From Roseovarius sp. EL26 (lineage in GTDB: Bacteria; Pseudomonadota; Alphaproteobacteria; Rhodobacterales; Rhodobacteraceae), in the NCBI RefSeq assembly GCF_900327775.1, contig NZ_OUMZ01000007.1, positions 115 to 64,114 of the forward strand: DNA of 64,000 bases. Direction: 5' to 3'. Position numbers and translations under genes: made by a program. Position 1 is the first letter of the stretch. Each line of letters starts with the position of its first letter. Below are positions 1 through 64,000 of the stretch, piece by piece. The notes beneath the pieces are model-generated. The model was not told the DNA's origin and did not search any database. It saw only the letters and a list, made by a program, of their open reading frames with translations.

Positions 1-15
1 ATAGGCTTGATTTGA
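1..15 (+). rRNA. 23S rRNA, extreme 3' tail (partial)
   Basis: The first bases (ATAGGCTTGAT) resemble the last bases of alphaproteobacterial 23S rRNA as I remember them, and a 5S gene follows about 90 bases later, the normal order of an rRNA operon. The exact 3' boundary cannot be fixed from so little sequence; the gene body lies outside the window. Confidence 0.4.
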
Positions 16-101
16 TCCAGTAATAGCCAGACTATTACAAATCGAAATCAAAAGCATACACAACACAATGTACGTGACTTGGACATCAGAGGATTTTTCT
101 T

Positions 102-219
<118 letters not shown>

Positions 220-437
220 TAGTAAAATCCTCTATCTTTGTATCTCTCAATGCGATCAACAAAATCATCCAAAAAAAATACAATCAGAAAATTTTAATGC
301 CTTGGGTATCCGTAACCGCATGCATTGCGCGCACGACATGTGACCAATCAAAGACAACTCAAAAAATCAACAAACCCGTGACTAGACTCCGATAGACATC
401 TGTTCCATTTATTCTGCAAAGAAACGGGGAGACAGAT

Positions 438-974
438 ATGTCAGATTTAGCATTCATTACAGACGGGACGTTTGGCGTCGTATTCCTGATCGCGGGCTTG
501 ATCGACGCTGGGATTAACCACTGCCCGAATGAAGGCTGTATCGCTAAAAACGATGTTCAGGCCTACAACACCCTGTCCGTTGGCGAGACTGTCTTCCAAG
601 AAGATAGTGTCGGTGAAGAAGTTTACTATCGCCGCGATACAGGTTTTGCGACAGGCCCATTCCAATGGATCTATGGTGTTTCAGCCACCAGTGATGGTGA
701 GCTTTGGGCTGGTGTTGGGCAGGCGGTAACCTATTCGATCGCAAATGATAGGCTCTATACACAGCTGCATGCCATGGCGGGTCTTTATGAAGACGGCGAC
801 GGTGCTGACCTAGGAGGGCCGATTGAGTTCCGCTCTGGCATTGAGATTGGCTATCAAAACAAAAAGGGTGTGCGGATGGGGCTCAGCATAGATCACCGTT
901 CGAACGCTGGTCTTTATAGCGATAACCCCGGTCTCGAGACAGTACAATTTCGGGTTTCAATACCGACAAACTAA
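438..974 (+). CDS. PagL-like lipid A 3-O-deacylase (acyloxyacyl hydrolase)
   Basis: 178 residues. The C-terminal part has the PagL signature: a DHRSNAGL motif followed by NPGLE, giving His153, Ser155 and Glu167. The His-x-Ser spacing and the Glu 14 residues after the His match the catalytic triad of Pseudomonas PagL. PagL enzymes are outer-membrane beta-barrels that remove an acyl chain from the 3 position of lipid A. A GGGGAGA ribosome site 6 bases before the ATG supports this start. Oddly, the N terminus lacks a classical Sec signal: there is a hydrophobic stretch at about residues 11-24 but no basic residue in front of it. It stands alone between the rRNA operon and minus-strand glycosyltransferases. 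Family call firm; membrane targeting uncertain. Confidence 0.8.
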   Translation: MSDLAFITDGTFGVVFLIAGLIDAGINHCPNEGCIAKNDVQAYNTLSVGETVFQEDSVGEEVYYRRDTGFATGPFQWIYGVSATSDGELWAGVGQAVTYSIANDRLYTQLHAMAGLYEDGDGADLGGPIEFRSGIEIGYQNKKGVRMGLSIDHRSNAGLYSDNPGLETVQFRVSIPTN

Positions 975-1093
975 TCCCTGTCGTTTACCCACAGTAGGCA
1001 ATTCAATATCGCGGCCTTCAAATCTAGGATGAATTAAATGGGCACTGGGCTGGTACGAATACGCGACAGCTTCATGTTGGAGGTGATGCCAAT

Positions 1094-2236
1094 TTAGCGG
1101 ACAAAGACTTCTTCTAAGGCGCTCGTACCTTCTAGACGTTTGTCGATGTCAGCTAAAGCTTGGGCAAGTTCCACACTGTTTAGATTTGCCCAAGTATCAC
1201 CGCCTGAAATGAACCCGTTTTGTTTCAGGTTTTTTTGTATGCACGGGAAGCTCATCAAACTATATAATTCGTTGTGCTGCGTTTTGCCGTTGATCCCCCA
1301 AAACCGGTGAACTTCGTTGATCAAAAGTGGGGTGACATCTGCAAATTTTTCAAGCTGCGTTTTGAAGTCACTAATCAAAGTGCCGGGCCGGCGGTTCAAG
1401 ATGGCGATACAGCTGTTTTTATTCGCAAAAAAGGCAGCGAGATGTAAGGCGGAGCCATCTAAGGATATGATTTTCTGCGCAGCTTTGTATCGTGCGATTT
1501 GGACTTCAATGGGATGCTCCTGCGGATGAAATATCTCGTAGCCCTCAGCTGCCAAATGTTGCTCAAGCTGTGCTTCACCCAAAATAGAGCCACGTTTCAC
1601 AAACAACCTGCTCCGAGAAATGTATAACATTTTGGAGCCTTCGGGAGAGATGTTTTTGCCCAGATTAGCATGGATGAAATCCCTGTACTCTGGGGCACCA
1701 GCGATCATCGCGTGCATGCCAAACCCTTGCGGAGGTATAACCAAGTGTTCGACACGCAAAGGTGCATTCGATAGCATAAAACTGAGATCTGACACACCTA
1801 AGGCGTCAAAAAAGCCTTCGTGGCCGTGGAGCAACCGCTTAGGCCAAGTCATTTTCTTTTTTGGAATATAAATGATGCCGTCCAAGGGAAGTGGACTGTG
1901 TGCGAGCCCCCAAAGACGGCTGGTGGATTCACATAGGAAATGCCCGAAATGGCCATACATCATGCCACCAAACATCCAGGTTCCTCGTAGTGTTTCTATT
2001 TCATCCTCATTTGGAAGGTGGGCGGGTAGCATAATTCGATGGTTTGGATTGCGCCAAAGGCTAGCAACGTCAGACCATTCTCCGCTTGCTGTATAGACCC
2101 CCCCGGGGCGTGATGCCCCGCGTGCTGAGCCCTCTGCCCAAGACATGACAACAGCATCCTTCAGGACTTGGATCTGCCCCTTCAAAGGTTGGTTAGAATC
2201 AAAGTCCAGAGAGGGGGGTAAAGCGGGTGCTGACAT
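1094..2236 (-). CDS. Glycosyltransferase family 61 (DUF563)
   Basis: About 380 residues. Two GT61/DUF563 landmarks are visible: GHFGHFLCES in the first half, and in the second half an ISRSR stretch followed by a block ending in ISLDGSALHLAAF, the usual donor-binding end of the family. In bacteria these enzymes are mostly found in capsule and exopolysaccharide loci; donor and acceptor cannot be read here. I chose the ATG at 2236, which has GGA about 8 bases upstream; a TTG five codons earlier (2251) is possible. It is the most downstream of three minus-strand glycosyltransferase genes, 178 bases past the next, so co-transcription is possible but not tight. Confident on family, not on substrate. 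Confidence 0.8.
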   Translation of the reverse strand: MSAPALPPSLDFDSNQPLKGQIQVLKDAVVMSWAEGSARGASRPGGVYTASGEWSDVASLWRNPNHRIMLPAHLPNEDEIETLRGTWMFGGMMYGHFGHFLCESTSRLWGLAHSPLPLDGIIYIPKKKMTWPKRLLHGHEGFFDALGVSDLSFMLSNAPLRVEHLVIPPQGFGMHAMIAGAPEYRDFIHANLGKNISPEGSKMLYISRSRLFVKRGSILGEAQLEQHLAAEGYEIFHPQEHPIEVQIARYKAAQKIISLDGSALHLAAFFANKNSCIAILNRRPGTLISDFKTQLEKFADVTPLLINEVHRFWGINGKTQHNELYSLMSFPCIQKNLKQNGFISGGDTWANLNSVELAQALADIDKRLEGTSALEEVFVR

Positions 2237-2414
2237 AGCGTGAAGTTCCAAAATCTTACTGATGTTCGTTAGCGAAAAGATCGGATTTAGGTATCTGATA
2301 AGACCCTGATAATGCGAATGTTAAACAGGGTCAGAATCGAAAGTAAGGGAAAATCCTAACAGCTTGGATGTTGCACTGTGTTTAATGCACAAACAACGCG
2401 GTTTCTCCGTACTT

Positions 2415-3281
2415 TCAGACAATGCCTGCAAGCTCGGGTGGAATGGTGGTGTAAAGCCCTTCAAACGACCCGCGCGGGTCTTTGCTGTTGCGGCAACGTT
2501 TTGCGGGGCTGCCGTCTTCTTCAAAGGGAAAGTCACGTAATCCGATACTTTTGGCCTCTTCGAATTCCAACAGTGGCCGTGTGGCGGCCTCGGATATCTG
2601 CGACAGCCTGCCTTGTTGATGCGATAAGTGCGATACATGCAAGCCGTCTGGTCCGCCACGTGTCAGGTGGCGCTCATACGCAAGCTTCTGATCACTCAGC
2701 GCTAGGTGAACGAGATAGAATTCAGGATCTATTTCCACAGGTCGATTTATCAACCGGTGGGCGCCGCCGGTCCAATTGTTCCAGCGCCAAATTGCAAAAG
2801 GTTTACTGTATTTATCCGAGACGTAAGCATAACGGCGTTGGCCTAAGATAGGTTCGCTCCGTACAAGTTCAGGTTCAGTCGAACCTCGTTGCACCACATC
2901 AAGCCCCAAGGCATAAATATATCCCCGGTCACTGTGTTTTCGAAGAGCGGTTACAAAATCCTGTTCTGATTTTGGGCTGCGTATAACATATTCGTCCACA
3001 TCGGTGCGCAGTACATATTGGTATTTTCTGCGAAGCGCGTTTGCTTTACCTGACATATAGCCTGCGATGAAACGATCATTTTTGATGCGACGATGCGGCG
3101 ACCCTTCGATGTACTCGACTGTGATGCCACTAAGGTCGACATCAGTTTCCCAGTCATTGCCATCCAAATGAACAAAGAGATTTTCCCGCCCAACAATTGA
3201 CGAATAATGATCAATCCATTTCTGCAAATAGAATGCGTCATGTTTGACGTGTGTTGTGGCGCAAATCGGTAATTTTGCCAA
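2415..3281 (-). CDS. Glycosyltransferase family 2-like protein (GT-A fold)
   Basis: 288 residues. It starts with a short beta-strand and a helix containing KWIDHY, as in the Glyco_tranf_2_4-type proteins of Roseobacters, and has a metal-binding motif in VLRTDVDEYV (Asp-x-Asp-Glu) near residue 95. Such proteins are cytoplasmic GT-A enzymes that use nucleotide sugars. The start codon is TTG at 3281: an AAGGAG ribosome site lies about 6 bases upstream and no better start is near. Only 23 bases separate it from the upstream glycosyltransferase gene at 3305, so the two are probably one transcript. No membrane segments seen. Substrate unknown. Confidence 0.72.
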   Translation of the reverse strand: MAKLPICATTHVKHDAFYLQKWIDHYSSIVGRENLFVHLDGNDWETDVDLSGITVEYIEGSPHRRIKNDRFIAGYMSGKANALRRKYQYVLRTDVDEYVIRSPKSEQDFVTALRKHSDRGYIYALGLDVVQRGSTEPELVRSEPILGQRRYAYVSDKYSKPFAIWRWNNWTGGAHRLINRPVEIDPEFYLVHLALSDQKLAYERHLTRGGPDGLHVSHLSHQQGRLSQISEAATRPLLEFEEAKSIGLRDFPFEEDGSPAKRCRNSKDPRGSFEGLYTTIPPELAGIV

Positions 3282-3304
3282 ACCAATCTCCTTTTGAGAA
3301 GCGT

Positions 3305-4195
3305 TTATTGCGTTCGTGTGAAATGTTTTAACCAGTGTTCAACGGCCGCTTTTTCGCTCGCCGGTGTTTGAGATATTACTGATTGCAAGAGGTTTTGGCA
3401 CGTGTCGTTTCCCCTAAAATGCGCAGGCATATGGTAATGCATTACCTTGATGTCGTCGGGCAGTTCCTTTTTTCGACGATACAATGAAAAGTTGTGAAAT
3501 TCATCCAGGACATGAAGTGTCGCACCAGCGCGGGATATCGCGACAGGCAGGCTTATTTGATCCAGCCAAGGTCTTTTGTTTTCAATGTTAATGCTGTTGT
3601 CGACGGTTTTCGCGGTATCAAGCCAAACCTCAGGAAATCGAAGCCCATCCGGTCCTGCGGTTTCTGAGAACCCAACTAAACCGCCATTAAAATAGGGCAT
3701 CATCGCGATGCGCCGGCCCCGTGTAAGGCGTATTTTCTCAGAGGGTAAGGGAAGATCAAAATAGCTGTACAGCGGTACCCAGTCTTCATCCGCACGCCCC
3801 CACGTCGGCACGCCTTCGGGCACTCCGGATACTGTTCTGTCCTGGCATATTTGGTCAAGGTTGCAAGGGCCAGATAAAATCATGTCAGTGTCAAGAAACA
3901 CAGACCAAGGAGTGTCGCGGGGTTCACAGCAGGCCAAGATTTTATTGCCATGAGGGTAATCTGTGGCCCAGCCAGGTGCCGCATTGTCAAACAAGCTGCG
4001 CTTGACATCATACCGAGCCATCATTTGGATAAACATCTCGGACTGAGTGTCGATGTTGTTCGCCGGAGAGTAGGCGATAATATCAACGTTATTACCGTGA
4101 TGTGCCCTAATAGACGCCACCAACAAAGTGGCCATCACTTCGTGTTTTTGCCCATCTACAACAAAAATGAATGACACTTTGACCATTGAGTGCAT
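3305..4195 (-). CDS. Putative nucleotide-sugar glycosyltransferase (GT-A, DxD)
   Basis: 296 residues. An N-terminal hydrophobic strand (VSFIFVVDG) followed by a Rossmann-like half and the motif WSVFLDTDMIL near residue 100 mark a GT-A nucleotide-sugar transferase; the D-T-D triplet is the expected metal and sugar-nucleotide site, in GT8-like surroundings. The later PYFNGGLVGFSE segment also resembles GT8-type acceptor loops. I do not recognise a characterised homologue. Two in-frame ATGs compete (4195 and 4186), neither with a clear ribosome site. It is the first gene of a three-gene minus-strand glycosyltransferase run; upstream are 285 AT-rich bases where its promoter should be. Acceptor and donor are unknown. 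Confidence 0.65.
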   Translation of the reverse strand: MHSMVKVSFIFVVDGQKHEVMATLLVASIRAHHGNNVDIIAYSPANNIDTQSEMFIQMMARYDVKRSLFDNAAPGWATDYPHGNKILACCEPRDTPWSVFLDTDMILSGPCNLDQICQDRTVSGVPEGVPTWGRADEDWVPLYSYFDLPLPSEKIRLTRGRRIAMMPYFNGGLVGFSETAGPDGLRFPEVWLDTAKTVDNSINIENKRPWLDQISLPVAISRAGATLHVLDEFHNFSLYRRKKELPDDIKVMHYHMPAHFRGNDTCQNLLQSVISQTPASEKAAVEHWLKHFTRTQ

Positions 4196-4480
4196 ACCGA
4201 TACTTATATGAATTAGATCACATTTGACTAGCGATACACGGCGACAATATCAAGGCTAGAGCCGTGTATGGTGCCCCTAATGAGGGTTTTGCAAATTCAG
4301 TTTATCTATTCACGTGTCGATGCATCTGATCAACTTGGTTTGAAAACGAAACTCTTGAGGCTTTGCGAGTGTTGGGTTCACAAATCATCGTTTTTCCCAA
4401 GGTGGATGATTGCATACTTGTCGAAATCGTTGGCGATATGGCCGCGCTGATCTCATGTTTTGATGAAAATGGGGGTGCTA

Positions 4481-4557
4481 TGGTAGCGGAGGAGGGACTT
4501 GAACCCCCGACACGCGGATTATGATTCCGCTGCTCTAACCAACTGAGCTACTCCGCC
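4481..4557 (-). tRNA. tRNA-Met (anticodon CAU, elongator type)
   Basis: Read on the minus strand this is a 77-base cloverleaf starting GGCGGAGTAGCTCAGTTGG and ending with an encoded CCA. The acceptor arms GGCGGAG and CTCCGCT pair; the anticodon stem GCGGA/TCCGC holds the loop ATCATAA, giving CAU; the T loop is GGTTCAAGTCC. It has a normal first pair, so it is not the initiator. A CAU tRNA could in principle be lysidine-modified tRNA-Ile, but the body matches elongator tRNA-Met of this group as I know it. Confidence 0.93.
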
Positions 4558-4625
4558 AAACCGTGGCGCTAGGTAGTCCACCACTAATGCTGCGTCAAGT
4601 GCAAAGTACACTCAAGTATAACAGA

Positions 4626-5585
4626 TTATTTGCGCCAGTCGAAAAACCCTGATCCAGCCTGCGTCAGTAACCGCGCGGCCATTTCACGGCCCAGTTCAGC
4701 GCCGTCTTCAATCGAGGCGGTTTGATCGTCTTTCAGGCATTCACTTCCATCCGGGCGCAGGATTTCACCGCGCAGGCGCAGGGTGCCACTGTCCAGTTCC
4801 GCAAGGCCCGCAATGGGCGTCTCGCACGAGCCGTCAAGTGCGGTTAAAAAGGCGCGTTCGGAATTCAAGCGTTGCGCTGTGTGCGTGTCGTGGATGGCGC
4901 TGAGCATTTCTGCCACGCGGCTGTCATTTGCGCGCCGTTCAATTCCGATCGCGCCCTGTGCAACGGCAGGCAGCATAACATCAGGTTCAATCGCAGAGCG
5001 GGCCACCTCAGCCCGCCCCAAACGCCGCAACCCGGCCATGGCGAGAAATGTGCAATCTGCTACGCCGTCATCAAGTTTTCTGAGACGCGTCTGTACGTTG
5101 CCGCGAAACTCAACGACCTGCAGATGCGGATACGCCACCAGCACCTGTGCTTTGCGCCGTAGCGATGAGGTGCCGACCTTTGCGCCCGCGGGCAGGTCAG
5201 CCAGTGCGCCCACATGCGGTGACACAAAGGCATCGCGCACATCTTCGCGTGGCAGGTAGCAATCCAGCAGCAACCCATCGGGTTGGGCCACAGGCATGTC
5301 TTTCATTGAATGGATAGCGATGTCGATGGAGCCGTTCAGCAGCGCCTCTTCGATCTCTTTGGTGAACAATCCCTTGCCGCCGATTTCCTTGAGCGGGCGA
5401 TCCGCGTCAATCATCTGGCGATTGTCGCCAGTGGTTTTGATCACCACGATCTCAAATGCGGCATCGGGCAGGTCGAATTCCTGCATCAACCGTTCACGGG
5501 TTTCATGGGCCTGCGCCAAGGCAAGTGGCGAGCCGCGAGTGCCAAGTTTCAGAGGGGCGATCGGGGAAGGGAGTGTAATTGTCAT
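4626..5585 (-). CDS. hemC: Porphobilinogen deaminase (hydroxymethylbilane synthase)
   Basis: 319 residues. Polymerises four porphobilinogen units into hydroxymethylbilane in tetrapyrrole synthesis; cytoplasmic. Family landmarks are all present: LGTRGSPLALAQA near the N terminus, GGKGLFTKEIE, IHSMKDMP with the catalytic Asp96, GTSSLRRKAQ, and DGSCETPIAG with Cys254, to which the dipyrromethane cofactor attaches. Length is normal for the family. Its start is 95 bases from that of hemE on the opposite strand, so the two heme genes share a divergent promoter region, a common alphaproteobacterial arrangement. tRNA-Met lies just past its 3' end. Nothing unusual. Confidence 0.97.
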   Translation of the reverse strand: MTITLPSPIAPLKLGTRGSPLALAQAHETRERLMQEFDLPDAAFEIVVIKTTGDNRQMIDADRPLKEIGGKGLFTKEIEEALLNGSIDIAIHSMKDMPVAQPDGLLLDCYLPREDVRDAFVSPHVGALADLPAGAKVGTSSLRRKAQVLVAYPHLQVVEFRGNVQTRLRKLDDGVADCTFLAMAGLRRLGRAEVARSAIEPDVMLPAVAQGAIGIERRANDSRVAEMLSAIHDTHTAQRLNSERAFLTALDGSCETPIAGLAELDSGTLRLRGEILRPDGSECLKDDQTASIEDGAELGREMAARLLTQAGSGFFDWRK

Positions 5586-5680
5586 ACCAGCGGTCTAGAC
5601 GCGGCAAAATGACATTACAAGAGACCTGCGCTTGACATCTTGTCGCCATAAGGTGACCACGCATGCAAACGGAGGGTGGC

Positions 5681-6712
5681 ATGACTGCAGAAAAAACGAT
5701 CCTGAAGGCGCTGGCGGGGGAAACTCAAGCTGTGCCACCGATCTGGATGATGCGCCAGGCTGGGCGTTATCTGCCCGAATATCGCGCCACACGGGCCGAG
5801 GCTGGAGATTTCCTCTCGTTGTGTTATAACAGCGATCTTGCAACCGAGGTGACCCTGCAGCCGATCCGACGCTACGGTTTTGATGCGTCAATTTTGTTTG
5901 CAGACATTTTGCTGTTGCCACAGGCATTGGGTGCAGATCTGTGGTTTGTCACCGGCGAAGGGCCGCGCTTGTCGACCATTACCAGTCAGCCCGAACTGGA
6001 TCAGCTGAAGCCTACGGCGGATATTCACGAAACACTCGCCCCGATCTATCAGACTGTACGAAATCTGTCGCAGGCCTTGCCCAAGGAAACCACACTGATC
6101 GGCTTTGCTGGCGCGCCGTGGACCGTCGCCACCTATATGATTGCCGGACGTGGAACACCCGATCAGGGGCCCGCCCATGCGCTAAAGGCAGAAAATAAGC
6201 CAGTGTTTGAAGGCATCATCGACCGACTGACCGAATCGACCATCGAATACCTGTCCGCCCAGATCGAAGCTGGGGCCGAAGTCGTTAAACTGTTCGACAG
6301 CTGGGCAGGGTCCCTTAAAGGCGATGATTTTGAGGCCTACGCGGTTGAACCAACCCGCAAGATCATTGCAGCACTCAAGGCTCGTCACCCTGACACGCCG
6401 ATCATAGCCTTCCCGCGCGAAGCGGGTGACGGCTACATCGGCTTCCATGAAAAAACCGGGGCAGACTGCGTGGCGTTGGATAATTCCGTCAGTCCCGAGT
6501 GGGCGGCCGAGTATGTGCAAACAGCGGGCTGTGTTCAGGGCAATCTGGCCTCACGACATATGGTCACGGGTGGAGATGAGCTGGTGCAGGACACGCGTCG
6601 CATCGTTGAGGCGTTCAAAGCTGGTCCACATATTTTCAATCTTGGCCACGGTATCACGCCAGACGCTGATCCCGACAATGTGCAGCGTATGATTGATGCG
6701 GTTCGCGGGTAA
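5681..6712 (+). CDS. hemE: Uroporphyrinogen decarboxylase
   Basis: 343 residues. Converts uroporphyrinogen III to coproporphyrinogen III, two steps after HemC. The N-terminal signature [11 protein letters not shown] is intact (about residues 25-35), and [13 protein letters not shown] and the C-terminal [10 protein letters not shown] are also typical. The start at 5681 is fixed by a strong GGAGGG site about 5 bases upstream; an upstream ATG at 5663 has none. Divergent from hemC. Its stop codon lies inside a perfect 16-base palindrome shared with the convergent threonine aldolase gene, leaving only 8 bases between the two genes. Confidence 0.97.
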
Positions 6713-6724
6713 GGGCGCCCTTAC
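6709..6724. terminator. Perfect palindrome spanning two convergent stop codons
   Basis: GTAAGGGCGCCCTTAC reads the same on both strands. It contains the hemE stop (TAA, 6710-6712) and, on the other strand, the ltaE stop (6721-6723). As RNA it could form a short GC-rich hairpin at the end of both messages, but neither side has a U tract, so termination is only a guess. Confidence 0.4.
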
Positions 6725-7764
6725 TTTGCCGCCGCAATAAACTGGTCAATCTCCGCTTCTGAAATTGACCAATCACAAACCAGACGCATGAGAAGCGGTT
6801 CATTTGGATCACCATCATCCAGCGGCCCTTCGAATAAGCCATAGACAGCGCCGGCCGCGTGCAGCTTTTGGTGGGTCGCGCGGGGCAATGTGGCAAAGAT
6901 CATGTTAACCTGTGGTTCATAGAGAATATTGGCACCCTCTACCTCGGCCAGACGGTTAGAGAGATAGGCACCACGGGCATTCGCCATCCGGGCCGTTGCT
7001 AGCCACAGATCATCAGTCAGGTACCCTTGCATCTGGGCCGACAGATACCGGTGCTTGGAAAACAGATGCGCCCCGCGTTTGCGGCGCAGTTCAAATTCCC
7101 ATGCTTTGGAAGGGTCAAAGAAAATAACTGCCTCCACACCCATGCAGCCATTTTTACTCCCGCCAAGTGAAACGGCGTCAACCCCGGCCTTCCACGTCAT
7201 CTCGGCAGGTGTGCAGCCCAGTGCAACTAGCGCATTGGTGAACCGCGCGCCGTCCATGTATGTGGGCAGGCTGTATTGCTTTGCGACCGTGGTCAGCGCC
7301 TCGATTTCGGCCACTGTGTAGATGCGACCGTTTTCTGTGGCTTGGGTCAAGGCCAGTGGGCCGCGCTGGGAGACATGGACGTCGCCCTTGACCCAGCTTG
7401 TGATCGCAGTTTTCAACCCTTCGGGGGTCAGCTTATCGCCTTCGCCAGCGAGCGTTAGTTTGGCCCCGCCCGTGTAAAATTCTGGGGCGTTGCATTCGTC
7501 GCGTTGGATATGTGCCATCTCTGAACAAAACACAGTATCCCAGGGCTGAGCCATACATGAAAGTGCCAATGAATTGGCGGCGGTGCCGGTGGCAACAAGG
7601 TAAACTGCCGCTTCAGGGGCTTCGAAAATCTCGCGGATTTGGGCGCGCACGCCATCCATGACCGTGTCTGCGCCATAGGAGGCCTGATAGCCACTGTTGG
7701 CTTTGATCACAGCGTCCAGAACTGCCGGGTGTGCTGGTCCACAGTTGTCTGATCCGAAATTCAT
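6721..7764 (-). CDS. ltaE: Low-specificity L-threonine aldolase
   Basis: 347 residues. A PLP fold-type I enzyme cleaving L-threonine or allo-threonine to glycine and acetaldehyde. Seen: the N-terminal MNFGSDNCGPAHPAVL, the YMDGARFTNAL region carrying the Asp that binds the PLP nitrogen, and SLGGSKNGCMG with the PLP lysine. Length fits the family. Its ATG overlaps the stop of the upstream ycgN-like gene by four bases (ATGA), so it is the last gene of a ribF-ycgN-ltaE operon. The functional link to those genes is not evident. It could also act on beta-hydroxy amino acids more widely, as the family is promiscuous. Confidence 0.92.
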   Translation of the reverse strand: MNFGSDNCGPAHPAVLDAVIKANSGYQASYGADTVMDGVRAQIREIFEAPEAAVYLVATGTAANSLALSCMAQPWDTVFCSEMAHIQRDECNAPEFYTGGAKLTLAGEGDKLTPEGLKTAITSWVKGDVHVSQRGPLALTQATENGRIYTVAEIEALTTVAKQYSLPTYMDGARFTNALVALGCTPAEMTWKAGVDAVSLGGSKNGCMGVEAVIFFDPSKAWEFELRRKRGAHLFSKHRYLSAQMQGYLTDDLWLATARMANARGAYLSNRLAEVEGANILYEPQVNMIFATLPRATHQKLHAAGAVYGLFEGPLDDGDPNEPLLMRLVCDWSISEAEIDQFIAAAK

Positions 7765-8234
7765 CCCAATGGCTCCTCGATCACGTGGTCTTCCCAGTCG
7801 TCTTCGTCAATTTCGAACTCTGGTACAGTACGATCCTGCATTGAGACACCTGCTGTGTGCACCGCATTCGGATCACCGGAAATCAGCGGGTGCCAATTGT
7901 AAAGCGGCTCGCCCTTCCACAAAAGTTTGTACGCGCAGGTTTCCGGCATCCAATAGAGGTTTTCCTCCATGTTGTCGGGGCTAAGGGTGATACATTCTGG
8001 GATGAACTGATGCCGGATCGGATATTGCGCGCAATGGCAGCTGCTATCGTCAAACAGGCGGCAAGCGACGCGGGTCAGGGCCACTTCACCAGTGTCTTCG
8101 TCTTCCAGCTTGTTCATGCAACACTTGCCGCAGCCATCACACAAAGCCTCCCACTCTTTCGGGGTCATCTTGTTCAGCGGTGTTTTTTCCCAAAAACGCG
8201 CGCGCAGGTCAGTGCGGTCAATTGGATCGGTCAT
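7761..8234 (-). CDS. YcgN-family (UPF0260) cysteine-cluster protein
   Basis: 157 residues from the ATG at 8234. The N-terminal ARFWEKTPLNKMTPKEWEALCDGCGKCC is typical of the YcgN family, whose cysteine cluster (C-x2-C-x2-CC here, with further cysteines at about residues 50-85) suggests metal or Fe-S binding; biochemical function is unknown. The start is set by a four-base ATGA overlap with the ribF stop; the longer reading frame from 8267 would run into ribF. Its own stop overlaps the ltaE start in the same way, so translation of the three genes is probably coupled. Confidence 0.9.
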   Translation of the reverse strand: MTDPIDRTDLRARFWEKTPLNKMTPKEWEALCDGCGKCCMNKLEDEDTGEVALTRVACRLFDDSSCHCAQYPIRHQFIPECITLSPDNMEENLYWMPETCAYKLLWKGEPLYNWHPLISGDPNAVHTAGVSMQDRTVPEFEIDEDDWEDHVIEEPLG

Positions 8235-9169
8235 AGGGCATCCAGAATGCTGCGGGCGCGAGTACAATCGTTACCCATCTGGGTGACAAAGGCCTCGAGC
8301 CCATCAAAGGTTTCTTCAGGGCGCAGGTAATCGACCAAAGCAACCGACATGTGACTGCCGTAAAGATCACCTGAGAAATCAAACAGGAAGGTTTCCAGAT
8401 TGGGCATCTCACCATTAAACATCGGGCGGGTGCCGATACTGGCGGCACCATGATACAGGCCCTTATGCGGGCCATCTAGTACATCCACCAGAACGGCGTA
8501 GACGCCAAATTTGGCCGGGTGGAGGCCCTCGATCGACATATTGGCGGTTGGGTAGCCCAAGGTGCGCCCACGTTGCTCACCGCCGATGATCGTGCCCTCA
8601 ATGCGGTGCCAATGGCCCAGCATGCTGGCGGCATCCCGGGGACGACCCTCGCTTAGCGCGTTGCGGATTGCGGTCGATGATACCTCGCCTCGGTCGCCTT
8701 CGATCAGCTCTGCAATGGTGACACCAAAACCCAACTGTTTGCCAAAGTCGATAAGATCCTGCGCATTGCCAGCGCGACCCTTTCCGAAACAAAAATCAGC
8801 CCCCACAACAACATGGCGCAGGCCTAGCCCCTCGCAAATTACATCACGGGCGAATTCCTCAGGCGTAAGCGCTGACAGCGTGGCGCTGAAGTTCAACTCA
8901 TAGAGCCGCTGAACGCCCAATTTTTCCAGACGACTGGCGCGAGCCTCAGCGCTCATCAGGCGAAAGGGCGGGCTTTCTGGGGCAAAGAACTGCCTTGGAT
9001 GTGGCTCAAACGTCATGATGCCCAGTGGCGCGCCAATCTGTGATCCGGCGGCACGGGCAAGGTCGATCACGGACTGATGGCCCAAGTGCACGCCATCGAA
9101 ATTTCCGATCGCCACACTGGCACCCCGGTCTTCAGGCTCGATATAGTTATAATCACGAATAATGCGCAT
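8231..9169 (-). CDS. ribF: Bifunctional riboflavin kinase / FAD synthetase
   Basis: 312 residues. Makes FMN from riboflavin and then FAD. The N-terminal adenylyltransferase half has IGNFDGVHLGHQ; the C-terminal flavokinase half has GEQRGRTLGYPTANM followed by the GVYAV strand. Length is normal. First gene of a minus-strand operon with ycgN-like and ltaE genes, joined by two ATGA overlaps. About 100 bases separate its start from the sulfotransferase gene on the other strand. The flavin product may also serve the flavin enzymes 4-6 kb away, but no regulatory link is visible and I see no FMN riboswitch. Confidence 0.96.
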   Translation of the reverse strand: MRIIRDYNYIEPEDRGASVAIGNFDGVHLGHQSVIDLARAAGSQIGAPLGIMTFEPHPRQFFAPESPPFRLMSAEARASRLEKLGVQRLYELNFSATLSALTPEEFARDVICEGLGLRHVVVGADFCFGKGRAGNAQDLIDFGKQLGFGVTIAELIEGDRGEVSSTAIRNALSEGRPRDAASMLGHWHRIEGTIIGGEQRGRTLGYPTANMSIEGLHPAKFGVYAVLVDVLDGPHKGLYHGAASIGTRPMFNGEMPNLETFLFDFSGDLYGSHMSVALVDYLRPEETFDGLEAFVTQMGNDCTRARSILDAL

Positions 9170-9267
9170 GGCGCAGGGGTAGCGATATCACCTGTCAGGT
9201 GCAAGCGGGATGCTGGTGAACTGCGAGGCAATATTGTAGGCATGGCAAAACAATGTCGGAGACAGTG

Positions 9268-10155
9268 ATGACCAGAGCACGCCCTACAGATATGGATGGT
9301 GTCCGACAGAACTTGAAGGGTTTCGCGACGGAGACTGGCGTGCAGCAAGGGTTGTCTTACCAGCCCGCAGCCTCTGATATATTCATCAGCCCCTTTGCCA
9401 AATGCGGCACCACATGGATGCAGCAGATCGTGCATGGGCTGCGCACCGGCGGCGCGATGGAATTTGATGAGATCACAGAGGTGGTGCCCTGGTTAGAGTT
9501 GGCGCATGATATGGGTATGGATGTGGATGCGCCACAGGTTGCCCATCCTCGTGCCTTCAAAAGCCATCTCAGCTGGGATGAGATCCCCAAAGGCGGGCGC
9601 TATATCGTGGTTCTGCGCGATCCGGTGGATGCGATGGTCTCATTGTACAAATTCTTTGATGGTTGGCAATTCGAGGCTGGGTCAATCACGCTGGAAGATT
9701 TTGCAGCATACTTTCTAGAACGGGACCCCTCCAACAGTTACTGGCACCATGCTCAAAGCTGGTGGGCGCAACGCGCGCACGCAGATGTTCTGTTACTGGC
9801 GTTTGAGGAGATGAAGCTTGATTTACCCGCCGCAGTACGGCAGGTGGCCGCTTTCATGGGCGTGTCTGACCCTAAGGTGATTGAGCTCGCAACACATCAG
9901 GCAGGCTTTGCATTCATGAAGGCGCATAGTGACCAGTTTGATGATCATCTGCTACGCCATGCACGGGACGCCGCGTGCAACCTGCCCACGGATGGCGTTT
10001 CAACCAAGGTTAATCAGGGGCAGGCGGGACAAGGTAAACATATGATCAGCGATCACATTCGCGCGGCCTTTGCGGATCGCTGGCACGGAACCATGGGTCA
10101 GAGTTTTGGCCTTGCGGACTATGCGGCGCTCCGACAGGTGTTGAAAACACCATAA
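9268..10155 (+). CDS. Sulfotransferase-domain protein
   Basis: 295 residues. Sulfotransferases move a sulfuryl group from PAPS to an alcohol or amine. The 5'-phosphosulfate loop is recognisable as PFAKCGTTWMQQ near residue 35, the catalytic-type histidine as FKSHLSW, and the 3'-phosphate loop as VVLRDPVDAMVSLY. The C-terminal RKGxxGDW motif of cytosolic sulfotransferases is not obvious; KVNQGQAGQGK stands in a similar place. CGGAGA 5 bases before the ATG at 9268 favours this start over one at 9253. It is a single gene between ribF and a convergent MaoC-like gene. Acceptor unknown. Confidence 0.82.
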   Translation: MTRARPTDMDGVRQNLKGFATETGVQQGLSYQPAASDIFISPFAKCGTTWMQQIVHGLRTGGAMEFDEITEVVPWLELAHDMGMDVDAPQVAHPRAFKSHLSWDEIPKGGRYIVVLRDPVDAMVSLYKFFDGWQFEAGSITLEDFAAYFLERDPSNSYWHHAQSWWAQRAHADVLLLAFEEMKLDLPAAVRQVAAFMGVSDPKVIELATHQAGFAFMKAHSDQFDDHLLRHARDAACNLPTDGVSTKVNQGQAGQGKHMISDHIRAAFADRWHGTMGQSFGLADYAALRQVLKTP

Positions 10156-10212
10156 GGGCAATCCGTTTTCACCTTTGTGAAAATACTCCGGGGTGAATTG
10201 GTCAAAGGCCAA

Positions 10213-10229
10213 GAGGGGCAGTGCCCCTC
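10213..10229 (+). repeat. GC-rich stem-loop in a Roseobacter-type intergenic spacer
   Basis: GAGGGGC and GCCCCTC form a perfect 7-base stem around a 3-base loop, 58 bases after the sulfotransferase stop and just past the convergent maoC-like gene end. There is no U tract. The stretch before it, from about 10160, resembles spacer sequence I have seen repeatedly in Roseobacter genomes. It may act as a weak bidirectional terminator or be a dispersed repeat. Confidence 0.4.
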
Positions 10230-10243
10230 ACGCCCGTTCAAAA

Positions 10244-10687
10244 TTAGTCGAACTTGCCAGACGGTGCCAGAACGGTGGCTTCACCGATCAGAACCTTTTT
10301 GCCATTGACCTTGCAGCGGCAATCCAGCTGAACCCGGCGTTTAGCGTGGTCGATACCAATGACTTCGACCTCGGCCAGAACCATGTCGCCAGGGCGCACA
10401 GGGGCCAGAAACTTCAGGGATTGACCCATATAGACTGTGCCATGACCGGGCAGTTGCTCACCAATTACGGCCGAGATCAATCCAGCGGTTAGCATGCCGT
10501 GGGCGATGCGTCCCTCAAATATTGTATCGCGGGCATAATCATCATCCAGATGTACCGGATTGCGGTCGGTTGAGATCTGCGCAAACATTTCAATGTCTTC
10601 ATCGGTAACCACTTTGCGCAGGCTGCGCACCATACCCATCTCGATCTCTTCAATGGTGATGGTTCCACGAGGCAAATTGTCCAACAT
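10244..10687 (-). CDS. MaoC-family (R)-specific enoyl-CoA hydratase
   Basis: 147 residues forming a single hot-dog domain. The hydratase-2 motif is visible as a catalytic Asp and His in STDRNPVHLDDDYA (about residues 40-53), followed by GRIAHGML. Single-domain proteins of this size (PhaJ-like) hydrate trans-2-enoyl-CoA to (R)-3-hydroxyacyl-CoA, linking beta-oxidation to polyhydroxyalkanoate or other pathways. A strong GGAGGG ribosome site precedes the ATG at 10687. It is a stand-alone minus-strand gene. Whether it acts with the CoA-transferase further along is speculation. Confidence 0.88.
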   Translation of the reverse strand: MLDNLPRGTITIEEIEMGMVRSLRKVVTDEDIEMFAQISTDRNPVHLDDDYARDTIFEGRIAHGMLTAGLISAVIGEQLPGHGTVYMGQSLKFLAPVRPGDMVLAEVEVIGIDHAKRRVQLDCRCKVNGKKVLIGEATVLAPSGKFD

Positions 10688-10790
10688 CCGGCCCTCCGAT
10701 GCAGTCGGGTGAGTAACTTTCAGATCATATTATGACTGATGTTGGAACTTTATTACTTTGCAGGTGCAGAAAATCAAGTGTTATTTTTAC

Positions 10791-11666
10791 CTACCGCAAC
10801 CGGCCAATTGTGTAGGTTGGGGCCATCATTTCCTTTTCCAGATAGGCACTTAGGGCCTCTGGATCGGGCTGGTAATCGGTCTTGGTTTCACCTGCAGCAA
10901 GCCCGCCAGAGATGAAAAGAGAATCGATATCCTCACCCACTGCGCCGCGAATGTCGGTGTGGATTCCGTCGCCGATGGCCAAAATGTCAGATGATTCGAT
11001 ATTTTCACCCATGGCCGCCAGACGACGGCGGGCCAAGTCATAGATCGGCGGATGGGGCTTGCCGAAATACAAACTTTCACCGCCCATCTCGGTATAAAGC
11101 TTGGCCAAGGCACCGGCACACCATTCGCGCCGCTCGCCGCGATCTACCACCATATCCGGATTGGCGCAGAGCAGTTTCATGCCTTTTTGCTTGGCATAGA
11201 GAAAATCAGGCCGGTTCACATCCGGGTCCGCCATGGTGTCAAACGGACCGCAACAGACGATGCCCTCGGCCTGATCTAGCGGCACGCGGCTGATGGTGAT
11301 CGGTCTTTCGATCACTTCCAGTGGTTCAAAAAACCCCTCGTCGCGCGCCCACTCGCCCATGAAGAACACCTTTTCCCCAACCGCGCCAGTGTACATCGCT
11401 GACCGCGCTGAATCACCCGAGGTGGCGATGGTGTCATAGGCATCATCAGGCACGCCGAACTGCCCCAACTGCGCTGCCACACCCGCGCGGGGCTTGGGCG
11501 AATTGGTGACCAGCACCACAATGCCGCCTTTGGCGCGATAAGCCTGCATCGCGGCCACCGCCTCGGGAAAGGCATTTATGCCATTGTGCATGCAGCCCCA
11601 CAGATCAACAAACAATGCGCGATAGCGATCAGAAATTTCAGCGAAGTGTTCGATGATCTGGGACAT
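10791..11666 (-). CDS. TIGR01459-family HAD hydrolase (class IIA)
   Basis: 291 residues from the ATG at 11666, chosen because the homologous region starts with SQIIEHFAEISDRY and AAGG lies about 8 bases upstream; an open frame reaches 11807 but the extra residues look non-coding. HAD motifs: LFVDLWGCMHNG (motif I, with the nucleophile Asp but Trp at the second Asp position, as usual in this subfamily), VLVTNSPKPR (motif II), YFGKPHPPIYDLA (motif III Lys) and AIGDGIHTDIRGA (motif IV). NagD-type cap arrangement. Members are usually annotated as sugar phosphatases; the substrate is unknown. Monocistronic. Confidence 0.9.
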   Translation of the reverse strand: MSQIIEHFAEISDRYRALFVDLWGCMHNGINAFPEAVAAMQAYRAKGGIVVLVTNSPKPRAGVAAQLGQFGVPDDAYDTIATSGDSARSAMYTGAVGEKVFFMGEWARDEGFFEPLEVIERPITISRVPLDQAEGIVCCGPFDTMADPDVNRPDFLYAKQKGMKLLCANPDMVVDRGERREWCAGALAKLYTEMGGESLYFGKPHPPIYDLARRRLAAMGENIESSDILAIGDGIHTDIRGAVGEDIDSLFISGGLAAGETKTDYQPDPEALSAYLEKEMMAPTYTIGRLR

Positions 11667-11931
11667 GTTGGACCTTGTCATGACGTATGAATGTTTGGGA
11701 ATGATATGACAGGCACAAGCATCTTTGGCCAGTGCTGTCGGATATCTGGTTTGAGTGCAAAGAGATCGATACTGAAACGAGCAACGATGCTCGCGCTTGG
11801 CATACATCTAGGATCATTGCGATATGCTGTTATTTGCCCGCTAGTTTGACTGACATTGATTGTTGCAGCGAAACGCAAGATGACTGGGGTGTTTCGTTAA
11901 GAGTTTTAACTAATGTGTTCGGTGGGTTTCT

Positions 11932-12594
11932 TTAGTCGAGGAGAGAAAGGTTTGGTGCCAGTTCGCGCAGCAGTTTCCGTTTCATTGCGTGAGCATAATC
12001 GTCATAGCCGTGTGTGACTTCGACAAAGGCCAAGGGTCCGCGGATCACCTCCGAAAGATAGTAAACAACCGGATCAGGGCGGGCACCTGCGACCACCAAA
12101 CCATTGATGGTGACGCCCCTCGCAGCGACAGCATTTGAGATCGGGTTGACCTCTGGCCCTGCATTCGAAATGCCATCGCCCGACACATCAATCACCTGAC
12201 GACGACAGGGGGACCCGAGTTGGCGGAACATTAGATCAGCGTGTAGCAGGGCCTCTGAGACCGAGGTATCAGCATACCAGAAACCGCGATCGATCTCGAT
12301 CAGATCTTCAACAAACTCTATGACGCTTTGCTTATTCGAGAGGCGGCGCCAAGCGATCGGCTGGCGCTGCTGACCTGCGCCGCCCCATTGGGTTACGGTT
12401 ACTTTCACGCCGCCAGGCATCCAGGCAATCAAATTGGTGACTTCATCATCTAAGAGCGCGTGACCGATACCGTTTCGCATCAACACATACTCGGATTTGT
12501 CGACAGAGCGCGACACGTCGAGGGCAATAACCAGCGCAAGCTCACAAGCACGCGCATTCGCCGGGGCGAGCGCGAGGAGTAGCGATAGGATCAT
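11932..12594 (-). CDS. DUF1194 secreted von Willebrand A-like protein
   Basis: 220 residues from the ATG at 12594, giving a good Sec signal (MILSLLLALAPANARA) with cleavage after ARA; a TTG at 12639 would add 15 residues. The MIDAS-type metal site DVSRSVD follows the first strand, and VIDVSGDGISNAGP is the second typical DUF1194 block. The family is a periplasmic von Willebrand A fold common in Rhodobacterales; its role is not known. It lies 30 bases from the end of the LysR gene at 12670 and on the same strand, so the two could be co-transcribed, though no functional tie is apparent. Confidence 0.82.
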   Translation of the reverse strand: MILSLLLALAPANARACELALVIALDVSRSVDKSEYVLMRNGIGHALLDDEVTNLIAWMPGGVKVTVTQWGGAGQQRQPIAWRRLSNKQSVIEFVEDLIEIDRGFWYADTSVSEALLHADLMFRQLGSPCRRQVIDVSGDGISNAGPEVNPISNAVAARGVTINGLVVAGARPDPVVYYLSEVIRGPLAFVEVTHGYDDYAHAMKRKLLRELAPNLSLLD

Positions 12595-12669
12595 GGCTTT
12601 CACAGTTGGAAGAATAACGGTCCGCACAACAATCAGCAAATCACTTCAAGGTGCACCGGGATATCTTTA

Positions 12670-13488
12670 TTAATTCGACGCCAACCACGAAAACGCGGCC
12701 TCGCTTGCCTTGCGCCAGCTTAGAACACTGCGCTGGGTGAAAGTGGTGCTGCCTTTGACGGCAAAAAACCGACCCGCCGCCAGATCCTCACGCACCATTC
12801 GTTCGGGCAGGTAGGCCGATCCACCATGCTTTAATAGATATTCATGTGCCCAGCTTGGGTTGCTGAAAGAAAGCGAGGCCGTTTCCCCACTGGGCCAGGC
12901 GGCTGCGTGTTGGGCGCGAAAGGCTGGTCCGTAATCGACAAAGATATAGGCCGGATCCCACCGCACCGCTTCACGCTCTACTGTCGATACCTGTATCAAT
13001 GTTTCGGTGGAAAATATCCTGTGGTCATAGTCGGGCCCGGTGATTGGCTCAGGCAACAGAGCAGCGTCGCTCACCCCGCTTTGCAACCAGCGCTGGGCGT
13101 CGTCCTTTAACCCTGTCCATATCTCAATGGCCGTGTCGGGATGATCCCGACGCAAGCCTTCGATCCAACTCTCGCTAAGCTTGGGCCAGAGCGATGGCGC
13201 GCAAACAAAGCTAAATAGCTGCGTTACCCCACGCGGCAGGTTGGCCTGCGCTTTGGCGTTGGACCATGTGCTGGCGATTAACTCCGCCTGTTCCAGAAAG
13301 GCATAGCCGGCCTTGGTCAATGTTGCGCCCTTGCGCGAGCGATTGAGCAGTTTGGCACCCAATGCCTGCTCTAATGCATCCAGCCGGGCCGTGACAGCGG
13401 ATTGGGTCACGTTCATCTCATCCGCCGCGCGGTTAAGGTTGCCAACACGGGTGACCGCCAGAAAAGTTTCTATTGCTGCCAAGTTCAT
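12670..13488 (-). CDS. LysR-family transcriptional regulator
   Basis: 272 residues. The N-terminal winged helix-turn-helix is clear (AAIETFLAVTRVGNLNRAADEMN with VTQSAVTARLDALEQALG, about residues 4-45), followed by a compact effector-binding domain. It is divergent from the luciferase-like monooxygenase gene with a 103-base AT-rich gap (13489-13591), the classic LysR arrangement, so it probably controls the four-gene flavin-monooxygenase operon and its own gene. I could not settle on a single T-N11-A operator in the gap. The inducer is likely a substrate or product of that pathway. Confidence 0.92.
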   Translation of the reverse strand: MNLAAIETFLAVTRVGNLNRAADEMNVTQSAVTARLDALEQALGAKLLNRSRKGATLTKAGYAFLEQAELIASTWSNAKAQANLPRGVTQLFSFVCAPSLWPKLSESWIEGLRRDHPDTAIEIWTGLKDDAQRWLQSGVSDAALLPEPITGPDYDHRIFSTETLIQVSTVEREAVRWDPAYIFVDYGPAFRAQHAAAWPSGETASLSFSNPSWAHEYLLKHGGSAYLPERMVREDLAAGRFFAVKGSTTFTQRSVLSWRKASEAAFSWLASN

Positions 13489-13591
13489 ACACTACATAAT
13501 GCAATATTTTTGAATTAATGAATAGAATAAATCCGTTTTCCAGATTTTAAAAACTCTGTCACTCTGAGCAAACGATCAGGGAGTGTGAGAC

Positions 13592-14629
13592 ATGGAATTC
13601 AGCCTACAGTTATCAGCCGATTACCCGGATAAATCCTATGGCGGGGACCGTGTGTATCGCGACATGTTGGATCAGGCGCAACTGGCCGACCGGTTGGGTT
13701 ATGATGCGGTGTCTTTGACAGAGCACCATCTTATCAATGTTCTGATGATGCCGGCGCCGCTAACCTTTGCTACAAAAATTGCGTCGATGACCGAACGGGT
13801 GAAAATCATGACTTCGGTTGTCGTGCTGCCGCTGCACGATATGCGGATCTATGCGGGTGAGGTGGTGGTCGCTGACATCTTCACCGAAGGTCGCCTGATG
13901 CTGGGCGTGGGGCGTGGGGCGTTTGCCTATGAAATGGGGCGGTTGGGTGTCCAGATGGATGAAACCCGCGAGCGATTTGATGAATCCCTCGATATTCTGC
14001 AGGCATTGCTGAGCAAGGAAGAAGTCAGTTGGGATGGTAAATACTACCAATTTGATCCTCTTACCGTCATGCCGCGCCCGGTCCGCCCTATTGCGATGAT
14101 GATGGCGGTGATGAATCCCGAAGGGATCTATCACTGCACCAAACGCGGCTTTCACATCCAGACGACACCCCTGTCGGGTAACCATCAATTGCTGATGGAT
14201 CAGGTTGGGGGCTTTACCCGCGCCAAGGATGAAATGGGACAGGAGGGCGCGCATCTGACCCTCTCGCTTAGCCGGGTGGCCCACGTTGCCCATAGCGCGG
14301 CCGAGCGCCAGCGCAAGATCGAAGCCGCTTATAGTTATTACAGCCGCTTCGATAATGTCTTTACCGGCCCCGGAATTGTTGACAATGGTATGATCAGAGA
14401 ACTGCTACGCGACCAGACGGTCGAAGAACTGGGGGAAAGTCTTTTGATCTGCACACCACAGGAAATGATCGACAAGCTTGGGCCATACGCCGAGCTGGGG
14501 ATCGATCGCGTCATCCTGAACATGAATTTCGGACTGGAGCTCAGCCAGACAATGGACTCGATCCAGTGTTTCGCTGAAGAGGTTATGCCACACTTCACAG
14601 GCCGTATAGCCAGGGTCGCTGCCCAATGA
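13592..14629 (+). CDS. Luciferase-like (LLM class) flavin-dependent monooxygenase
   Basis: 345 residues. Bacterial luciferase fold: an N-terminal strand, then GYDAVSLTEHHLI near residue 38 and LMLGVGRGAFAYEMGRLG near residue 105, both hallmarks of the family. Such enzymes use reduced FMN supplied by a partner reductase to oxygenate aldehydes, ketones, sulfonates or heterocycles; this one has its reductase next door, overlapping by four bases, so it is very likely the oxygenase of a two-component system. GGGAG lies upstream of the ATG at 13592. The substrate cannot be read. It is not close to RutA, SsuD or LuxA by the motifs I can recognise. Confidence 0.85.
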   Translation: MEFSLQLSADYPDKSYGGDRVYRDMLDQAQLADRLGYDAVSLTEHHLINVLMMPAPLTFATKIASMTERVKIMTSVVVLPLHDMRIYAGEVVVADIFTEGRLMLGVGRGAFAYEMGRLGVQMDETRERFDESLDILQALLSKEEVSWDGKYYQFDPLTVMPRPVRPIAMMMAVMNPEGIYHCTKRGFHIQTTPLSGNHQLLMDQVGGFTRAKDEMGQEGAHLTLSLSRVAHVAHSAAERQRKIEAAYSYYSRFDNVFTGPGIVDNGMIRELLRDQTVEELGESLLICTPQEMIDKLGPYAELGIDRVILNMNFGLELSQTMDSIQCFAEEVMPHFTGRIARVAAQ

Positions 14630-15117
14630 ATGCTGCCCGCGACGCGTTTATCACCGCCATGCGCCATGTGGCGTCCACCGTCACCGTTGTCACCACCGAT
14701 GGCCCTGCGGGCAAGATGGGGGCGACGGTTAGTGCCTTTTCCTCGCTTTCCGCCGATCCGCCATCGGTTTTGGTTTGCCTCAAGGCCGACAGCCGGATTG
14801 CCCAGACTGTTTCTGAAAACGGTGCGTTTTGCGTAAATATCCTGCCCGAAGATGCCGCAGGATTGGCCACGCGGTTTGCCGGGGCCTTGGATGTCTCGAA
14901 CCCCAATCGGTTTGAGGGGGTTGAGATCACCGAGACCGAGTTCGGTCCCATGCTGCCGCGCGCTACCGCCTTTACCTGTTCGTTGAACCATCGGCACATC
15001 CACGGCAGCCACGCGATTTGCATCGGCAATGTCACCGGTATCTCGAACGCCGGAGAGAAGCCCTTGACCTATATGAGCGGTGCATTTCATATCGTGCGCC
15101 CACACGAGACCGAGTAA
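14626..15117 (+). CDS. Flavin reductase-domain protein (reductase partner of the LLM oxygenase)
   Basis: 163 residues. The split-barrel flavin reductase fold is indicated by the start (FITAMRHVASTVTVVTTDGPAGKMG), the SAFSSLSADPPSVLVCL block that contacts FMN, and NGAFCVNIL. Family members such as HpaC and RutF reduce FMN or FAD with NAD(P)H for a partner oxygenase. The ATG overlaps the stop of the oxygenase gene (ATGA), pointing to equal expression of both parts. AraC or LuxR domains are absent. Followed after 10 bases by the tautomerase-like gene, in the same operon. Confidence 0.9.
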   Translation: MNAARDAFITAMRHVASTVTVVTTDGPAGKMGATVSAFSSLSADPPSVLVCLKADSRIAQTVSENGAFCVNILPEDAAGLATRFAGALDVSNPNRFEGVEITETEFGPMLPRATAFTCSLNHRHIHGSHAICIGNVTGISNAGEKPLTYMSGAFHIVRPHETE

Positions 15118-15127
15118 GGAGAGCCGA

Positions 15128-15322
15128 ATGCCGATCATCCGAGTGGAAATGTTCAAAGGCCGTAGCGTCGATCAAAAACGCGCTTTGGTGCAGGAACTGA
15201 CTGAGGCGTTTGTAAATGCCACAGGCGGCACACCCGAAAGCGTGCATGTGGTGATCACCGATGTCGATAAGGGCGATTGGGGATCCGGTGGCGCGCTGTG
15301 CTCGGACAAATTTCCAGACTGA
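15128..15322 (+). CDS. 4-oxalocrotonate tautomerase-like protein
   Basis: 64 residues, the usual length for 4-OT subunits. The chain starts Met-Pro, so Pro1 becomes the catalytic N terminus after Met removal; Arg11 (FKGRS) is in the canonical place. At the position of 4-OT Arg39 there is His (ESVHVV instead of the usual V-R-V), and Trp replaces Phe50 (KGDWGSGG), so a substrate other than 2-hydroxymuconate is likely. The start at 15128 has AAGGAGAG just upstream; a longer reading frame from 15080 overlaps the reductase gene and would bury Pro1. Operon member with the flavin oxygenase and hydrolase. Confidence 0.88.
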   Translation: MPIIRVEMFKGRSVDQKRALVQELTEAFVNATGGTPESVHVVITDVDKGDWGSGGALCSDKFPD

Positions 15323-15331
15323 GGTGATGTG

Positions 15332-16108
15332 ATGAGCGATATCATAGACTGCGAATATACGGTTCAGGGCGATGGCCCGCCGCTGTTTCTGATCCACGGC
15401 ATTGGGGCCGCGCGCAACACATGGGCCAAGGCACTACCTGAGCTGACGCCGCATTACACGGTCATCACCTATGATCTGCGTGGGCACGGGGCGTCACCTT
15501 TGCCCAAGGGCGAATTTGGCCTTGATGAGCTGGTCAATGATTTGGAGCGGCTACGCGAACGCACCGGGTTTGAAGATGCGCATTTCGCGGGTCATTCTTT
15601 GGGTGGAATGATCGGCCCGGCCTATGCGTTGCGCTATCCTGATCGGGTGCTGTCGCTGGGCCTCTTATCTACTGCGGCCTTTCGCACCGAAGATGACAGT
15701 GCCAAGGTCTGGGGAGTGGTCAAGGCAATGGAAGATAAGGGTATCCCCCAAATTCTGCCCACGCTTACGGATCGCTGGTTTACCGATGATTTTATCGCCA
15801 ACCATGGCGATGTGGTCGAACGTCGCCTGCAACAGGTGATTGGAACTGACCCAGATATTTTCATGAACGTCTTCCGCATCTACGCGGGCACCGAAATGGC
15901 CCCTTGGTTGCACGAGGTGATGGCGCCATCTTTGGTTTTAACTGGTGAAAATGATGGCGGCTGCAATCCGCGCCTAAACCGCCAGATTGAGGCCGCCCTG
16001 CCAGATTCCGACTTGGTGATCATGGACGGTTATAAACATTCGCTGTTGCTGGAGGCCGGGGATCAGGTTGCCCGGCATCTGCATGCCTTTATCAATGAGA
16101 TATCCTGA
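15332..16108 (+). CDS. Alpha/beta hydrolase, enol-lactonase-like
   Basis: 258 residues. A canonical alpha/beta hydrolase: oxyanion strand LFLIHGIGAARNTW, nucleophile elbow GHSLGGMIG, acid Asp in LVLTGENDGG and His in DGYKHSLLLEAG. The overall look is that of 3-oxoadipate enol-lactonase (PcaD) or RutD-type enzymes, which open lactones or amides after ring oxygenation. GAGGTGA lies 5 bases before the ATG at 15332; a GTG codon directly before it (15329) is also open. Last gene of the oxygenase operon; the stop is 8 bases from the end of the convergent CoA-transferase gene. Product specificity is inferred only. Confidence 0.85.
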   Translation: MSDIIDCEYTVQGDGPPLFLIHGIGAARNTWAKALPELTPHYTVITYDLRGHGASPLPKGEFGLDELVNDLERLRERTGFEDAHFAGHSLGGMIGPAYALRYPDRVLSLGLLSTAAFRTEDDSAKVWGVVKAMEDKGIPQILPTLTDRWFTDDFIANHGDVVERRLQQVIGTDPDIFMNVFRIYAGTEMAPWLHEVMAPSLVLTGENDGGCNPRLNRQIEAALPDSDLVIMDGYKHSLLLEAGDQVARHLHAFINEIS

Positions 16109-16115
16109 TCGGGGA

Positions 16116-18578
16116 TTATTCCGGCAGGTAATTTTCTGACCAGTTTTCCCCGGCAGCACCGGTTTCGATCATTTCGTTGATCTGGTCGGATGAATACCCC
16201 AGCCGTATTAGAATATCGTGCGTGTGCTGGCCGTATTTTGGCATCGGGCCAGGGATGGTGATGTGTCCGGATTGTGATCGCACCGCGTTGGGCGCAACTA
16301 GATCACACCAACGTCCCATCGGGTGTTGATCGTGTCGAATGACCCGGAATGTGGACTGCGTGAGATCGATGTTGCCGCCACTTTCCAATTGCAAAGACGC
16401 GTCGCGCGTTTGATGCAGTGAGGCCAATGGCACAACTGTGCTGGACCCTTGTGCAAAGGCCGCACGCCAATGGATCAATGGCTTGGTTTTGAAACGTGCT
16501 GCCAAGGCAGGTTGCAGTTCATCCTCGGGCACATTTACCAGATCTGCGGTGTCAGGGCATTGCGCTAAAGCTGCAAATCGCTCCGTTGGGGCGGCAAAAA
16601 ACATCCATTGATCCGCGGCCTCATAGCAGTGGTAGAATGGCCCCCAGCCCAGAGCCTCGCGCCCTGATGGCTCATCAAATGGGGCGCGGGTTTCATAGTC
16701 ATACATAAATTGTGTCTGTATCAGGTTGCCCGCCCCCGCAAGCGAAGCGCGCGCAATGCTGCCTTTGCCGGTTTCGCGCAGCCGTAATAGCGCGCCGCCC
16801 AAGGCAATACAGGCGCAAAACCCGGTTAACACATCAATCGTGCCAAAGTGGGCGTGCTCTTCGGGTGTTTTCATGCTGCCACCAAAGCGGGTCATGACAC
16901 CCGTCGCAGCCTGCGCCAGATCATCATAACCCAGGTGGTCAGATTTAGGCCCGCGCAATGGCCCGCCAAAGGCATCAAGCTGCACCAGAATAAGGCGCGG
17001 ATTGAGGACCTCTAGCCGCTCAGGCGATAGCCCCAATTTATCACGTTGCTCATCCGTGCCGTTCATGGTGATGACGTCGGTCTCGGCAATTAGCTTGCTC
17101 AGAGCCTCTTGACCTTCGTCAGTGCGCAGATTGAGCAGAATGCTTTCCTTGCCGCGCTGCGCATGAATGCCGAACACAACTGTATTCCATGGATCAACCG
17201 AAGGCTCAACTGGCTGCACCAGTGTAACATCGGCGCCGTAACGCGCCAGAGTTGAGCCAATCGTTGGGCCGGCGATCACATTGGTCAAGTCCAATACATT
17301 GAGGCCATCGAGCCAGCCTTTGCCGGTCTGTGTGGAGCCAGAGGGCCGCTCTGGTTCGGAAAGGAGCGCCGCAAGATTTGCAGGTCTGATATCCGCTTTT
17401 TGAGCTGCGGCACCATCTTCCGAAATCCAAGCCACATTGCCCATTTGGCGCATGATGCCGTGACGGGTGGTTTCAACTTCCAAGATCAGGCCAGAGGCGA
17501 GAGCGTGTGGATCATTGAGCCATTCCTTGGTGAAGCGCTGGGCGGTCGCTGGGGCCTTGGCTGTGCCGAACAGCTCCTCCCATACGTGGGCCGGTTTGGT
17601 CAGAAACGCGGCTTTCATTGCCGACGACACACGCGCGCGATCAGATGCGCCGACGGGATAATTACGCATAGACCATTCTGCAGGCCAATCTGCGGTGTCC
17701 AGGTAGGCCGAAAAATCGGGCAGCTCATCGGCTAGATCCTTAAGCCCCAAAGTTTCCAGAACACGGTGTGGGTGCGTCGCGACTGAGCCGCTAACTACAT
17801 AGAATCCGCGTCCATCGGCACAGGTATAGGTGCGATAGAAAGGATCAAGGAATTCAGAGAGTTCCTCGAACTTCAGGTTCATCGGCAACCCTTCGGCCGC
17901 GCGGCGATCCAGCTCCACCTCGCGTGGAGATTTGTAACGTTCTGGATAGTCTTCGATCTGCTCGCAATTGTATATCAATCCTTCCAGCAAAGCAGCTGCC
18001 AGCGGTACCTCTATGTGGTCGCCGCCATTTGTCTCGCGCGCATTCAGCGCGAACAACACCGCCATTGCGCCGAAACTGGACCCGTATGCCGAAGCGAGCG
18101 TCAGCGGCGTGAACGACGGGTTGATGCCCATCAGGCGGCGATTCAATCCCATGTCGGTGAATTGCCCGGTATAAGCGGCAATCACCGCCTCCCATGCGGG
18201 AATGTCGGCCAACTCAGTATCAGTTGAGGCAAAACCGGGCATGGAGAGATAGATCAGTTGGTTGTTGAGGGCGCGCAGAGCTTCAGGCCCCAGGCCTAAT
18301 CGATCCATTACGCCAGGACGGAAGTTTTCAAGCACGACATCTGCGCGTTTGACCAGTTCGATTGCGGTTGAGTGGCCTTCTTCTGATTTTAAATTCAGGG
18401 TCAGAGGCTTTTTGCCGCGCGATAGCATATCAAAGGCCGGATCGTCGAAGGCGGGCCCGTTGGGCGGATCTATCCTGATGACCTCAGCTCCCATATCGGC
18501 AAGCATCATGCCAACCAGCGGTGCGGCCAGATACTGGCCAAAGTCCAGAACGCGTATATGAGAGAGGGGGCGGTTCAT
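16116..18578 (-). CDS. Double-length CaiB/BaiF (class III) CoA-transferase
   Basis: 820 residues from the ATG at 18578, about twice the usual 400. It holds two complete CoA-transferase III modules in tandem: the first starts HIRVLDFGQYLAAP (about residue 7), the second LNVLDLTNVIAGP (about residue 426). Class III enzymes form interlocked dimers and transfer CoA through an aspartyl anhydride; aligning both halves on my memory of formyl-CoA transferase puts the catalytic Asp at 582 in the second half, while the first half has Ala162 there. So this is probably a fused pseudo-dimer with one active site. GGAAG lies upstream of the chosen start. Divergent from a LysR gene and convergent with the oxygenase operon. 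It may activate or recycle an acid made by that operon. Substrate unknown. Confidence 0.88.
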   Translation of the reverse strand: MNRPLSHIRVLDFGQYLAAPLVGMMLADMGAEVIRIDPPNGPAFDDPAFDMLSRGKKPLTLNLKSEEGHSTAIELVKRADVVLENFRPGVMDRLGLGPEALRALNNQLIYLSMPGFASTDTELADIPAWEAVIAAYTGQFTDMGLNRRLMGINPSFTPLTLASAYGSSFGAMAVLFALNARETNGGDHIEVPLAAALLEGLIYNCEQIEDYPERYKSPREVELDRRAAEGLPMNLKFEELSEFLDPFYRTYTCADGRGFYVVSGSVATHPHRVLETLGLKDLADELPDFSAYLDTADWPAEWSMRNYPVGASDRARVSSAMKAAFLTKPAHVWEELFGTAKAPATAQRFTKEWLNDPHALASGLILEVETTRHGIMRQMGNVAWISEDGAAAQKADIRPANLAALLSEPERPSGSTQTGKGWLDGLNVLDLTNVIAGPTIGSTLARYGADVTLVQPVEPSVDPWNTVVFGIHAQRGKESILLNLRTDEGQEALSKLIAETDVITMNGTDEQRDKLGLSPERLEVLNPRLILVQLDAFGGPLRGPKSDHLGYDDLAQAATGVMTRFGGSMKTPEEHAHFGTIDVLTGFCACIALGGALLRLRETGKGSIARASLAGAGNLIQTQFMYDYETRAPFDEPSGREALGWGPFYHCYEAADQWMFFAAPTERFAALAQCPDTADLVNVPEDELQPALAARFKTKPLIHWRAAFAQGSSTVVPLASLHQTRDASLQLESGGNIDLTQSTFRVIRHDQHPMGRWCDLVAPNAVRSQSGHITIPGPMPKYGQHTHDILIRLGYSSDQINEMIETGAAGENWSENYLPE

Positions 18579-18689
18579 GTCGGAGCTTCCAATCATTGTT
18601 CGAATTTTGGTAATTGCATCGCTCAGTTTAGCCATCGGGACGTAAGCAATAAACTGGACATAATTCTATGCATTGGATTACATTTTGTT

Positions 18690-19631
18690 ATGGAAACGCA
18701 TACCCGCACATTGACCGGATCACTTAATGCCTTGTTGGTGATGGAGGCCGCTGTACGGCATCAGGGGTTTTCACTGGCAGCTAAAGAGCTGAACCTCAGC
18801 CAGCCTGCTGTGTCACGCCATATCGCGACCTTAGAAAGCCGGTTGGGCTGTGCGTTATTCCACCGGGATCACAATAAAATCAGCCCGACAGAGGCCGGGC
18901 AGAAGCTGGCAGATGCGGTGGCGTTGGGTATTGGTCATGTCGCGTCTGTCTGGCAGGAGGTCATGACGCAAGAGGATGAGCCTGGCGTGGTTCTGGCCTG
19001 TAGTTACGGTTTTGCAGACCAGTGGCTGATGCCCCGGTTCTCAGAGTTACGCAAAGCCATGGATGGCATTCCAGTGCGGGTGATTACTACGGATCAGATG
19101 AGTTATCTGGATTTCCGGCGCATTGATGCGGCGGTTGTTTGGGATGTCACGCGGATTGCAGATCGGCCTTTTGTGCCCTTGATCCGGGACGAAACCTTTC
19201 CAGTGTGCAGTCCTGATTTTCTGGCGCGTCATAAGGTTTCAATGTCAGAGGAAGGCCAAATTGACCTGTCTCAACTGGATCCGAATGATTTTTTACATTT
19301 TTCTGTCGGGGATTCAGGGTTTCTGACGTGGCGCAGTTATTTCACACGGGCTGGTCTGACGATGCCTGTATTTGGTCAACCGTCACCCTATGACGCTTAT
19401 CCATTTTTGATGCGTGCGGTATTGAACGGTGAAGGTATCGCGTTGGGTTGGCATGGGTTGGTGGACGATCTCTTGGATAGGGGCGATATTTTGCGCGTCG
19501 GGCCAAGCCTGTCCAGTCGTGAGACATCTTATTACTTACAACACCGTGCCATAACAGAATCATCACCTGCGGTTGTGTGTTTGGTGGGTTGGTTTGAGGC
19601 CGAGGCCGCTAAATTTCGCTGCAAAACCTGA
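18690..19631 (+). CDS. LysR-family transcriptional regulator
   Basis: 313 residues from the ATG at 18690. The helix-turn-helix lies at about residues 8-55 (GSLNALLVMEAAVRHQGFS, then LNLSQPAVSRHIATLESRLG), the rest is the periplasmic-binding-like effector domain. It resembles GcvA/AmpR-type regulators more than CbbR types. A longer frame from 18558 overlaps the divergent CoA-transferase start and is rejected. The 111-base gap to that gene should hold the shared operators, so its likely target is the double CoA-transferase. No strong ribosome site is visible. Followed by about 130 non-coding bases. Confidence 0.9.
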   Translation: METHTRTLTGSLNALLVMEAAVRHQGFSLAAKELNLSQPAVSRHIATLESRLGCALFHRDHNKISPTEAGQKLADAVALGIGHVASVWQEVMTQEDEPGVVLACSYGFADQWLMPRFSELRKAMDGIPVRVITTDQMSYLDFRRIDAAVVWDVTRIADRPFVPLIRDETFPVCSPDFLARHKVSMSEEGQIDLSQLDPNDFLHFSVGDSGFLTWRSYFTRAGLTMPVFGQPSPYDAYPFLMRAVLNGEGIALGWHGLVDDLLDRGDILRVGPSLSSRETSYYLQHRAITESSPAVVCLVGWFEAEAAKFRCKT

Positions 19632-19760
19632 GAAATAGCGCTTTTTAATGCCTCTTGAATGCAAGTGCGTGCAAAAGTTTCAACATAAATTCACCTCAGC
19701 CGTATTCTTGCCGTTTTCAACCCTGAGATTGCAACCGGGGATAAGGACACGGAGTCGGCG

Positions 19761-20354
19761 ATGCAGCAATCTGAAGTTTTGGGAGATCTGGACTGGCGGT
19801 CCGTCATGATGTTCCCTTCGGCCCTTGGAGTGACAGCGCGGGAACGACCAGAGCGTTTCCGCCTTGAGGCCATGACCGAAGTCACCCTGCGTTTGGCTGG
19901 GGTGTTTTTTATCGTGGGCGCCATCATGCTGCAAGCCTTGTTGCCAGACAATGCCTCGGCTCAGCTGGTGAGTTCAAGTCGTTCACTTTCCTTGATTTCC
20001 GTGGCGCTGGGATTGATCATTTTTGCCTATGGCACCCGTGGGTTTCGCCACCAAATGCGGTTGAATATCATGCAGCGGACGTTGGAATTGACCCGCATCA
20101 ACATCAATGATCAGGGGCGGGTCTCTCGGACGATCAGCATTGATGACATTGAGAGCTTCTATGTTGTTCGCCCAACAACCCCGAAAGGCAATGCCAAGTT
20201 GTATGTTCGCACGCAGACATCGGGCACACCGTTTTTCGTGATTGGGGGGCAGCAGGACGAGATCGAGCGCCTACATCAGGAGATGTGCAGCTCGATTGCC
20301 GTTGCACAAAAAATGGGGGCTCAGGCCCCCGCGCCGGATCTGGTCAAGGCGTAA
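19761..20354 (+). CDS. Hypothetical membrane protein, two transmembrane helices
   Basis: 197 residues, not recognised. Two hydrophobic helices are visible at about residues 43-62 (RLAGVFFIVGAIMLQALL) and 74-91 (SLISVALGLIIFAYG), then a soluble beta-rich part with SISIDDIESFYVV-like strands reminiscent of bacterial PH-like domains, ending in a charged tail. CGGAG lies before the ATG at 19761. It stands alone and runs into the convergent hydrolase-OsmC gene with only a 4-base gap. Membrane location is well supported; function is open. Confidence 0.65.
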   Translation: MQQSEVLGDLDWRSVMMFPSALGVTARERPERFRLEAMTEVTLRLAGVFFIVGAIMLQALLPDNASAQLVSSSRSLSLISVALGLIIFAYGTRGFRHQMRLNIMQRTLELTRININDQGRVSRTISIDDIESFYVVRPTTPKGNAKLYVRTQTSGTPFFVIGGQQDEIERLHQEMCSSIAVAQKMGAQAPAPDLVKA

Positions 20355-20358
20355 CAGT

Positions 20359-21570
20359 TCAGCCCATTCGGGTTTCCACAACAGAGCTACGCTCTAGCGT
20401 GCGGTGTACCGGACATTTGTCCGCAATTTCCAGCAGCTTGGTGCGTTGATCCTTACTCAGCGGACCTTTGAGGTGGATCACCCGGGTGAATTTGTCAGCT
20501 TGAGCATCATTGCGGGCATTGGCGTCCTGAGCATGGACCTTGTTGTGGTTCACCTCAACGCTGACGTGCTCCAGTGGCCAACCTTTGCGGCGGGCATACA
20601 TCCGGATGGTCATTGATGTGCAAGCCCCTAACCCTGCAGACAGAAACCCATAGGGGGTCATCCCTTGGTCAGTTCCACCATAAGCCACAGGTTCATCCGC
20701 CAGTGCATGGTGCTTTGGTCCTGAATTGACATCATGCAGAAATCCTTTGGGGTCAGCTTCAGAGACGCGGACAATGCCTTCGGGTGCGCCTGGCGGCGGT
20801 GCCGGGGGGAGCAATTGCAAATAGCGCGCACCCCACGCCGCAATCACTTCGGCGGCATATTCGGCATCAGCGGCATCCGTGATCAGATGGTCGGCGTTGT
20901 CGAGGGTGACAAAGCTTTTGGGATGTTTAGCTGTTTTGAAAATCTCTGCCGCGTTTTCAATGCTAACAGTTGCGTCAAGCGGGGCGTGTAGAACCAGTAA
21001 CGCGCGATCAAGATTGGCGATGTCATCGGTCAGGTTTTCGGCTTTCACGTTTTCTACGAATCCTTGCCCTATACGGATTGGGCGACCACCTAAGATGACC
21101 TCTGCTGCGCCATCCGCTTCGATTTTCTTCAATGCGTCACCAAAATTATGGGTGACGTGGCCCGGATCAAATGGTGCGCCGATAGTTGCCACGGCCTTAA
21201 CGCTGTCGATTTTACGGGCTGCTCCCAACACGGCGGCACCACCCAGTGAATGACCAATCAACATACCCGGTGCCATGCCACGTGCACTGAGCGCCTCGGC
21301 GGCCAGCAATAGGTCATTGATATTTGTGGCAAAGGATGTGTTTTCAAATTCTCCCTTTGAGTGGCCCAGGCCGGTGAAATCAAATCGCAATACGGCGATG
21401 CCGGCACCTGCTAAACGGGCCGACACCCGGCGCGCGGCTGGAATATCCTTGGAGCAGGTAAAGCAATGGGCAAATAGCGCTGTGGCCAGAGGCTGCCCCT
21501 CGGGTAGGTCAAGGCGGGCAGCAAGCTCGTGGCCAGCATGGCCGGTAAAGGTAAAGCGTTCGGTTGGCAT
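20359..21570 (-). CDS. Alpha/beta hydrolase-OsmC fusion protein
   Basis: 403 residues from the ATG at 21570, which has AAAGGG upstream. Residues 1 to about 250 are an alpha/beta hydrolase ([14 protein letters not shown], nucleophile elbow GHSLGGAAV, Asp in LDATVS, His in DNADHLI). From about 265 follows an OsmC domain with its two redox cysteines, [10 protein letters not shown] and [10 protein letters not shown]. OsmC proteins reduce organic hydroperoxides; the fused hydrolase suggests action on esterified or lipid peroxides, but the natural substrate of this well-known fusion is not established to my knowledge. Downstream of dddP on the same strand, 134 bases away, with a 10-base inverted repeat between them. 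Confidence 0.9.
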
Positions 21571-21649
21571 GTTGGACCCTTTCACGGAAAGACCCACTGA
21601 ACCTAGGCAAGTGCCTCGCGAACAACCAGTATTATGACCCTGCCGTCAC

Positions 21650-21683
21650 GCGAAGGTGAAGTATGTAATAATCTCACCTTCGC
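21650..21683. repeat. Perfect 10-base inverted repeat 3' of dddP
   Basis: GCGAAGGTGA and TCACCTTCGC (21650-21659 and 21674-21683) flank a 14-base AT-rich spacer. It lies 21 bases after the dddP stop and about 80 bases before the hydrolase-OsmC start, both on the minus strand. No U tract follows on either strand, so it could be a Rho-dependent end, an RNA-stabilising hairpin or an operator for the downstream gene. Confidence 0.45.
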
Positions 21684-21704
21684 CAAACTTTGTGGACGCG
21701 CGGC

Positions 21705-23048
21705 TTAGGCCTCGCCCATCAATGCTGGATCAAACGGGTATTTGGTCAGGTTCTCATAACCATCTTCGGTGATCAGAACCTGATCTTCCAGTTTGATCGA
21801 GAAATCACCGCCCTCAGGGCTGACCAGTGCCTCAACACACAAAACCATACCCGCTTCTAGTGGGTAATCATACGCTCCGGGTACTGCCTGATCAGGATAA
21901 GAGACCAACGGCCATTCATCACATAGGCCGACGCCGTGCATCAGGCAGCCGTATTTTTGCTTCTGGAACTGATCGTCCAGAACATGGGTGCCCGCTGTCA
22001 ACTCCGGAATCATCACTCCGGGTTTGAGCATTTCCATGTTCTGCATGATATGTTCATGCCCGTGCTGCATCGCATAGATCATATCGGCTGGTGGCTTTTC
22101 ATCGCCAATCCACCAGCTACGACTGATGTCGACGCAAATGCCGTAGCTACCAACCAGATCTGTATCAAAGCTGACAATCTCGTTGTTTTGCACGATGCGT
22201 GGGCCGCATTCCTGAAACCAAGGGTTGCTGCGCGGGCCTGATGCCAGCAGGCGTGTTTCGATCCATTCGCCGCCACGACGGATGTTTTCGGCGTGTAGAA
22301 TAGCCCAGATGTCATCCTCGGAAACTCCCCCGCCGGGGACGTTTTCGCGTGCAAAACGTTCCATCTGGGTCACGGCTGTTTCGCAGGCATGACTGGCACA
22401 GCGCATGGCCAAGATCTCATCGGGGCCTTTGACTGCACGGCATTTCTCGGTCAGCTCTTCGCCGTCCATGATCTCGATACCCTGGGCCTCAAGCGCGCGT
22501 AGCCCGTGCAGCATGATTTTGTCGACAGCCAGACGTTTGTTGCCGGGGCTGTGTTCCTCAAGCAGAATGCGTACCTCGTTTGAGAAGATGTCCGCCGCGA
22601 CGTCAATTTTATCACCGCGATCAAAATAGAACAAATCCGCGCCTGAGCGTTGCTCGCGTACCAGCGGGTTAAACTCGCTAAGGAAGGGCGAGTTTTTATA
22701 ATCCCACATCACCATGTAGCCATCAGCGCAAACCAGCAGCGCGCGAAACGGGTTATGTGTGTTCCACAACTGCATGTTGGTACTGTCAGTGGCATAGCGG
22801 ATGTTCAGCGGGTCGAACACCAAAACGCCGGCATAACCACGATCATTGACGAACTTCGTCAGCCGCTCCCAGCGATGGCGGCGCATTTTCTGCAGGTCAG
22901 GCAATAGTAGCCCGGCAGCTTCCCATTCCGTGAATGCCAGTTGCGTCGGGCCAATCTCGACGCGGTTTTTGTCGTTCGGGGTGTTGTCACCAAGAGTGTC
23001 CCCTTTGGTTGGGTCGATTTTGCGTGCGTCACGGTAGTGGGTGTTCAT
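21705..23048 (-). CDS. dddP: DMSP lyase DddP
   Basis: 447 residues, the length known for DddP. It belongs to the M24 metallopeptidase fold but cleaves dimethylsulfoniopropionate to dimethyl sulfide and acrylate. The metal ligands fall exactly at the published positions as I recall them: Asp295 and Asp297 (SFDTDL), Asp307 (CVDISR), His371 (LMHGVG), Glu406 (VEALV) and Glu421 (KLEDQV). Asp377 (GLCDEW), proposed as the catalytic base, Tyr366 and Trp95 are also present. The N-terminal segments around THYRDARKIDP and IGPTQLAFTEWEAAG are DddP-like rather than prolidase-like. No acrylate-handling gene or DMSP transporter is adjacent. Start at the ATG 23048; ribosome site weak. The alternative, a generic Xaa-Pro peptidase, is unlikely. 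Confidence 0.93.
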   Translation of the reverse strand: MNTHYRDARKIDPTKGDTLGDNTPNDKNRVEIGPTQLAFTEWEAAGLLLPDLQKMRRHRWERLTKFVNDRGYAGVLVFDPLNIRYATDSTNMQLWNTHNPFRALLVCADGYMVMWDYKNSPFLSEFNPLVREQRSGADLFYFDRGDKIDVAADIFSNEVRILLEEHSPGNKRLAVDKIMLHGLRALEAQGIEIMDGEELTEKCRAVKGPDEILAMRCASHACETAVTQMERFARENVPGGGVSEDDIWAILHAENIRRGGEWIETRLLASGPRSNPWFQECGPRIVQNNEIVSFDTDLVGSYGICVDISRSWWIGDEKPPADMIYAMQHGHEHIMQNMEMLKPGVMIPELTAGTHVLDDQFQKQKYGCLMHGVGLCDEWPLVSYPDQAVPGAYDYPLEAGMVLCVEALVSPEGGDFSIKLEDQVLITEDGYENLTKYPFDPALMGEA

Positions 23049-23112
23049 GGCTGGCGTCCTAGCTGTTTGAAAGTAACCTGCATGGTGGATTTCATTCGCG
23101 CGCGTCGGAATG

Positions 23113-23130
23113 CGACATGGGAATGTGTCG
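23113..23130. promoter_or_regulatory. Candidate operator in the dddP promoter region
   Basis: CGACA and TGTCG form a 5-base inverted repeat with an 8-base spacer, 65-82 bases upstream of dddP in the 244-base gap shared with the divergent ArsC-like gene. Spacing suits a dimeric regulator. Short arms make chance occurrence quite possible. Confidence 0.25.
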
Positions 23131-23292
23131 TGTTTTTGAATGGACCGGAGGGAACTGAGAGTTGTTCCAACGACAGTTTAAGGTCGAAAGCGTGTGATAT
23201 ACGCTGTACTCGAACAGTAGTAGCCGCAAGCTTGTTGATTTGGCTGCCCTAATGCACGAGATTGCCAGAACATCGCTAAGGGAGATTGCGAC

Positions 23293-23622
23293 ATGATAAT
23301 CTATGGATTGAGCACCTGCGCGATTTGTAAAAAGGCCCAAAAGGCACTGGAAGCAGAGGGCAAGGATATCATCTTTCGCGATATCCGAGCTGACCCACTG
23401 AGTGAATCAGAGCTGTCTGAGCTGATTACCGAGTTCGGAGATCGGCTCGTGGACCGGACGTCGAATGACTACCGGGGGCTCAATAATTGGTTGAAAAACT
23501 CAGAGGCAGAGGCGCAGATCGCGGCCCAACCCAAGGTGATGGCGCGCCCGGTCATCCGTGATCGAGATGTGCTTTATCTCGGTTGGGATGATGCTATTCA
23601 AACAGCTGTGCTTCAGGAATAA
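23293..23622 (+). CDS. ArsC/Spx-family thioredoxin-fold protein
   Basis: 109 residues. The start IIYGLSTCAICKKAQKAL holds the Cys-x-x-Cys of the ArsC/Spx family, and the later ARPVIRDRDVLYLGWDD matches the RPV segment typical of ArsC, YffB and Spx proteins. YffB-type members are small glutathione-linked reductases; true arsenate reductases conserve extra arginines that I cannot confirm. AAGGGAG precedes the ATG. It is divergent from dddP with a 244-base gap. No ars operon genes are nearby, so a role in arsenate resistance is not supported by context. Confidence 0.82.
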   Translation: MIIYGLSTCAICKKAQKALEAEGKDIIFRDIRADPLSESELSELITEFGDRLVDRTSNDYRGLNNWLKNSEAEAQIAAQPKVMARPVIRDRDVLYLGWDDAIQTAVLQE

Positions 23623-23754
23623 TTCCCTGAGCTGACGTTCAAGTTAGGCCTTCGAAATGCTGTGTGATGTATGAAAACCTGTGAATATCCATTTTCAGTA
23701 GCTCAGGCTGTCAATGCTGTCATCACGTCAATTTGGTTGAACACCACAGCAGGC

Positions 23755-23904
23755 TTAGGCTGATTTATTTTTTGCCTTCTTGCCTGTCTTACTTGGTTTT
23801 TCAGCATGCTGTCCTGCCGCGCCGTTAAGCGCTTGATACCAACCAGGTTTCTGGACAGGGTTTGCGCCTGCACGTTTTGCCTTAGGTTTTTTTGATTTAG
23901 GCAC
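23755..23904 (-). CDS. Small lysine-rich protein, 49 residues, GTG start
   Basis: An unreported-size frame on the minus strand starting with GTG at 23904, preceded by a good GGAAAGGA ribosome site about 8 bases upstream and ending in TAA at 23755. The protein begins PKSKKPKAKRAGANPVQ, has a central KPGWYQALNGAAGQ stretch and ends in a lysine-rich tail (KKAKNKSA). About a third of residues are basic, suggesting nucleic-acid or ribosome binding. I do not recognise the family. Ribosome site, composition and clean ends support a real gene; a longer shadow frame here in another register is rejected. Confidence 0.6.
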   Translation of the reverse strand: MPKSKKPKAKRAGANPVQKPGWYQALNGAAGQHAEKPSKTGKKAKNKSA

Positions 23905-24161
23905 GGTGGATCCTTTCCAGATTTCAATCTGTCATAGATGGTTTGTGGCTGGATTGACACCGCCTAATCTGAATTTGGGTCAGACATTTGGCCAGATCAG
24001 GACGCAAAAGACGGCAAAGCGGACATTAGTCTCGAAAAAAAACGTGTTCCAACGCCTCGAACCTACTTTATGAACCGAGCTTTCCCAATCGAATTAATCC
24101 AATCCGCCATTATCATCCCGAACTGCATAGTTTAAGGGAGGTGGCACCTTATGGAGAATGA

Positions 24162-24677
24162 ATGATGGAAGCTTCGCAGAGTGTGCCTGAACTGGTTGCT
24201 GCAGCGCAGGCCAGTGTAAAAGTATCAGAAGAACATGTTTCAGAAATTTTGAAACTCATGGATGGCCAGAACGCGTCTGACGCCCAAATCGAAGAACTTC
24301 GCACTGCAACTGTTGCAATCGAATTAGCTGCGGTTGATATCTTCTCTCTTTTTGAGGCGCGTATGCAGCACCATTTTAAACGGGGCCCATTTTCGCGCAA
24401 ACTAAAATCATTGCTATTGGAGGCTGGGGAAATTGACCTAGCGGGTAGGGTTCAGCAATATTATTTGACGGTCAACGTTTTGAAGCATGGGAAAGGCGCG
24501 AGTTATAGAGAGTTGCTCAATGGTCCAAGCTGGCCTTTTGTTGTGACATCGGCCGAAGACGTCATTGCCGATGAAACGCGTCCAGCCGCAGGCCTTATCG
24601 ATGTCAGTGTGTCAGGTTTTTTTGACGGGCTGACTAAGACCATTCTTGAGGCGCACCAGTTTCTTGAAAGCAGGTAG
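24162..24677 (+). CDS. Hypothetical protein, helical
   Basis: 171 residues, not recognised. It appears soluble and largely helical, with an amphipathic N-terminal half (VPELVAAAQASVKVSEEHVSEIL), a central LAAVDIFSLFEARMQHHF segment and a C-terminal LIDVSVSGFFDGLTKTILEAHQF. No signal peptide, cysteines or repeats. GGAGA lies 5 bases before two adjacent ATG codons (24162, 24165). Monocistronic, with about 250 bases of spacer upstream and 140 downstream. Base composition is somewhat richer in A and T than the flanking housekeeping genes. Confidence 0.65.
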   Translation: MMEASQSVPELVAAAQASVKVSEEHVSEILKLMDGQNASDAQIEELRTATVAIELAAVDIFSLFEARMQHHFKRGPFSRKLKSLLLEAGEIDLAGRVQQYYLTVNVLKHGKGASYRELLNGPSWPFVVTSAEDVIADETRPAAGLIDVSVSGFFDGLTKTILEAHQFLESR

Positions 24678-24818
24678 CTGTTTAATTGAACCCACAAGAG
24701 TGGGCATGCGGCGCGAAGTACGGCCAAGGCTATAAATGAACGATACCACCCAGGTGGAAAAGCGCTGTCTGTCGGTACCTGAAATTTACCGGCGCATCGA
24801 ACGTGCGCCACCCAACAG

Positions 24819-25121
24819 TTACATTTTTCGCAGATACGCCCAGGAAACGTACCCCTTTAACCCGCGCGCCCGGTCCAAAGAAACGTGGCACCAACGGGTG
24901 CTACCGGTCCGCTCGCAGCTGTGAACACGTAAGACGGTTCCATTCGGTAGGCCAACGATCACGCTGTAGCCGGTTCCAGGCCCACCGCGCATTTTAAGCA
25001 TATCATCATCTTCGACGCCATATACCTCGTGTTGCCCAAGCGAGGCGGCCTGTGCTGGTGCTACATGTAAAATGGCCCCCAGAAATAGCGCTGCTAGTGT
25101 GACAAAGGTGGTTGTATGCAT
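24819..25121 (-). CDS. Secreted SH3-domain protein
   Basis: 100 residues from the ATG at 25121, which has AGGAGAT 5 bases upstream; the frame open to 25187 adds residues without coding character. A Sec signal (HTTTFVTLAALFLGAILHVAPAQA) ends at an AQA-A cleavage site. The mature part is a single bacterial SH3 (SH3_3) domain with LKMRGGPGTGYSVIVGLPNG and CERTGSTRWCHVS, followed by GLKGYVSWAYL. Such domains bind peptidoglycan or periplasmic partners. The two cysteines could form a disulfide. Stand-alone gene. Confidence 0.82.
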   Translation of the reverse strand: MHTTTFVTLAALFLGAILHVAPAQAASLGQHEVYGVEDDDMLKMRGGPGTGYSVIVGLPNGTVLRVHSCERTGSTRWCHVSLDRARGLKGYVSWAYLRKM

Positions 25122-25295
25122 CGATATCTCCTGCTTGTTGCCTCGACTATCATTGTAGTCTGCCAAAGCGATGAAAGGAACAGTCACACGATAATTGAAC
25201 GCGACTTAGTTTAGGCCTCAGTGCTAAATGATGGGCCCGCCGATTGATGGTACGGAAATGCTGCGCGATGATGTAGCGGCGGTTCCCAGCGCGTT

Positions 25296-25721
25296 TCACA
25301 TCGTCATATGTCGTGCGCGTGACCCGCGTTCAATCGCGGCGGCGTGCAGGCGATCGATGTTGAGCTCATAGCGGATCTCTTCCAAAATGCGCAGCTCTGC
25401 CTCGTCCAGCGTGCCATCAGCGGCGGCGACATCACAAGCCAGCGCGTAGGCGGTTTCAAACAGGGCTTCGGGCAGGTTGTCACGAACCAAGCCAAACAGC
25501 GCATCAAGCCCTTCTTCGACACTGAACAGATCGAACACGGTTTGTGCCATGACCCGCATGCGATCCAGATCGTATTTTGCGAAGATTGGTAGGTTGTTGA
25601 TCGCAACCTCGATTTTGACCAGTTCCGAGGTGCGAATGGTTTCATCCGAGGCCGAAACGGCGATCATCACCACGACAAGGCAGTCCTGTGGGCTGAGAGG
25701 GTGAGGGATCTGATCGGTCAT
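25296..25721 (-). CDS. TerB-family tellurite-resistance-like protein
   Basis: 141 residues from the ATG at 25721 (AAAGGA upstream); the frame continues open to 25781. The helical repeat with acidic loops, especially YALACDVAAADGTLDEAELRIL near residue 95, is typical of TerB domains, which have a metal-binding loop. TerB proteins are found in stress and metal responses; no other ter gene is present. Divergent from lysK with a 116-base gap. Function in this context is unknown. Confidence 0.78.
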   Translation of the reverse strand: MTDQIPHPLSPQDCLVVVMIAVSASDETIRTSELVKIEVAINNLPIFAKYDLDRMRVMAQTVFDLFSVEEGLDALFGLVRDNLPEALFETAYALACDVAAADGTLDEAELRILEEIRYELNIDRLHAAAIERGSRARHMTM

Positions 25722-25837
25722 TGAAATTCCTTTCGCATCAATGTTGCGGTGCAGAATATTGACTGTGTGGGCCATGAGCAATAGGAAGCGTGCGATCTTG
25801 TGCGCGACAATACGCCAAGAAAAACCGGAGATTCCCT

Positions 25838-27412
25838 ATGTCTGAGCTGCGCGACGCCGCCCTTCAATCCAAAGCCTGGCCTTTTGAAGAAGCCCGCCGG
25901 GTGCTCAAACGCTATGCAAAGACCCCGCCAGAAAAGGGATATGTCCTGTTTGAAACCGGCTACGGCCCATCGGGCTTGCCGCATATCGGCACCTTTGGTG
26001 AGGTGGCACGCACCGCGATGGTCAAGCGTGCATTCGAAGAGATCAGCGATATTCCTACTAAACTGGTGTCATTCTCGGATGACCTGGACGGCATGCGTAA
26101 GGTGCCGGGCAATGTTCCTAATTCAGAATCGTTGAGTGAGCATCTGCAAAAGCCTTTGACCTCGGTGCCCGATCCGTTTGGCACGCATGACAGTTTTGGC
26201 GCGCATAATAATGCGATGCTGTGCCGGTTCCTGGACACCTTTGGATTCGATTATGAATTCATTAGCTCGACCGAGTTTTATGCTTCAGGCCAGTTTGATG
26301 AGATCCTGCGCCGTTGCGTTGAGCGCTATGATGATATCATGGCGATCATGCTCAAAAGCCTGCGCGAAGAACGCCGTCAAACTTATTCGATCTTCTTACC
26401 GATCCACCCTGAAACCGGCCGGGTTTTGTATGTGCCGATGAAATCTGTGAATGTTGCCGACCACACGATCACCTTTGACGACGAAGATGGCAAGGAATGG
26501 ACGCTGCCGGTCACTGGTGGCAACGTCAAGCTGCAGTGGAAACCTGATTTCGGGGCTCGTTGGGCTGCGCTGGGCGTCGATTTTGAGATGTACGGCAAGG
26601 ACCATTCCACCAACACGCCGATCTATGACGGGATCTGCCGGGTGTTGGGTGAAAAAGCGCCAGAGCATTTCACCTATGAGCTCTTCCTTGATGAGAATGG
26701 TCAGAAGATTTCCAAGACCTCGGGCAACGGTGTATCAATCGATGAATGGCTGACCTATGCCAGCGCCGAAAGCCTGTCGTACTTTATGTATCAAAAGCCC
26801 AAAACCGCCAAGCGGATGCATTTTGATGTGATCCCTAAGGCCGTGGATGAATACCATCAGCAACTGCGCGCCTATCTAACACAGGATACCAAAGCGCAGC
26901 TCAACAATCCGGTGTGGCATATCCATGGCGGCGATGTACCTGAAAGCAAAATGGTTGTGCCGTTTTCGATGCTGCTCAATCTGGCCTCGGTTGCGGGTGC
27001 GGAAGAGAAAGACCAGCTGTGGGGCTATATCAAGCGTTATGCGCCTGAGGCCGCGGCTGAGACACATCCGGATCTGGATGCCGCAGCGGGCTTTGCTGTG
27101 CGGTATTACAACGATTTCGTCAAACCCAACAAAACCTATCGCGCGCCAAATGAGTTGGAGCGTGAAGCACTGCAGGACCTGCGCGATAAGCTGGCCGACT
27201 GGGATGGCCCGGCAGATGCAGAGGAATTGCAAGGGCTGGTCTTTGCCTGTGGTCGCGAACGGTTTGACCCGATGCGCGACTGGTTCAAGGCGCTTTATGA
27301 GGTTCTACTGGGGGCCTCGCAAGGCCCACGATTTGGCAGCTTCATCGCGTTGTACGGTGTCGAGGAAAGTGTGCAGTTGATCGATGATGGGCTGGCTGGC
27401 AAGCTGGGTTAA
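25838..27412 (+). CDS. lysK: Lysyl-tRNA synthetase, class I
   Basis: 524 residues from the ATG at 25838, which has CGGAGA 6 bases upstream. This is the archaeal-type class I enzyme found in alphaproteobacteria in place of class II LysS. The HIGH-like motif is [13 protein letters not shown] (His49), the KMSKS-like motif is [11 protein letters not shown]. The N-terminal Rossmann fold and long alpha-helical C terminus are as expected. It charges tRNA-Lys for translation. Its last four bases overlap the end of the convergent DNA glycosylase gene. A longer frame from 25790 lacks a ribosome site. Confidence 0.96.
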
Positions 27413-28080
27413 ATCGACAGGGCAAGAACCTTGCTGATCTCGGTCAAGGAGCGACCAGATTGATTCATCCAGATGTTGAAGGCGGATTGCACCGCCTTCA
27501 TCGCTGTTTTCGAAGTGGCAGGTTTATCGATCACCCCCTCGGCGATCAGCCGGGCGGTCACATCGCCTGAAAGCATGAAGCCGTCGCGACCGACAAAGCG
27601 CATGGCAAGCGACCCGGTATTGCCGCCAAGACGTGAGCCACGTTTTTTCAACATGTCTAGCAAGCCGATGAAATCACTTGAGGGCCAGTTGCCCAATGTG
27701 TTGTCAATCCCTCCTTCGGCACGCAATTCCAGCAAAAAAGCGGCATTGTCACGGACAGCAGCGATTTTGGTGCCATTGCGAACAATTCGGGTATCACTGA
27801 TCAGGGCGTCGAATTTTTCGTCATCCATAAATGCACAGCGCCCAATATCGAAACCATCAAAAGCTGCCTCAAACCCGTCCCATTTGTTTTCGATCACTTT
27901 CCAGCTGAATCCAGCCTGAAAGATGCATTTTGCCATCATCGCCAACCATCTATCATCTGATACAGCTGCGAGCGCTTCGGCTGAAAGCGGTTTGGACAGC
28001 TTAGCTTCAACGGCATCTACGCTGCCTTTGCGGGTCACCGCGATCTGGTAGATTTCATCAAATGCCCGCATGTGCTTCAT
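27409..28080 (-). CDS. DNA-3-methyladenine glycosylase I family protein
   Basis: 223 residues. It resembles the TagA/AlkA-type helix-hairpin-helix glycosylase I family: [14 protein letters not shown] at the start, then [25 protein letters not shown] and a middle block with [18 protein letters not shown]. Enzymes of this family excise alkylated adenine; the usual zinc ligands at the ends of Tag are not obvious, so it is the divergent group common in Rhodobacterales. Its ATG overlaps the stop of the GT32 gene upstream by four bases (ATGA), which places a DNA-repair gene at the end of a glycan operon. Repair specificity is inferred. Confidence 0.82.
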
Positions 28081-28937
28081 GTCTTCTTTGGGATGATTTT
28101 TCGGACATATTTGCGCAGAAATCTTCCGACCTTGCTTTGAAGCATCCGGGGAATAAACCCGTTATACATTGGATCATTCAGCCAGTGTTTCAGCCCGAAT
28201 TGGTCAAGTTCTGCACGATATTCGGGGTACTCAGTCAGCAAAATCACCGTATCCCCATCGACCATGCACCTTGGACGATCAGGTAAGGGGGGTAGCATTG
28301 TGATCAGGCGATATGATGATCTCGCATCAATCTGGTTTACGCCGATTTCGTGCACTGTATTTTCGTTCCGGCCCTGAGCGAAATTTATGGCCATGCCCAG
28401 ATTTCCAGGCCCGGTTATCATATAGCCGTCAAAGTTGCCGGTCTGCGCCAACGTGCGCTTCGTCGCGCGTTCCATAGCGGCTTTGATAAAAGGATGCTTT
28501 GGGGTAACGCAGATAAATCCATTGGCCACCGCATGGCGTAAAGTGGGTTCTCGCGCGGCAATGAAATGGTCTTCCGGTTCGATCAGATCCAGAAGTGGCG
28601 TCTGTGCATACATATCAACATCTGCATATACACCACCATGGAGATACAAAGCGCAATACCGCCAGTAATCAGCTTTGAACGCGCCATGTCGGATCTTATC
28701 ATAGGCGGCAAGTTGTTCGCTGCCAAAGTGCGCCTCAATCAATGCGCGGCGATCATCTTTGTCATAAAAGCGATATTCGAAATCGGGGTTACCATCGATC
28801 CAGCGCGCTGCCGCATTGTACATGTTTTCGGTGACATCGTTGGTTTCAAAGGTTTGGTGAATGATGAAAGGTATGGCATGGGACACGCCCGCATTGGCAG
28901 GTGCGGTGCGTGGGGCAATGTGTTTGGGAATAATCAT
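28077..28937 (-). CDS. Glycosyltransferase family 32 (OCH1-like), copy A
   Basis: 286 residues. The GT32 DXD region is complete: IPFIIHQTF, then YRFYDKDD, then GAFKADYWRYCALYLHGGVYADVDM, where Asp-x-Asp binds the metal and nucleotide sugar. The C-terminal end is strongly basic (FLRKYVRKIIPKK). It is closely related to the neighbouring copy B over the whole length and shares its start (MIIPK) and tail, so the two arose by tandem duplication. Likely a cytoplasmic or membrane-bound enzyme adding a hexose to a surface glycan. Coupled by an ATGA overlap to the downstream glycosylase gene. Confidence 0.87.
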   Translation of the reverse strand: MIIPKHIAPRTAPANAGVSHAIPFIIHQTFETNDVTENMYNAAARWIDGNPDFEYRFYDKDDRRALIEAHFGSEQLAAYDKIRHGAFKADYWRYCALYLHGGVYADVDMYAQTPLLDLIEPEDHFIAAREPTLRHAVANGFICVTPKHPFIKAAMERATKRTLAQTGNFDGYMITGPGNLGMAINFAQGRNENTVHEIGVNQIDARSSYRLITMLPPLPDRPRCMVDGDTVILLTEYPEYRAELDQFGLKHWLNDPMYNGFIPRMLQSKVGRFLRKYVRKIIPKKT

Positions 28938-28999
28938 GCTTGTCTCTGTGCCGCCTTTGTGGCCCGTCGTGATTTTTTTATCAAATGTTGAAATATTGC

Positions 29000-29860
29000 T
29001 CAGATCTTCTTTGGGATGATTTTACGCACATACTTGCGTAAAAACCGCCCCGCCGTGCTTTGGCGTAAGCGGGGAATAATGCCGTTATATACTGGATCAT
29101 TCAACCAGTGCTGGATCCCGAATTCTCGGAGCTCGTCCCGGTACTCAGGGTACTCAGTGAACATGATCATCGTTTCTCCATCCATTATGCACCGAGGGCG
29201 ATCGGGTAAGGGCGGAAGCATCTCAAGCAGGCGATATGGCGAACTGCTATCGTAAGAATGCTGGCCAAGTTCGAAAACGGCCTTTTCATCCTGTCCGAAG
29301 TGCGAATTAACGGCCATCCCCAGATTCGCAGGACCGGTCAGCATGAAACCATCGAAAGGCCCGGTATTGGCATGAATAACGCGAGTGGCGCGTTCAAAGG
29401 CCGCTTTCATAAATGGATGCCCGGGACGTACGCACATGAAACTGTTCGTGATGCCGTATTGTAATACGGGCTCACGGGGTGCAACGAAATGATCGCTAGG
29501 TTGGATCAGGTCCAGCAGGGGGGTCAGGGTGAATGTATCTATATCAGCGTAAACACCCCCATGAAGATACAAAATACAGTAGCGCCAGAAATCAGCTTTG
29601 AATGCGCCATGTGTAATCTTGTCAAAGGCAGCCAGCATGTCACGGTCAAATTTGGTTTCGATCAATTCTCGGCAATCATCATTGTCATAAAACCGATATT
29701 CAAATTCGGGGTTCAGTTCGACCCACCGCATTGCCGCATTGTACATGTTTTCGGTGACATCATTGGTCATGAATGTCTGATGAATGATAAAGGGAATACC
29801 AAAGGTCGCCTTGTCGCCGGGGGGGGCTTTGCGTGGTGGAATGATTTTAGGGATAATCAT
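29000..29860 (-). CDS. Glycosyltransferase family 32 (OCH1-like), copy B
   Basis: 286 residues from the ATG at 29860, supported by GAGGTG just upstream; a GTG two codons earlier is less likely. Same landmarks as copy A (IIHQTF, YRFYDNDD, GAFKADFWRYCILYLHGGVYADIDT, C-terminal RKYVRKIIPKK), with a clearly recognisable match throughout but divergent acceptor-side residues around the middle, which suggests a changed sugar or acceptor. 62 bases separate it from copy A on the same strand. Part of the surface-glycan island. Confidence 0.87.
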   Translation of the reverse strand: MIIPKIIPPRKAPPGDKATFGIPFIIHQTFMTNDVTENMYNAAMRWVELNPEFEYRFYDNDDCRELIETKFDRDMLAAFDKITHGAFKADFWRYCILYLHGGVYADIDTFTLTPLLDLIQPSDHFVAPREPVLQYGITNSFMCVRPGHPFMKAAFERATRVIHANTGPFDGFMLTGPANLGMAVNSHFGQDEKAVFELGQHSYDSSSPYRLLEMLPPLPDRPRCIMDGETMIMFTEYPEYRDELREFGIQHWLNDPVYNGIIPRLRQSTAGRFLRKYVRKIIPKKI

Positions 29861-30011
29861 ATGCACCTCTGAAGTGTGTGTTTTTGGTGTTTCCCGCAGC
29901 GTTTTCGGGTGATGATTTGGCTGCTGATCTCCGTTGCAAACAAAAATATGCCAAGTTTGACCTGCAAATACCTTGGGGAGAAATCACCCTGTTTTGCGAT
30001 AGATTTGCGCA

Positions 30012-31055
30012 TTATGTCGCTACCTTCAGCGTCTCTAATGCAAGCTTAAGAGAAATTGGATCGACTTCAAAGTTATCGAGAGAGAATGCTCTGAATGGCT
30101 TAGTAAATGTATAGGCCGGTTCCACATATTGTGGTTTCATTTTTCCGCGCACACCGACCCAAGACATATTGGCCTGTGATGCCATTAAGCGGTACACATT
30201 GGTGATATGACCACATGGAAACAGCTCGATCAGCTTCATCGGTGGGGCGTCGTCGCTGCGATAAAGCAGTGGTGCCAGTCCCGCACCGTGAACTGCGATG
30301 ACCATCTCCGCTTTCATGAAGATGGCAAATTGTTCTGCCGGGGTCAGGTCTTCGGGATAGATTGTTTCAAAGCCTAAGTGTTTCACCAGAGTCTTAATTG
30401 CGTCTGGGTTGCTTATGGCTCGCGTATTGCGGCGCAAAAGCAAGATCCGTCGCGGCATCGATTCTGAAAGTTGATCTGTGGCCGATTTCACTGCAGTTAA
30501 AACAGTTGACGTGGTAGACCAATTTGATCTGCTCGGGCGAATACTGTCCCAAGGATCAATATCGATCTCAACGCCGTCCCCCTGAATGGTGTCATCCGTT
30601 AGCCAAGGTTCAAGACCGAACATGGTAAGCGCGTTGCAAATGTAGCCGGGCGTTTTTTGCGGCAGCAGAATCAGGGCAATGTTCCACGGAATACCAAGCC
30701 GTTCGGTGACGTGGAAAAAAATCGGCAGGTGCATGTTCAGCAAATGCGCCCAGTTATGTGGGCTGTGATGCCGAAAATCAAAAACGATACGATTTTGAGG
30801 AACGGGTTGAGTGCGGGTGGGAAAAAATGAATTGCGCCGTGGGCGGGTCTGCGATTGGAAAATCGTATTTGTGCGCCTGTATTTCAACTTACCGCCTTCG
30901 GCCACACTTTCTGGTAAGTGAATGACTTCGCATCCGGGAACGATTCGGTCGACAAGATATGAGCGCGCTGAGATCAAGGTTCCGCTGGGAACCGTTGCCG
31001 CAGGGAGCTGCTCGGAATGCCATTCAGGCACTATCTGTTGACCGCTTTGTTTCAT
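30012..31055 (-). CDS. Glycosyltransferase family 61 (DUF563)
   Basis: 347 residues. DUF563 landmarks: HHSPHNWAHLLNMHLPIFF near residue 95, the ILLLRRNTRAISN block near residue 205, and AVHGAGLAPLLY near residue 255, which carries the conserved His and Gly of the family. GT61 enzymes of bacteria build capsule or exopolysaccharide; this is the second GT61 of the window, only distantly like the one at 1094. 151 bases upstream of GT32 copy B on the same strand; a 345-base gap follows before the divergent WecB-like gene. Start at the ATG 31055 without a clear ribosome site. Confidence 0.82.
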   Translation of the reverse strand: MKQSGQQIVPEWHSEQLPAATVPSGTLISARSYLVDRIVPGCEVIHLPESVAEGGKLKYRRTNTIFQSQTRPRRNSFFPTRTQPVPQNRIVFDFRHHSPHNWAHLLNMHLPIFFHVTERLGIPWNIALILLPQKTPGYICNALTMFGLEPWLTDDTIQGDGVEIDIDPWDSIRPSRSNWSTTSTVLTAVKSATDQLSESMPRRILLLRRNTRAISNPDAIKTLVKHLGFETIYPEDLTPAEQFAIFMKAEMVIAVHGAGLAPLLYRSDDAPPMKLIELFPCGHITNVYRLMASQANMSWVGVRGKMKPQYVEPAYTFTKPFRAFSLDNFEVDPISLKLALETLKVAT

Positions 31056-31400
31056 TCGTTTTTGTCACAAGTGATAAAGAAGACTGCAGGCGTATTTGTT
31101 CTCATGCCAACATAATCCGGACGCTGCATTTGGCGCAATGCCTGCCAGCCTTTAATAGGAATTGAAAGGGTGGATTGAGCAGAGTTGAGCAGGGTCACAT
31201 CGTCATGAGGGTTCAAGGTCTAGTCCTGAGCGTCGTTGGTAAGGAAGGGTGCGCATGGTTGGCTTCATTGTTAAGAGGATACTCAATATTTATGCGTCGA
31301 AGCTGAGGTAAGGCTAATTAAGACAAATGACACCCACTTGCTCCTCGATTTGCTCACTGATACCTCCGGTGTATAGACCGTACCTTAAACAGGACCGCAC
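31056..31400. other. Intergenic region between divergent glycan genes
   Basis: 345 bases between the GT61 gene (minus) and the WecB/TagA/CpsF gene (plus). It should hold both promoters. I find no open frame with a ribosome site, no RNA gene and no strong hairpin here. Confidence 0.5.
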
Positions 31401-32168
31401 ATGGGCCGCGATTGCGATATTGACCAGAATATAAAATTCCTTTCCTTGGTGAATACCCCTGACCAGCAGGCTTTGCTTGATCAGGTTGCACGGAACTTCG
31501 CGTCTTCGAAAGGCTTTACCGTTGCGACACTTAACCTCGATCATATCGTCAAACTGGGGCAAGATGATGCATTCAAAACGGCCTATGAAAGGCATGATCT
31601 TGTTGTGGCAGATGGCAATCCGATTGTCTGGCTCCGGGGGGTCATGGGTCAGTCGGTCGATCTGGTGCCTGGATCAAGCCTGATCGCGCCTATCGCTGAG
31701 GTCGCCGCCAAAGCGAATGTGCCGATTGCTTTGGTCGGGGCAACATCGCAGACGCTTGCAACTGCAGCGGAACGACTTGAGGCACAGATTCCAGGGTTAG
31801 AGGTTCGTATCAAAATTGCCCCAAGGTTTGGTTTCGATCCGACGGGCGACGAGGCATATAAAATCGCTCAAGATCTTTGTGACAGTGAGGTAGGCTTATG
31901 TTTCCTCGCGCTTGGTGCGCCAAAACAGGAAGTTTTTGCTCCCTTTGCTGCTGATTTTGCACCAAAGTGTGGCTTTGTCTCCATTGGTGCGGGGCTTGAT
32001 TTTATCGCAGGTACCCAGCGTCGTGCACCGATGTGGGTGCGCAAGTTGGCTCTGGAATGGCTGTGGCGGATGATGACCAACCCTGCCCGCCTGGCAAAAA
32101 GGTATGCGGCTTGTTTTCGGATTCTTCCGGGACTTTATCGATCTGCCAAACAGGCTAAAGTGCAATAA
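31401..32168 (+). CDS. WecB/TagA/CpsF-family glycosyltransferase
   Basis: 255 residues. Landmarks of GT26: ATLNLDHIVKLGQDDAF with the catalytic-type Asp region, LVVADGNPIVWLRG (the usual DGxGVVWA-like block), VALVGATSQT and the LALGAPKQEVF and GAGLDFIAGTQRRAPMWVRKLALEWLWRM end. Such enzymes (WecG, TagA) transfer N-acetyl-mannosamine-type sugars onto undecaprenyl-linked sugars at the second step of glycan assembly. Only plus-strand gene in the glycan island. Start ATG at 31401 with CAGGAC upstream. An AT-rich 9-base inverted repeat follows its stop by 17 bases. Confidence 0.9.
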   Translation: MGRDCDIDQNIKFLSLVNTPDQQALLDQVARNFASSKGFTVATLNLDHIVKLGQDDAFKTAYERHDLVVADGNPIVWLRGVMGQSVDLVPGSSLIAPIAEVAAKANVPIALVGATSQTLATAAERLEAQIPGLEVRIKIAPRFGFDPTGDEAYKIAQDLCDSEVGLCFLALGAPKQEVFAPFAADFAPKCGFVSIGAGLDFIAGTQRRAPMWVRKLALEWLWRMMTNPARLAKRYAACFRILPGLYRSAKQAKVQ

Positions 32169-32185
32169 AGCCCATTTTGAGTTTT

Positions 32186-32228
32186 AAAAGTTAATAAACG
32201 TTAACTTTTTGCGTCAAAAATGTATGAT
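32186..32228 (+). promoter_or_regulatory. Promoter-like element overlapped by a 9-base inverted repeat
   Basis: TTAACT (32201-32206) and TATGAT (32223-32228), 16 bases apart, look like a sigma-70 promoter. AAAAGTTAA and TTAACTTTT (32186-32194, 32201-32209) make a perfect 9-base inverted repeat over the -35 box, fitting an operator. The same repeat with its trailing T run could instead be a weak terminator of the WecB-like gene. Both readings are inference. Confidence 0.4.
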
Positions 32229-32265
32229 GCTGCCAGAGCAAAAAAATAATACAACAGGCAAAAAC

Positions 32266-32481
32266 ATGCGGAACACCCAGAAATCGCTGCGGGCGCGATT
32301 GGTTCCTGATCAACTGATCGGTACGCGCGCGGGACTCTTCCACCTTCTCCTTACACCAAAGGGCGAGGCGATGTCGCACCCAACCCAACAGGACACTGCC
32401 GTACTTCGTGCCCCCTCAGGTTCGTTGAAACATGAACGGGATCAATCCCTTCAGACGGATGATTTCATTTTTCGCGACTAG
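32266..32481 (+). CDS. Candidate small protein, 71 residues
   Basis: An open frame from the ATG at 32266, about 35 bases past the promoter-like element, encoding a polar, arginine-containing peptide (RNTQKSLRARLVPDQLIG at the start, LLLTPKGEAMSHPTQQ in the middle). No family recognised, no membrane segment, and no good ribosome site. The last 66 bases overlap the 3' end of the convergent pyruvyl-transferase gene. It could be a regulator of the island or only the host sequence of a small RNA. Low confidence. Confidence 0.3.
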   Translation: MRNTQKSLRARLVPDQLIGTRAGLFHLLLTPKGEAMSHPTQQDTAVLRAPSGSLKHERDQSLQTDDFIFRD

Positions 32482-33327
32482 GTTCGGTTGCCCAAACGGA
32501 CAAGCCCTACGCAATGGGGTTCGTAAGGCCTCCAGGTCCGTCATGACAGAATCTGATACCATGGCTTCCAAATGTGAGAGTGAGGCATGTCGCGGTAACG
32601 TTTTAGCGGTCACGCCGAAAACATTTGCTCCTTCGTAGTAATCGAGAAATTTAACACCGTCCCCAATCAAACCTTTCCAGGACTCGATCCATAGGCAAGG
32701 CCGTCCATAGCTATGGGATAAGATGATCCCATGTAATGATGACGACAGGGTCATTTCACACGACAAGATTTGATCAATGACACTTTCCAAATCACGCCTG
32801 ACATCAATGACCCTGAGGCCGGACAAATCTGCATAAGTTGCGTGCATAGCCTCATAATCAACATAGTGCGGAATCAGGCCCACTCTGAATTTGGGTGCAA
32901 CTTGGGGATTGTATATTTGCGGTATTAGAATTCCGGGATCCCCGAAGGTGTTGGTCGTAGGATAGTTCAACTCTTCCAACCGTGCTTTGGAGCGGGGCCC
33001 TCTGACGGCCAGTACATTTTTAGGTCGGGGAAATGTATCTGCAGCACTGATAATTCCAGATCCCCAAATTGTGGCGGTGTTTGGGATGAGTGAATTTCTA
33101 AGAATGCTACCTGCTGAAAAGGTGGCTTTTGCCCATCCCCCCAATTGCGGCGCAAAATGCATCGGGGTCTGCCCTGTGTAGGCTTCGAACAGATATGGGC
33201 CAATCCAGTCGCCGAAATTGCGAGGTTCATAAAATGACCAGAACAGATTTCGATCGTTGTAAAATCCAGTGCGTTGCATATAGCGCATGATCCGGTTGGG
33301 GAACTTATAATCCGCACTCTTTTTCAT
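32416..33327 (-). CDS. Polysaccharide pyruvyl transferase family protein
   Basis: 303 residues. The family's C-terminal landmark is clear: LSSSLHGIILSHSYGRPCLWIES near residue 190, preceded by GDPGILIPQIY and RVGLIPHYVDY. The N terminus has NFGDWIGPYLFEAYTG, the usual NxGD start. Enzymes of this family transfer pyruvate from PEP to sugars of exopolysaccharides, giving acidic ketals, though some members act as glycosyltransferase-like proteins. Minus strand, in the glycan island; 313 bases separate it from the ABC exporter gene upstream. Confidence 0.85.
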   Translation of the reverse strand: MKKSADYKFPNRIMRYMQRTGFYNDRNLFWSFYEPRNFGDWIGPYLFEAYTGQTPMHFAPQLGGWAKATFSAGSILRNSLIPNTATIWGSGIISAADTFPRPKNVLAVRGPRSKARLEELNYPTTNTFGDPGILIPQIYNPQVAPKFRVGLIPHYVDYEAMHATYADLSGLRVIDVRRDLESVIDQILSCEMTLSSSLHGIILSHSYGRPCLWIESWKGLIGDGVKFLDYYEGANVFGVTAKTLPRHASLSHLEAMVSDSVMTDLEALRTPLRRACPFGQPNLVAKNEIIRLKGLIPFMFQRT

Positions 33328-33640
33328 AGCGAATACCCTTGGGTGTTATCTTCAGTGGATACTATCGCTAAAATTGATTCATTAAGAATTTGTAAACAAA
33401 GTTAAGTTGCGTGGCTGGTAGGCATGTATTTAGAGGCTAATTGGTTGCGCAGACCATATAGGGGTGAAATGCCTTTTAGCTTCCACCATTTGGTTTAAAC
33501 TCTCCGTCTTCCAGACGGAAAAAGAAAATCAAAAAGTGCGCCAGAGGTCACTCATCTAAAAAAGAACAGTTTCAACTGTTTCTGTTGATCTCGCCAGCTT
33601 GAGTTGGTGGCGGTACAGTCGTGTTATCCAGCGACCACGA
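33328..33640. other. Intergenic region in the glycan island
   Basis: 313 bases between the ABC exporter gene and the pyruvyl-transferase gene, both minus strand. Besides the terminator-like hairpin at 33558-33580, it has an AT-rich stretch (33355-33415) that would suit a promoter for the pyruvyl-transferase gene. I see no gene here. Confidence 0.5.
33558..33580 (-). terminator. Intrinsic terminator-like hairpin after the ABC exporter gene
   Basis: On the minus strand AACAGT, a TGAA loop and ACTGTT are followed by CTTTTTT, 60 bases after the exporter stop. The six-base stem is AT-rich, so it may be leaky. Confidence 0.5.
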
Positions 33641-35446
33641 TTATCCAGCTGAGGCAAGTTCTTTGAAATGACTGTTCTCTGATAACAATTCATCGAATGT
33701 GCCCTTGGCAATAATTTGCCCTTTATCCATCAAGAAAATGAGGTCGCAGGCTTTCACTGTGCTTAAGCGGTGAGCAATCATGATGATTGTTTTCTCATGA
33801 CCAATATTGCGTACCGCATCCATCACAGCCCGCTCTGTCAGATTATCCAGTGCCGAGGTCGCCTCATCCAAAATTAACAATTCAGGATCATGATATAGGG
33901 CACGTGCGATCCCAATGCGCTGCCGTTGACCGCCGGAAAGACGAACACCGCGTTCGCCAACAATTGTCTGATAGTGTTGAGGCAATTCATCCATGACGAA
34001 GTCATGTAACGAGGCTGCCTTGGCGGCACGTTCGATTGCAGCCATGTCAATGTTTTCGGGTTCTATGCCAAAGGCAATGTTCTCTGCTACGGTGCTATCC
34101 GTCAGATAAATAACTTGCGGAACATATCCGATGCAGCGACGCCAGCTGCTAACTGTCTCGGGGGTGATGGCGGTGCCATCTATAAGGAACTGTCCGGTTT
34201 CTGGAATCAATAGCCCAAGCAGAGAATCCACCAATGTAGTTTTACCAGCCCCGGTGCCGCCGATCACCCCAATTGTTGTTTTGGCCTGTATGGAAAAGTT
34301 GACATCGTTTAACGATGGGCGCGAGGTGTTGGGATAGGAAAAGCACAAGCCACGCGCTTCCAGCGATTTTTTGAACACCATCCGTTTCTGTTGATGTCCT
34401 GCGCCGGCCTGGGCTGGATGGCTCTCTTTGGCGCTGGTGAACTCTTGGGAAATTTGATCCAGAAGCGGCTTGCTGTTGCGGATCGAAGAAAGGTTATAGT
34501 AAATCTGCTGCATCGCGGGCAGCAAGCGCATAACGGCAAAGGCAAATGTGCCCAAGATTGGAATTGCAGCCGTCAGATCGCCGCCATGGCGTGTGAGCAT
34601 GAACAACATGATCGCCAACAGCATTGCAAATGTCAGTGCTTCCAGCGCGTAGCGCGGCAGCTGTCGCAATACCACAGCCAATGAATTCGCGCTGGCAAAT
34701 TCAAACGAAGGTTCGCTAAAACGTTGGATATAGTGTTGCTCCAGATCCATGAGCTTGACTTCTTTAATACCTCCGGTCGCTTCATTCGCGACGCGAAACC
34801 GGTCTTTGTTGGCCTTTAATGTCCGTTGGCCAAGACGGTGCTGCAATTTGTGCAGCCCGAGGTAGATCATCACATAGCTGCCACCTAAAAGCCCCGCAGC
34901 TGTGATCGAGATAGCCGGATCAAGCACTACCAAAAAGGTGACGATCGCGAGGGCAAGCAAGCCATTTGCCATCAGTTGCAGGCAAGGGATCAACACCGAT
35001 CCAACTAGACGGTGTACCTCTGCCAAAACGCTTTTGCTGATGTCTGCGCTGTTGTGTTCTAAGAACCACGAATAGGGCAGGTGCAGGTATGAGCGCAACA
35101 ATCTGACCGAAATGGCATGTCCGCGCATCTCGGAATACCGGATAATAGCGTAGTTGCCGCCGGCTTTAATGATTTGTGCTATCAAGACGATCAACAAAGC
35201 TGCGAATGAGATAAACAACTGAAAGGCAAATAGCGTTGTGAAGCCGAATGTTTCGTAGGCCCAGGCCAAAGCCCCGTTATCTAGCAGAATTTGCGGTTCA
35301 GAGTAGACTTTGAGCAATACCAGAACGGTTGAAACGCCGAACACTTCTGCAAAGGCGACCACAATCAACAATATAGTTAAAACATAAAATCTGCTTCGCT
35401 CGCGTGGGCTCAGCAGGATGAAGAGCTTTTTAAATACGTCAATCAT
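33641..35446 (-). CDS. ABC exporter, fused membrane and ATPase domains (glycan or lipid flippase type)
   Basis: 601 residues from the ATG at 35446; an open frame to 35551 adds a segment without coding look. The N-terminal half has about six transmembrane helices (for instance YVLTILLIVVAFAEVFGVST and LLALAIVTFLVVLDPAI). The C-terminal ATPase has Walker A (GGTGAGKTT), the Q loop (YVPQVIYL), the signature LSGGQRQR, Walker B (LLILDEATSALD) and the switch His (AHRLS). Half-transporters of this kind, such as PglK and MsbA, flip lipid-linked sugars or lipid A. Placement at the edge of the glycan island suggests it moves the island's lipid-linked product. Terminator-like hairpin 60 bases downstream. 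Confidence 0.9.
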   Translation of the reverse strand: MIDVFKKLFILLSPRERSRFYVLTILLIVVAFAEVFGVSTVLVLLKVYSEPQILLDNGALAWAYETFGFTTLFAFQLFISFAALLIVLIAQIIKAGGNYAIIRYSEMRGHAISVRLLRSYLHLPYSWFLEHNSADISKSVLAEVHRLVGSVLIPCLQLMANGLLALAIVTFLVVLDPAISITAAGLLGGSYVMIYLGLHKLQHRLGQRTLKANKDRFRVANEATGGIKEVKLMDLEQHYIQRFSEPSFEFASANSLAVVLRQLPRYALEALTFAMLLAIMLFMLTRHGGDLTAAIPILGTFAFAVMRLLPAMQQIYYNLSSIRNSKPLLDQISQEFTSAKESHPAQAGAGHQQKRMVFKKSLEARGLCFSYPNTSRPSLNDVNFSIQAKTTIGVIGGTGAGKTTLVDSLLGLLIPETGQFLIDGTAITPETVSSWRRCIGYVPQVIYLTDSTVAENIAFGIEPENIDMAAIERAAKAASLHDFVMDELPQHYQTIVGERGVRLSGGQRQRIGIARALYHDPELLILDEATSALDNLTERAVMDAVRNIGHEKTIIMIAHRLSTVKACDLIFLMDKGQIIAKGTFDELLSENSHFKELASAG

Positions 35447-35883
35447 GTGGAGCCCAAAAATTTCCTGCCATGAATTAAAATGGCTTTCTGTCTCCGTTAA
35501 GGCAGATTGGTGACAGGTCCGTGTCTCTATATACCCAACAAAATGTGCCAACGCTGCGTTGATTGGTTATGTCGGCCCGTGCTGATTTACCGGTTCAGAG
35601 CAATAATGTCACGACTCAACTGATAGAAGATCGTGATTTATCCTCGTGCCGCTGAAGGTTTTAGTCCGATCCATAGGTCCTAGGTGGTAACATTTCATGA
35701 AAAACTGCCAGCATTGCTTTTTGGAGGGAAATGACGGACGATGCGCCGCAAATGATCTGGTGCAGATACGCCGCTTGATATTGCATTCCGGGTTGCCAAT
35801 GGGCTTTGAAAATTGTCCAGTCTATCAGAACATGGATCATCTTGAATTGAAACAACCATAATCGCCTGGAAAGGAAAGCCAAA
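35447..35883. other. Intergenic region upstream of the peroxiredoxin gene
   Basis: 437 bases between the divergent exporter and peroxiredoxin genes. It should contain both promoters. Apart from a 15-codon frame with a strong ribosome site (35731-35778) I see no gene. A longer minus-strand frame that crosses the region and runs into the peroxiredoxin gene is rejected. Confidence 0.5.
35731..35778 (+). CDS. Candidate 15-residue leader peptide
   Basis: ATG at 35731 is preceded by GGAGGG with 5-base spacing, one of the better ribosome sites in the window, and reads 15 codons (TDDAPQMIWCRYAA after Met) to TGA. It lies 105 bases before the peroxiredoxin start on the same strand. The single Cys next to Trp could sense redox state or translation speed, but this is speculation. 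Chance is possible for so short a frame. Confidence 0.25.
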   Translation: MTDDAPQMIWCRYAA

Positions 35884-36534
35884 ATGGCCCTTCGGATTAA
35901 TGATACAGTTCCAAACTTCACCGCGCAGACCGATCAGGGTGAGATTAATTTCCACGACTGGATCGGAGACAGCTGGGCAATTTTGTTTTCCCACCCCAAA
36001 GATTTCACACCCGTCTGCACTACTGAATTCAGTGCGGTTGCACAGCTCAATGACGAATGGGCCAAGCGCAATACCAAGGTGATCGGCGTATCCGTCGATG
36101 GTGTGGAAGAGCATAAGGGCTGGAAAAAAGACATCGAAAGCTATGCGGGCACTTCGGCTGGTTTTCCGATTATTGCGGATGGTGCGCTTGACGTTTCCAA
36201 GGCCTATGACATGTTGCCGGCCGAGGCATACCTGCCTGATGGCCGCACCCCGGCTGATAGTGCGACGGTTCGCTCGGTTTTCATTATTGGGCCAGATAAG
36301 CAACTCAAACTGTCAATGACCTACCCGATGACAGTCGGTCGTAACTTTGCTGAAATCCTGCGGGCGCTCGACGGGTTGCAGATGTCAGGCAAAGGTGTTG
36401 CCACGCCCGCCAACTGGGTGCCAGGTGAAGATGTGATCATCCCTCCGACAGTATCCAACGAGGATGCAAAAGCGAAATTTGGCGAGTTCGAAACCATCTT
36501 CCCCTACCTGCGCAAAACCAAAGCACCAAGCTAA
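35884..36534 (+). CDS. 1-Cys peroxiredoxin (Prx6 type)
   Basis: 216 residues. Reduces peroxides with a peroxidatic cysteine: Cys45 in FTPVCTTEF, with the preceding HPKDFTP giving the usual Pro and Thr. The extended C terminus (GRNFAEILRALDGLQ, then VATPANWVPGEDVIIPP) is the Prx6 signature, and there is no resolving Cys in the 2-Cys position. Cytoplasmic. GGAAAGGA lies before the ATG. Its 3' end meets the convergent azlD gene across a 10-base stem-loop. Probably induced by oxidative stress, but no OxyR site is recognised. Confidence 0.95.
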   Translation: MALRINDTVPNFTAQTDQGEINFHDWIGDSWAILFSHPKDFTPVCTTEFSAVAQLNDEWAKRNTKVIGVSVDGVEEHKGWKKDIESYAGTSAGFPIIADGALDVSKAYDMLPAEAYLPDGRTPADSATVRSVFIIGPDKQLKLSMTYPMTVGRNFAEILRALDGLQMSGKGVATPANWVPGEDVIIPPTVSNEDAKAKFGEFETIFPYLRKTKAPS

Positions 36535-36543
36535 GCAAATTTG

Positions 36544-36573
36544 CTGCTGGGATGGGGTGTCCTATCCCAGCAG
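36544..36573. terminator. 10-base stem-loop between convergent genes
   Basis: CTGCTGGGAT (36544-36553) and ATCCCAGCAG (36564-36573) pair perfectly around a 10-base loop, between the peroxiredoxin stop and the last codons of azlD on the other strand. No U tract on either side; likely a transcript-end structure for both genes. Confidence 0.5.
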
Positions 36574-36888
36574 ATACAGCCCGCCATAAAGGCTGAGCGC
36601 GCCCAATATAATTGACAAGACCACATTGCGGGTCACAAGGCTGGCCACAATCGTGACAACGGCCGCAATCATACGTGGTGCATCCAGATTGCCTCCCGTC
36701 GCTTCGGGCCAGACGACCAACGGCGCCACCAGCCCCGGCAAGACAGCGACTGCTGTATAACGTAGATGCCGCAATACCCATTCCGGCAAGGCGCGGCCAC
36801 CTATCAGCCCCAGAAACAGAAACCGCATAGTGTAGCTGCCGACACCCAACCCGATGATCACCAGCCAAAGTGTGCCTTTGTCGATCAT
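36562..36888 (-). CDS. azlD: AzlD-family branched-chain amino acid transport protein
   Basis: 108 residues, three to four hydrophobic helices (LWLVIIGLGVGSYTMRFLFLGLIGG, VAVLPGLVAPLVV, VVTIVASLVTRNVVLSIILGALSLYGG). AzlD is the small partner of AzlC in exporters of branched-chain amino acids and analogues, in the inner membrane. Its ATG overlaps the azlC stop by four bases, so both are made together. The C-terminal codons lie in a stem-loop shared with the peroxiredoxin gene end. Confidence 0.88.
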   Translation of the reverse strand: MIDKGTLWLVIIGLGVGSYTMRFLFLGLIGGRALPEWVLRHLRYTAVAVLPGLVAPLVVWPEATGGNLDAPRMIAAVVTIVASLVTRNVVLSIILGALSLYGGLYLLG

Positions 36889-37604
36889 GCGCCGCCCTCG
36901 CTACGCAGGGTGGTACGGCGTTCAATCTCGGCCCCGGTCACCATTGCGGTGATGCCTGCCACCAGTAGGCCCAGATTGAAGGGCAGCCATGCAAACAGCA
37001 ATGCCATCACTATAGAAACAAACGCGGCGGCCACATGCGCGCGGCTGCGCAGCATAGGCGTGATCAGCGCAAGAAATGTGATCGGCACCGCGAAATCCAA
37101 CGCAAGACTGTCTGGGATGGATTCGCCAATCAAAGCACCGACTAGCGTGAAGATATACCAAAATGGGCACACCGCGGCGACGGTGCCTGAGAAATACGCC
37201 AGCTTTTGCGGCATGGTCATGTCTGGGTTGGTTTCAAACTTCAGGATCGACAGGGCATAGGATTGATCGACCAGAAAATAGGCCGCCACGGCCCGCTGGC
37301 CCAAAGTTGCGCTACCCAGATAGGGGGTTAATGAGGCCGAATACATCGCCATCCGCAGGTTCACCGCCAGCGCAGAAATCAGCACAATGATGGTTGGCAC
37401 TTGATCTTCCATCAGGGCCAGTGCGGTAAACTGTGCTGCCCCAGCAATCACGGCCACCGAAAAGCTCAGCGTTTCAAAGACAGAAAGTCCCGCCTCGGTC
37501 GCGACCACGCCAAAAAGCAGGGCAAAAGGGCCCACAACCAGCAAAAACGGGGCCGCATCGCGTACACCCCTGAAGAAGATCGATTTCGTGGTTTCCGTTG
37601 GCAC
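36885..37604 (-). CDS. azlC: AzlC-family branched-chain amino acid exporter, large subunit
   Basis: 239 residues beginning with GTG at 37604 (AGGG about 8 bases upstream). The first segment FFRGVRDAAPFLLVVGPFALLFGVV and the block LSFSVAVIAGAAQFTALALMED are diagnostic for AzlC; six or more membrane helices follow. With AzlD it exports branched-chain amino acids. Divergent from fdhD with a 64-base gap. Confidence 0.9.
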   Translation of the reverse strand: MPTETTKSIFFRGVRDAAPFLLVVGPFALLFGVVATEAGLSVFETLSFSVAVIAGAAQFTALALMEDQVPTIIVLISALAVNLRMAMYSASLTPYLGSATLGQRAVAAYFLVDQSYALSILKFETNPDMTMPQKLAYFSGTVAAVCPFWYIFTLVGALIGESIPDSLALDFAVPITFLALITPMLRSRAHVAAAFVSIVMALLFAWLPFNLGLLVAGITAMVTGAEIERRTTLRSEGGA

Positions 37605-37668
37605 AGTTCGGCCCTAGATTGGCAAATAATCTACGCACCGGCGTAACGCTTTATTGCAGGAGGATCAA

Positions 37669-38550
37669 TTGGCTGTTTCTGAGGATCAAAGCGATTATCT
37701 GATCGCCCCCAACCCAAATGCGGGTGGCCTGACCCGTGCGGTCGAGGGCGTTGATCACGATGGCCAGATCACCCGGATCGCGGTGGTCGAAGAGCGCCCT
37801 TTGACGATTTTCCTCAACGGTCAGGAAATCGTGACGGCCATGACCATAGGCGATTATCCTGAATATCTTGCGCTGGGTTTCCTGCGCAATCAGGGCATGT
37901 TGCGCGACGGGGAAACCGTCACCAAGATCGACTATGACGATGATCTTGAAATCGTAGTGGTCCGGACCGATAGCCAGACGACTTATGAAGAGAAGCTCAA
38001 GAAAAAGACCCGTACCTCGGGCTGCGCGGTTGGCACTGTCTTTGGCGACATGATGGAGGGTTTGGAGGATGTTGCTTTGCCAAACCTGCAAGTGAAAACC
38101 TCTGACCTCTACGCGCTGGCTGCCAAGATCAACCGCACCCCGTCGCTCTATCTTGAGGCCGGGGCTATCCACGGCTCAGTGCTGTGTCAGGGAAATCGTC
38201 CACTGGTCTATATGGAGGATGTGGGTCGCCATAACGCCGTCGACAAAATTGCGGGCTGGATGTTCGCCGAACAGGTCAGTGCCGCCGACAAGGTGATGTA
38301 CACCACCGGGCGACTGACCTCGGAAATGGTGATCAAAACCGCACTGATGGGCATCCCGGTTCTGGCCTCGCGCTCGGGCTTTACCGCCTGGGGCGTGGAA
38401 ATCGCACGCCAGGTTGGCCTGACCTTGATTGGCCGCATGCGCGGTAAACGCTTTGTCTGCCTCAGCGGTGAGGAACGCCTCCTGCGCGACGCCGACCCGT
38501 CACAGGTGGCGGATGAGGACAAGCGCTCCGGGCGGAAGGGTGCTGAATGA
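37669..38550 (+). CDS. fdhD: FdhD sulfurtransferase for formate dehydrogenase
   Basis: 293 residues. FdhD passes sulfur to the molybdenum cofactor of formate dehydrogenase. EERPLTIFLNG, YPEYLALGFLRNQGML, VYMEDVGRHNAVDKI and YTTGRLTSEMV are family blocks. In E. coli FdhD two cysteines (CxxC, 121 and 124) are reported as important; here the site reads SGCAVGT, so only the first Cys remains. The start is TTG at 37669, chosen because CAGGAGGA lies right before it; a TTG at 37654 is upstream of that site. First gene of an overlapped operon with mobA, mobB and moeA. Divergent from azlC. Confidence 0.93.
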   Translation: MAVSEDQSDYLIAPNPNAGGLTRAVEGVDHDGQITRIAVVEERPLTIFLNGQEIVTAMTIGDYPEYLALGFLRNQGMLRDGETVTKIDYDDDLEIVVVRTDSQTTYEEKLKKKTRTSGCAVGTVFGDMMEGLEDVALPNLQVKTSDLYALAAKINRTPSLYLEAGAIHGSVLCQGNRPLVYMEDVGRHNAVDKIAGWMFAEQVSAADKVMYTTGRLTSEMVIKTALMGIPVLASRSGFTAWGVEIARQVGLTLIGRMRGKRFVCLSGEERLLRDADPSQVADEDKRSGRKGAE

Positions 38551-39092
38551 CAGAGAGTATTTCGATAACCTATGACATCACGAAAGAATGGCGACGGGAG
38601 CAGAGGAAACTTGCGAAGAATCAACATAAATTCTTCTTTCTGATCATTGCTTACTTCGCCATGTTCACTGGTGTATTTGCCTGCGTGATTTTTGCGATCA
38701 TCACATTTGGTGGTGCGATTATTATTCGTAATCCAGATATGTTCTCCGGCTATGGGCCTACCGTTTCACTGTTTTTGGGAGCCGCCATAAGCTGTTTGTG
38801 GTTGCGCAATTTCGTCAACAGAACAGAGCCGAATGAAGACAGAATATATCCCCTAGGTTCAGAAGTGTCTTATGAATTTGATTCCAAAGGTTTTGAAATG
38901 AGTTGCGCTGGGCGGAGGTGGTATACTGAATGGCACGTGGTAGATAAAATTGATGCCATCAAAAAAACTCTCATTCTTGAAACTGCTTTTGCCACCATGC
39001 CCTCACAGCTATTTGCGTTGCCGCTTCCAGAAACACAGGCTGTTAATCAACTGAAAAGCTGGCATCAGGCGGCCAGTGGAGATAGCCAATGA
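38547..39092 (+). CDS. Membrane protein of unknown function in the Moco operon (YcxB-like)
   Basis: 181 residues. Two membrane helices at about 29-55 (FFFLIIAYFAMFTGVFACVI) and 70-87, then a soluble beta-rich domain containing WYTEWHVVDKIDAIKKTLIL, which resembles the YcxB-like PH-type domain. It overlaps the fdhD stop and the mobA start by four bases each, so it is firmly embedded between them. Its composition is visibly richer in A and T than fdhD and mobA, which hints at later insertion. A role in cofactor insertion is possible but rests on position only. Confidence 0.7.
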   Translation: MTESISITYDITKEWRREQRKLAKNQHKFFFLIIAYFAMFTGVFACVIFAIITFGGAIIIRNPDMFSGYGPTVSLFLGAAISCLWLRNFVNRTEPNEDRIYPLGSEVSYEFDSKGFEMSCAGRRWYTEWHVVDKIDAIKKTLILETAFATMPSQLFALPLPETQAVNQLKSWHQAASGDSQ

Positions 39093-39745
39093 CTCAGCCT
39101 CTCGGCATCATCCTCGCAGGGGGGCAGGCCACGCGCATGGGCGGCGGGGACAAGGGGCTGTTGCCCCTTGGAGACAGCACCATTCTGGATCATGTGATTG
39201 ATAGGTTAGAACCGCAGGTGGCGGGTCTGGCGTTGAACGCTAATGGGGATGCCACGCGGTTTACGCACCTCAAGCTTCCCGTTCTACCCGACAGTATCGT
39301 GGGCTACGCCGGACCTCTGGTCGGTGTCCTTGCCGGGCTTGATTGGGCAGCAGAGCAGGGGGTGGACACCATTGTCACCGTCGCCGCCGACACGCCGTTC
39401 TTTCCCTGCGATCTGGTGCCGCAGCTCTTGCTGGCCTCCGAAGGCATGGACCACCGCCTCGCCTTGGCCGCCACGCCTCGCGCTGAGGGCGAAAAGACCA
39501 AATCGATGAGCCGTTCTGGCCTGATCCGTCACCCGACCTTTGGCATCTGGCCTGTGGCTTTGCGGGACGACCTGCGCGCCGCTTTGAATGATGGCTTGCG
39601 CAAGGTGGTGATCTGGACCGATAAACACCATGGACGCGAGACCGTGTTCAATGATGCGGGTGATCCGTTTTTCAACGTCAATACGCCCGAAGACCTAAAA
39701 CAAGCACAGGCCAAGTTCACGGGCGATGCTGGGGATATGAGATGA
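39089..39745 (+). CDS. mobA: Molybdenum cofactor guanylyltransferase
   Basis: 218 residues. Attaches GMP to molybdopterin to make the MGD cofactor of DMSO-reductase-family enzymes. The nucleotide-binding start GIILAGGQATRMGGGDKGLLPLG is canonical, and TVAADTPFFPCDLV holds the metal-binding Asp. Cytoplasmic. Four-base overlaps on both sides with the membrane-protein gene and mobB. Length is slightly above the E. coli enzyme. Confidence 0.95.
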   Translation: MTQPLGIILAGGQATRMGGGDKGLLPLGDSTILDHVIDRLEPQVAGLALNANGDATRFTHLKLPVLPDSIVGYAGPLVGVLAGLDWAAEQGVDTIVTVAADTPFFPCDLVPQLLLASEGMDHRLALAATPRAEGEKTKSMSRSGLIRHPTFGIWPVALRDDLRAALNDGLRKVVIWTDKHHGRETVFNDAGDPFFNVNTPEDLKQAQAKFTGDAGDMR

Positions 39746-40233
39746 GAATTTATGGCGTCGCGGGCTGGAAGAACGCTGGAAAAACTGGGCTGATGGAACG
39801 GTTGGTGAGCGAGATCACCGCGCGGGGCTTCACCGTCTCTACCGTCAAGCACGCGCACCATACCTTTGATGTCGATCATCCTGGCAAAGACAGTCACCGT
39901 CACCGCGTCGCCGGCGCGACCGAGGTGTTGTTGGCCTCCAGAAACCGCTTCGCTCTGATGCACGAGCTGCGGAATGAAGATGAACCCACGCTTGAAGAGT
40001 TACTATCTAAACTCGCGCCAGTCGATCTGATCTTGGTCGAAGGCTACAAACGCGACCAGCACCCCAAGGTCGAGGCGCATCGTGCTGAGACTGGTAACTC
40101 CCTTATTGCTCCGGATGATCCAACCATACGCGCCGTCGCCAGTGATGTGCCGCTGGATATTGATCGTCCTGTATTCGATTTGAATGATACTGTGTCGATT
40201 GCTGATTTCATCCTGCGCGAGGTGGGCTTGTGA
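39742..40233 (+). CDS. mobB: Molybdopterin-guanine dinucleotide adapter protein
   Basis: 163 residues. A P-loop GTP-binding partner of MobA: YGVAGWKNAGKTGLMERL is the Walker A region, VKHAHHTFDVDHPGKDSHRHRVAGA the typical His-rich loop, and LILVEGYKRDQHPKVE the Walker B. It helps MGD synthesis or delivery. Overlaps mobA and moeA by four bases each (the moeA start being GTG). Confidence 0.94.
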   Translation: MRIYGVAGWKNAGKTGLMERLVSEITARGFTVSTVKHAHHTFDVDHPGKDSHRHRVAGATEVLLASRNRFALMHELRNEDEPTLEELLSKLAPVDLILVEGYKRDQHPKVEAHRAETGNSLIAPDDPTIRAVASDVPLDIDRPVFDLNDTVSIADFILREVGL

Positions 40234-41486
40234 CCACGCTCAAACCGCCGCCATTACGCAATGACTGCTTCGCCTTGCCTGCCGGGGTGGACTGGACCCC
40301 GGTTGATGAGGCGCTGGCCCTGCTGCAAGAACGCTTGACCCCGGTGGTTGGAGCAGAGCGAGTGGACCTTGATCAGGCCTTGGGTCGTATTCTAGCGGCC
40401 CCCGTAGTCGCCAATCGGGCCAACCCACCACACCCAAACACGGCCGTAGATGGATACGGCTTTGCCTTTGCAAGTCTAGGTGAAGGAGACCAGGTTCTGC
40501 CCTTGGTCGATGGTCGCGCAGCAGCTGGTTTGCGCTTTGATGGAAATGTACCCGCTGGCTATGCGATCCGTATTTTGACGGGCGCGGCTTTGCCAGATGG
40601 CGTTGATACGGTGGTTTTGCAGGAAGATGTCACATTGGGCGGGGGTGAGGTTGCCTTTCGCGGGGGCATCAAACTTGGAGCCAATACTCGCAAGGCGGGC
40701 GAGGACGTACAGGCGGGGGATGTCATTTTAGACATGGGGCGCAGGCTTACCCCGGCAGATCTGGCCTTGCTCGCATCTGCGGGCGTGTCACAGGTTGATA
40801 CCTACAAGCGGCTCAAGGTGGCGATCGTTTCTACCGGAGATGAACTGGTGGAGGCGGGGACAGAGGCGGCACCGGGACAGATCTATGATGCCAACCGCCC
40901 GATGCTACATGGATTGCTGCATCAGTTTGGTTATGTCGGCATTGATCTGGGGCGAATTGCCGATGACCGCGCTGACCTGCGGACGGCATTTGATCGCGCC
41001 GCTGCCGAGGCCGATGTGATCCTGACTTCTGGCGGGGCTTCGGCCGGAGATGAGGATCACGTCTCAGCGCTACTTAACGAGGCTGGCGCAATGGCCGAAT
41101 GGCGGATTGCGCTGAAACCCGGACGCCCGCTGGCATTGGGTCTTTGGCAAGGTACACCGGTCTTCGGCTTGCCCGGAAATCCGGTGGCGGCATTGGTATG
41201 CACGCTGATTTTTGCACGTCCGGCAATGAGCCTATTGTCAGGTCATGGCTGGAAGACACCACGAGGCTTTGACCTTCCTGCTGGCTTTACTAAAAACAAG
41301 AAGCCCGGTCGCCGTGAATACCTGCGTGCCCGCCTTCGCGAAGGCCGAGTGGAGGTGTTCAAATCCGAAGGTTCTGGCCGGGTCAGCGGGTTAAGCTGGG
41401 CCGAAGGATTGGTCGAACTGCCGGATGGTCCGGTTGAGATTCGTGAAAACGATCTGGTCAGATATATCCCTTTTGAGTGCTTTTAA
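40230..41486 (+). CDS. moeA: Molybdopterin molybdenumtransferase
   Basis: 418 residues starting at GTG 40230, which overlaps the mobB stop (GTGA). It inserts molybdate into adenylylated molybdopterin. Landmarks: VDGYGFAF (the usual S-x-x-DGYA with Ala for Ser and Gly for Ala), ILTGAALPDGVDTVV, VAIVSTGDELVEAG, VILTSGGASAGDEDHV and PVFGLPGNPVAALV. Last gene of the fdhD-mobA-mobB operon; a terminator lies about 200 bases downstream. Confidence 0.95.
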   Translation: MTTLKPPPLRNDCFALPAGVDWTPVDEALALLQERLTPVVGAERVDLDQALGRILAAPVVANRANPPHPNTAVDGYGFAFASLGEGDQVLPLVDGRAAAGLRFDGNVPAGYAIRILTGAALPDGVDTVVLQEDVTLGGGEVAFRGGIKLGANTRKAGEDVQAGDVILDMGRRLTPADLALLASAGVSQVDTYKRLKVAIVSTGDELVEAGTEAAPGQIYDANRPMLHGLLHQFGYVGIDLGRIADDRADLRTAFDRAAAEADVILTSGGASAGDEDHVSALLNEAGAMAEWRIALKPGRPLALGLWQGTPVFGLPGNPVAALVCTLIFARPAMSLLSGHGWKTPRGFDLPAGFTKNKKPGRREYLRARLREGRVEVFKSEGSGRVSGLSWAEGLVELPDGPVEIRENDLVRYIPFECF

Positions 41487-41558
41487 ACGGTACTTTGGCC
41501 TCAAATTCGCCCTTAGAGGAGTCTTTGAAGGTGTTTTCCACCCGTAAGCCGGGAAAAG

Positions 41559-41574
41559 GTCAGGGAAACCTGAC
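41559..41574. repeat. Small stem-loop with GAAA loop, 3' of moeA
   Basis: GTCAGG and CCTGAC pair around GAAA, 73 bases after the moeA stop. No U tract follows. Might stabilise the end of the Moco message. Confidence 0.35.
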
Positions 41575-41687
41575 TTGAGGGAAAGCAGCATAATCCACAT
41601 ACTCATAACTGTACTACTTTACGAGTGTTCGCTGGGTGGCATTTTTTAAAGAGTCCGATGGTCTCATTGCTGTCATTTGTAGGCGTG

Positions 41688-41725
41688 GGTTCTAGCCTGT
41701 TCGCGGGCTGGAACCTTCTTATTTT
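41688..41725 (+). terminator. Intrinsic terminator after the Moco operon
   Basis: GGTTCTAGCC and GGCTGGAACC (41688-41697, 41706-41715) form a 10-base stem with one G-U pair around TGTTCGCG, followed by TTCTTATTTT. Orientation fits plus-strand transcription from moeA. On the minus strand no U tract follows, so it does not serve the LysR gene. Confidence 0.65.
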
Positions 41726-41773
41726 AAAGGACAAATTCAAATGAGTAGCACTATCCTAATTGTATCTTATGCT

Positions 41774-42655
41774 CTAATTTTCCAACAGGTGTTGAGCGCA
41801 ATTTGACACCTCTTCAGCAACGTTCTGAGGTGGAGATATTTCCATGATCAGCGCTTGGCTGGTTGCAACGGCACCGCCTATAGGGCGCACAAGATTTCCC
41901 TTTTCCAGATCCCGATGCACAAGTGGTGCATGACCGATCAATATGCCTGCGCCAGCGCGTGCCTCTTCCAGCGCCAGACTATAGAGAGAATACTTTGACC
42001 CCATCTGTTCAGGGATAAACCCTTGGCCATGGTTCCGCGCCCAAAGATCCCAATCGCCAGACCAGCTTTCGTCATGGAGCAACATTTGCTGCGCCAGATC
42101 TGCTGGTCGGGTAATTTGCGCCGCCAGTTCGGGTGTGCACACAGGAAAAATCTGATCGTCTGTAAGGATATGTTCGTTTGTAGCCCCGGAGGGTGCGCGA
42201 ATGAACAGGCTGATATCAATCATCTCGCGGTTCAGATTGGGAGGGGTTTCCATCGCCAAAACGGTAAGCCGAGTGCCGGGCATTGCTGCCCGCAGGGCAG
42301 GTAGGCGCGGCGAAAGCCAAAGCTGCGCGACACTGGGCAAGGCGGCGATTGTTACAGTTGGCTGTGCCATCGTGGACCGCAGGGCACGGGTGGCATCGCT
42401 CATCGCATCAAATGCATGGGTGAAATGTGGCTGCAGTTGTTGACCGGCTTCGGTTAACATCACCCCGTGCGCCTTGCGTTGAAACAAAGGTGTGCCGGTC
42501 CAGTCCTCCAGCGCTTTGATATGTTGTGAGATCGCACCGGGCGTGACGCAGAGTTCCTCGCTGGCTTGGGCAAACCCGCCCAATCGGGCCGCCGCCTCAA
42601 ACGCGCGCAGGGCATTGAGGGGCGGGCCTTTGGGGCGGGGTGGGATAATAGACAT
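41774..42655 (-). CDS. LysR-family regulator, GcvA-like
   Basis: 293 residues. The start PPLNALRAFEAAARLGGFAQASEELCVTPGAISQHIKALEDWTG is the GcvA-type helix-turn-helix, and the effector domain has VTIAALPSVAQLWLSPRL. GcvA-type regulators bind sites containing CTAA. Divergent from an SHMT-like gene with a 94-base gap holding a TTAG-N5-CTAA palindrome, so it very likely controls that gene. Its 3' end at 41774 runs toward the Moco operon. Confidence 0.92.
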   Translation of the reverse strand: MSIIPPRPKGPPLNALRAFEAAARLGGFAQASEELCVTPGAISQHIKALEDWTGTPLFQRKAHGVMLTEAGQQLQPHFTHAFDAMSDATRALRSTMAQPTVTIAALPSVAQLWLSPRLPALRAAMPGTRLTVLAMETPPNLNREMIDISLFIRAPSGATNEHILTDDQIFPVCTPELAAQITRPADLAQQMLLHDESWSGDWDLWARNHGQGFIPEQMGSKYSLYSLALEEARAGAGILIGHAPLVHRDLEKGNLVRPIGGAVATSQALIMEISPPQNVAEEVSNCAQHLLEN

Positions 42656-42664
42656 TTTCTAGCC

Positions 42665-42677
42665 TTAGTTTTTCTAA
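42665..42677. promoter_or_regulatory. LysR-type operator TTAG-N5-CTAA
   Basis: TTAGTTTTTCTAA fits the T-N11-A rule with palindromic arms and contains the CTAA core known for GcvA-type regulators. It lies 10 bases from the LysR start and 73 bases before the SHMT-like start, the expected place for autoregulation and activation. Confidence 0.5.
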
Positions 42678-42749
42678 ACTCAGATCTAAGATAATCTGGT
42701 TTGCGCCACAGGTCGAGACACTTCAGTGTCGCTGCAAAGGAGATCCATC

Positions 42750-44069
42750 ATGACATTATCCAAGCGAAACTGGGTGCCCGAGCATTGCGAGACGCGTGTA
42801 CAAGACATTGCTAACGCGACTGCGGTCCTGACCGGTTCTGAGACATTGAACCGAATTGATGCGCTGGCCGTGCGCAACAAAGAGATCCACGAACGTGAGT
42901 GTTTCAACCTCAATCCAGCCACCAACGTGATGAACCCACGGGCTGAGGCTTTGCTGTCTTCAGGTATCGGATCACGTCCCTCGCTGGGCTACCCCGGCGA
43001 CAAGTATGAAATGGGGCTAGAGGCGATCGAAGAAATCGAAGTGATGGCCGCAGAGCTTTGCGCTGAAGTGTTCGATGCCAAATATGCAGAGATCCGCGTG
43101 CCCTCAGGCGCGATTGCGAACCTCTATGCTTTTATGACGGTCTGTAAACCTGGTGATACGATTATCGCGCCACCCGCGGCCATTGGCGGGCATGTCACTC
43201 ACCACGGGGCGGGTTGTGCCGGTCTTTATGGGCTGAATGCCATTCCGGCTCCGGTCAGTGCTGATGGCTATACAGTTGATGTCGATGCTCTACGGGATCT
43301 GGCGCAGCAGACCAAGCCCAAGCTGATCACCATCGGCGGTAGCCTGAACCTGTTTGAACATCCCGTGCGAGAGATTCGCGAGATCGCAGATAGCGTTGGT
43401 GCAAAGCTGCTGTTCGATGCGGCACATCAATGCGGGATCATCGCTGGTAAGGCATGGAAAAACCCGTTGGCTGAGGGCGCGCATCTGATGACGATGAGCA
43501 CCTATAAAAGCCTTGGTGGACCAGCAGGCGGGTTGATCGTCACCAATGAAGCGGATCTGGCGCAGCGTTTGGATGAAATCGCCTTTCCTGGGATGACGGC
43601 AAACTTTGATGCGGCCAAATCAGCGGCGCTTGCTGTGTCGATGCTAGATTGGCGTGAACACGGCGAAGACTATGCGCAATCGATGATCCAACTGGCGCAG
43701 GCCTTGGCTCAGGCGTTGGCGGATCTGGGCGAGCCGGTATTTACTGCACCGCAGGGCTTCACACATTCGCATCAGTTCGCGCTTGAAGCGGCCGCTTATG
43801 GCGGTGGTCAGGCTGCTTCCAAAAAACTGCGCAAGGCGGGACTTCTGGCCTGTGGTATTGGCCTGCCAATTGCCGAGGTCGCGGGGGACATGAATGGCTT
43901 GCGGATTGGCACGCCGGAATTGACCCGTTGGGGTATGACAACTGCCCACGCGAAACAATTAGCCGGGCTCATTTCACAAGCGCTTCACTCTGATGCGCCC
44001 GAGGCGCTTTTGCCGGAAGTTTCAGCCTGGCGGCAGGAGTTTACGCAATTGCACTATGTTGTGAGCTGA
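42750..44069 (+). CDS. SHMT-like PLP-dependent enzyme
   Basis: 439 residues from the ATG at 42750, which has AAAGGAG 8 bases upstream. The layout is that of the serine hydroxymethyltransferase group: SSGIGSRPSLGYPGDKYEMG near residue 70, the PLP-contacting Asp223 and His226 in FDAAHQCGIIAG, and the Schiff-base Lys253 in STYKSLGGPAGGL. It differs strongly from GlyA, so it is probably a paralogue that cleaves or makes a beta-hydroxy or alpha-methyl amino acid rather than the housekeeping enzyme. Under likely control of the divergent GcvA-type regulator. Its last 29 bases overlap the 3' end of the convergent glpD gene. Confidence 0.8.
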   Translation: MTLSKRNWVPEHCETRVQDIANATAVLTGSETLNRIDALAVRNKEIHERECFNLNPATNVMNPRAEALLSSGIGSRPSLGYPGDKYEMGLEAIEEIEVMAAELCAEVFDAKYAEIRVPSGAIANLYAFMTVCKPGDTIIAPPAAIGGHVTHHGAGCAGLYGLNAIPAPVSADGYTVDVDALRDLAQQTKPKLITIGGSLNLFEHPVREIREIADSVGAKLLFDAAHQCGIIAGKAWKNPLAEGAHLMTMSTYKSLGGPAGGLIVTNEADLAQRLDEIAFPGMTANFDAAKSAALAVSMLDWREHGEDYAQSMIQLAQALAQALADLGEPVFTAPQGFTHSHQFALEAAAYGGGQAASKKLRKAGLLACGIGLPIAEVAGDMNGLRIGTPELTRWGMTTAHAKQLAGLISQALHSDAPEALLPEVSAWRQEFTQLHYVVS

Positions 44070-45657
44070 TAATATCAGCGATGGCAGTGGTGAGCGCATC
44101 AATCTCGGTCTTGTCCAAACACAGGCCGAGCCGGGTGCGCCGCCACAAAAAATCCTCGGCACTTTGCGTCCATTCATGCGAAATGGACCAACGCACCTCA
44201 CGTTCCGTGATAGTGCCGCCAAAGTTTTGCCCAAGGTCAGAGATGTCAGTGGCATCGCCCAGAACCTCCCACGCCTCTGTTCCATAGTGGCGGATCAGGC
44301 GGTGCGCCCATACGTCATCCAAAAACCGATAATCTGCACGTAAATTGGCCCGCAACTTTGCAACATCACCAACCGGAAAATCACCCCCGGGCAGGGGTGC
44401 GATTTGCGTCCATTCCGCTCCAGCGTTGCTATCGGGTAGCGCGCCCTTGATGTGCTCAAGCGCGGCCTCGGCCAGCTTTCGATAGGTAGTGATCTTGCCA
44501 CCAAAGACATTCAACAGCGGTGCACCGGCTTGATCTTCGACTTTCAAAACATATTCACGTGTTACTGCCGAGGCAGAACTTGCCCCATCATTGTAAAGTG
44601 GCCGCACCCCGGAATAGGTCCAGATGACATCATCGTCTGAGAGAGGTTGCTCAAAATACTTTGATGCAAAATCAATCAGGTATTGTTGTTCCTCGGCGCT
44701 GCATTCGGGCGACGTATCAGGATCAGGATGGTCACTGTCAGTTGTGCCGATCAAGGTGAAATCCTGCTCATAGGGGATGGCAAATATGATCCGGCCATCG
44801 CTGCCTTGAAAGAAATAGCACTTGTCATGCTCAAACAGCTTACGGGTAACGATATGGCTGCCCCGCACCAGCCGGATATTATCGTTGGATTTGCTGTGGG
44901 TGGTGTTTTGAATCACATCCATCACCCATGGCCCGCTAGCATTGACGACCATACGCGAGCGCACCACGCGCTCTTCGCCTGTAGCCTCGTCTAGCAATGT
45001 GACGACCCAGAGGTCACCTTCGACTACCGCCGATACAACCCGCGTCCGTGTCATGATCGCTGCGCCACGCGCTGCGGCATCGCGGGCATTCAGAACAACC
45101 AGCCGCGAATCCTGAATCCAGCAGTCGGAATATTCATAGGCCTGTTGGTATTTGTCCTGTAACGGCACGCCTTCAATGGTGCGGTGCAGATCAAGCGTCT
45201 TTGTGGCGGGTAGAATTTCGCGCCCCCCCAGATGGTCATACATGAACAATCCAAGCCGGATCATCCATGCGGGGCGACGTCCCTTCATCCACGGCATGAA
45301 GAATGACAATAGCTTTGCGGCTGGCGTGCTACTCTCAAACCTCATATCCTTGTGGTAGGGCAGAACAAACCGCATCGGCCAGCTGATGTGCGGCATGTTG
45401 CGCAACAGAACTTCGCGTTCTTTCAGCGCCTCGCGCACCAGACGAATTTCGAAATATTCAAGATAGCGCAGCCCGCCATGGAACAACTTGGTTGAGGCCG
45501 AAGATGTTGCCGAGGCCAGATCGTTCATTTCCGCCAACGCTACGCTATACCCGCGACCGGCTGCATCACGGGCGATGCCGCAACCATTGATGCCACCGCC
45601 AATGACAAAGAGGTCGTAGACGTGTTGCTCGGAGCTGTTCTCAAGGGGATTTGGCAT
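44041..45657 (-). CDS. glpD: FAD-dependent glycerol-3-phosphate dehydrogenase
   Basis: 538 residues. Oxidises glycerol 3-phosphate to dihydroxyacetone phosphate at the inner membrane and feeds electrons to quinone. The FAD fold FVIGGGINGCGIARDAAGRGY, then SSASTKLFHGGLRYLEYFEIRLVREAL and the MPHISWPMRFVLPYHKDMR block are characteristic of aerobic GlpD. No glpK, glpF or glpR is next to it. Convergent overlap of 29 bases with the SHMT-like gene. Confidence 0.95.
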   Translation of the reverse strand: MPNPLENSSEQHVYDLFVIGGGINGCGIARDAAGRGYSVALAEMNDLASATSSASTKLFHGGLRYLEYFEIRLVREALKEREVLLRNMPHISWPMRFVLPYHKDMRFESSTPAAKLLSFFMPWMKGRRPAWMIRLGLFMYDHLGGREILPATKTLDLHRTIEGVPLQDKYQQAYEYSDCWIQDSRLVVLNARDAAARGAAIMTRTRVVSAVVEGDLWVVTLLDEATGEERVVRSRMVVNASGPWVMDVIQNTTHSKSNDNIRLVRGSHIVTRKLFEHDKCYFFQGSDGRIIFAIPYEQDFTLIGTTDSDHPDPDTSPECSAEEQQYLIDFASKYFEQPLSDDDVIWTYSGVRPLYNDGASSASAVTREYVLKVEDQAGAPLLNVFGGKITTYRKLAEAALEHIKGALPDSNAGAEWTQIAPLPGGDFPVGDVAKLRANLRADYRFLDDVWAHRLIRHYGTEAWEVLGDATDISDLGQNFGGTITEREVRWSISHEWTQSAEDFLWRRTRLGLCLDKTEIDALTTAIADIISSQHSAIA

Positions 45658-45942
45658 TTCAATGATCCAGCATCTGCAGGTGTACAGCTTTGCTCTGTAC
45701 CGATTCGCATCACTGATCGCACTCTGAACATGTTAACGCAACCATGAGGCATGCCAATTTGGTCATGACGGATGGTCACAAGGTCGCTTTTGGGCTCATT
45801 TTATACCCAGCACGACCGTGAAATCATGAAATGCGACGCATACAGTAACTTTATGTTCGCATTTCCAGAGGGTGCTGAATATAAGTTTGCGCTATCGCTA
45901 ACGCGATTATTCCCGAAAGATTCAGCTGAAACGAGACTGCCT

Positions 45943-48894
45943 ATGACTGACCTCGCCGCCCAAAGACTTGCCTCTCTCGAAGCAACGCGCAATGGCCCCC
46001 CAGCCCGTACTGCCAACCCGTTCTTCGGTGTTGGTCCGATCACCGATGTGGTCAAGGACGAAGCCGAAGGACGTCAAAACCGTTACGACTTTGATCGTTG
46101 GTTGGAAACCACCTACCGCAAGTTGGACGATACCGGCAAGGATCTGGGTCCTTTCACCACGGCAGAGATCGGTCGCTCGATGCACCGCGGTTACCCGGCA
46201 GACGCAATCTTGCTAGACATGATGCACCATATTCACCGTTATTTCGGTTTCCCGATGTCCAACCAGATGGCGGTTGGTCTGGGCGGTGGTCACAGTGGTT
46301 TTACCGTGGCGATCATGCACCTGATGAACCCCAATCTTGATGGACAAAAACTGTTCGTTGATACACCTGCACCAGAAACTGAAGCGGCCAAGGCCGGTGG
46401 TTTCTTCCGCCAGAGCTGGGGCACGCAGATCGTTGAGATGCAGCGCTTTGCACAAAATGGCCACGACGACAAAGTGGTCTTTGCCGGTGACGAAGGCTCA
46501 ATCCCAAGCGCGGATGAGCTGGACGCAATGGGCATCACCTTGTTTGTGGGTGTTGGCCACGAAACGACAGGTGCCACCACCTACACCGAGGAAGAAGTCA
46601 AAGGCCTGCTCGAATGGCTGGACCGTGATCCAGAAAACCGCCACGCGATGATCGATGCGACATCAATGCTGGGTGCGATGCCATGGTCACAAGACGTTGT
46701 TGACGGGTTTCTGACCAAATGTAACATCTTCACCCCGTTCCAAAAGGCGATCGGTGGGATCTCTGGCTATTTCTTGGCGTCGTTCACGCCAGCGGCAATC
46801 CAGCTGATCGAAGACAACCAAAAAAACCCGGCATGGGCCATCGCGCGTCAGTTGAAGCTGGTTGTGCCAAAAGATGCCAAAAAACCATTGAGCGGTGAAA
46901 AAACCGTTGGCTTGGGCCCGTTCTATGATCCAGCCGCAAACAAAATGATCGGTGGTGTGATCAACACGTTCTCTTCGCTTGCCTTTGCTGAAACTACATT
47001 TGGCTTGCTGCGGGTTGAGAAAAAGTTCGGCGCCTCCAGCGTGATGAACCAGCGTTCTGCTGATAACCGTCAACGCATCAATGACTGGCTGGCGGGTCAG
47101 GACCTGCTGCGTGCCGGTGTTGCAAATGCAGACAAACGGGGTGCTGCTGTGACCCTGCTGGCGGTCAATGACCCCGACATCACCGATGCAGATGTGCACG
47201 CTCGTATCATCGCACGCTCCAAGCAGTTGCTGGGCTACGAAGGCCTGACCCATCCAAATGGCTGGCACGAGGCTGGCCTTGATGCTGCGCGTTACGTCAA
47301 CGCATTCCCTGGCACGCCCGGTGATTACCGCGCATGGATGGGTGGTATTCGTGAGCAAGACGATATCGTCGCGCTGCTTGAGAACATCAGCTACGCCTAC
47401 CTCCGCGCCAAAATTGTTGTTCTGGAAGAGTTGCTGGCCGCAGATGGCACAACCTTTGATGCGCCAGAAGAATCCGGTGCAAATGTCCGCAAGGACGATC
47501 CAAACCGCGCTTACCGTATTCTGATCGCCGATCTGGTTGGCCTGAAGTTCGGTGCTGATGGCGAGCCTGACCCTTCCGAGGTTCAAGCCCATATTGAGGC
47601 CAATGGCGGTACCTTCACCGTTGGCGCATGGGACGGTTCCGACCTGCCAGCCGGTCAGCACTTCTTCTATCAGCCTGACCTCAGCACCAATGAAGAACTG
47701 ACAGCCGCCTGCTGTGGCAACCAGTATGACGCGGTGATCGCAGCGGCGACCTTCTTCCCAGACGGCGCAACCTTCCCCGAAGGCGGCGTGCGTATCGGTG
47801 CCGGCACCGGTAATATGGCCTGCGCTTGCTGGGGCGGCGGTGACGGCGCGGGCGGTTCTGCCCCGCTGATGAACACCCCAAGCTTCAACAGCCGTGCGAC
47901 TGCACAGATGGCAATGAAGGCCCTGCTGAAGGTTATGCCAAACCTCGACGTGGCTGACATGCACGACCGGGTTGTCAAAGGCGACTTTGATACCGGCAAG
48001 CACCTGCGTGACTATCCAACCGAAAAGTTGGAAGGCAAGCGCATGGCCGTGATCAGCTATGGCAACATCGGCCGCGAAGTGGCCAAACTGGCCAAAGCGT
48101 TCGGCATGAGCGTTTCGATCTTTGCCCGTGAAAACCACCGCAAGTGGATCGAATCCGAAGGTTACACCTTTGCCGCAACCCCAGAAGAAGCCGCCGCTGG
48201 TGCCGACGTTCTGTCGCCCCACACTGGTCTGGGTGCAAAGGGTGCCGACGGCACATTCGCCAACGCTGGTCTGGTTGGCGCATCGGTTCTGAACGCGCTC
48301 AATGATGGTGCAATCATCGTGAACTACGACCGTGGTGAAGTGATCGACGCTGACGCGCTGCACGCTGCCATGGACAGCGGCAAGGTCGCCTATGCAGCCA
48401 TCGATGCGGACCTGTTCGTCAACGACGACGGTAGCCTGTTTGGCCCAATGGTGCCGTACCGCCCACTGATCGAAGCCTTCCCTGGCCGTCTGGAACTGCT
48501 GCCACACGCCGCAGCTGATACCGAGCACACCTCGCGTGTGGATGGTGCCAAGCAAGCGGTTGATCAGATCCTGTCGTGCATCCGCTATCGCCACGTCATC
48601 AACTGCAAGGGCGACGTGCCAGCCGGCTACACCAGCGGCGGCGCACAAACCGTGCCAGGTGTTGGCAAGGTATCCGGTTCGGTCATCGCCAATGCGGCAG
48701 CCGATACAGATGCCCTTGGCCGTCTGCGTGATGCGTCGGAAACACTGGCCGCGATCTGGGGCGCGATTGAATCCACCCGCGACCCAATCCGCCGCGCCGA
48801 GCTGATCGCCAGCCACGGCGAAGCCCTGACTTTGGCCGCCAACACCCTGCGCACCGATTGCGACGCGCTGGGTCTGAACGGTGGCTATGCATAA
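45943..48894 (+). CDS. Fusion of a SerC-like PLP aminotransferase and a SerA-like 2-hydroxyacid dehydrogenase
   Basis: 983 residues from the ATG at 45943; an open frame to 45772 adds poorly coding sequence. Residues about 25-400 look like a class V aminotransferase of the phosphoserine type: FFGVGPITDVV at the start, GLGGGHSGFT near 115, and IDATSMLG with FTPFQKAIGGISG, where Lys268 should bind PLP. Residues about 520-890 are a D-2-hydroxyacid dehydrogenase: an N-terminal catalytic lobe, the NAD fold (ISYGNIGREVAKLAKAFG, 704-720), the catalytic Arg797 in NYDRGEV and His855 in LLPHAAAD. SerA and SerC do consecutive steps of serine synthesis, so channelling is conceivable; other substrates are equally possible. 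Proline codons favour CCA, unlike neighbours, which suggests high expression. A 285-base gap to divergent glpD precedes it and a strong terminator ends it. Confidence 0.82.
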   Translation: MTDLAAQRLASLEATRNGPPARTANPFFGVGPITDVVKDEAEGRQNRYDFDRWLETTYRKLDDTGKDLGPFTTAEIGRSMHRGYPADAILLDMMHHIHRYFGFPMSNQMAVGLGGGHSGFTVAIMHLMNPNLDGQKLFVDTPAPETEAAKAGGFFRQSWGTQIVEMQRFAQNGHDDKVVFAGDEGSIPSADELDAMGITLFVGVGHETTGATTYTEEEVKGLLEWLDRDPENRHAMIDATSMLGAMPWSQDVVDGFLTKCNIFTPFQKAIGGISGYFLASFTPAAIQLIEDNQKNPAWAIARQLKLVVPKDAKKPLSGEKTVGLGPFYDPAANKMIGGVINTFSSLAFAETTFGLLRVEKKFGASSVMNQRSADNRQRINDWLAGQDLLRAGVANADKRGAAVTLLAVNDPDITDADVHARIIARSKQLLGYEGLTHPNGWHEAGLDAARYVNAFPGTPGDYRAWMGGIREQDDIVALLENISYAYLRAKIVVLEELLAADGTTFDAPEESGANVRKDDPNRAYRILIADLVGLKFGADGEPDPSEVQAHIEANGGTFTVGAWDGSDLPAGQHFFYQPDLSTNEELTAACCGNQYDAVIAAATFFPDGATFPEGGVRIGAGTGNMACACWGGGDGAGGSAPLMNTPSFNSRATAQMAMKALLKVMPNLDVADMHDRVVKGDFDTGKHLRDYPTEKLEGKRMAVISYGNIGREVAKLAKAFGMSVSIFARENHRKWIESEGYTFAATPEEAAAGADVLSPHTGLGAKGADGTFANAGLVGASVLNALNDGAIIVNYDRGEVIDADALHAAMDSGKVAYAAIDADLFVNDDGSLFGPMVPYRPLIEAFPGRLELLPHAAADTEHTSRVDGAKQAVDQILSCIRYRHVINCKGDVPAGYTSGGAQTVPGVGKVSGSVIANAAADTDALGRLRDASETLAAIWGAIESTRDPIRRAELIASHGEALTLAANTLRTDCDALGLNGGYA

Positions 48895-48921
48895 GGCCAG
48901 AGACTTAGGTTAAGAATTAAG

Positions 48922-48953
48922 AAACCCGGCAGTTCCGACTGCCGGGTTTTTTT
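48922..48953 (+). terminator. Strong intrinsic terminator of the fusion gene
   Basis: AAACCCGGCAGT and ACTGCCGGGTTT form a perfect 12-base stem with a TCCG loop, followed by further T residues. It lies 28 bases after the stop of the 983-residue fusion gene. Confidence 0.92.
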
Positions 48954-49090
48954 GTTGGCTATTCAGTTTGCTGTGGGCACCGTTTGAAACGGGCAGCGCC
49001 CGACCGTGGGTGGGCGTCGAAAGGTCAGTAGAAAAGCACTTTATCTGTCAACCCACATCCAACGAATATTAAATCCGAGCCGTAGCAAAA

Positions 49091-49164
49091 GAGCCCGCCC
49101 ATGGGGCGGTCGGGCTCTGCCCGGCGCGCTTCGCGCTTGATTCCGGGCATGTTCTTCAGAACAT
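49091..49164. repeat. Cluster of three palindromes (REP-like spacer)
   Basis: Three hairpins follow one another: GAGCCCG/CGGGCTC (49091-49117), GCCCGG/CCGGGC (49119-49148) with an inner GCGCG-CTT-CGCGC hairpin, and ATGTTC/GAACAT (49149-49164). They occupy the spacer just past the convergent 147-residue gene. The design resembles repetitive extragenic palindromes. Confidence 0.55.
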
Positions 49165-49180
49165 TTGGCCCGCAAAGGTC

Positions 49181-49624
49181 CTAGCATTCCGATTGAGGTG
49201 CATGGCGCTCCCATGCTGTTTGCTCTTCAGTGGATAGTAGCTTCCATACGTGTGCAGGAACCTGATTAGTCCGCTTGTTTCGTAGGTCGTACTTGCCTGA
49301 GGAGCTTAAGAACCACCAGAATACATGCAATGTGCCTTCGGTTTCGATGAATTCCATCCAACCGTCTACGATGGTTTCGCTAGATCTATCTAATACTTGA
49401 ATGCCGGAAAAATTCTCTAGCTTTCCATCAAGATAAGATGTTCTACGGCCTTCTATGCAACTTTCAGACCAATCGAACTTAACGTCACCCCGTTGAAATT
49501 TTTGGCCGGATAAAACGTATTCGTTTAAATCGTCTACCAATTTGTTTTCAACGAACATCCGCAGATTTGGCCCCATGCAAGTTGAAAAGCCAAAATCTGT
49601 TTGCGTGATCTGATCTCTGTTCAA
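49181..49624 (-). CDS. Hypothetical protein, 147 residues
   Basis: Not recognised. A soluble protein with several short strands (GPNLRMFVENKLVDDLNEYVLSG at the start), a Trp-rich block VDGWMEFIETEGTLHVFWWFLSSSG near residue 90, and a polar C terminus ending in Cys. It has a higher A and T content than its neighbours and no detectable partner genes, so recent acquisition is possible. The frame closes between the palindrome cluster and the PfkB gene. Start ATG at 49624 has no strong ribosome site. Codon use appears coding-like. Confidence 0.55.
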   Translation of the reverse strand: MNRDQITQTDFGFSTCMGPNLRMFVENKLVDDLNEYVLSGQKFQRGDVKFDWSESCIEGRRTSYLDGKLENFSGIQVLDRSSETIVDGWMEFIETEGTLHVFWWFLSSSGKYDLRNKRTNQVPAHVWKLLSTEEQTAWERHAPQSEC

Positions 49625-49716
49625 GCTGAATCTATCTGCATTGGAAAACTCTGGCGCTTTGAAATCCTATGACCGCGCCTTAAGAGAGGCACGGTCGAAA
49701 ATTTATAGTGGCGGAG

Positions 49717-50703
49717 CTACTCTACCAACCCCTCATTCTTGAACAACGTCATCACATCCGCCTCGGGGCGGGCGCCGTAATGGCCGATGACCTCAGCTGC
49801 AGCAATACAGCCCATACGACCGGACACTTCAAGGCTTTGTCCGGTGGCCATGCCATAGATGAACCCGGTGGCAAATTGATCGCCTGCGCCAGTGGTGTCG
49901 GTGGGCACAACGGCACGGACAGGTACGGTGATGGTCTCGCCACCCTGGGCAACGACTACCTCTTGTCCTGAGCGCGTGCAGACAATCAGACCGCTTTCAG
50001 AGGCTGCTTGCTCCAGTGCGGTACCCAGATCTTCGGTTTGATAGAGCGATTTCCATTCATGCTCGTTCCCCAGCACAAAATCCAGATCTTTGACCAATGC
50101 GCGGAAATCATCGCGGTGACGGTCGACACAAAACGGATCAGACAGCGAAATCCCGGCCTTGCCACCACCGTCACGGCAAGCTTTTGCAGCCGCCTGAAAC
50201 GCCGCTTTGCCCTTGGCTTTGTCAAACAGATAGCCTTCAAGGAACAGCAGCTTCGCCTGACCGGCGACCTCTTCTTGCACATCCTCTGGCCCCAGTTCGG
50301 TCGAGATTCCCAGATAGGTATTCATCGACCGCTCGCCATCTGGCGAGACAAAGATCATGCAACGCGATGTTGGCATATCACCTGTCACTGGTGGATTGAC
50401 AAAATCAGTGCCTGCATCCGCCATTTCTTTGGAATAGAATTGACCAAGCTCATCGTCATTCACGCGACCAATGAAGCCGGTGCTCAAACCCAATGCGCCA
50501 AGACCCGCGATTGTGTTTGCGACTGATCCGCCGGCCATTTGTTTGCGGTTTTCCATTTGGCTGTACAGGAATTCACCACGCTCTTGATCGGTCAGTTGCA
50601 TGATGCCCTTGTCGATCCCCATTCGGGACAAGAATGCGTCATCACTTTGGCTGATCACATCAACAACGGCATTTCCGATGCCGACAACTTGGTACTTGCT
50701 CAT
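49717..50703 (-). CDS. PfkB-family sugar or nucleoside kinase (adenosine kinase-like)
   Basis: 328 residues. The ribokinase fold is complete: GIGNAVVDVISQSDD at the start, MAGGSVANTIAGLGALG near residue 57, and the anion hole DTTGAGDQFATGFIYG with the catalytic Asp. The sequence has the look of alphaproteobacterial proteins annotated as adenosine kinase, but sugar-kinase function cannot be excluded. Its ATG overlaps the nth stop by four bases, coupling it to the repair gene. Confidence 0.88.
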   Translation of the reverse strand: MSKYQVVGIGNAVVDVISQSDDAFLSRMGIDKGIMQLTDQERGEFLYSQMENRKQMAGGSVANTIAGLGALGLSTGFIGRVNDDELGQFYSKEMADAGTDFVNPPVTGDMPTSRCMIFVSPDGERSMNTYLGISTELGPEDVQEEVAGQAKLLFLEGYLFDKAKGKAAFQAAAKACRDGGGKAGISLSDPFCVDRHRDDFRALVKDLDFVLGNEHEWKSLYQTEDLGTALEQAASESGLIVCTRSGQEVVVAQGGETITVPVRAVVPTDTTGAGDQFATGFIYGMATGQSLEVSGRMGCIAAAEVIGHYGARPEADVMTLFKNEGLVE

Positions 50704-51344
50704 AGGTTCTTGTCCTCAAATTCACATAGGTCTCGGATCAGGCAGGTGCCGCATAGCGGTTTACGTGCCTTACAATGATATCGGCCGTGCAGGATCAGCC
50801 AGTGATGGGCGTGATGCTGAAAATCAGCCGGAATGTTGTCTTCAACTGCGCGCTCCACCGCGTTAACATCTTTACCGGGGCAAATGCCAGAGCGATTGCC
50901 AACGCGAAAGATGTGCGTGTCTACCGCTTGCGTGGGCATGCCCCACCACATGTTCAACACCACGTTGGCCGTTTTGCGACCCACACCCGGCAATGATTCT
51001 AGCGCTGCCCGAGAGTTGGGCACCTCACCACCATAGTCATCGACCAGAATACGCGACAGTTTGATCACGTTTTTGGCCTTATTGCGAAATAGGCCAATGG
51101 TTTTGATATGATCGATCAAAGCCTCTTCACCCAAATCCAGCATCTTTTGCGGCGTATCGGCAATTTTGAATAATTCGCGCGTAGCTTTGTTAACGCCAGC
51201 ATCGGTGGCTTGCGCACTTAGTGCGACAGCGACCACCAAAGTATAGACGTTCACATGCTCCAGCTCACCTTTAGGTTCGGCCTCTTGCGCATGAAACCGG
51301 GTAAAGATTTCGCGAATGGTATGATAATCTAGCTGTCTGGCCAT
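50700..51344 (-). CDS. nth: Endonuclease III
   Basis: 214 residues. DNA glycosylase and AP lyase for oxidised pyrimidines. The helix-hairpin-helix LPGVGRKTANVVLNMWWG with the catalytic Lys, the catalytic Asp in AVDTHIFRV, and the C-terminal 4Fe-4S cluster (C-x6-C-x2-C-x5-C in CKARKPLCGTCLIRDLC) are all present. Upstream partner of the PfkB kinase gene by a four-base overlap. AGGGAC precedes the ATG. Divergent from the AraC-MGMT gene. Confidence 0.96.
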   Translation of the reverse strand: MARQLDYHTIREIFTRFHAQEAEPKGELEHVNVYTLVVAVALSAQATDAGVNKATRELFKIADTPQKMLDLGEEALIDHIKTIGLFRNKAKNVIKLSRILVDDYGGEVPNSRAALESLPGVGRKTANVVLNMWWGMPTQAVDTHIFRVGNRSGICPGKDVNAVERAVEDNIPADFQHHAHHWLILHGRYHCKARKPLCGTCLIRDLCEFEDKNL

Positions 51345-51443
51345 GGCTGTCCCTATGCCGTGAATTTACGCTATGCGCAATATTCGGGTCGCGTGGTTGA
51401 ATTGCCGGGCTTATCCTGCAGACAACAGACAGGAGCGCAACAG

Positions 51444-52292
51444 ATGAATGCACAAACACAAGAAGGTTATCATTTTCAAGTCATGCGCCGGGCGATTGAT
51501 CTGATCGATCAAGGGGACCCAGGGCAATCGTTGAATGATCTGGCTGCGGAAATGAACATGAGTCCCGCACATTTTCAGCGGCTATTCACTACATGGGTCG
51601 GTGTTTCGCCTAAACGATATCAGCAGTATCTGGCGTTGGGTCATGCGAAATCCCTGCTGGAGCAGCGATTTACAACGCTGGATACTGCACATGAGCTGGG
51701 CCTGTCGGGATCAGGTCGTTTGCATGATCTCTTTTTGCGGTGGGAGGCGATGAGCCCGGGCGAATATGCCCGCAAAGGCAATGGGCTGAAAATCTACTGG
51801 GGATGGTTTGATAGCCCCTTTGGTCTGTCACTGGTGATGGGGACGGAAAAGGGCATCTGTGGCATCGGTTTTGCTGAGGAAATGGGCGAAGAGGCAACGA
51901 TGGAAGATCTGACCTCGCGTTGGCCAAATGCAGAATTTATCGAGGATCCGATGATGCTGCGTCCTTGGGTGTTGACCGCATATGGCGCGGGTGACCAAAT
52001 CTCTGAGAAAGCGCCGCTCTATTTGATTGGTTCTGCCTTGCAGATCAAAGTGTGGGAGGCGTTGCTGACAATCCCCTCTGGCCATGTCACGACCTATTCC
52101 GAGATTGCGCGCGTTATAAATCGGCCACGTGCCGTGCGAGCGGTGGGCACCGCTGTGGGGCGTAACCCGATCAGCCTGTTGATCCCATGTCACCGTGCGC
52201 TGCGCAAAAGCGGCGGTTTGGGTGGCTACCACTGGGGGTTGCCCGTCAAACGCGCCATTTTGGCTTGGGAATCTGCCCGGCAAGAGGCCTGA
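51444..52292 (+). CDS. AraC-type regulator fused to O6-methylguanine-DNA methyltransferase (Ada-like)
   Basis: 282 residues from the ATG at 51444, with CAGGAG upstream. Residues about 20-105 form an AraC helix-turn-helix (LNDLAAEMNMSPAHFQRLFTTWVGVSPKRY), then an MGMT domain with the acceptor Cys in LLIPCHRALRKSGGLGGYHWG and the preceding TTYSEIA. The N-terminal zinc-binding methylphosphotriester domain of E. coli Ada is absent, so induction must work differently. Repairs alkylated DNA and may regulate. Divergent from nth. Confidence 0.92.
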   Translation: MNAQTQEGYHFQVMRRAIDLIDQGDPGQSLNDLAAEMNMSPAHFQRLFTTWVGVSPKRYQQYLALGHAKSLLEQRFTTLDTAHELGLSGSGRLHDLFLRWEAMSPGEYARKGNGLKIYWGWFDSPFGLSLVMGTEKGICGIGFAEEMGEEATMEDLTSRWPNAEFIEDPMMLRPWVLTAYGAGDQISEKAPLYLIGSALQIKVWEALLTIPSGHVTTYSEIARVINRPRAVRAVGTAVGRNPISLLIPCHRALRKSGGLGGYHWGLPVKRAILAWESARQEA

Positions 52293-52424
52293 GAAGCCTG
52301 TAGATCACGAAATTATGCGCAAGATGCCGCCGATTTCCCCATCAAACAGGCTTGGGGATCGGCGGTGTATTGCGTATATTTCATATGATCCCATGTATAT
52401 GGGCAAAGAGTAACGAGGCATAAA

Positions 52425-53090
52425 ATGACCCGAGCACGTAATTCCATGACCATCGTGGCTGGCATCTCCGCATTGTTGGTGGCCGGCTGTACCGACCCCG
52501 GCCAACTGGGTGGAACCAATCCCAATCAGAAAGCGCAAACAGGCGCAATTCTGGGCGGTCTCGTCGGAGCCGGCGCCGGTGCGGTTTTGAGTGATGACAA
52601 AGCCAAAGGCGCGATCATTGGCGGCGTTTTGGGTGCTGCAGGTGGCGCTGTTTATGGCAACTACCTTGACAAACAAGAGGCGGAACTACGCCAGAACCTT
52701 GATAGTCAGGATATCCAGATCACCAACACCGGTGATCGACTGATCCTGACCATGCCAGAGGATGTTCTGTTCAACGTCGATAGCGCCACTGTCAGCCCGG
52801 TGTTGCGCGGCGACCTGACAACGGTTGCGCGTAGCCTGCAAGATTATCCCGACAGCTCGGTTCAGGTGATTGGACATACTGACAACACCGGCAGTGCAGA
52901 TCACAACCAAAACCTGTCAGAGCGCCGCGCCAACGCGGTTTCTGATGTGCTGCATGAGGGTGGCGTGCCTTATAACCGGGTGCAAAGCTTTGGTCGTGGT
53001 GAAGATCAGCCCGTTGCGTCCAACCTGACCGATGAAGGCCGCGCACAAAACCGTCGGGTTGATATCGTGATCTTGCCAAACGCGACTTGA
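52425..53090 (+). CDS. OmpA-family lipoprotein with glycine zipper
   Basis: 221 residues. A lipobox LLVAGC near residue 22 marks a lipoprotein; next is a glycine-zipper stretch (GAILGGLVGAGAGAVL and GAIIGGVLGAAGGAVYG) that is likely to associate with membrane. The C-terminal OmpA domain (VQVIGHTDNTGSADHNQNLSERRA) binds peptidoglycan and carries the usual Asp and Arg. It resembles YiaD-type proteins linking outer membrane to cell wall. GAGG precedes the ATG. Monocistronic. Confidence 0.92.
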   Translation: MTRARNSMTIVAGISALLVAGCTDPGQLGGTNPNQKAQTGAILGGLVGAGAGAVLSDDKAKGAIIGGVLGAAGGAVYGNYLDKQEAELRQNLDSQDIQITNTGDRLILTMPEDVLFNVDSATVSPVLRGDLTTVARSLQDYPDSSVQVIGHTDNTGSADHNQNLSERRANAVSDVLHEGGVPYNRVQSFGRGEDQPVASNLTDEGRAQNRRVDIVILPNAT

Positions 53091-53111
53091 TAACACTCCA
53101 CAATTTGTAGG

Positions 53112-53202
53112 GTGGGCAATTTCTGCCCACCGTCGCCCCAACCATGGGCGCAAACGCTTTTTGTGAAACATGTTGGGTGAATGGTGGGCAGGCATTGCCC
53201 AC
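53112..53202. repeat. Two copies of a GTGGGCA/TGCCCAC hairpin
   Basis: GTGGGCA with TGCCCAC occurs at 53112-53130 and again at 53184-53202, each a 7-base stem with a 5-base loop. The pair lies 21 bases after the OmpA lipoprotein stop. No U tract follows either. They look like a repeated intergenic element rather than a simple terminator. Confidence 0.5.
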
Positions 53203-53363
53203 TTTACGCGGCTCTGTTTCGATTTGTGTACATAAGCCACGTACAGCCTGTACAACCTGTACAAACATATCTCGTTCAGACCAGCATCATTCCGTGACTT
53301 GGGTTTCCCTCCCGGATATGCTGTTATCTGGAACGCCGGAAAGAGCGTGCAGGGGTCGGGTCT

Positions 53364-55112
53364 ATGACATATTCCGAAAATCTGTCCATACGTTGGACAC
53401 GCTTGATGAACCGCTTCGCTGCGCGTCGGGTGGCGCTCTCTCGTCCCGCGACGGCATTTGTGTCTCAACCTGAACCGCGCACCATCGGCAGCTACGCCAA
53501 AGGCAGGCAGCTGGTGTCGGGTAATTATCTGTTCGCTGGGCATTTACTGCAGGGTGCGGGGCAAGGCATCTGGGATGTTGCGCCGCCGGATGCGAATTTT
53601 TCAAACGAACTGCATGGGTTCATGTGGCTTGATGATCTGGCCGCCGTCGGGGATGCGCAAGCGCGTAAATCTGGGCAGGATTGGCTGTGGCAATGGATCA
53701 AACTGTACGGCCATGGGGCTGGACCAGGCTGGACGCCAGAACTAACTGGCCGCCGTTTGATCCGCTGGATCAATCACGCGATATTTCTGTTGATGGGGCA
53801 GGAGGCTGAACGCTCAAACCAGTTTTACCGCTCGCTTGGGCAGCAAACGCTGTTTCTGGAGCGCCGCTGGCGGGCCTCTCCTCCGGGGTTACCCCGATTC
53901 GAGGCCCTGATTGGTTTGATTTATGCTGGCTTGTCTTTGGAGGGTATGGAGAGCCAATTACCCGCCGCTCTGAAAGCGCTGGCCAAGGAATGCAACGCCC
54001 AGATCAGCGCGCAAGGCGGTATTCCAACCCGTAATCCCGAAGAATTGCTTGAAGTCTTTACCTTGCTGAATTGGACCGCGATGGCCCTGCGCGAGGCAGG
54101 GAAAACCCCCAGTGATGCGCATTGGGCCGCGATTGAACGCATTGCCCCAACCCTGCGGACCCTGCGCCACGCCGACGGGGGATTGGCGCGGTTTCATGGC
54201 GGCGGGCGCGGCCTGACCGGGCGGTTGGATCATGCCTTGGCGGAAAGCGGGATCAAGCACAAACAGCCCATGGGGTTGTCGATGGGTTTTGCACGGCTTT
54301 CAGCCGGGCGCACCAGTATAGTTATTGACGCCGCCGCCCCGCCTAAGGGCAAGGCCTCGACCGGGGCGCATGCCTCGACATTGGCGTTTGAGCTTACGTC
54401 TGGCCGCAGGCCGTTGATAGTGAGTTGCGGTTCGGGCCATAGCTTTGGTCGCCAATGGCAGCGTGCAGGCCGGGCAACACCGTCGCATTCGGTGCTGGTG
54501 CTGGATGGTCATTCTAGTTCTCGCCTTGGTACAACCCCGGAAAACCGCGATTGGCTGATCCAAATTCCGCAGCGCGTGCCAGTGGCGATCAACCCGGCCC
54601 CAGATGGTATCAGCTTTGAGGGCCAACACGATGGTTATCGGCGTACGCATGGGTTGGTTCATCGACGTACATTGGAAATGGTTTTTGATGGTAGCGGCGT
54701 GGTCGGGGAAGAACATCTCTTCATTCCAACTGATCAAGACAAGCGTATGTTTGATGCTGCAATGGATGCGCGAGATCTTTTGGGAATCGGTTTTGACGTC
54801 CGGTTTCACCTGCATCCGGATGTCGAAGCGTCCCTTGATATGGGCGGTACAATGGTCTCGATGGTGCTCAAAAGTGGTGAGATCTGGCTGTTTCGGACTG
54901 ATAGCGCCTGTCAATTGCGACTTGAACCCAGTGTTTATCTCGAAAAACACCGATTAAAGCCGCGTGCGACGAAACAGGTTATTCTATCTGGCCGCGCAAT
55001 GGAGTATGCGACCCGCATACGATGGTCATTGGCCAAGCCCGAGGACTCACCAGTTGGCATTCGCGATCTGGTGCAGGATGATTTGGATGGTCTGACCAAT
55101 CTCGAAAATTGA
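53364..55112 (+). CDS. Heparinase II/III-like protein
   Basis: 582 residues. The N-terminal alpha/alpha toroid part (NFSNELHGFMWLDDLAAVGDAQARK, then GWTPELTGRRLIRWINHAIFL) and the C-terminal beta-sandwich with AHASTLAFELTSGRRPLIVSCGSG and SHSVLVLDGHSSSRLG are family features. Members are polysaccharide lyases or related; in alphaproteobacteria one is typically located next to purH, as here, 33 bases before it. No Sec signal seen, so it may act in the cytoplasm or be processed otherwise. True substrate is unknown. Confidence 0.85.
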   Translation: MTYSENLSIRWTRLMNRFAARRVALSRPATAFVSQPEPRTIGSYAKGRQLVSGNYLFAGHLLQGAGQGIWDVAPPDANFSNELHGFMWLDDLAAVGDAQARKSGQDWLWQWIKLYGHGAGPGWTPELTGRRLIRWINHAIFLLMGQEAERSNQFYRSLGQQTLFLERRWRASPPGLPRFEALIGLIYAGLSLEGMESQLPAALKALAKECNAQISAQGGIPTRNPEELLEVFTLLNWTAMALREAGKTPSDAHWAAIERIAPTLRTLRHADGGLARFHGGGRGLTGRLDHALAESGIKHKQPMGLSMGFARLSAGRTSIVIDAAAPPKGKASTGAHASTLAFELTSGRRPLIVSCGSGHSFGRQWQRAGRATPSHSVLVLDGHSSSRLGTTPENRDWLIQIPQRVPVAINPAPDGISFEGQHDGYRRTHGLVHRRTLEMVFDGSGVVGEEHLFIPTDQDKRMFDAAMDARDLLGIGFDVRFHLHPDVEASLDMGGTMVSMVLKSGEIWLFRTDSACQLRLEPSVYLEKHRLKPRATKQVILSGRAMEYATRIRWSLAKPEDSPVGIRDLVQDDLDGLTNLEN

Positions 55113-55145
55113 CCTGCTGACCGAGCTGCTAAGGATCTGCTGCCC

Positions 55146-56735
55146 ATGACAAACCTCGCCCCTGTTCGCCGTGCCCTTTTGTCCGTGTCCGATAAAACCG
55201 GATTAATCGATTTGGGCCGTGCCCTATCTGAGATGGGTGTTGAATTGTTGTCGACGGGTGGCAGCGCCAAAACCCTGCGTGAGGCTGGCTTGGATGTGCG
55301 CGATGTGGCGGATGTGACGGGTTTCCCGGAAATGATGGATGGTCGGGTGAAAACCCTGCACCCGATGGTACATGGCGGCTTGCTGGCGTTGCGTGACAAT
55401 GATGACCACGTCGCGGCGATGGATACCCACGGCATTGCTGCAATCGATCTGTTGGTGGTGAATCTTTATCCGTTTGAGGAAACCGTTGCCAAAGGCGCCG
55501 ATTATGACACCTGCATCGAAAACATCGACATCGGCGGCCCAGCCATGATCCGTGCGGCGTCCAAGAACCATAGCTTTGTAAACGTTGTGGTCGATGTCGA
55601 AGACTATCAGCCGCTGTTGGATGAACTAAAGACCAATGATGGTCAGACAACATATGCCTTTCGTCAACGTCTGGCGCTGACGGCCTATTCGCGCACCGGT
55701 GCTTATGATGCCGCCGTATCTGCATGGATGGCCAAGGCTCTGGAAGAGCAAGCCCCGCGTCGCCGTGCTGTGGCAGGGACTTTGGCGCAAACTCTGCGTT
55801 ACGGTGAAAACCCACATCAGCAGGCGGCGTTTTACAAAGATGGCAGTACGCGCTCAGGCGTGGCAACGGCAACCCAGCATCAGGGCAAAGAGTTGAGCTA
55901 TAACAACATCAACGATACTGATGCGGCGTTTGAACTGGTCAGCGAATTTGGCCCTGAAAACGGCCCGACCTGTGCGATCATCAAACACGCCAATCCTTGT
56001 GGTGTTGCGCGCGGGGCGTCCTTGCTTGAGGCGTATTCACGTGCATTTGATTGCGACCGGACATCGGCTTTTGGTGGTATCATTGCATTGAACCAACCCC
56101 TTGATGGTGCGACGGCGCAGGAGATCTGTCAGATTTTCACCGAAGTGGTCATTGCACCCGGCGCAGATGATGAAGCCAAAGCGATCTTTGCCGCCAAGAA
56201 AAACCTGCGCTTGTTGACCACCGATGGTTTGGCTGATCCAGCTGAGGCGGCTTTGATGATCAAGCAAGTCTCTGGCGGCTTTCTGGTGCAGGACAAAGAT
56301 AGTGGTATTCTGGCTGCTGATGACCTGAAAATTGTTACCAAGCGTGCTCCGACTGAGCAGGAGATGGCGGATATGCTGTTTGCCTGGAAGGTTGCGAAAC
56401 ACGTAAAATCCAATGCGATCGTCTATGTGAAGGATGGCGCAACCGTTGGAGTTGGCGCGGGCCAGATGAGCCGCGTTGACAGCTGCCGGATCGCCGCCCG
56501 CAAGTCCGAAGACATGGCTGCCGAGCTGGGTTTGAGCGCACCGCTTACACAAGGCAGCGTTGTGGCGTCAGATGCGTTCTTCCCTTTCGCCGATGGTTTG
56601 CTGACAGCGGCAGAAGCCGGTGCAACAGCCGTTATTCATCCCGGTGGCTCAATGCGTGATGAAGATGTGATCGCCGCCGCGGACGAGGCAGGCCTTGCCA
56701 TGGTTCTAACCGGTATGCGCCACTTCCGGCACTAA
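55146..56735 (+). CDS. purH: Bifunctional AICAR transformylase/IMP cyclohydrolase
   Basis: 529 residues. Does the last two steps of IMP synthesis. The N-terminal cyclohydrolase has [42 protein letters not shown]; the C-terminal transformylase has the KHANPCGVA motif with the catalytic Lys-His and [11 protein letters not shown]. Length is normal. AAGGA precedes the ATG. Followed by lspA after 33 bases; the heparinase-like gene, purH and lspA are probably one transcript. Confidence 0.97.
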
Positions 56736-56768
56736 ATACCTATTGGCAAGATCGGGCAGGAGGCACGA

Positions 56769-57239
56769 ATGCGTATCATTTTCTGGACAGGGTTGCTGAC
56801 CTTTGTGCTTGATCAGCTGAGCAAGTATCTGGTCGTGCATCAGATGGATCTGATCAACAAATATTCAATCGACGTGCTCCCGCCTGTGCTGAATTTTCGT
56901 ATGGCGTGGAACTATGGCGTGAATTTTGGCCTGTTGGCACAAGATAGCCCGATGACTCGGTGGATCCTGATCGCGGTGGCCGTGGTGATCTGTGCGGCTG
57001 TCTTATGGTGGGTGAAACGCGAAGAGGGTGGCTTTTGGCAAAAAGCTGCCACTGGCTTGTTGATCGGCGGTGCGCTGGGCAATGTGGTTGATCGGGTGCT
57101 GTATGGTGCTGTTGCAGATTTTTTGAACATGTCTTGTTGCGGCTTCAACAACCCGTATTCATTCAATGTGGCCGATATTGCCGTCTTTGCAGGGGCAATA
57201 GGGTTGATCTTTTTTACCCCGTCGAAAAAGCCCGCGTGA
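56769..57239 (+). CDS. lspA: Lipoprotein signal peptidase (signal peptidase II)
   Basis: 156 residues with four membrane helices. Aspartic protease in the inner membrane that removes signal peptides from prolipoproteins. The two catalytic Asp boxes are present: GNVVDRVLYGAVADFL (first Asp) and FNVADIAVFAGAIGL (second). GGCAGGAGG precedes the ATG. The next gene encodes a lipoprotein, which fits with LspA function. Confidence 0.95.
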   Translation: MRIIFWTGLLTFVLDQLSKYLVVHQMDLINKYSIDVLPPVLNFRMAWNYGVNFGLLAQDSPMTRWILIAVAVVICAAVLWWVKREEGGFWQKAATGLLIGGALGNVVDRVLYGAVADFLNMSCCGFNNPYSFNVADIAVFAGAIGLIFFTPSKKPA

Positions 57240-57290
57240 CCTGCGGGCAGGAATAGGATAAAAGCCTTGGAAAATGGCAGGAGATTGGCA

Positions 57291-57809
57291 ATGGCAATGT
57301 CACGTGTAGTGATTATGGCGATGGTTTTGACAGCTATTGCGGCGTGTTCTGGCAAGGACAAGCCACTGACCCGGATAAAACATACCGGCAGTGGCCCGGA
57401 TGAATTTGCTATTATTCCGTCAAAGCCGCTGCAGGAGCCTGAAAGCTACTCCAACCTTCCTGCGCCTGCGCCGGGTACAGCTAATTTGACAGACCTTACA
57501 CCCAAAGCCGACGGTATCGCAGCTTTGGGTGGCAATCCAGCAGCGTTGGGGAGCACTAAGATTGCCTCAAGCGAAGCTGCATTGGTCAATCATTCTCGTC
57601 GCTACGGCGCGGATGCGAACATTCGCAACACCGTGGCGAAAGAGGATGCTGATGTGCGCAAAAAACGTGGACGGGTGAATATCCTCGGCATCGGGCCGGA
57701 TGATGATTACACGCTGGCCTATAAGAAAGAGTGGCTGAACTCTCAGGCGGAACGCGACCGCCTGCGCGCTCGTGGTGTCAGCACACCAAGCGCCCCTCCC
57801 GGCGAGTAA
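57291..57809 (+). CDS. DUF3035 lipoprotein
   Basis: 172 residues from the ATG at 57291, supported by CAGGAGA about 6 bases upstream; a frame from 57267 is open. A lipobox TAIAACSG gives lipidation at Cys near residue 18. The mature protein has the DUF3035 start (DKPLTRIKHTGSGPDEFAIIPSKPLQEP), followed by a Pro-rich linker and a charged C terminus (KKEWLNSQAERDRLRARG). Function is unknown. It follows lspA and precedes the M16 peptidases. Confidence 0.88.
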   Translation: MAMSRVVIMAMVLTAIAACSGKDKPLTRIKHTGSGPDEFAIIPSKPLQEPESYSNLPAPAPGTANLTDLTPKADGIAALGGNPAALGSTKIASSEAALVNHSRRYGADANIRNTVAKEDADVRKKRGRVNILGIGPDDDYTLAYKKEWLNSQAERDRLRARGVSTPSAPPGE

Positions 57810-57904
57810 GTCAGCGAATAAATTATCAATTATAGTTAAGCTTTCTTGAAGTCTTAGGAAAGCACCGTAACTAATCAGTCAATTGATTTCATTAGCGGAG
57901 GTGC

Positions 57905-59239
57905 ATGATGCGCATTCTGGCACTCTGTTCTGCATTGTTTGCGGCGGCTTCCTTGCCGGTGCAGGCGAACGAACAAGTCACTAACTTCACCCTTGATAAC
58001 GGGATGGAGGTCGTCGTGATCGAAGATCACCGCGCCCCAGTTGTGGTTCACATGGTCTGGTACAAAGCCGGCTCTGCGGATGAACCCGCAGGCGCCTCGG
58101 GTGTCGCGCATTTTCTGGAACATTTGCTGTTCAAAGGCACCGAAAAGCTGGAGCCGGGAGAGTTTTCAGCAACCGTGGCTAGCAACGGCGGCAGTGACAA
58201 TGCCTTTACCAGCTATGACTACACCGCGTATTTTCAACGCATCGCCGCCGACCGGCTAGAGCTGATGATGCAGATGGAAAGCGACCGGATGGTCAATATC
58301 CAACTGGGTCAAGACGATATTCTGACCGAACGTGATGTGATCATCGAAGAGCGTAACCAACGTACCGAAAATGACCCGTCAGCATTGTTTCGTGAGCAAA
58401 AGAACGCGGCACAGTACCTGAACCACCGCTACGGCGTACCGATCATTGGCTGGAAGCATGAAATGCATGCCTTGGACTTGGAAGATGCGCTGGGGTTTTA
58501 CGAAATCCACTATGCACCCAATAACGCCGTTCTTGTAGTGGCCGGTGATGTTGAACCTGACGAGGTCAAAGCCTTGGCTGAAATCTATTACGGTGTGATC
58601 CCTGCCAATGCTGACTTGCCCGAACGTGAGCGCACGCAAGAACCCCCACAAACGGCTGAACGTCGTTTGGTGTTTGAGGATGCCCGCGTAGCACAGCCCT
58701 TTGTCAGCCGCTCTTATCTTGCGCCTGAGCGTAATCATAATGACCAGGAAGAGGCGGCTGCCTTGGTGATGCTGTCCGAGATTTTGGGCGGTGGCACAAC
58801 ATCGGTACTGGCGCAAAAGCTGCAGTTCGACACGCAGCAATCGATCTATACCTATGCCTATTACGGTGGTGGGTCTTTGGACGAAACCACATTTGAACTT
58901 GGCGTTGTGCCCGCGCCGGGTGTTACGCTTGAACAAGCTGAGGCCGCAATGGATGAGGTTTTGGCCGAGTTTATGGAAACCGGTGTAGACGCCGCGCAGT
59001 TGGACCGGATCAAGATGCAGTTACGTGCCTCGCAGATCTACGCGCGCGATAGTGTCAGGTCTTTGGCCAACCGCTATGGTCGCGCCTTGGCGCAGGGGCT
59101 GACAGTTGAGGATGTGCAGGCCTGGCCTGAGGTTCTGCAGGCTGTGACCGAGGAAGATATCATGCAAGCTGCCGCAGATGTGTTTGACCGCAAACAAGCC
59201 GTAACCGGCTGGCTGACAGGAACGGAGGCTACACAATGA
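57905..59239 (+). CDS. M16-family zinc metallopeptidase (catalytic subunit)
   Basis: 444 residues with a Sec signal ending near VQA (residue 21). The inverse zinc motif His-x-x-Glu-His is intact: H69, E72, H73 in VAHFLEHLLF. It is the active partner of a heterodimeric pitrilysin-type pair with the next gene, overlapping it by four bases. Periplasmic; may degrade peptides or process secreted proteins. The AGGTG before the ATG at 57905 supports the start. An RNA hairpin (GCTTTC/GAAAGC) lies about 40 bases upstream. Confidence 0.92.
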   Translation: MMRILALCSALFAAASLPVQANEQVTNFTLDNGMEVVVIEDHRAPVVVHMVWYKAGSADEPAGASGVAHFLEHLLFKGTEKLEPGEFSATVASNGGSDNAFTSYDYTAYFQRIAADRLELMMQMESDRMVNIQLGQDDILTERDVIIEERNQRTENDPSALFREQKNAAQYLNHRYGVPIIGWKHEMHALDLEDALGFYEIHYAPNNAVLVVAGDVEPDEVKALAEIYYGVIPANADLPERERTQEPPQTAERRLVFEDARVAQPFVSRSYLAPERNHNDQEEAAALVMLSEILGGGTTSVLAQKLQFDTQQSIYTYAYYGGGSLDETTFELGVVPAPGVTLEQAEAAMDEVLAEFMETGVDAAQLDRIKMQLRASQIYARDSVRSLANRYGRALAQGLTVEDVQAWPEVLQAVTEEDIMQAAADVFDRKQAVTGWLTGTEATQ

Positions 59240-60537
59240 TCCGCTTTATATTCGCATGTGTTGCGATCTTCGCCGCATTGCCTGCGCGAGCCGATGTCGA
59301 CATTCAAGAACTGACCAGCCCCGGCGGCATTGATGCCTGGTTGGTTGAAAGCCATGAAATCCCCTTTGTCGCGTTAGAACTGCGGTTCCGTGGGGGTGCG
59401 TCTTTGGATGCCGCAGGCAAACGTGGGGCAACTAATCTGATGGGAGCCCTGCTTGAAGAGGGTGCTGGTGATCTTAATTCACAAGCTTTTGCCCGCCGGG
59501 CCGAAGAGCTAGCTGTGTCGTTCTCTTATGGTGTTAGCGATGACACCGTCAGCGTATCGGCCCGTTTTCTGACCGAAAACCGGGATCAGGCGATTGACTT
59601 GCTGCGCGACAGCTTGATCAACCCGCGCTTTGATCAAGATGCGGTGGATCGGGTGCGGGCGCAGGTTGAATCTGGCATTCAGTCAGATGCCAAAGACCCC
59701 AACTCCATCGCCCAATCTGAATTTCGCAAGCTGGTTTATGGCGACCACCCTTACGGCACCCTGCAAGATGGCACGCTCGAAAGCGTTGCCAGCCTGACGC
59801 GTGATGATATCGTTGCCGCGCATCAGGCGACAATGACCCGCGACCGTCTGTTTGTCAGTGCCGTTGGTGACATTACCAGTGAAGAATTGGGCTTGATTTT
59901 GGACGACCTACTGTCTGAGCTGCCCGAGGCAAGCGTCGATTTGCCGGGCGCAGCCACTCTCAATCTGCCCGGAAATGTGCAGGTGATCGATTTCCCTACA
60001 CCGCAATCGGTTGTGACCTTTGGCCAACCCGGCATCGACCGTGATGATGACGATTTTTTTGCCGCATTTGTCCTGAACCACATTTTGGGAGGTGGTGGCT
60101 TTGAAAGCCGCCTGATGGAGGAAGTGCGCGAAAAGAGAGGCCTGACCTATGGGGTTTACAGCTTTTTATCTGACCGCGATGGTGCCGAGATTATGATGGG
60201 TTCTGTCGCGTCAGCCAATGACCGCGTGGCTGAGGCAATCGAGGTTATCCAGAACGAATGGGTACGCATCCGAGATGAGGGTGTAACGGAGGCCGAGCTT
60301 GAGGATGCCAAAACCTATTTGACCGGGGCGTATCCTTTGCGTTTTGATGGCAATGGAACCATCGCTAATATCGCAGCAGGCATGCAAATGCAGGGCAGGC
60401 CTACGGATTACATCGCCAGCCGAAATGACCGGGTGAATGCCGTGACGCTGGAAGATGTCAACCGCGTCGCCCGTGAATTTTTGAACCCTGATAAGCTGAC
60501 CTTTGTGGTTGTTGGGCAACCCGAAGGCCTGAAATAG
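59236..60537 (+). CDS. M16-family peptidase homologue lacking the zinc motif
   Basis: 433 residues with a Sec signal (FACVAIFAALPARA). The region that should hold HxxEH reads TNLMGALLEEGAGD, so it cannot bind zinc in the usual way. It keeps the family's second-half substrate block (RGLTYGVYSFLSDRDGAE). This is the well-known arrangement of an active and an inactive M16 protein forming one chamber. ATGA overlap with the catalytic subunit. A terminator follows 8 bases after the stop. Confidence 0.92.
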   Translation: MIRFIFACVAIFAALPARADVDIQELTSPGGIDAWLVESHEIPFVALELRFRGGASLDAAGKRGATNLMGALLEEGAGDLNSQAFARRAEELAVSFSYGVSDDTVSVSARFLTENRDQAIDLLRDSLINPRFDQDAVDRVRAQVESGIQSDAKDPNSIAQSEFRKLVYGDHPYGTLQDGTLESVASLTRDDIVAAHQATMTRDRLFVSAVGDITSEELGLILDDLLSELPEASVDLPGAATLNLPGNVQVIDFPTPQSVVTFGQPGIDRDDDDFFAAFVLNHILGGGGFESRLMEEVREKRGLTYGVYSFLSDRDGAEIMMGSVASANDRVAEAIEVIQNEWVRIRDEGVTEAELEDAKTYLTGAYPLRFDGNGTIANIAAGMQMQGRPTDYIASRNDRVNAVTLEDVNRVAREFLNPDKLTFVVVGQPEGLK

Positions 60538-60544
60538 AAAAGCC

Positions 60545-60582
60545 AAAGAACGCCTTGCTTGTGTGAGCGGGGCGTTCTTTTT
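60545..60582 (+). terminator. Intrinsic terminator of the M16 operon
   Basis: AAAGAACGCC and GGCGTTCTTT form a 10-base stem around a 16-base loop that has its own short GCT/AGC pairing, followed by TTTTT. It closes the M16 gene pair and separates it from the Liv operon. Confidence 0.8.
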
Positions 60583-60654
60583 ACTGTTAAATGATCGCCT
60601 TTCTGCATCCTTCCCCTTGCTCTGCAGTGCGCAACCATGCATGGCTGAAAGCCA

Positions 60655-61581
60655 ATGGATCTGGGCCCTTACATACTACTTGCCACGCTTGAAGGCATGA
60701 TAACAGCTTCAGTACTGGCTCTGACGGCCGTTGGTCTGTCGCTGGTGTTTGGCGTGATGCGCGTGGTGAATATCGCGCATGGCGAGTTTTTCATGCTGGG
60801 CGCAGTCATCGCATGGTGGGTGGCGCAGATGCTGGGGGGGCATCCGGCAGTGGGCTTTGCTGCGGCTTTGGTGATTGCGCCCTTGCTGGTTGGAAGCCTA
60901 GCGATTGCGGCAGATATGACGATTTTGAAACGGTTGGATTACGATCCTGAACGCACCATCGTCGCCACCATCGGACTACTCTACATTATTCAACAGCTGA
61001 CTTTGATGAGTTTCGGCCCCGAGGCGAGACCCGTGCAGCCGCCCTTCAACACCCGTATCGCCCTTCCATGGTTTGAGATGGGCGCAGAAGGATGGAAAAT
61101 GATCTGGCCCTGGGGTCTGGGGACAACCACCTATAAACTGGCTGTGATCGGTGCTGCCGCTGCGTTGTTGTTGGCGGTGCGGTTGATGATGACACGCACT
61201 AAGATCGGTCTTTTGATGCGCGCGACACAGGCCGATCGTGAGATGGCCTTGGCCTTTGGCATCCCGGTCGAGCGGATTTATGCGCTGGTCTTTGGAATTG
61301 GCGCGGGGCTGGCCGCGATGGCTGCCGTGCTGGTGGTGCCAATTCAGCAGGCACATTACCTGATGGGGGCGGATCCGCTCTTGTTGTCGTTCATTGTTGT
61401 CATAATCGGTGGCTTGGGCAGTTTGCCGGGCACAGTATTGGCCGCGATCTTGATCGGGTTAAGTGACGGCATCATATCAGTGTTCTTTTCCCCCACATTG
61501 GCGAAAATTCTGGCAACGTTGCTGGTGGGGCTGGTGCTGGTGTTCCGCCCGCAGGGCCTGTTTGGAACCCGCAGCGTATGA
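60655..61581 (+). CDS. Branched-chain amino acid-type ABC permease (LivH)
   Basis: 308 residues, about eight membrane helices. SLVFGVMRVVNIAHGEFFMLGAV near residue 30 is diagnostic of LivH; GLGSLPGTVLAAILIGL near residue 250 is the conserved EAA-like loop. Inner membrane part of a high-affinity uptake system. First gene of four, joined by overlaps of 4, 4 and 8 bases. No binding protein gene lies before it; the substrate therefore cannot be guessed beyond the HAAT family (branched-chain amino acids, urea, amides, aromatic acids). Confidence 0.92.
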   Translation: MDLGPYILLATLEGMITASVLALTAVGLSLVFGVMRVVNIAHGEFFMLGAVIAWWVAQMLGGHPAVGFAAALVIAPLLVGSLAIAADMTILKRLDYDPERTIVATIGLLYIIQQLTLMSFGPEARPVQPPFNTRIALPWFEMGAEGWKMIWPWGLGTTTYKLAVIGAAAALLLAVRLMMTRTKIGLLMRATQADREMALAFGIPVERIYALVFGIGAGLAAMAAVLVVPIQQAHYLMGADPLLLSFIVVIIGGLGSLPGTVLAAILIGLSDGIISVFFSPTLAKILATLLVGLVLVFRPQGLFGTRSV

Positions 61582-62510
61582 AGGTGATAGGGTTGCATAT
61601 TGGCCTGTTGGCGCTGCTGTTTGCACTGCAATTCATCTTGCCCGCTTATCATCACGGTAATCTGGCACGGATAATGGTGCTGGCCAGCTATGCCGTCGGT
61701 TACAACATCCTGTTTGGTTACACCGGGCTGCTAAGTCTTGGGCACGCGTTGTTTTTTGCAGCGGGTATGTATGGCATGGGGCTGAGCATTCAACATTTTG
61801 ACTTATCTGCAGTTCCGGCACTTGCTGTCGGGCTTTTCTCAGCAGCTGTGGTTTCGGCGGGACTGGCCTTGTTGGCGCTGCGCACAACTGGCGTGGCTTT
61901 CATGATAGTGACGTTGATGTTCGCGCAAGCTGGATACCTGACGATTTTGTACTTTGGTGAATGGACCCGTGGAGACGAAGGCTTCGTGATCGCCCAAAGC
62001 GCGCGCATGATCGCAGGCTTTGATCTGAGCGACCCCACTAATCGCTATTTCGCGGCGTTGATCCTGTTTGCGATTTGCCTGTTGATTTGCCTGTGGCTGG
62101 TTCGATCGCCTTTTGGCAAAACCCTGATCGCCATTCGCGAAAACGAAGAGCGCGTGACCATGCTGGGCTATAGTACCTTTGCTCATAAGCTGGGCGCGAT
62201 GGTGGCGTCTGGTATAATCTCGGGCTCGGCGGGGGCCACATATGGCCTGCTGTTCGGTTATGCCGGGGCAAGTTTTGCCTCGGTTCAGTATTCGATCTTT
62301 CCGCTGTTGTGGGTGCTTCTTGGCGGAGCGGGTACCGTACTTGGTCCCTTCGTTGGAGCTTTTTTCATGTTTTATCTGATTGACCTCTCAAGTGGGATCA
62401 CCAGCGCTTACATGTTGATCGCGGGCGTGGTTTTGGTTTTGCTGACGCTGTTTGCACCACAGGGTTTGATGGGTGAATTGCGTCGCCGGTTCTGGAAAGG
62501 GCTGCCATGA
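61578..62510 (+). CDS. Branched-chain amino acid-type ABC permease (LivM)
   Basis: 310 residues, about ten membrane helices. The blocks YNILFGYTGLLSLGHALFFAAGMY and SVQYSIFPLLWVLLGGAGTVLGPFVGA are typical LivM features. Partner of the LivH-type permease, with which it overlaps by four bases; it also overlaps the ATPase gene by four bases. Contains RSPFGKTLIAIRENEERVTMLGY, the cytoplasmic loop that contacts the ATPases. Confidence 0.92.
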   Translation: MKVIGLHIGLLALLFALQFILPAYHHGNLARIMVLASYAVGYNILFGYTGLLSLGHALFFAAGMYGMGLSIQHFDLSAVPALAVGLFSAAVVSAGLALLALRTTGVAFMIVTLMFAQAGYLTILYFGEWTRGDEGFVIAQSARMIAGFDLSDPTNRYFAALILFAICLLICLWLVRSPFGKTLIAIRENEERVTMLGYSTFAHKLGAMVASGIISGSAGATYGLLFGYAGASFASVQYSIFPLLWVLLGGAGTVLGPFVGAFFMFYLIDLSSGITSAYMLIAGVVLVLLTLFAPQGLMGELRRRFWKGLP

Positions 62511-63223
62511 CGCTGCTGTTGTCCACAAAAGCGCTGAGCAAAAGCTTTGATGGTTTAGATGCCGTAAGGGACATTGATTTTGAATTGCCCATTGGGCAGG
62601 TGCGGGCTCTGATCGGCCCCAATGGTGCGGGTAAAACCACCTTTGTCAGCCTGATCTGCGGGCGCATTGCTCCAACGGCTGGCACTGTAACGTTCGACGG
62701 GCAGGATATCACGCACTTGCCTGCACATCGGCGTATCCAGATGGGCATGGCCTATACATTCCAGATTACGTCGATCTTTCCGGGCCTGAGCGTGAGGGAA
62801 AATGTTGCCTTAGCAGCGCGCCGGTATTTGAAAGGGGCTGACGTTGTTCTGAAAATTGAATCAGCGCTGGATAAGATAGGTTTGTTGGATCGTGTCGAGC
62901 AATTGGCTGGGGATCTTGCCTATGGTCATCAAAGATTGCTTGAGATCGCGATGGGGCTTGCACAAAGCCCACGGCTTTTGATCCTTGATGAACCTACACA
63001 AGGTTTGTCCGATGGTGAAATCAGTGACTTCAAAACCCTTATCCGTGATCTCTCCCAGCAGGCCACAATCCTTTTGATTGAACACAACATGAATGTTGTC
63101 ATGGCCGCGGCGGATCAGATCAGCGTGTTGGAGGCGGGCCAGATGCTGGCCGAAGGCACACCCGAGGAAATCCAAAACAATTTAGCGGTCCAAACAGCCT
63201 ATCTTGGGCGTACTGATGCTTGA
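62507..63223 (+). CDS. ABC transporter ATPase (LivG)
   Basis: 238 residues. Walker A IGPNGAGKTTFV, the Q loop in MAYTFQITSIFPGLSVRENV, the signature region with LAYGHQRLLEIAMGLA (the usual LivG form of the LSGGQ motif), Walker B LLILDEPTQGL and the switch His in LIEHNMNVVM are present. It powers the LivHM permeases at the cytoplasmic face. Overlaps livF by 8 bases. Confidence 0.92.
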   Translation: MTLLLSTKALSKSFDGLDAVRDIDFELPIGQVRALIGPNGAGKTTFVSLICGRIAPTAGTVTFDGQDITHLPAHRRIQMGMAYTFQITSIFPGLSVRENVALAARRYLKGADVVLKIESALDKIGLLDRVEQLAGDLAYGHQRLLEIAMGLAQSPRLLILDEPTQGLSDGEISDFKTLIRDLSQQATILLIEHNMNVVMAAADQISVLEAGQMLAEGTPEEIQNNLAVQTAYLGRTDA

Positions 63224-63911
63224 ATTGCGCGGGATCAATGCCGGATACGGTCAGGTGCAGGTGTTGCGTGACCTGTCGTTATCGGTTGAGGGCGGTGAAA
63301 TTCTATGCCTGCTGGGTAGAAACGGTGCGGGTAAGACCACCACGATGAAGGCAATCATGGGTTTATTGCCTTTGATGTCCGGCGAGGTTGCATTGGATGA
63401 GCAGATCATCAGCCAGCTACCTGCTTATGAAATCCCACGTTCCGGGATTGGCTATGTGCCACAAGGTCGGCGTTTATTTGCAGGGTTAAGCGTTGCGGAA
63501 AATCTGGAGATTGGTTTGCGGGCGCGCAAAAGCGGGTCAGACACTCTTGAAGACGTACTTGATCTGTTTCCACGTCTGCGCGAACGCTATCGGCAACCGG
63601 CGCAAACCTTATCAGGAGGGGAACAGCAAATGCTGGCTACAGCCCGGGCGTTGTGTTTGCGACCCAAGGTGCTTTTGTTGGACGAGCCGACCGAAGGTTT
63701 GCAGCCCTCGATGATTGACGCGATCCGGCAGGTTATCGTGAAAATGCGCGCGGATGGGATTGCCGTTCTGCTGATCGAACAACGCATTGACGCCGTATTG
63801 CCGGTGGCAGACCGGGTGGCCTTTATCGAAAACGGCCGCAATAGAGAGACAATAGCGGCTGAGGCTTTGCGTGCGGACCCCAGTATCGCGGCACGTTATA
63901 TGGGTGTGTAA
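63216..63911 (+). CDS. ABC transporter ATPase (LivF)
   Basis: 231 residues from the ATG at 63216, which fits the family start (LELRGINAGYGQVQVLRDLSL). Walker A LGRNGAGKTTTMKAIMG, signature LSGGEQQMLATARAL, Walker B LLLDEPTEGLQPSMID and switch His-equivalent region LLIEQRIDAVL are visible. The switch residue is Gln (EQR), as usual in LivF. Second ATPase of the Liv system; last gene of the visible operon. It ends 10 bases before a convergent EVE-domain gene. Confidence 0.92.
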   Translation: MLELRGINAGYGQVQVLRDLSLSVEGGEILCLLGRNGAGKTTTMKAIMGLLPLMSGEVALDEQIISQLPAYEIPRSGIGYVPQGRRLFAGLSVAENLEIGLRARKSGSDTLEDVLDLFPRLRERYRQPAQTLSGGEQQMLATARALCLRPKVLLLDEPTEGLQPSMIDAIRQVIVKMRADGIAVLLIEQRIDAVLPVADRVAFIENGRNRETIAAEALRADPSIAARYMGV

Positions 63912-63921
63912 ATGACGCGTG

Positions 63922-64000
63922 TTATGGCGTTACGCCTGCCATTTCGCAGACCATCGCCCATTCACTCTCGGTTACTGGTTGAACCGACAAACGAGAAGTG
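63922..64000 (-). CDS. EVE-domain protein, 3' end only
   Basis: The last 25 codons of a minus-strand gene that enters from beyond the window, ending in TAA at 63922. The reading TSRLSVQPVTESEWAMVCEM matches the C terminus of EVE/DUF55 proteins as I know it (RLSVQPVTEAEW). EVE domains are PUA-like and bind modified nucleobases. The frame is open to the window edge. Convergent with livF. Confidence 0.7.
   Translation of the reverse strand, partial: TSRLSVQPVTESEWAMVCEMAGVTP

Follow-up and report, generated by a model that had tools for sequence, protein, structure and literature searches.

The window, a stretch of 64,000 nucleotides from Roseovarius sp. EL26 (contig NZ_OUMZ01000007.1), carries on its forward strand a gene predicted to encode an aminotransferase and a dehydrogenase in a single chain. 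The features of the locus are as follows.

45943..48894, + strand: fused aminotransferase-dehydrogenase gene, 983 aa (stop-free open reading frame, domain models, full-length relatives)
45943..47472, + strand: putative SerC-like aminotransferase half, aa 1-510 (SerC models, profile-profile alignment)
46183..46188, + strand: His81-Arg82, aligned to E. coli SerC His41-Arg42 and invariant in 14/14 rows
46744..46746, + strand: Lys268, the expected PLP lysine, aligned to E. coli SerC Lys198 via SerC_2
47473..48891, + strand: putative D-2-hydroxyacid dehydrogenase half, aa 511-983, read as a hydroxypyruvate reductase (domain models, kinase linkage of relatives)
47740..47751, + strand: Ala600-Ala601-Ala602-Thr603, counterpart of SerA Arg60-Ser61-Arg62-Thr63
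48124..48129, + strand: Ala728-Arg729, the first position corresponding to Asp181 of E. coli SerA
48331..48333, + strand: Arg797, predicted catalytic Arg (SerA Arg240, by alignment)
48505..48507, + strand: His855, predicted catalytic His (SerA His292, by alignment)
48922..48949, + strand: intrinsic terminator hairpin of 12 pairs followed by a T run (direct reading)
42726..44069, + strand: SHMT-like gene, given as context; such a gene also adjoins the fused gene in locus L018

The reading frame translates to 983 aa without an internal stop. An in-frame ATG further upstream would extend the protein to 1040 aa, but the related locus L018 has an in-frame stop 8 codons before the position corresponding to 45943; because this stop sits just upstream of the corresponding start, 45943 is the better start. 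The first-pass annotation had described one chain with a SerC-like aminotransferase followed by a SerA-like dehydrogenase, and both fold families were matched. It had also raised the possibility of an assembly chimera; full-length relatives with approximately 58-97% identity exist in other alphaproteobacteria, so the frame is no such artefact. The gene stands alone as described, since its upstream neighbour (44041-45657) sits on the opposite strand, and the predicted terminator was recovered by direct reading of the + strand, the scanner output giving only the - strand reading of the hairpin. Likewise, proline codons lean to CCA (24/46 in the fused gene vs 190/815 in the window's other called genes), and it was from this usage alone that high expression had been suggested. 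No riboswitch was found at Rfam gathering scores in the window, where only 5S rRNA and tRNA were matched, or in seven relative loci (a set without L020, L031, L032 and L033).

The aminotransferase half matched the NCBIfam phosphoserine transaminase models PRK03080 (2.3e-12, aa 176-490, 46.6 of 477 bits) and TIGR01365 (1e-9, 38 of 448.2 bits), in both cases far under the curated cut-offs, and no Pfam aminotransferase domain matched it. A PDB search with its profile gave three matches (best E 0.34), with no transaminase among them. Profile-profile alignment was more informative: against a SerC_2 profile of 8 sequences, those usable from 11 SerC_2 loci, 381 columns aligned with 98.8% probability (E 7.5e-17, 24% identity), and the probability was at most 1.43% against seven other class-V proteins of the genome, the class-V aminotransferase of locus L050 and the window's SHMT-like protein. 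By these alignments, residues 1-510 group with SerC and with none of the other class-V families tried.

Mean column identity of this half is 77% across 14 aligned rows, and Lys268, proposed earlier as the PLP lysine, is invariant in all of them. The SerC PLP-site residues W102, T153, D174, K198, N239 and T240 correspond to W159, T208, D238, K268, N341 and T342, all invariant, in a transitive mapping whose step from E. coli SerC to SerC_2 is weak (54% probability). Since these residues and those aligned to SerC His41 and Arg42 are invariant, the aminotransferase half should bind PLP and react. Substrate choice is less readily deduced. The His41-Arg42 pair, which has a role in phosphate binding, is kept as His81-Arg82, and H328, R329 and R335 align ambiguously; because of this ambiguity and the weak SerC_2 step, sequence alone does not separate serine from phosphoserine as the substrate.

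The dehydrogenase half matched the NAD(P)-binding domain 2-Hacid_dh_C (PF02826; 8.5e-26, 90.8 bits, cut-off 25.1), PDB 2-hydroxyacid dehydrogenases and the genome's own paralogues (hhalign probability 99.7%), and scored 75.9 of 454 bits against the phosphoglycerate dehydrogenase (PGDH) model TIGR01327 (2.9e-21). As in the first half, the residue mapping rests on alignments. The catalytic Arg797 and His855 named in the first-pass annotation are each invariant in 14/14 rows. SerA Glu269 falls on the variable column 828 (D1 E4 A2 T3 S3 G1 among 14 rows), in a region where the alignment carries an insertion, so the usual catalytic triad is incomplete by sequence; another acid, e.g. the invariant D823, may take its place. 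At position 600, which corresponds to SerA Arg60, presumably a phosphate-binding residue of the substrate site, the 14 rows have A in 11, V in 2 and T in 1; all 14 read Ala-Ala-Thr at 601-603. The Ala728-Arg729 pair suggests NADP(H) as the cofactor.

The first-pass annotation had offered a channelled bypass of phosphorylated serine synthesis as one explanation and had called for a search for separate serA and serC genes. Both were found, side by side on another contig of the genome and with full scores (serC 619.7 of 448.2 bits, serA 659.2 of 454 bits); the aminotransferase half reached 41 of 448.2 bits in the same serC search. The bypass is not upheld by these results, given the separate serC-serA pair, scores below every SerC and SerA cut-off in both halves, and Ala600-Ala601-Ala602 in place of Arg60-Ser61-Arg62. 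In its general form, a second and channelled phosphorylated serine metabolism interconverting phosphoserine, 3-phosphohydroxypyruvate and 3-phosphoglycerate, this explanation draws on the best named models (PGDH and phosphoserine transaminase), on the kept His41-Arg42 pair and on the PGDH-PSAT fusions of oomycetes and brown algae. We consider it improbable: besides the canonical genes, the low model scores and the loss of Arg60, the linkage to a glycerate kinase described below would be senseless for an already phosphorylated product.

Vitamin B6 precursor synthesis, in which a PdxB-like 4-phosphoerythronate oxidation would be joined to SerC (PdxF) transamination, appears more improbable still. 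PdxB models do match the dehydrogenase half (1.8e-14), SerC serves the B6 pathway too according to its E. coli annotation, and PdxA is present; however, the PdxB scores lie under that of PGDH and far under the cut-off, the kinase linkage argues against it, and a distribution as scattered as 3/385 class genomes would be odd for an essential pathway.

Its relatives show the fused protein to be genuine and conserved, though patchily distributed. Full-length relatives close to it occur in Roseovarius albus (97% identity), Ruegeria atlantica (83%) and Roseibium album (81%); further ones include a Labrenzia copy split over two frames and a copy with one in-frame stop in a metagenome-assembled genome. 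Whole-protein surveys, whose genome sets overlap and count the window's own genome in three of them, gave matches in 3/385 genomes of the class (E up to 1e-30), 5/394 of the family (2 full-length, 3 dehydrogenase half only), 8/398 of the phylum (E up to 1e-25; full-length in 4 genomes) and 48/346 of the family of genome G832 (E up to 1e-60; 51 matches, 23 full-length and 28 dehydrogenase half only). Among plasmids, 58/72,556 records matched: in 31 the match spans 80% or more of the query, in 24 it is confined to the dehydrogenase half and in 3 it comprises residues 1-578; many annotated full-length records name the matched gene "NAD(P)-dependent oxidoreductase".

The aminotransferase half is nearly always fused to the dehydrogenase. 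A search with its profile hit 3/362 class genomes, all with known fused genes and with no intermediate forms between these and E 1e-12, and tblastn detected no aminotransferase half near any of 29 loci with the dehydrogenase half only. The exception is a 582-aa gene ending inside the dehydrogenase half in three near-identical Ensifer adhaerens plasmid records, with no remaining dehydrogenase half in the 4 kb after it. A tree was built from 62 dehydrogenase halves, of which 33 are fused, 5 kinase-linked and 24 of other kinds. Its fused rows are not monophyletic, and rows with this half only are interspersed among them, a pattern compatible with loss of the aminotransferase half as well as with repeated fusion. 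The tree places the stand-alone dehydrogenase of L133, on a branch flagged as long, as the sister of seven fused rows (100/100 support); this dehydrogenase shares 71.5% identity with that of L050 vs 56.5% with the window protein.

The best clue to function is the linkage of relatives of the dehydrogenase half to glycerate 2-kinase. In L134, the dehydrogenase runs on into a MOFRL glycerate 2-kinase (PF13660, 256.3 bits; PF05161, 123.5 bits), which scored 205 and 158 bits against NCBIfam glycerate 2-kinase models, under their cut-offs of 550 and 670. In the genus g915, to which L134 belongs, dehydrogenase relative and kinase share one chain or directly adjoin in 5/5 matching genomes, with open frames of 820-834 aa, and 3/4 Pseudochrobactrum plasmid records annotate the matched region as "glycerate kinase". 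A kinase also lies 3' of the stand-alone dehydrogenase in L125 (3 nt) and L128 (25 nt between hits), which are near copies in the tree, and in L132 (69 nt) and L133 (735 nt). All five kinase-linked rows keep A600-A601-A602-T603, N649, A728-R729, R797, D823 and H855, and have lost SerA Arg60 too. MOFRL kinases characterised so far all convert glycerate to 2-phosphoglycerate, as stated in PMC2063504.

At the fused loci themselves the linkage is seen as remnants. Within 1.5 kb, kinase remnants (E down to 3e-21) were detected from 19 nt past the fused stop in 2/34 loci, L105 and L107, together with one weak upstream hit (E 0.037); shuffled queries gave 0 matches. Because the dehydrogenase halves of L105 and L107 are 92% identical, the remnants probably reflect a single event. 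An intact kinase was absent from the 8.5 kb on either side of each of the 35 fused loci; one starts at the edge of L104. The window genome encodes its own kinase elsewhere, at C5:231056. Co-occurrence across genomes was set aside as uninformative: all 48 genomes tried have the kinase, 24 of them carrying the fused gene and 24 lacking it, and its presence thus says nothing.

Since its relatives are linked to glycerate 2-kinase, the most likely reaction of the dehydrogenase half is the reduction of hydroxypyruvate to D-glycerate, a step that we hold to be likely and better supported than the serine step. The formation of hydroxypyruvate from L-serine by the aminotransferase half is deduced from this reading of its partner and depends on it; we would put it slightly above an even chance.

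The gene neighbourhoods offer hints to the setting. L050, L105 and L111 share on one strand the order class-V aminotransferase, CitE-type lyase, malate-CoA ligase beta, CoA-ligase alpha, BCCT transporter and fused gene. The models were run on L050, where the aminotransferase is of the SgaA/BhcA type (best model BhcA, 596.5 of 650 bits), the ligase subunits scored 725 of 604 (beta) and 442.6 of 336 bits (alpha), and the transporter scored 633 of 650 with the betaine model and 533 of 407.55 with the family model. We read this cluster, which belongs to one Sinorhizobium group, as serine-cycle-type genes. Its neighbours are 89-99% identical among the three loci, yet the fused gene in L105 belongs to another subfamily, its dehydrogenase half being 65% identical to those of L050 and L111 and 90-92% to those of L045 and L107; the gene has therefore apparently been exchanged at this position.

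Among the other loci, L021 has a betaine-type ABC transporter immediately upstream and L066 has one at 6 kb upstream; a dimethylglycine/sarcosine-type dehydrogenase is a neighbour in L047, soxB, soxA, soxG and folD in L109, and carnitine 3-dehydrogenase (601.9 of 592 bits) in L035. A betaine, sarcosine, dimethylglycine or carnitine gene lies within 8.5 kb in 8/35 fused loci and the same queries matched 0/29 loci with the dehydrogenase half only, a comparison that is circular, the query genes having been picked from the same fused loci, and serves as a hint only. Many fused loci are without such a neighbour, and neighbours are otherwise varied. Apart from the Sinorhizobium cluster and an FMN dehydrogenase shared by two lineages, only ABC transporter genes recurred as neighbours among distant fused loci in nearest-neighbour clustering.

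In an alternative, the halves would share a 2-oxo acid other than hydroxypyruvate, such as a longer hydroxylated or charged one, formed from another amino acid and reduced to its D-hydroxy acid; sulfopyruvate/cysteate was among the substrates considered. Stand-alone dehydrogenase relatives sit in varied catabolic clusters, including ones with HpaI/GarL-type and class II aldolases, and the L033 relative lies in an aromatic cluster; the SerC-like half is also only 24% identical to SerC. We regard this alternative as unlikely, because a glycerate 2-kinase fused to or beside five dehydrogenase relatives, and its remnants after the fused gene, point to glycerate.

Taken together, we propose, with a probability of roughly 55%, that the fused protein is a bifunctional enzyme of a serine-to-glycerate route. 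The sequence establishes the fusion, the folds, the conservation of PLP and dehydrogenase residues, the loss of Arg60 and the kinase linkage of relatives; the substrates, direction, cofactor, channelling and setting we infer. The aminotransferase half, with PLP on Lys268, would transaminate L-serine with a 2-oxo acid as acceptor, yielding hydroxypyruvate; the fusion would allow hydroxypyruvate to be handed over without release; the dehydrogenase half, through Arg797 and His855, would reduce it to D-glycerate, probably with NADPH; and the glycerate 2-kinase encoded elsewhere in the genome would convert D-glycerate to 2-phosphoglycerate. The domain order in the chain is that of serine, hydroxypyruvate and glycerate. 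A likely setting would be glycine and one-carbon units (from betaine, sarcosine or C1 compounds) entering through serine. The other explanation offered in the first-pass annotation, transamination and reduction of another 2-oxo acid, comes close to this route, in which hydroxypyruvate would take the place of the unnamed acid.

Several observations weigh against the serine-to-glycerate route. The kinase link comes from stand-alone relatives and from remnants in 2/34 fused loci that are close kin; the kept His41-Arg42 pair would also suit phosphoserine; the Glu269 column is variable, as are the neighbourhoods; and L050, L105 and L111 already carry another class-V aminotransferase. The same two reactions could also run in reverse, from D-glycerate through hydroxypyruvate to L-serine synthesis. 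The anatomy would be identical, and the plant glycerate pathway is a precedent. We nevertheless think this direction quite improbable, since Ala728-Arg729 suggests NADP(H), which would favour reduction, and serC-serA already provides serine.

More tentatively, and at somewhat less than even odds, we hypothesize that a SerC-fold serine transaminase and an NADPH hydroxypyruvate reductase form a hitherto undescribed one-protein module, in which hydroxypyruvate is passed on internally and which alphaproteobacteria, often on plasmids, use to channel carbon from betaine, sarcosine or C1 compounds into central metabolism. If the proposal is true, a gene listed on plasmids as an "NAD(P)-dependent oxidoreductase" would be a two-step enzyme of serine use, the SerC-type fold would gain a new substrate, rhizobia and roseobacters would possess a compact serine-to-glycerate step, and engineered serine-cycle pathways would have a natural part. 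Moreover, the dehydrogenase half, which occurs alone, with an aminotransferase or with a glycerate kinase, would illustrate the fusion of neighbouring pathway steps on either side.

In the serine cycle, serine-glyoxylate aminotransferase (SgaA) and hydroxypyruvate reductase (Hpr) are two separate proteins. The fused protein would resemble this pair in its proposed consecutive steps from serine through hydroxypyruvate to D-glycerate, followed by glycerate 2-kinase. It differs in having a SerC-fold domain, joined to the reductase, where the pair has SgaA, a member of another class-V subfamily; the fused aminotransferase half gave no alignment with the SgaA/BhcA-type protein of L050. That half shares fold, PLP residues and the HR pair with the SerC_2 phosphoserine transaminase (TIGR01365), but with 24% identity and approximately 125 additional residues. 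Similarly, the dehydrogenase half shares the 2-hydroxyacid dehydrogenase fold, Arg and His with SerA (TIGR01327), but not Arg60, Asp181 and Glu269. No account of a bacterial aminotransferase-dehydrogenase fusion was found in the open-licence PMC literature. The protein is most likely a fused segment of the serine-to-glycerate route. The nearest known architecture is the PGDH-PSAT fusion of oomycetes, brown algae and Thecamonas, reported in PMC2705460 and PMC5715807 to carry out the first two steps of phosphorylated serine synthesis. Both are single chains of a D-2-hydroxyacid dehydrogenase and a SerC-type aminotransferase; as described in those reports, however, the dehydrogenase comes first there, whereas the aminotransferase comes first in the Roseovarius protein. 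Furthermore, the Roseovarius genome keeps a separate serC-serA pair and its fused protein is without Arg60. The bacterial fusion probably works in the opposite direction to its eukaryotic counterpart.

A dehydrogenase half of this kind is also found joined to a glycerate 2-kinase, the proposed next step. This chain, which recurs at L141-L144, is a second fusion involving the same dehydrogenase family as the fused gene in the window.

L134:4558-7014, minus strand, dehydrogenase half followed by glycerate 2-kinase in a single chain

Some copies of the fused gene itself are shortened or interrupted.

L148:3995-5743, plus strand, fused gene shortened to 582 aa, Ensifer adhaerens plasmids
L020:8001-11368, frame-changed copy from Labrenzia sp. 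DG1229
L019:1081-4032, copy with one in-frame stop, a metagenome-assembled genome

The 582-aa version stops within the dehydrogenase half and is near-identical in three plasmid records. The frame change and the in-frame stop may reflect either decay or assembly error.

In L020, L022, L096 and L098, the fused gene adjoins an FMN-dependent L-2-hydroxyacid dehydrogenase; this pairing occurs in two distant lineages, between which the neighbour is 85% identical. In the window, an SHMT-like gene lies beside the fused gene.

Window 42726-44069, plus strand, SHMT-like protein gene
Window 41774-42655, minus strand, LysR-type gene alongside it

The SHMT-like protein scored 292.9 bits, under the SHMT subfamily cut-off of 335, and also scored on the fluorothreonine transaldolase model (186 of 650 bits). 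An SHMT-like gene likewise adjoins the fused gene in L018, with 85% identity to the window copy.

Stand-alone dehydrogenase halves were observed in a recurring catabolic cluster (L032, L124, L129, L131 and L132), whose partners in L132 are GMC-type and aldehyde dehydrogenases, a D-amino-acid-dehydrogenase-like protein and an HpaI/GarL-type aldolase, most names being assigned by reading only. Another cluster encloses such a half.

L033:8722-16850, cluster with a stand-alone dehydrogenase half inside, names by reading only

From its gene content as read in sequence, this cluster resembles one for resorcinol/hydroxyquinol degradation.
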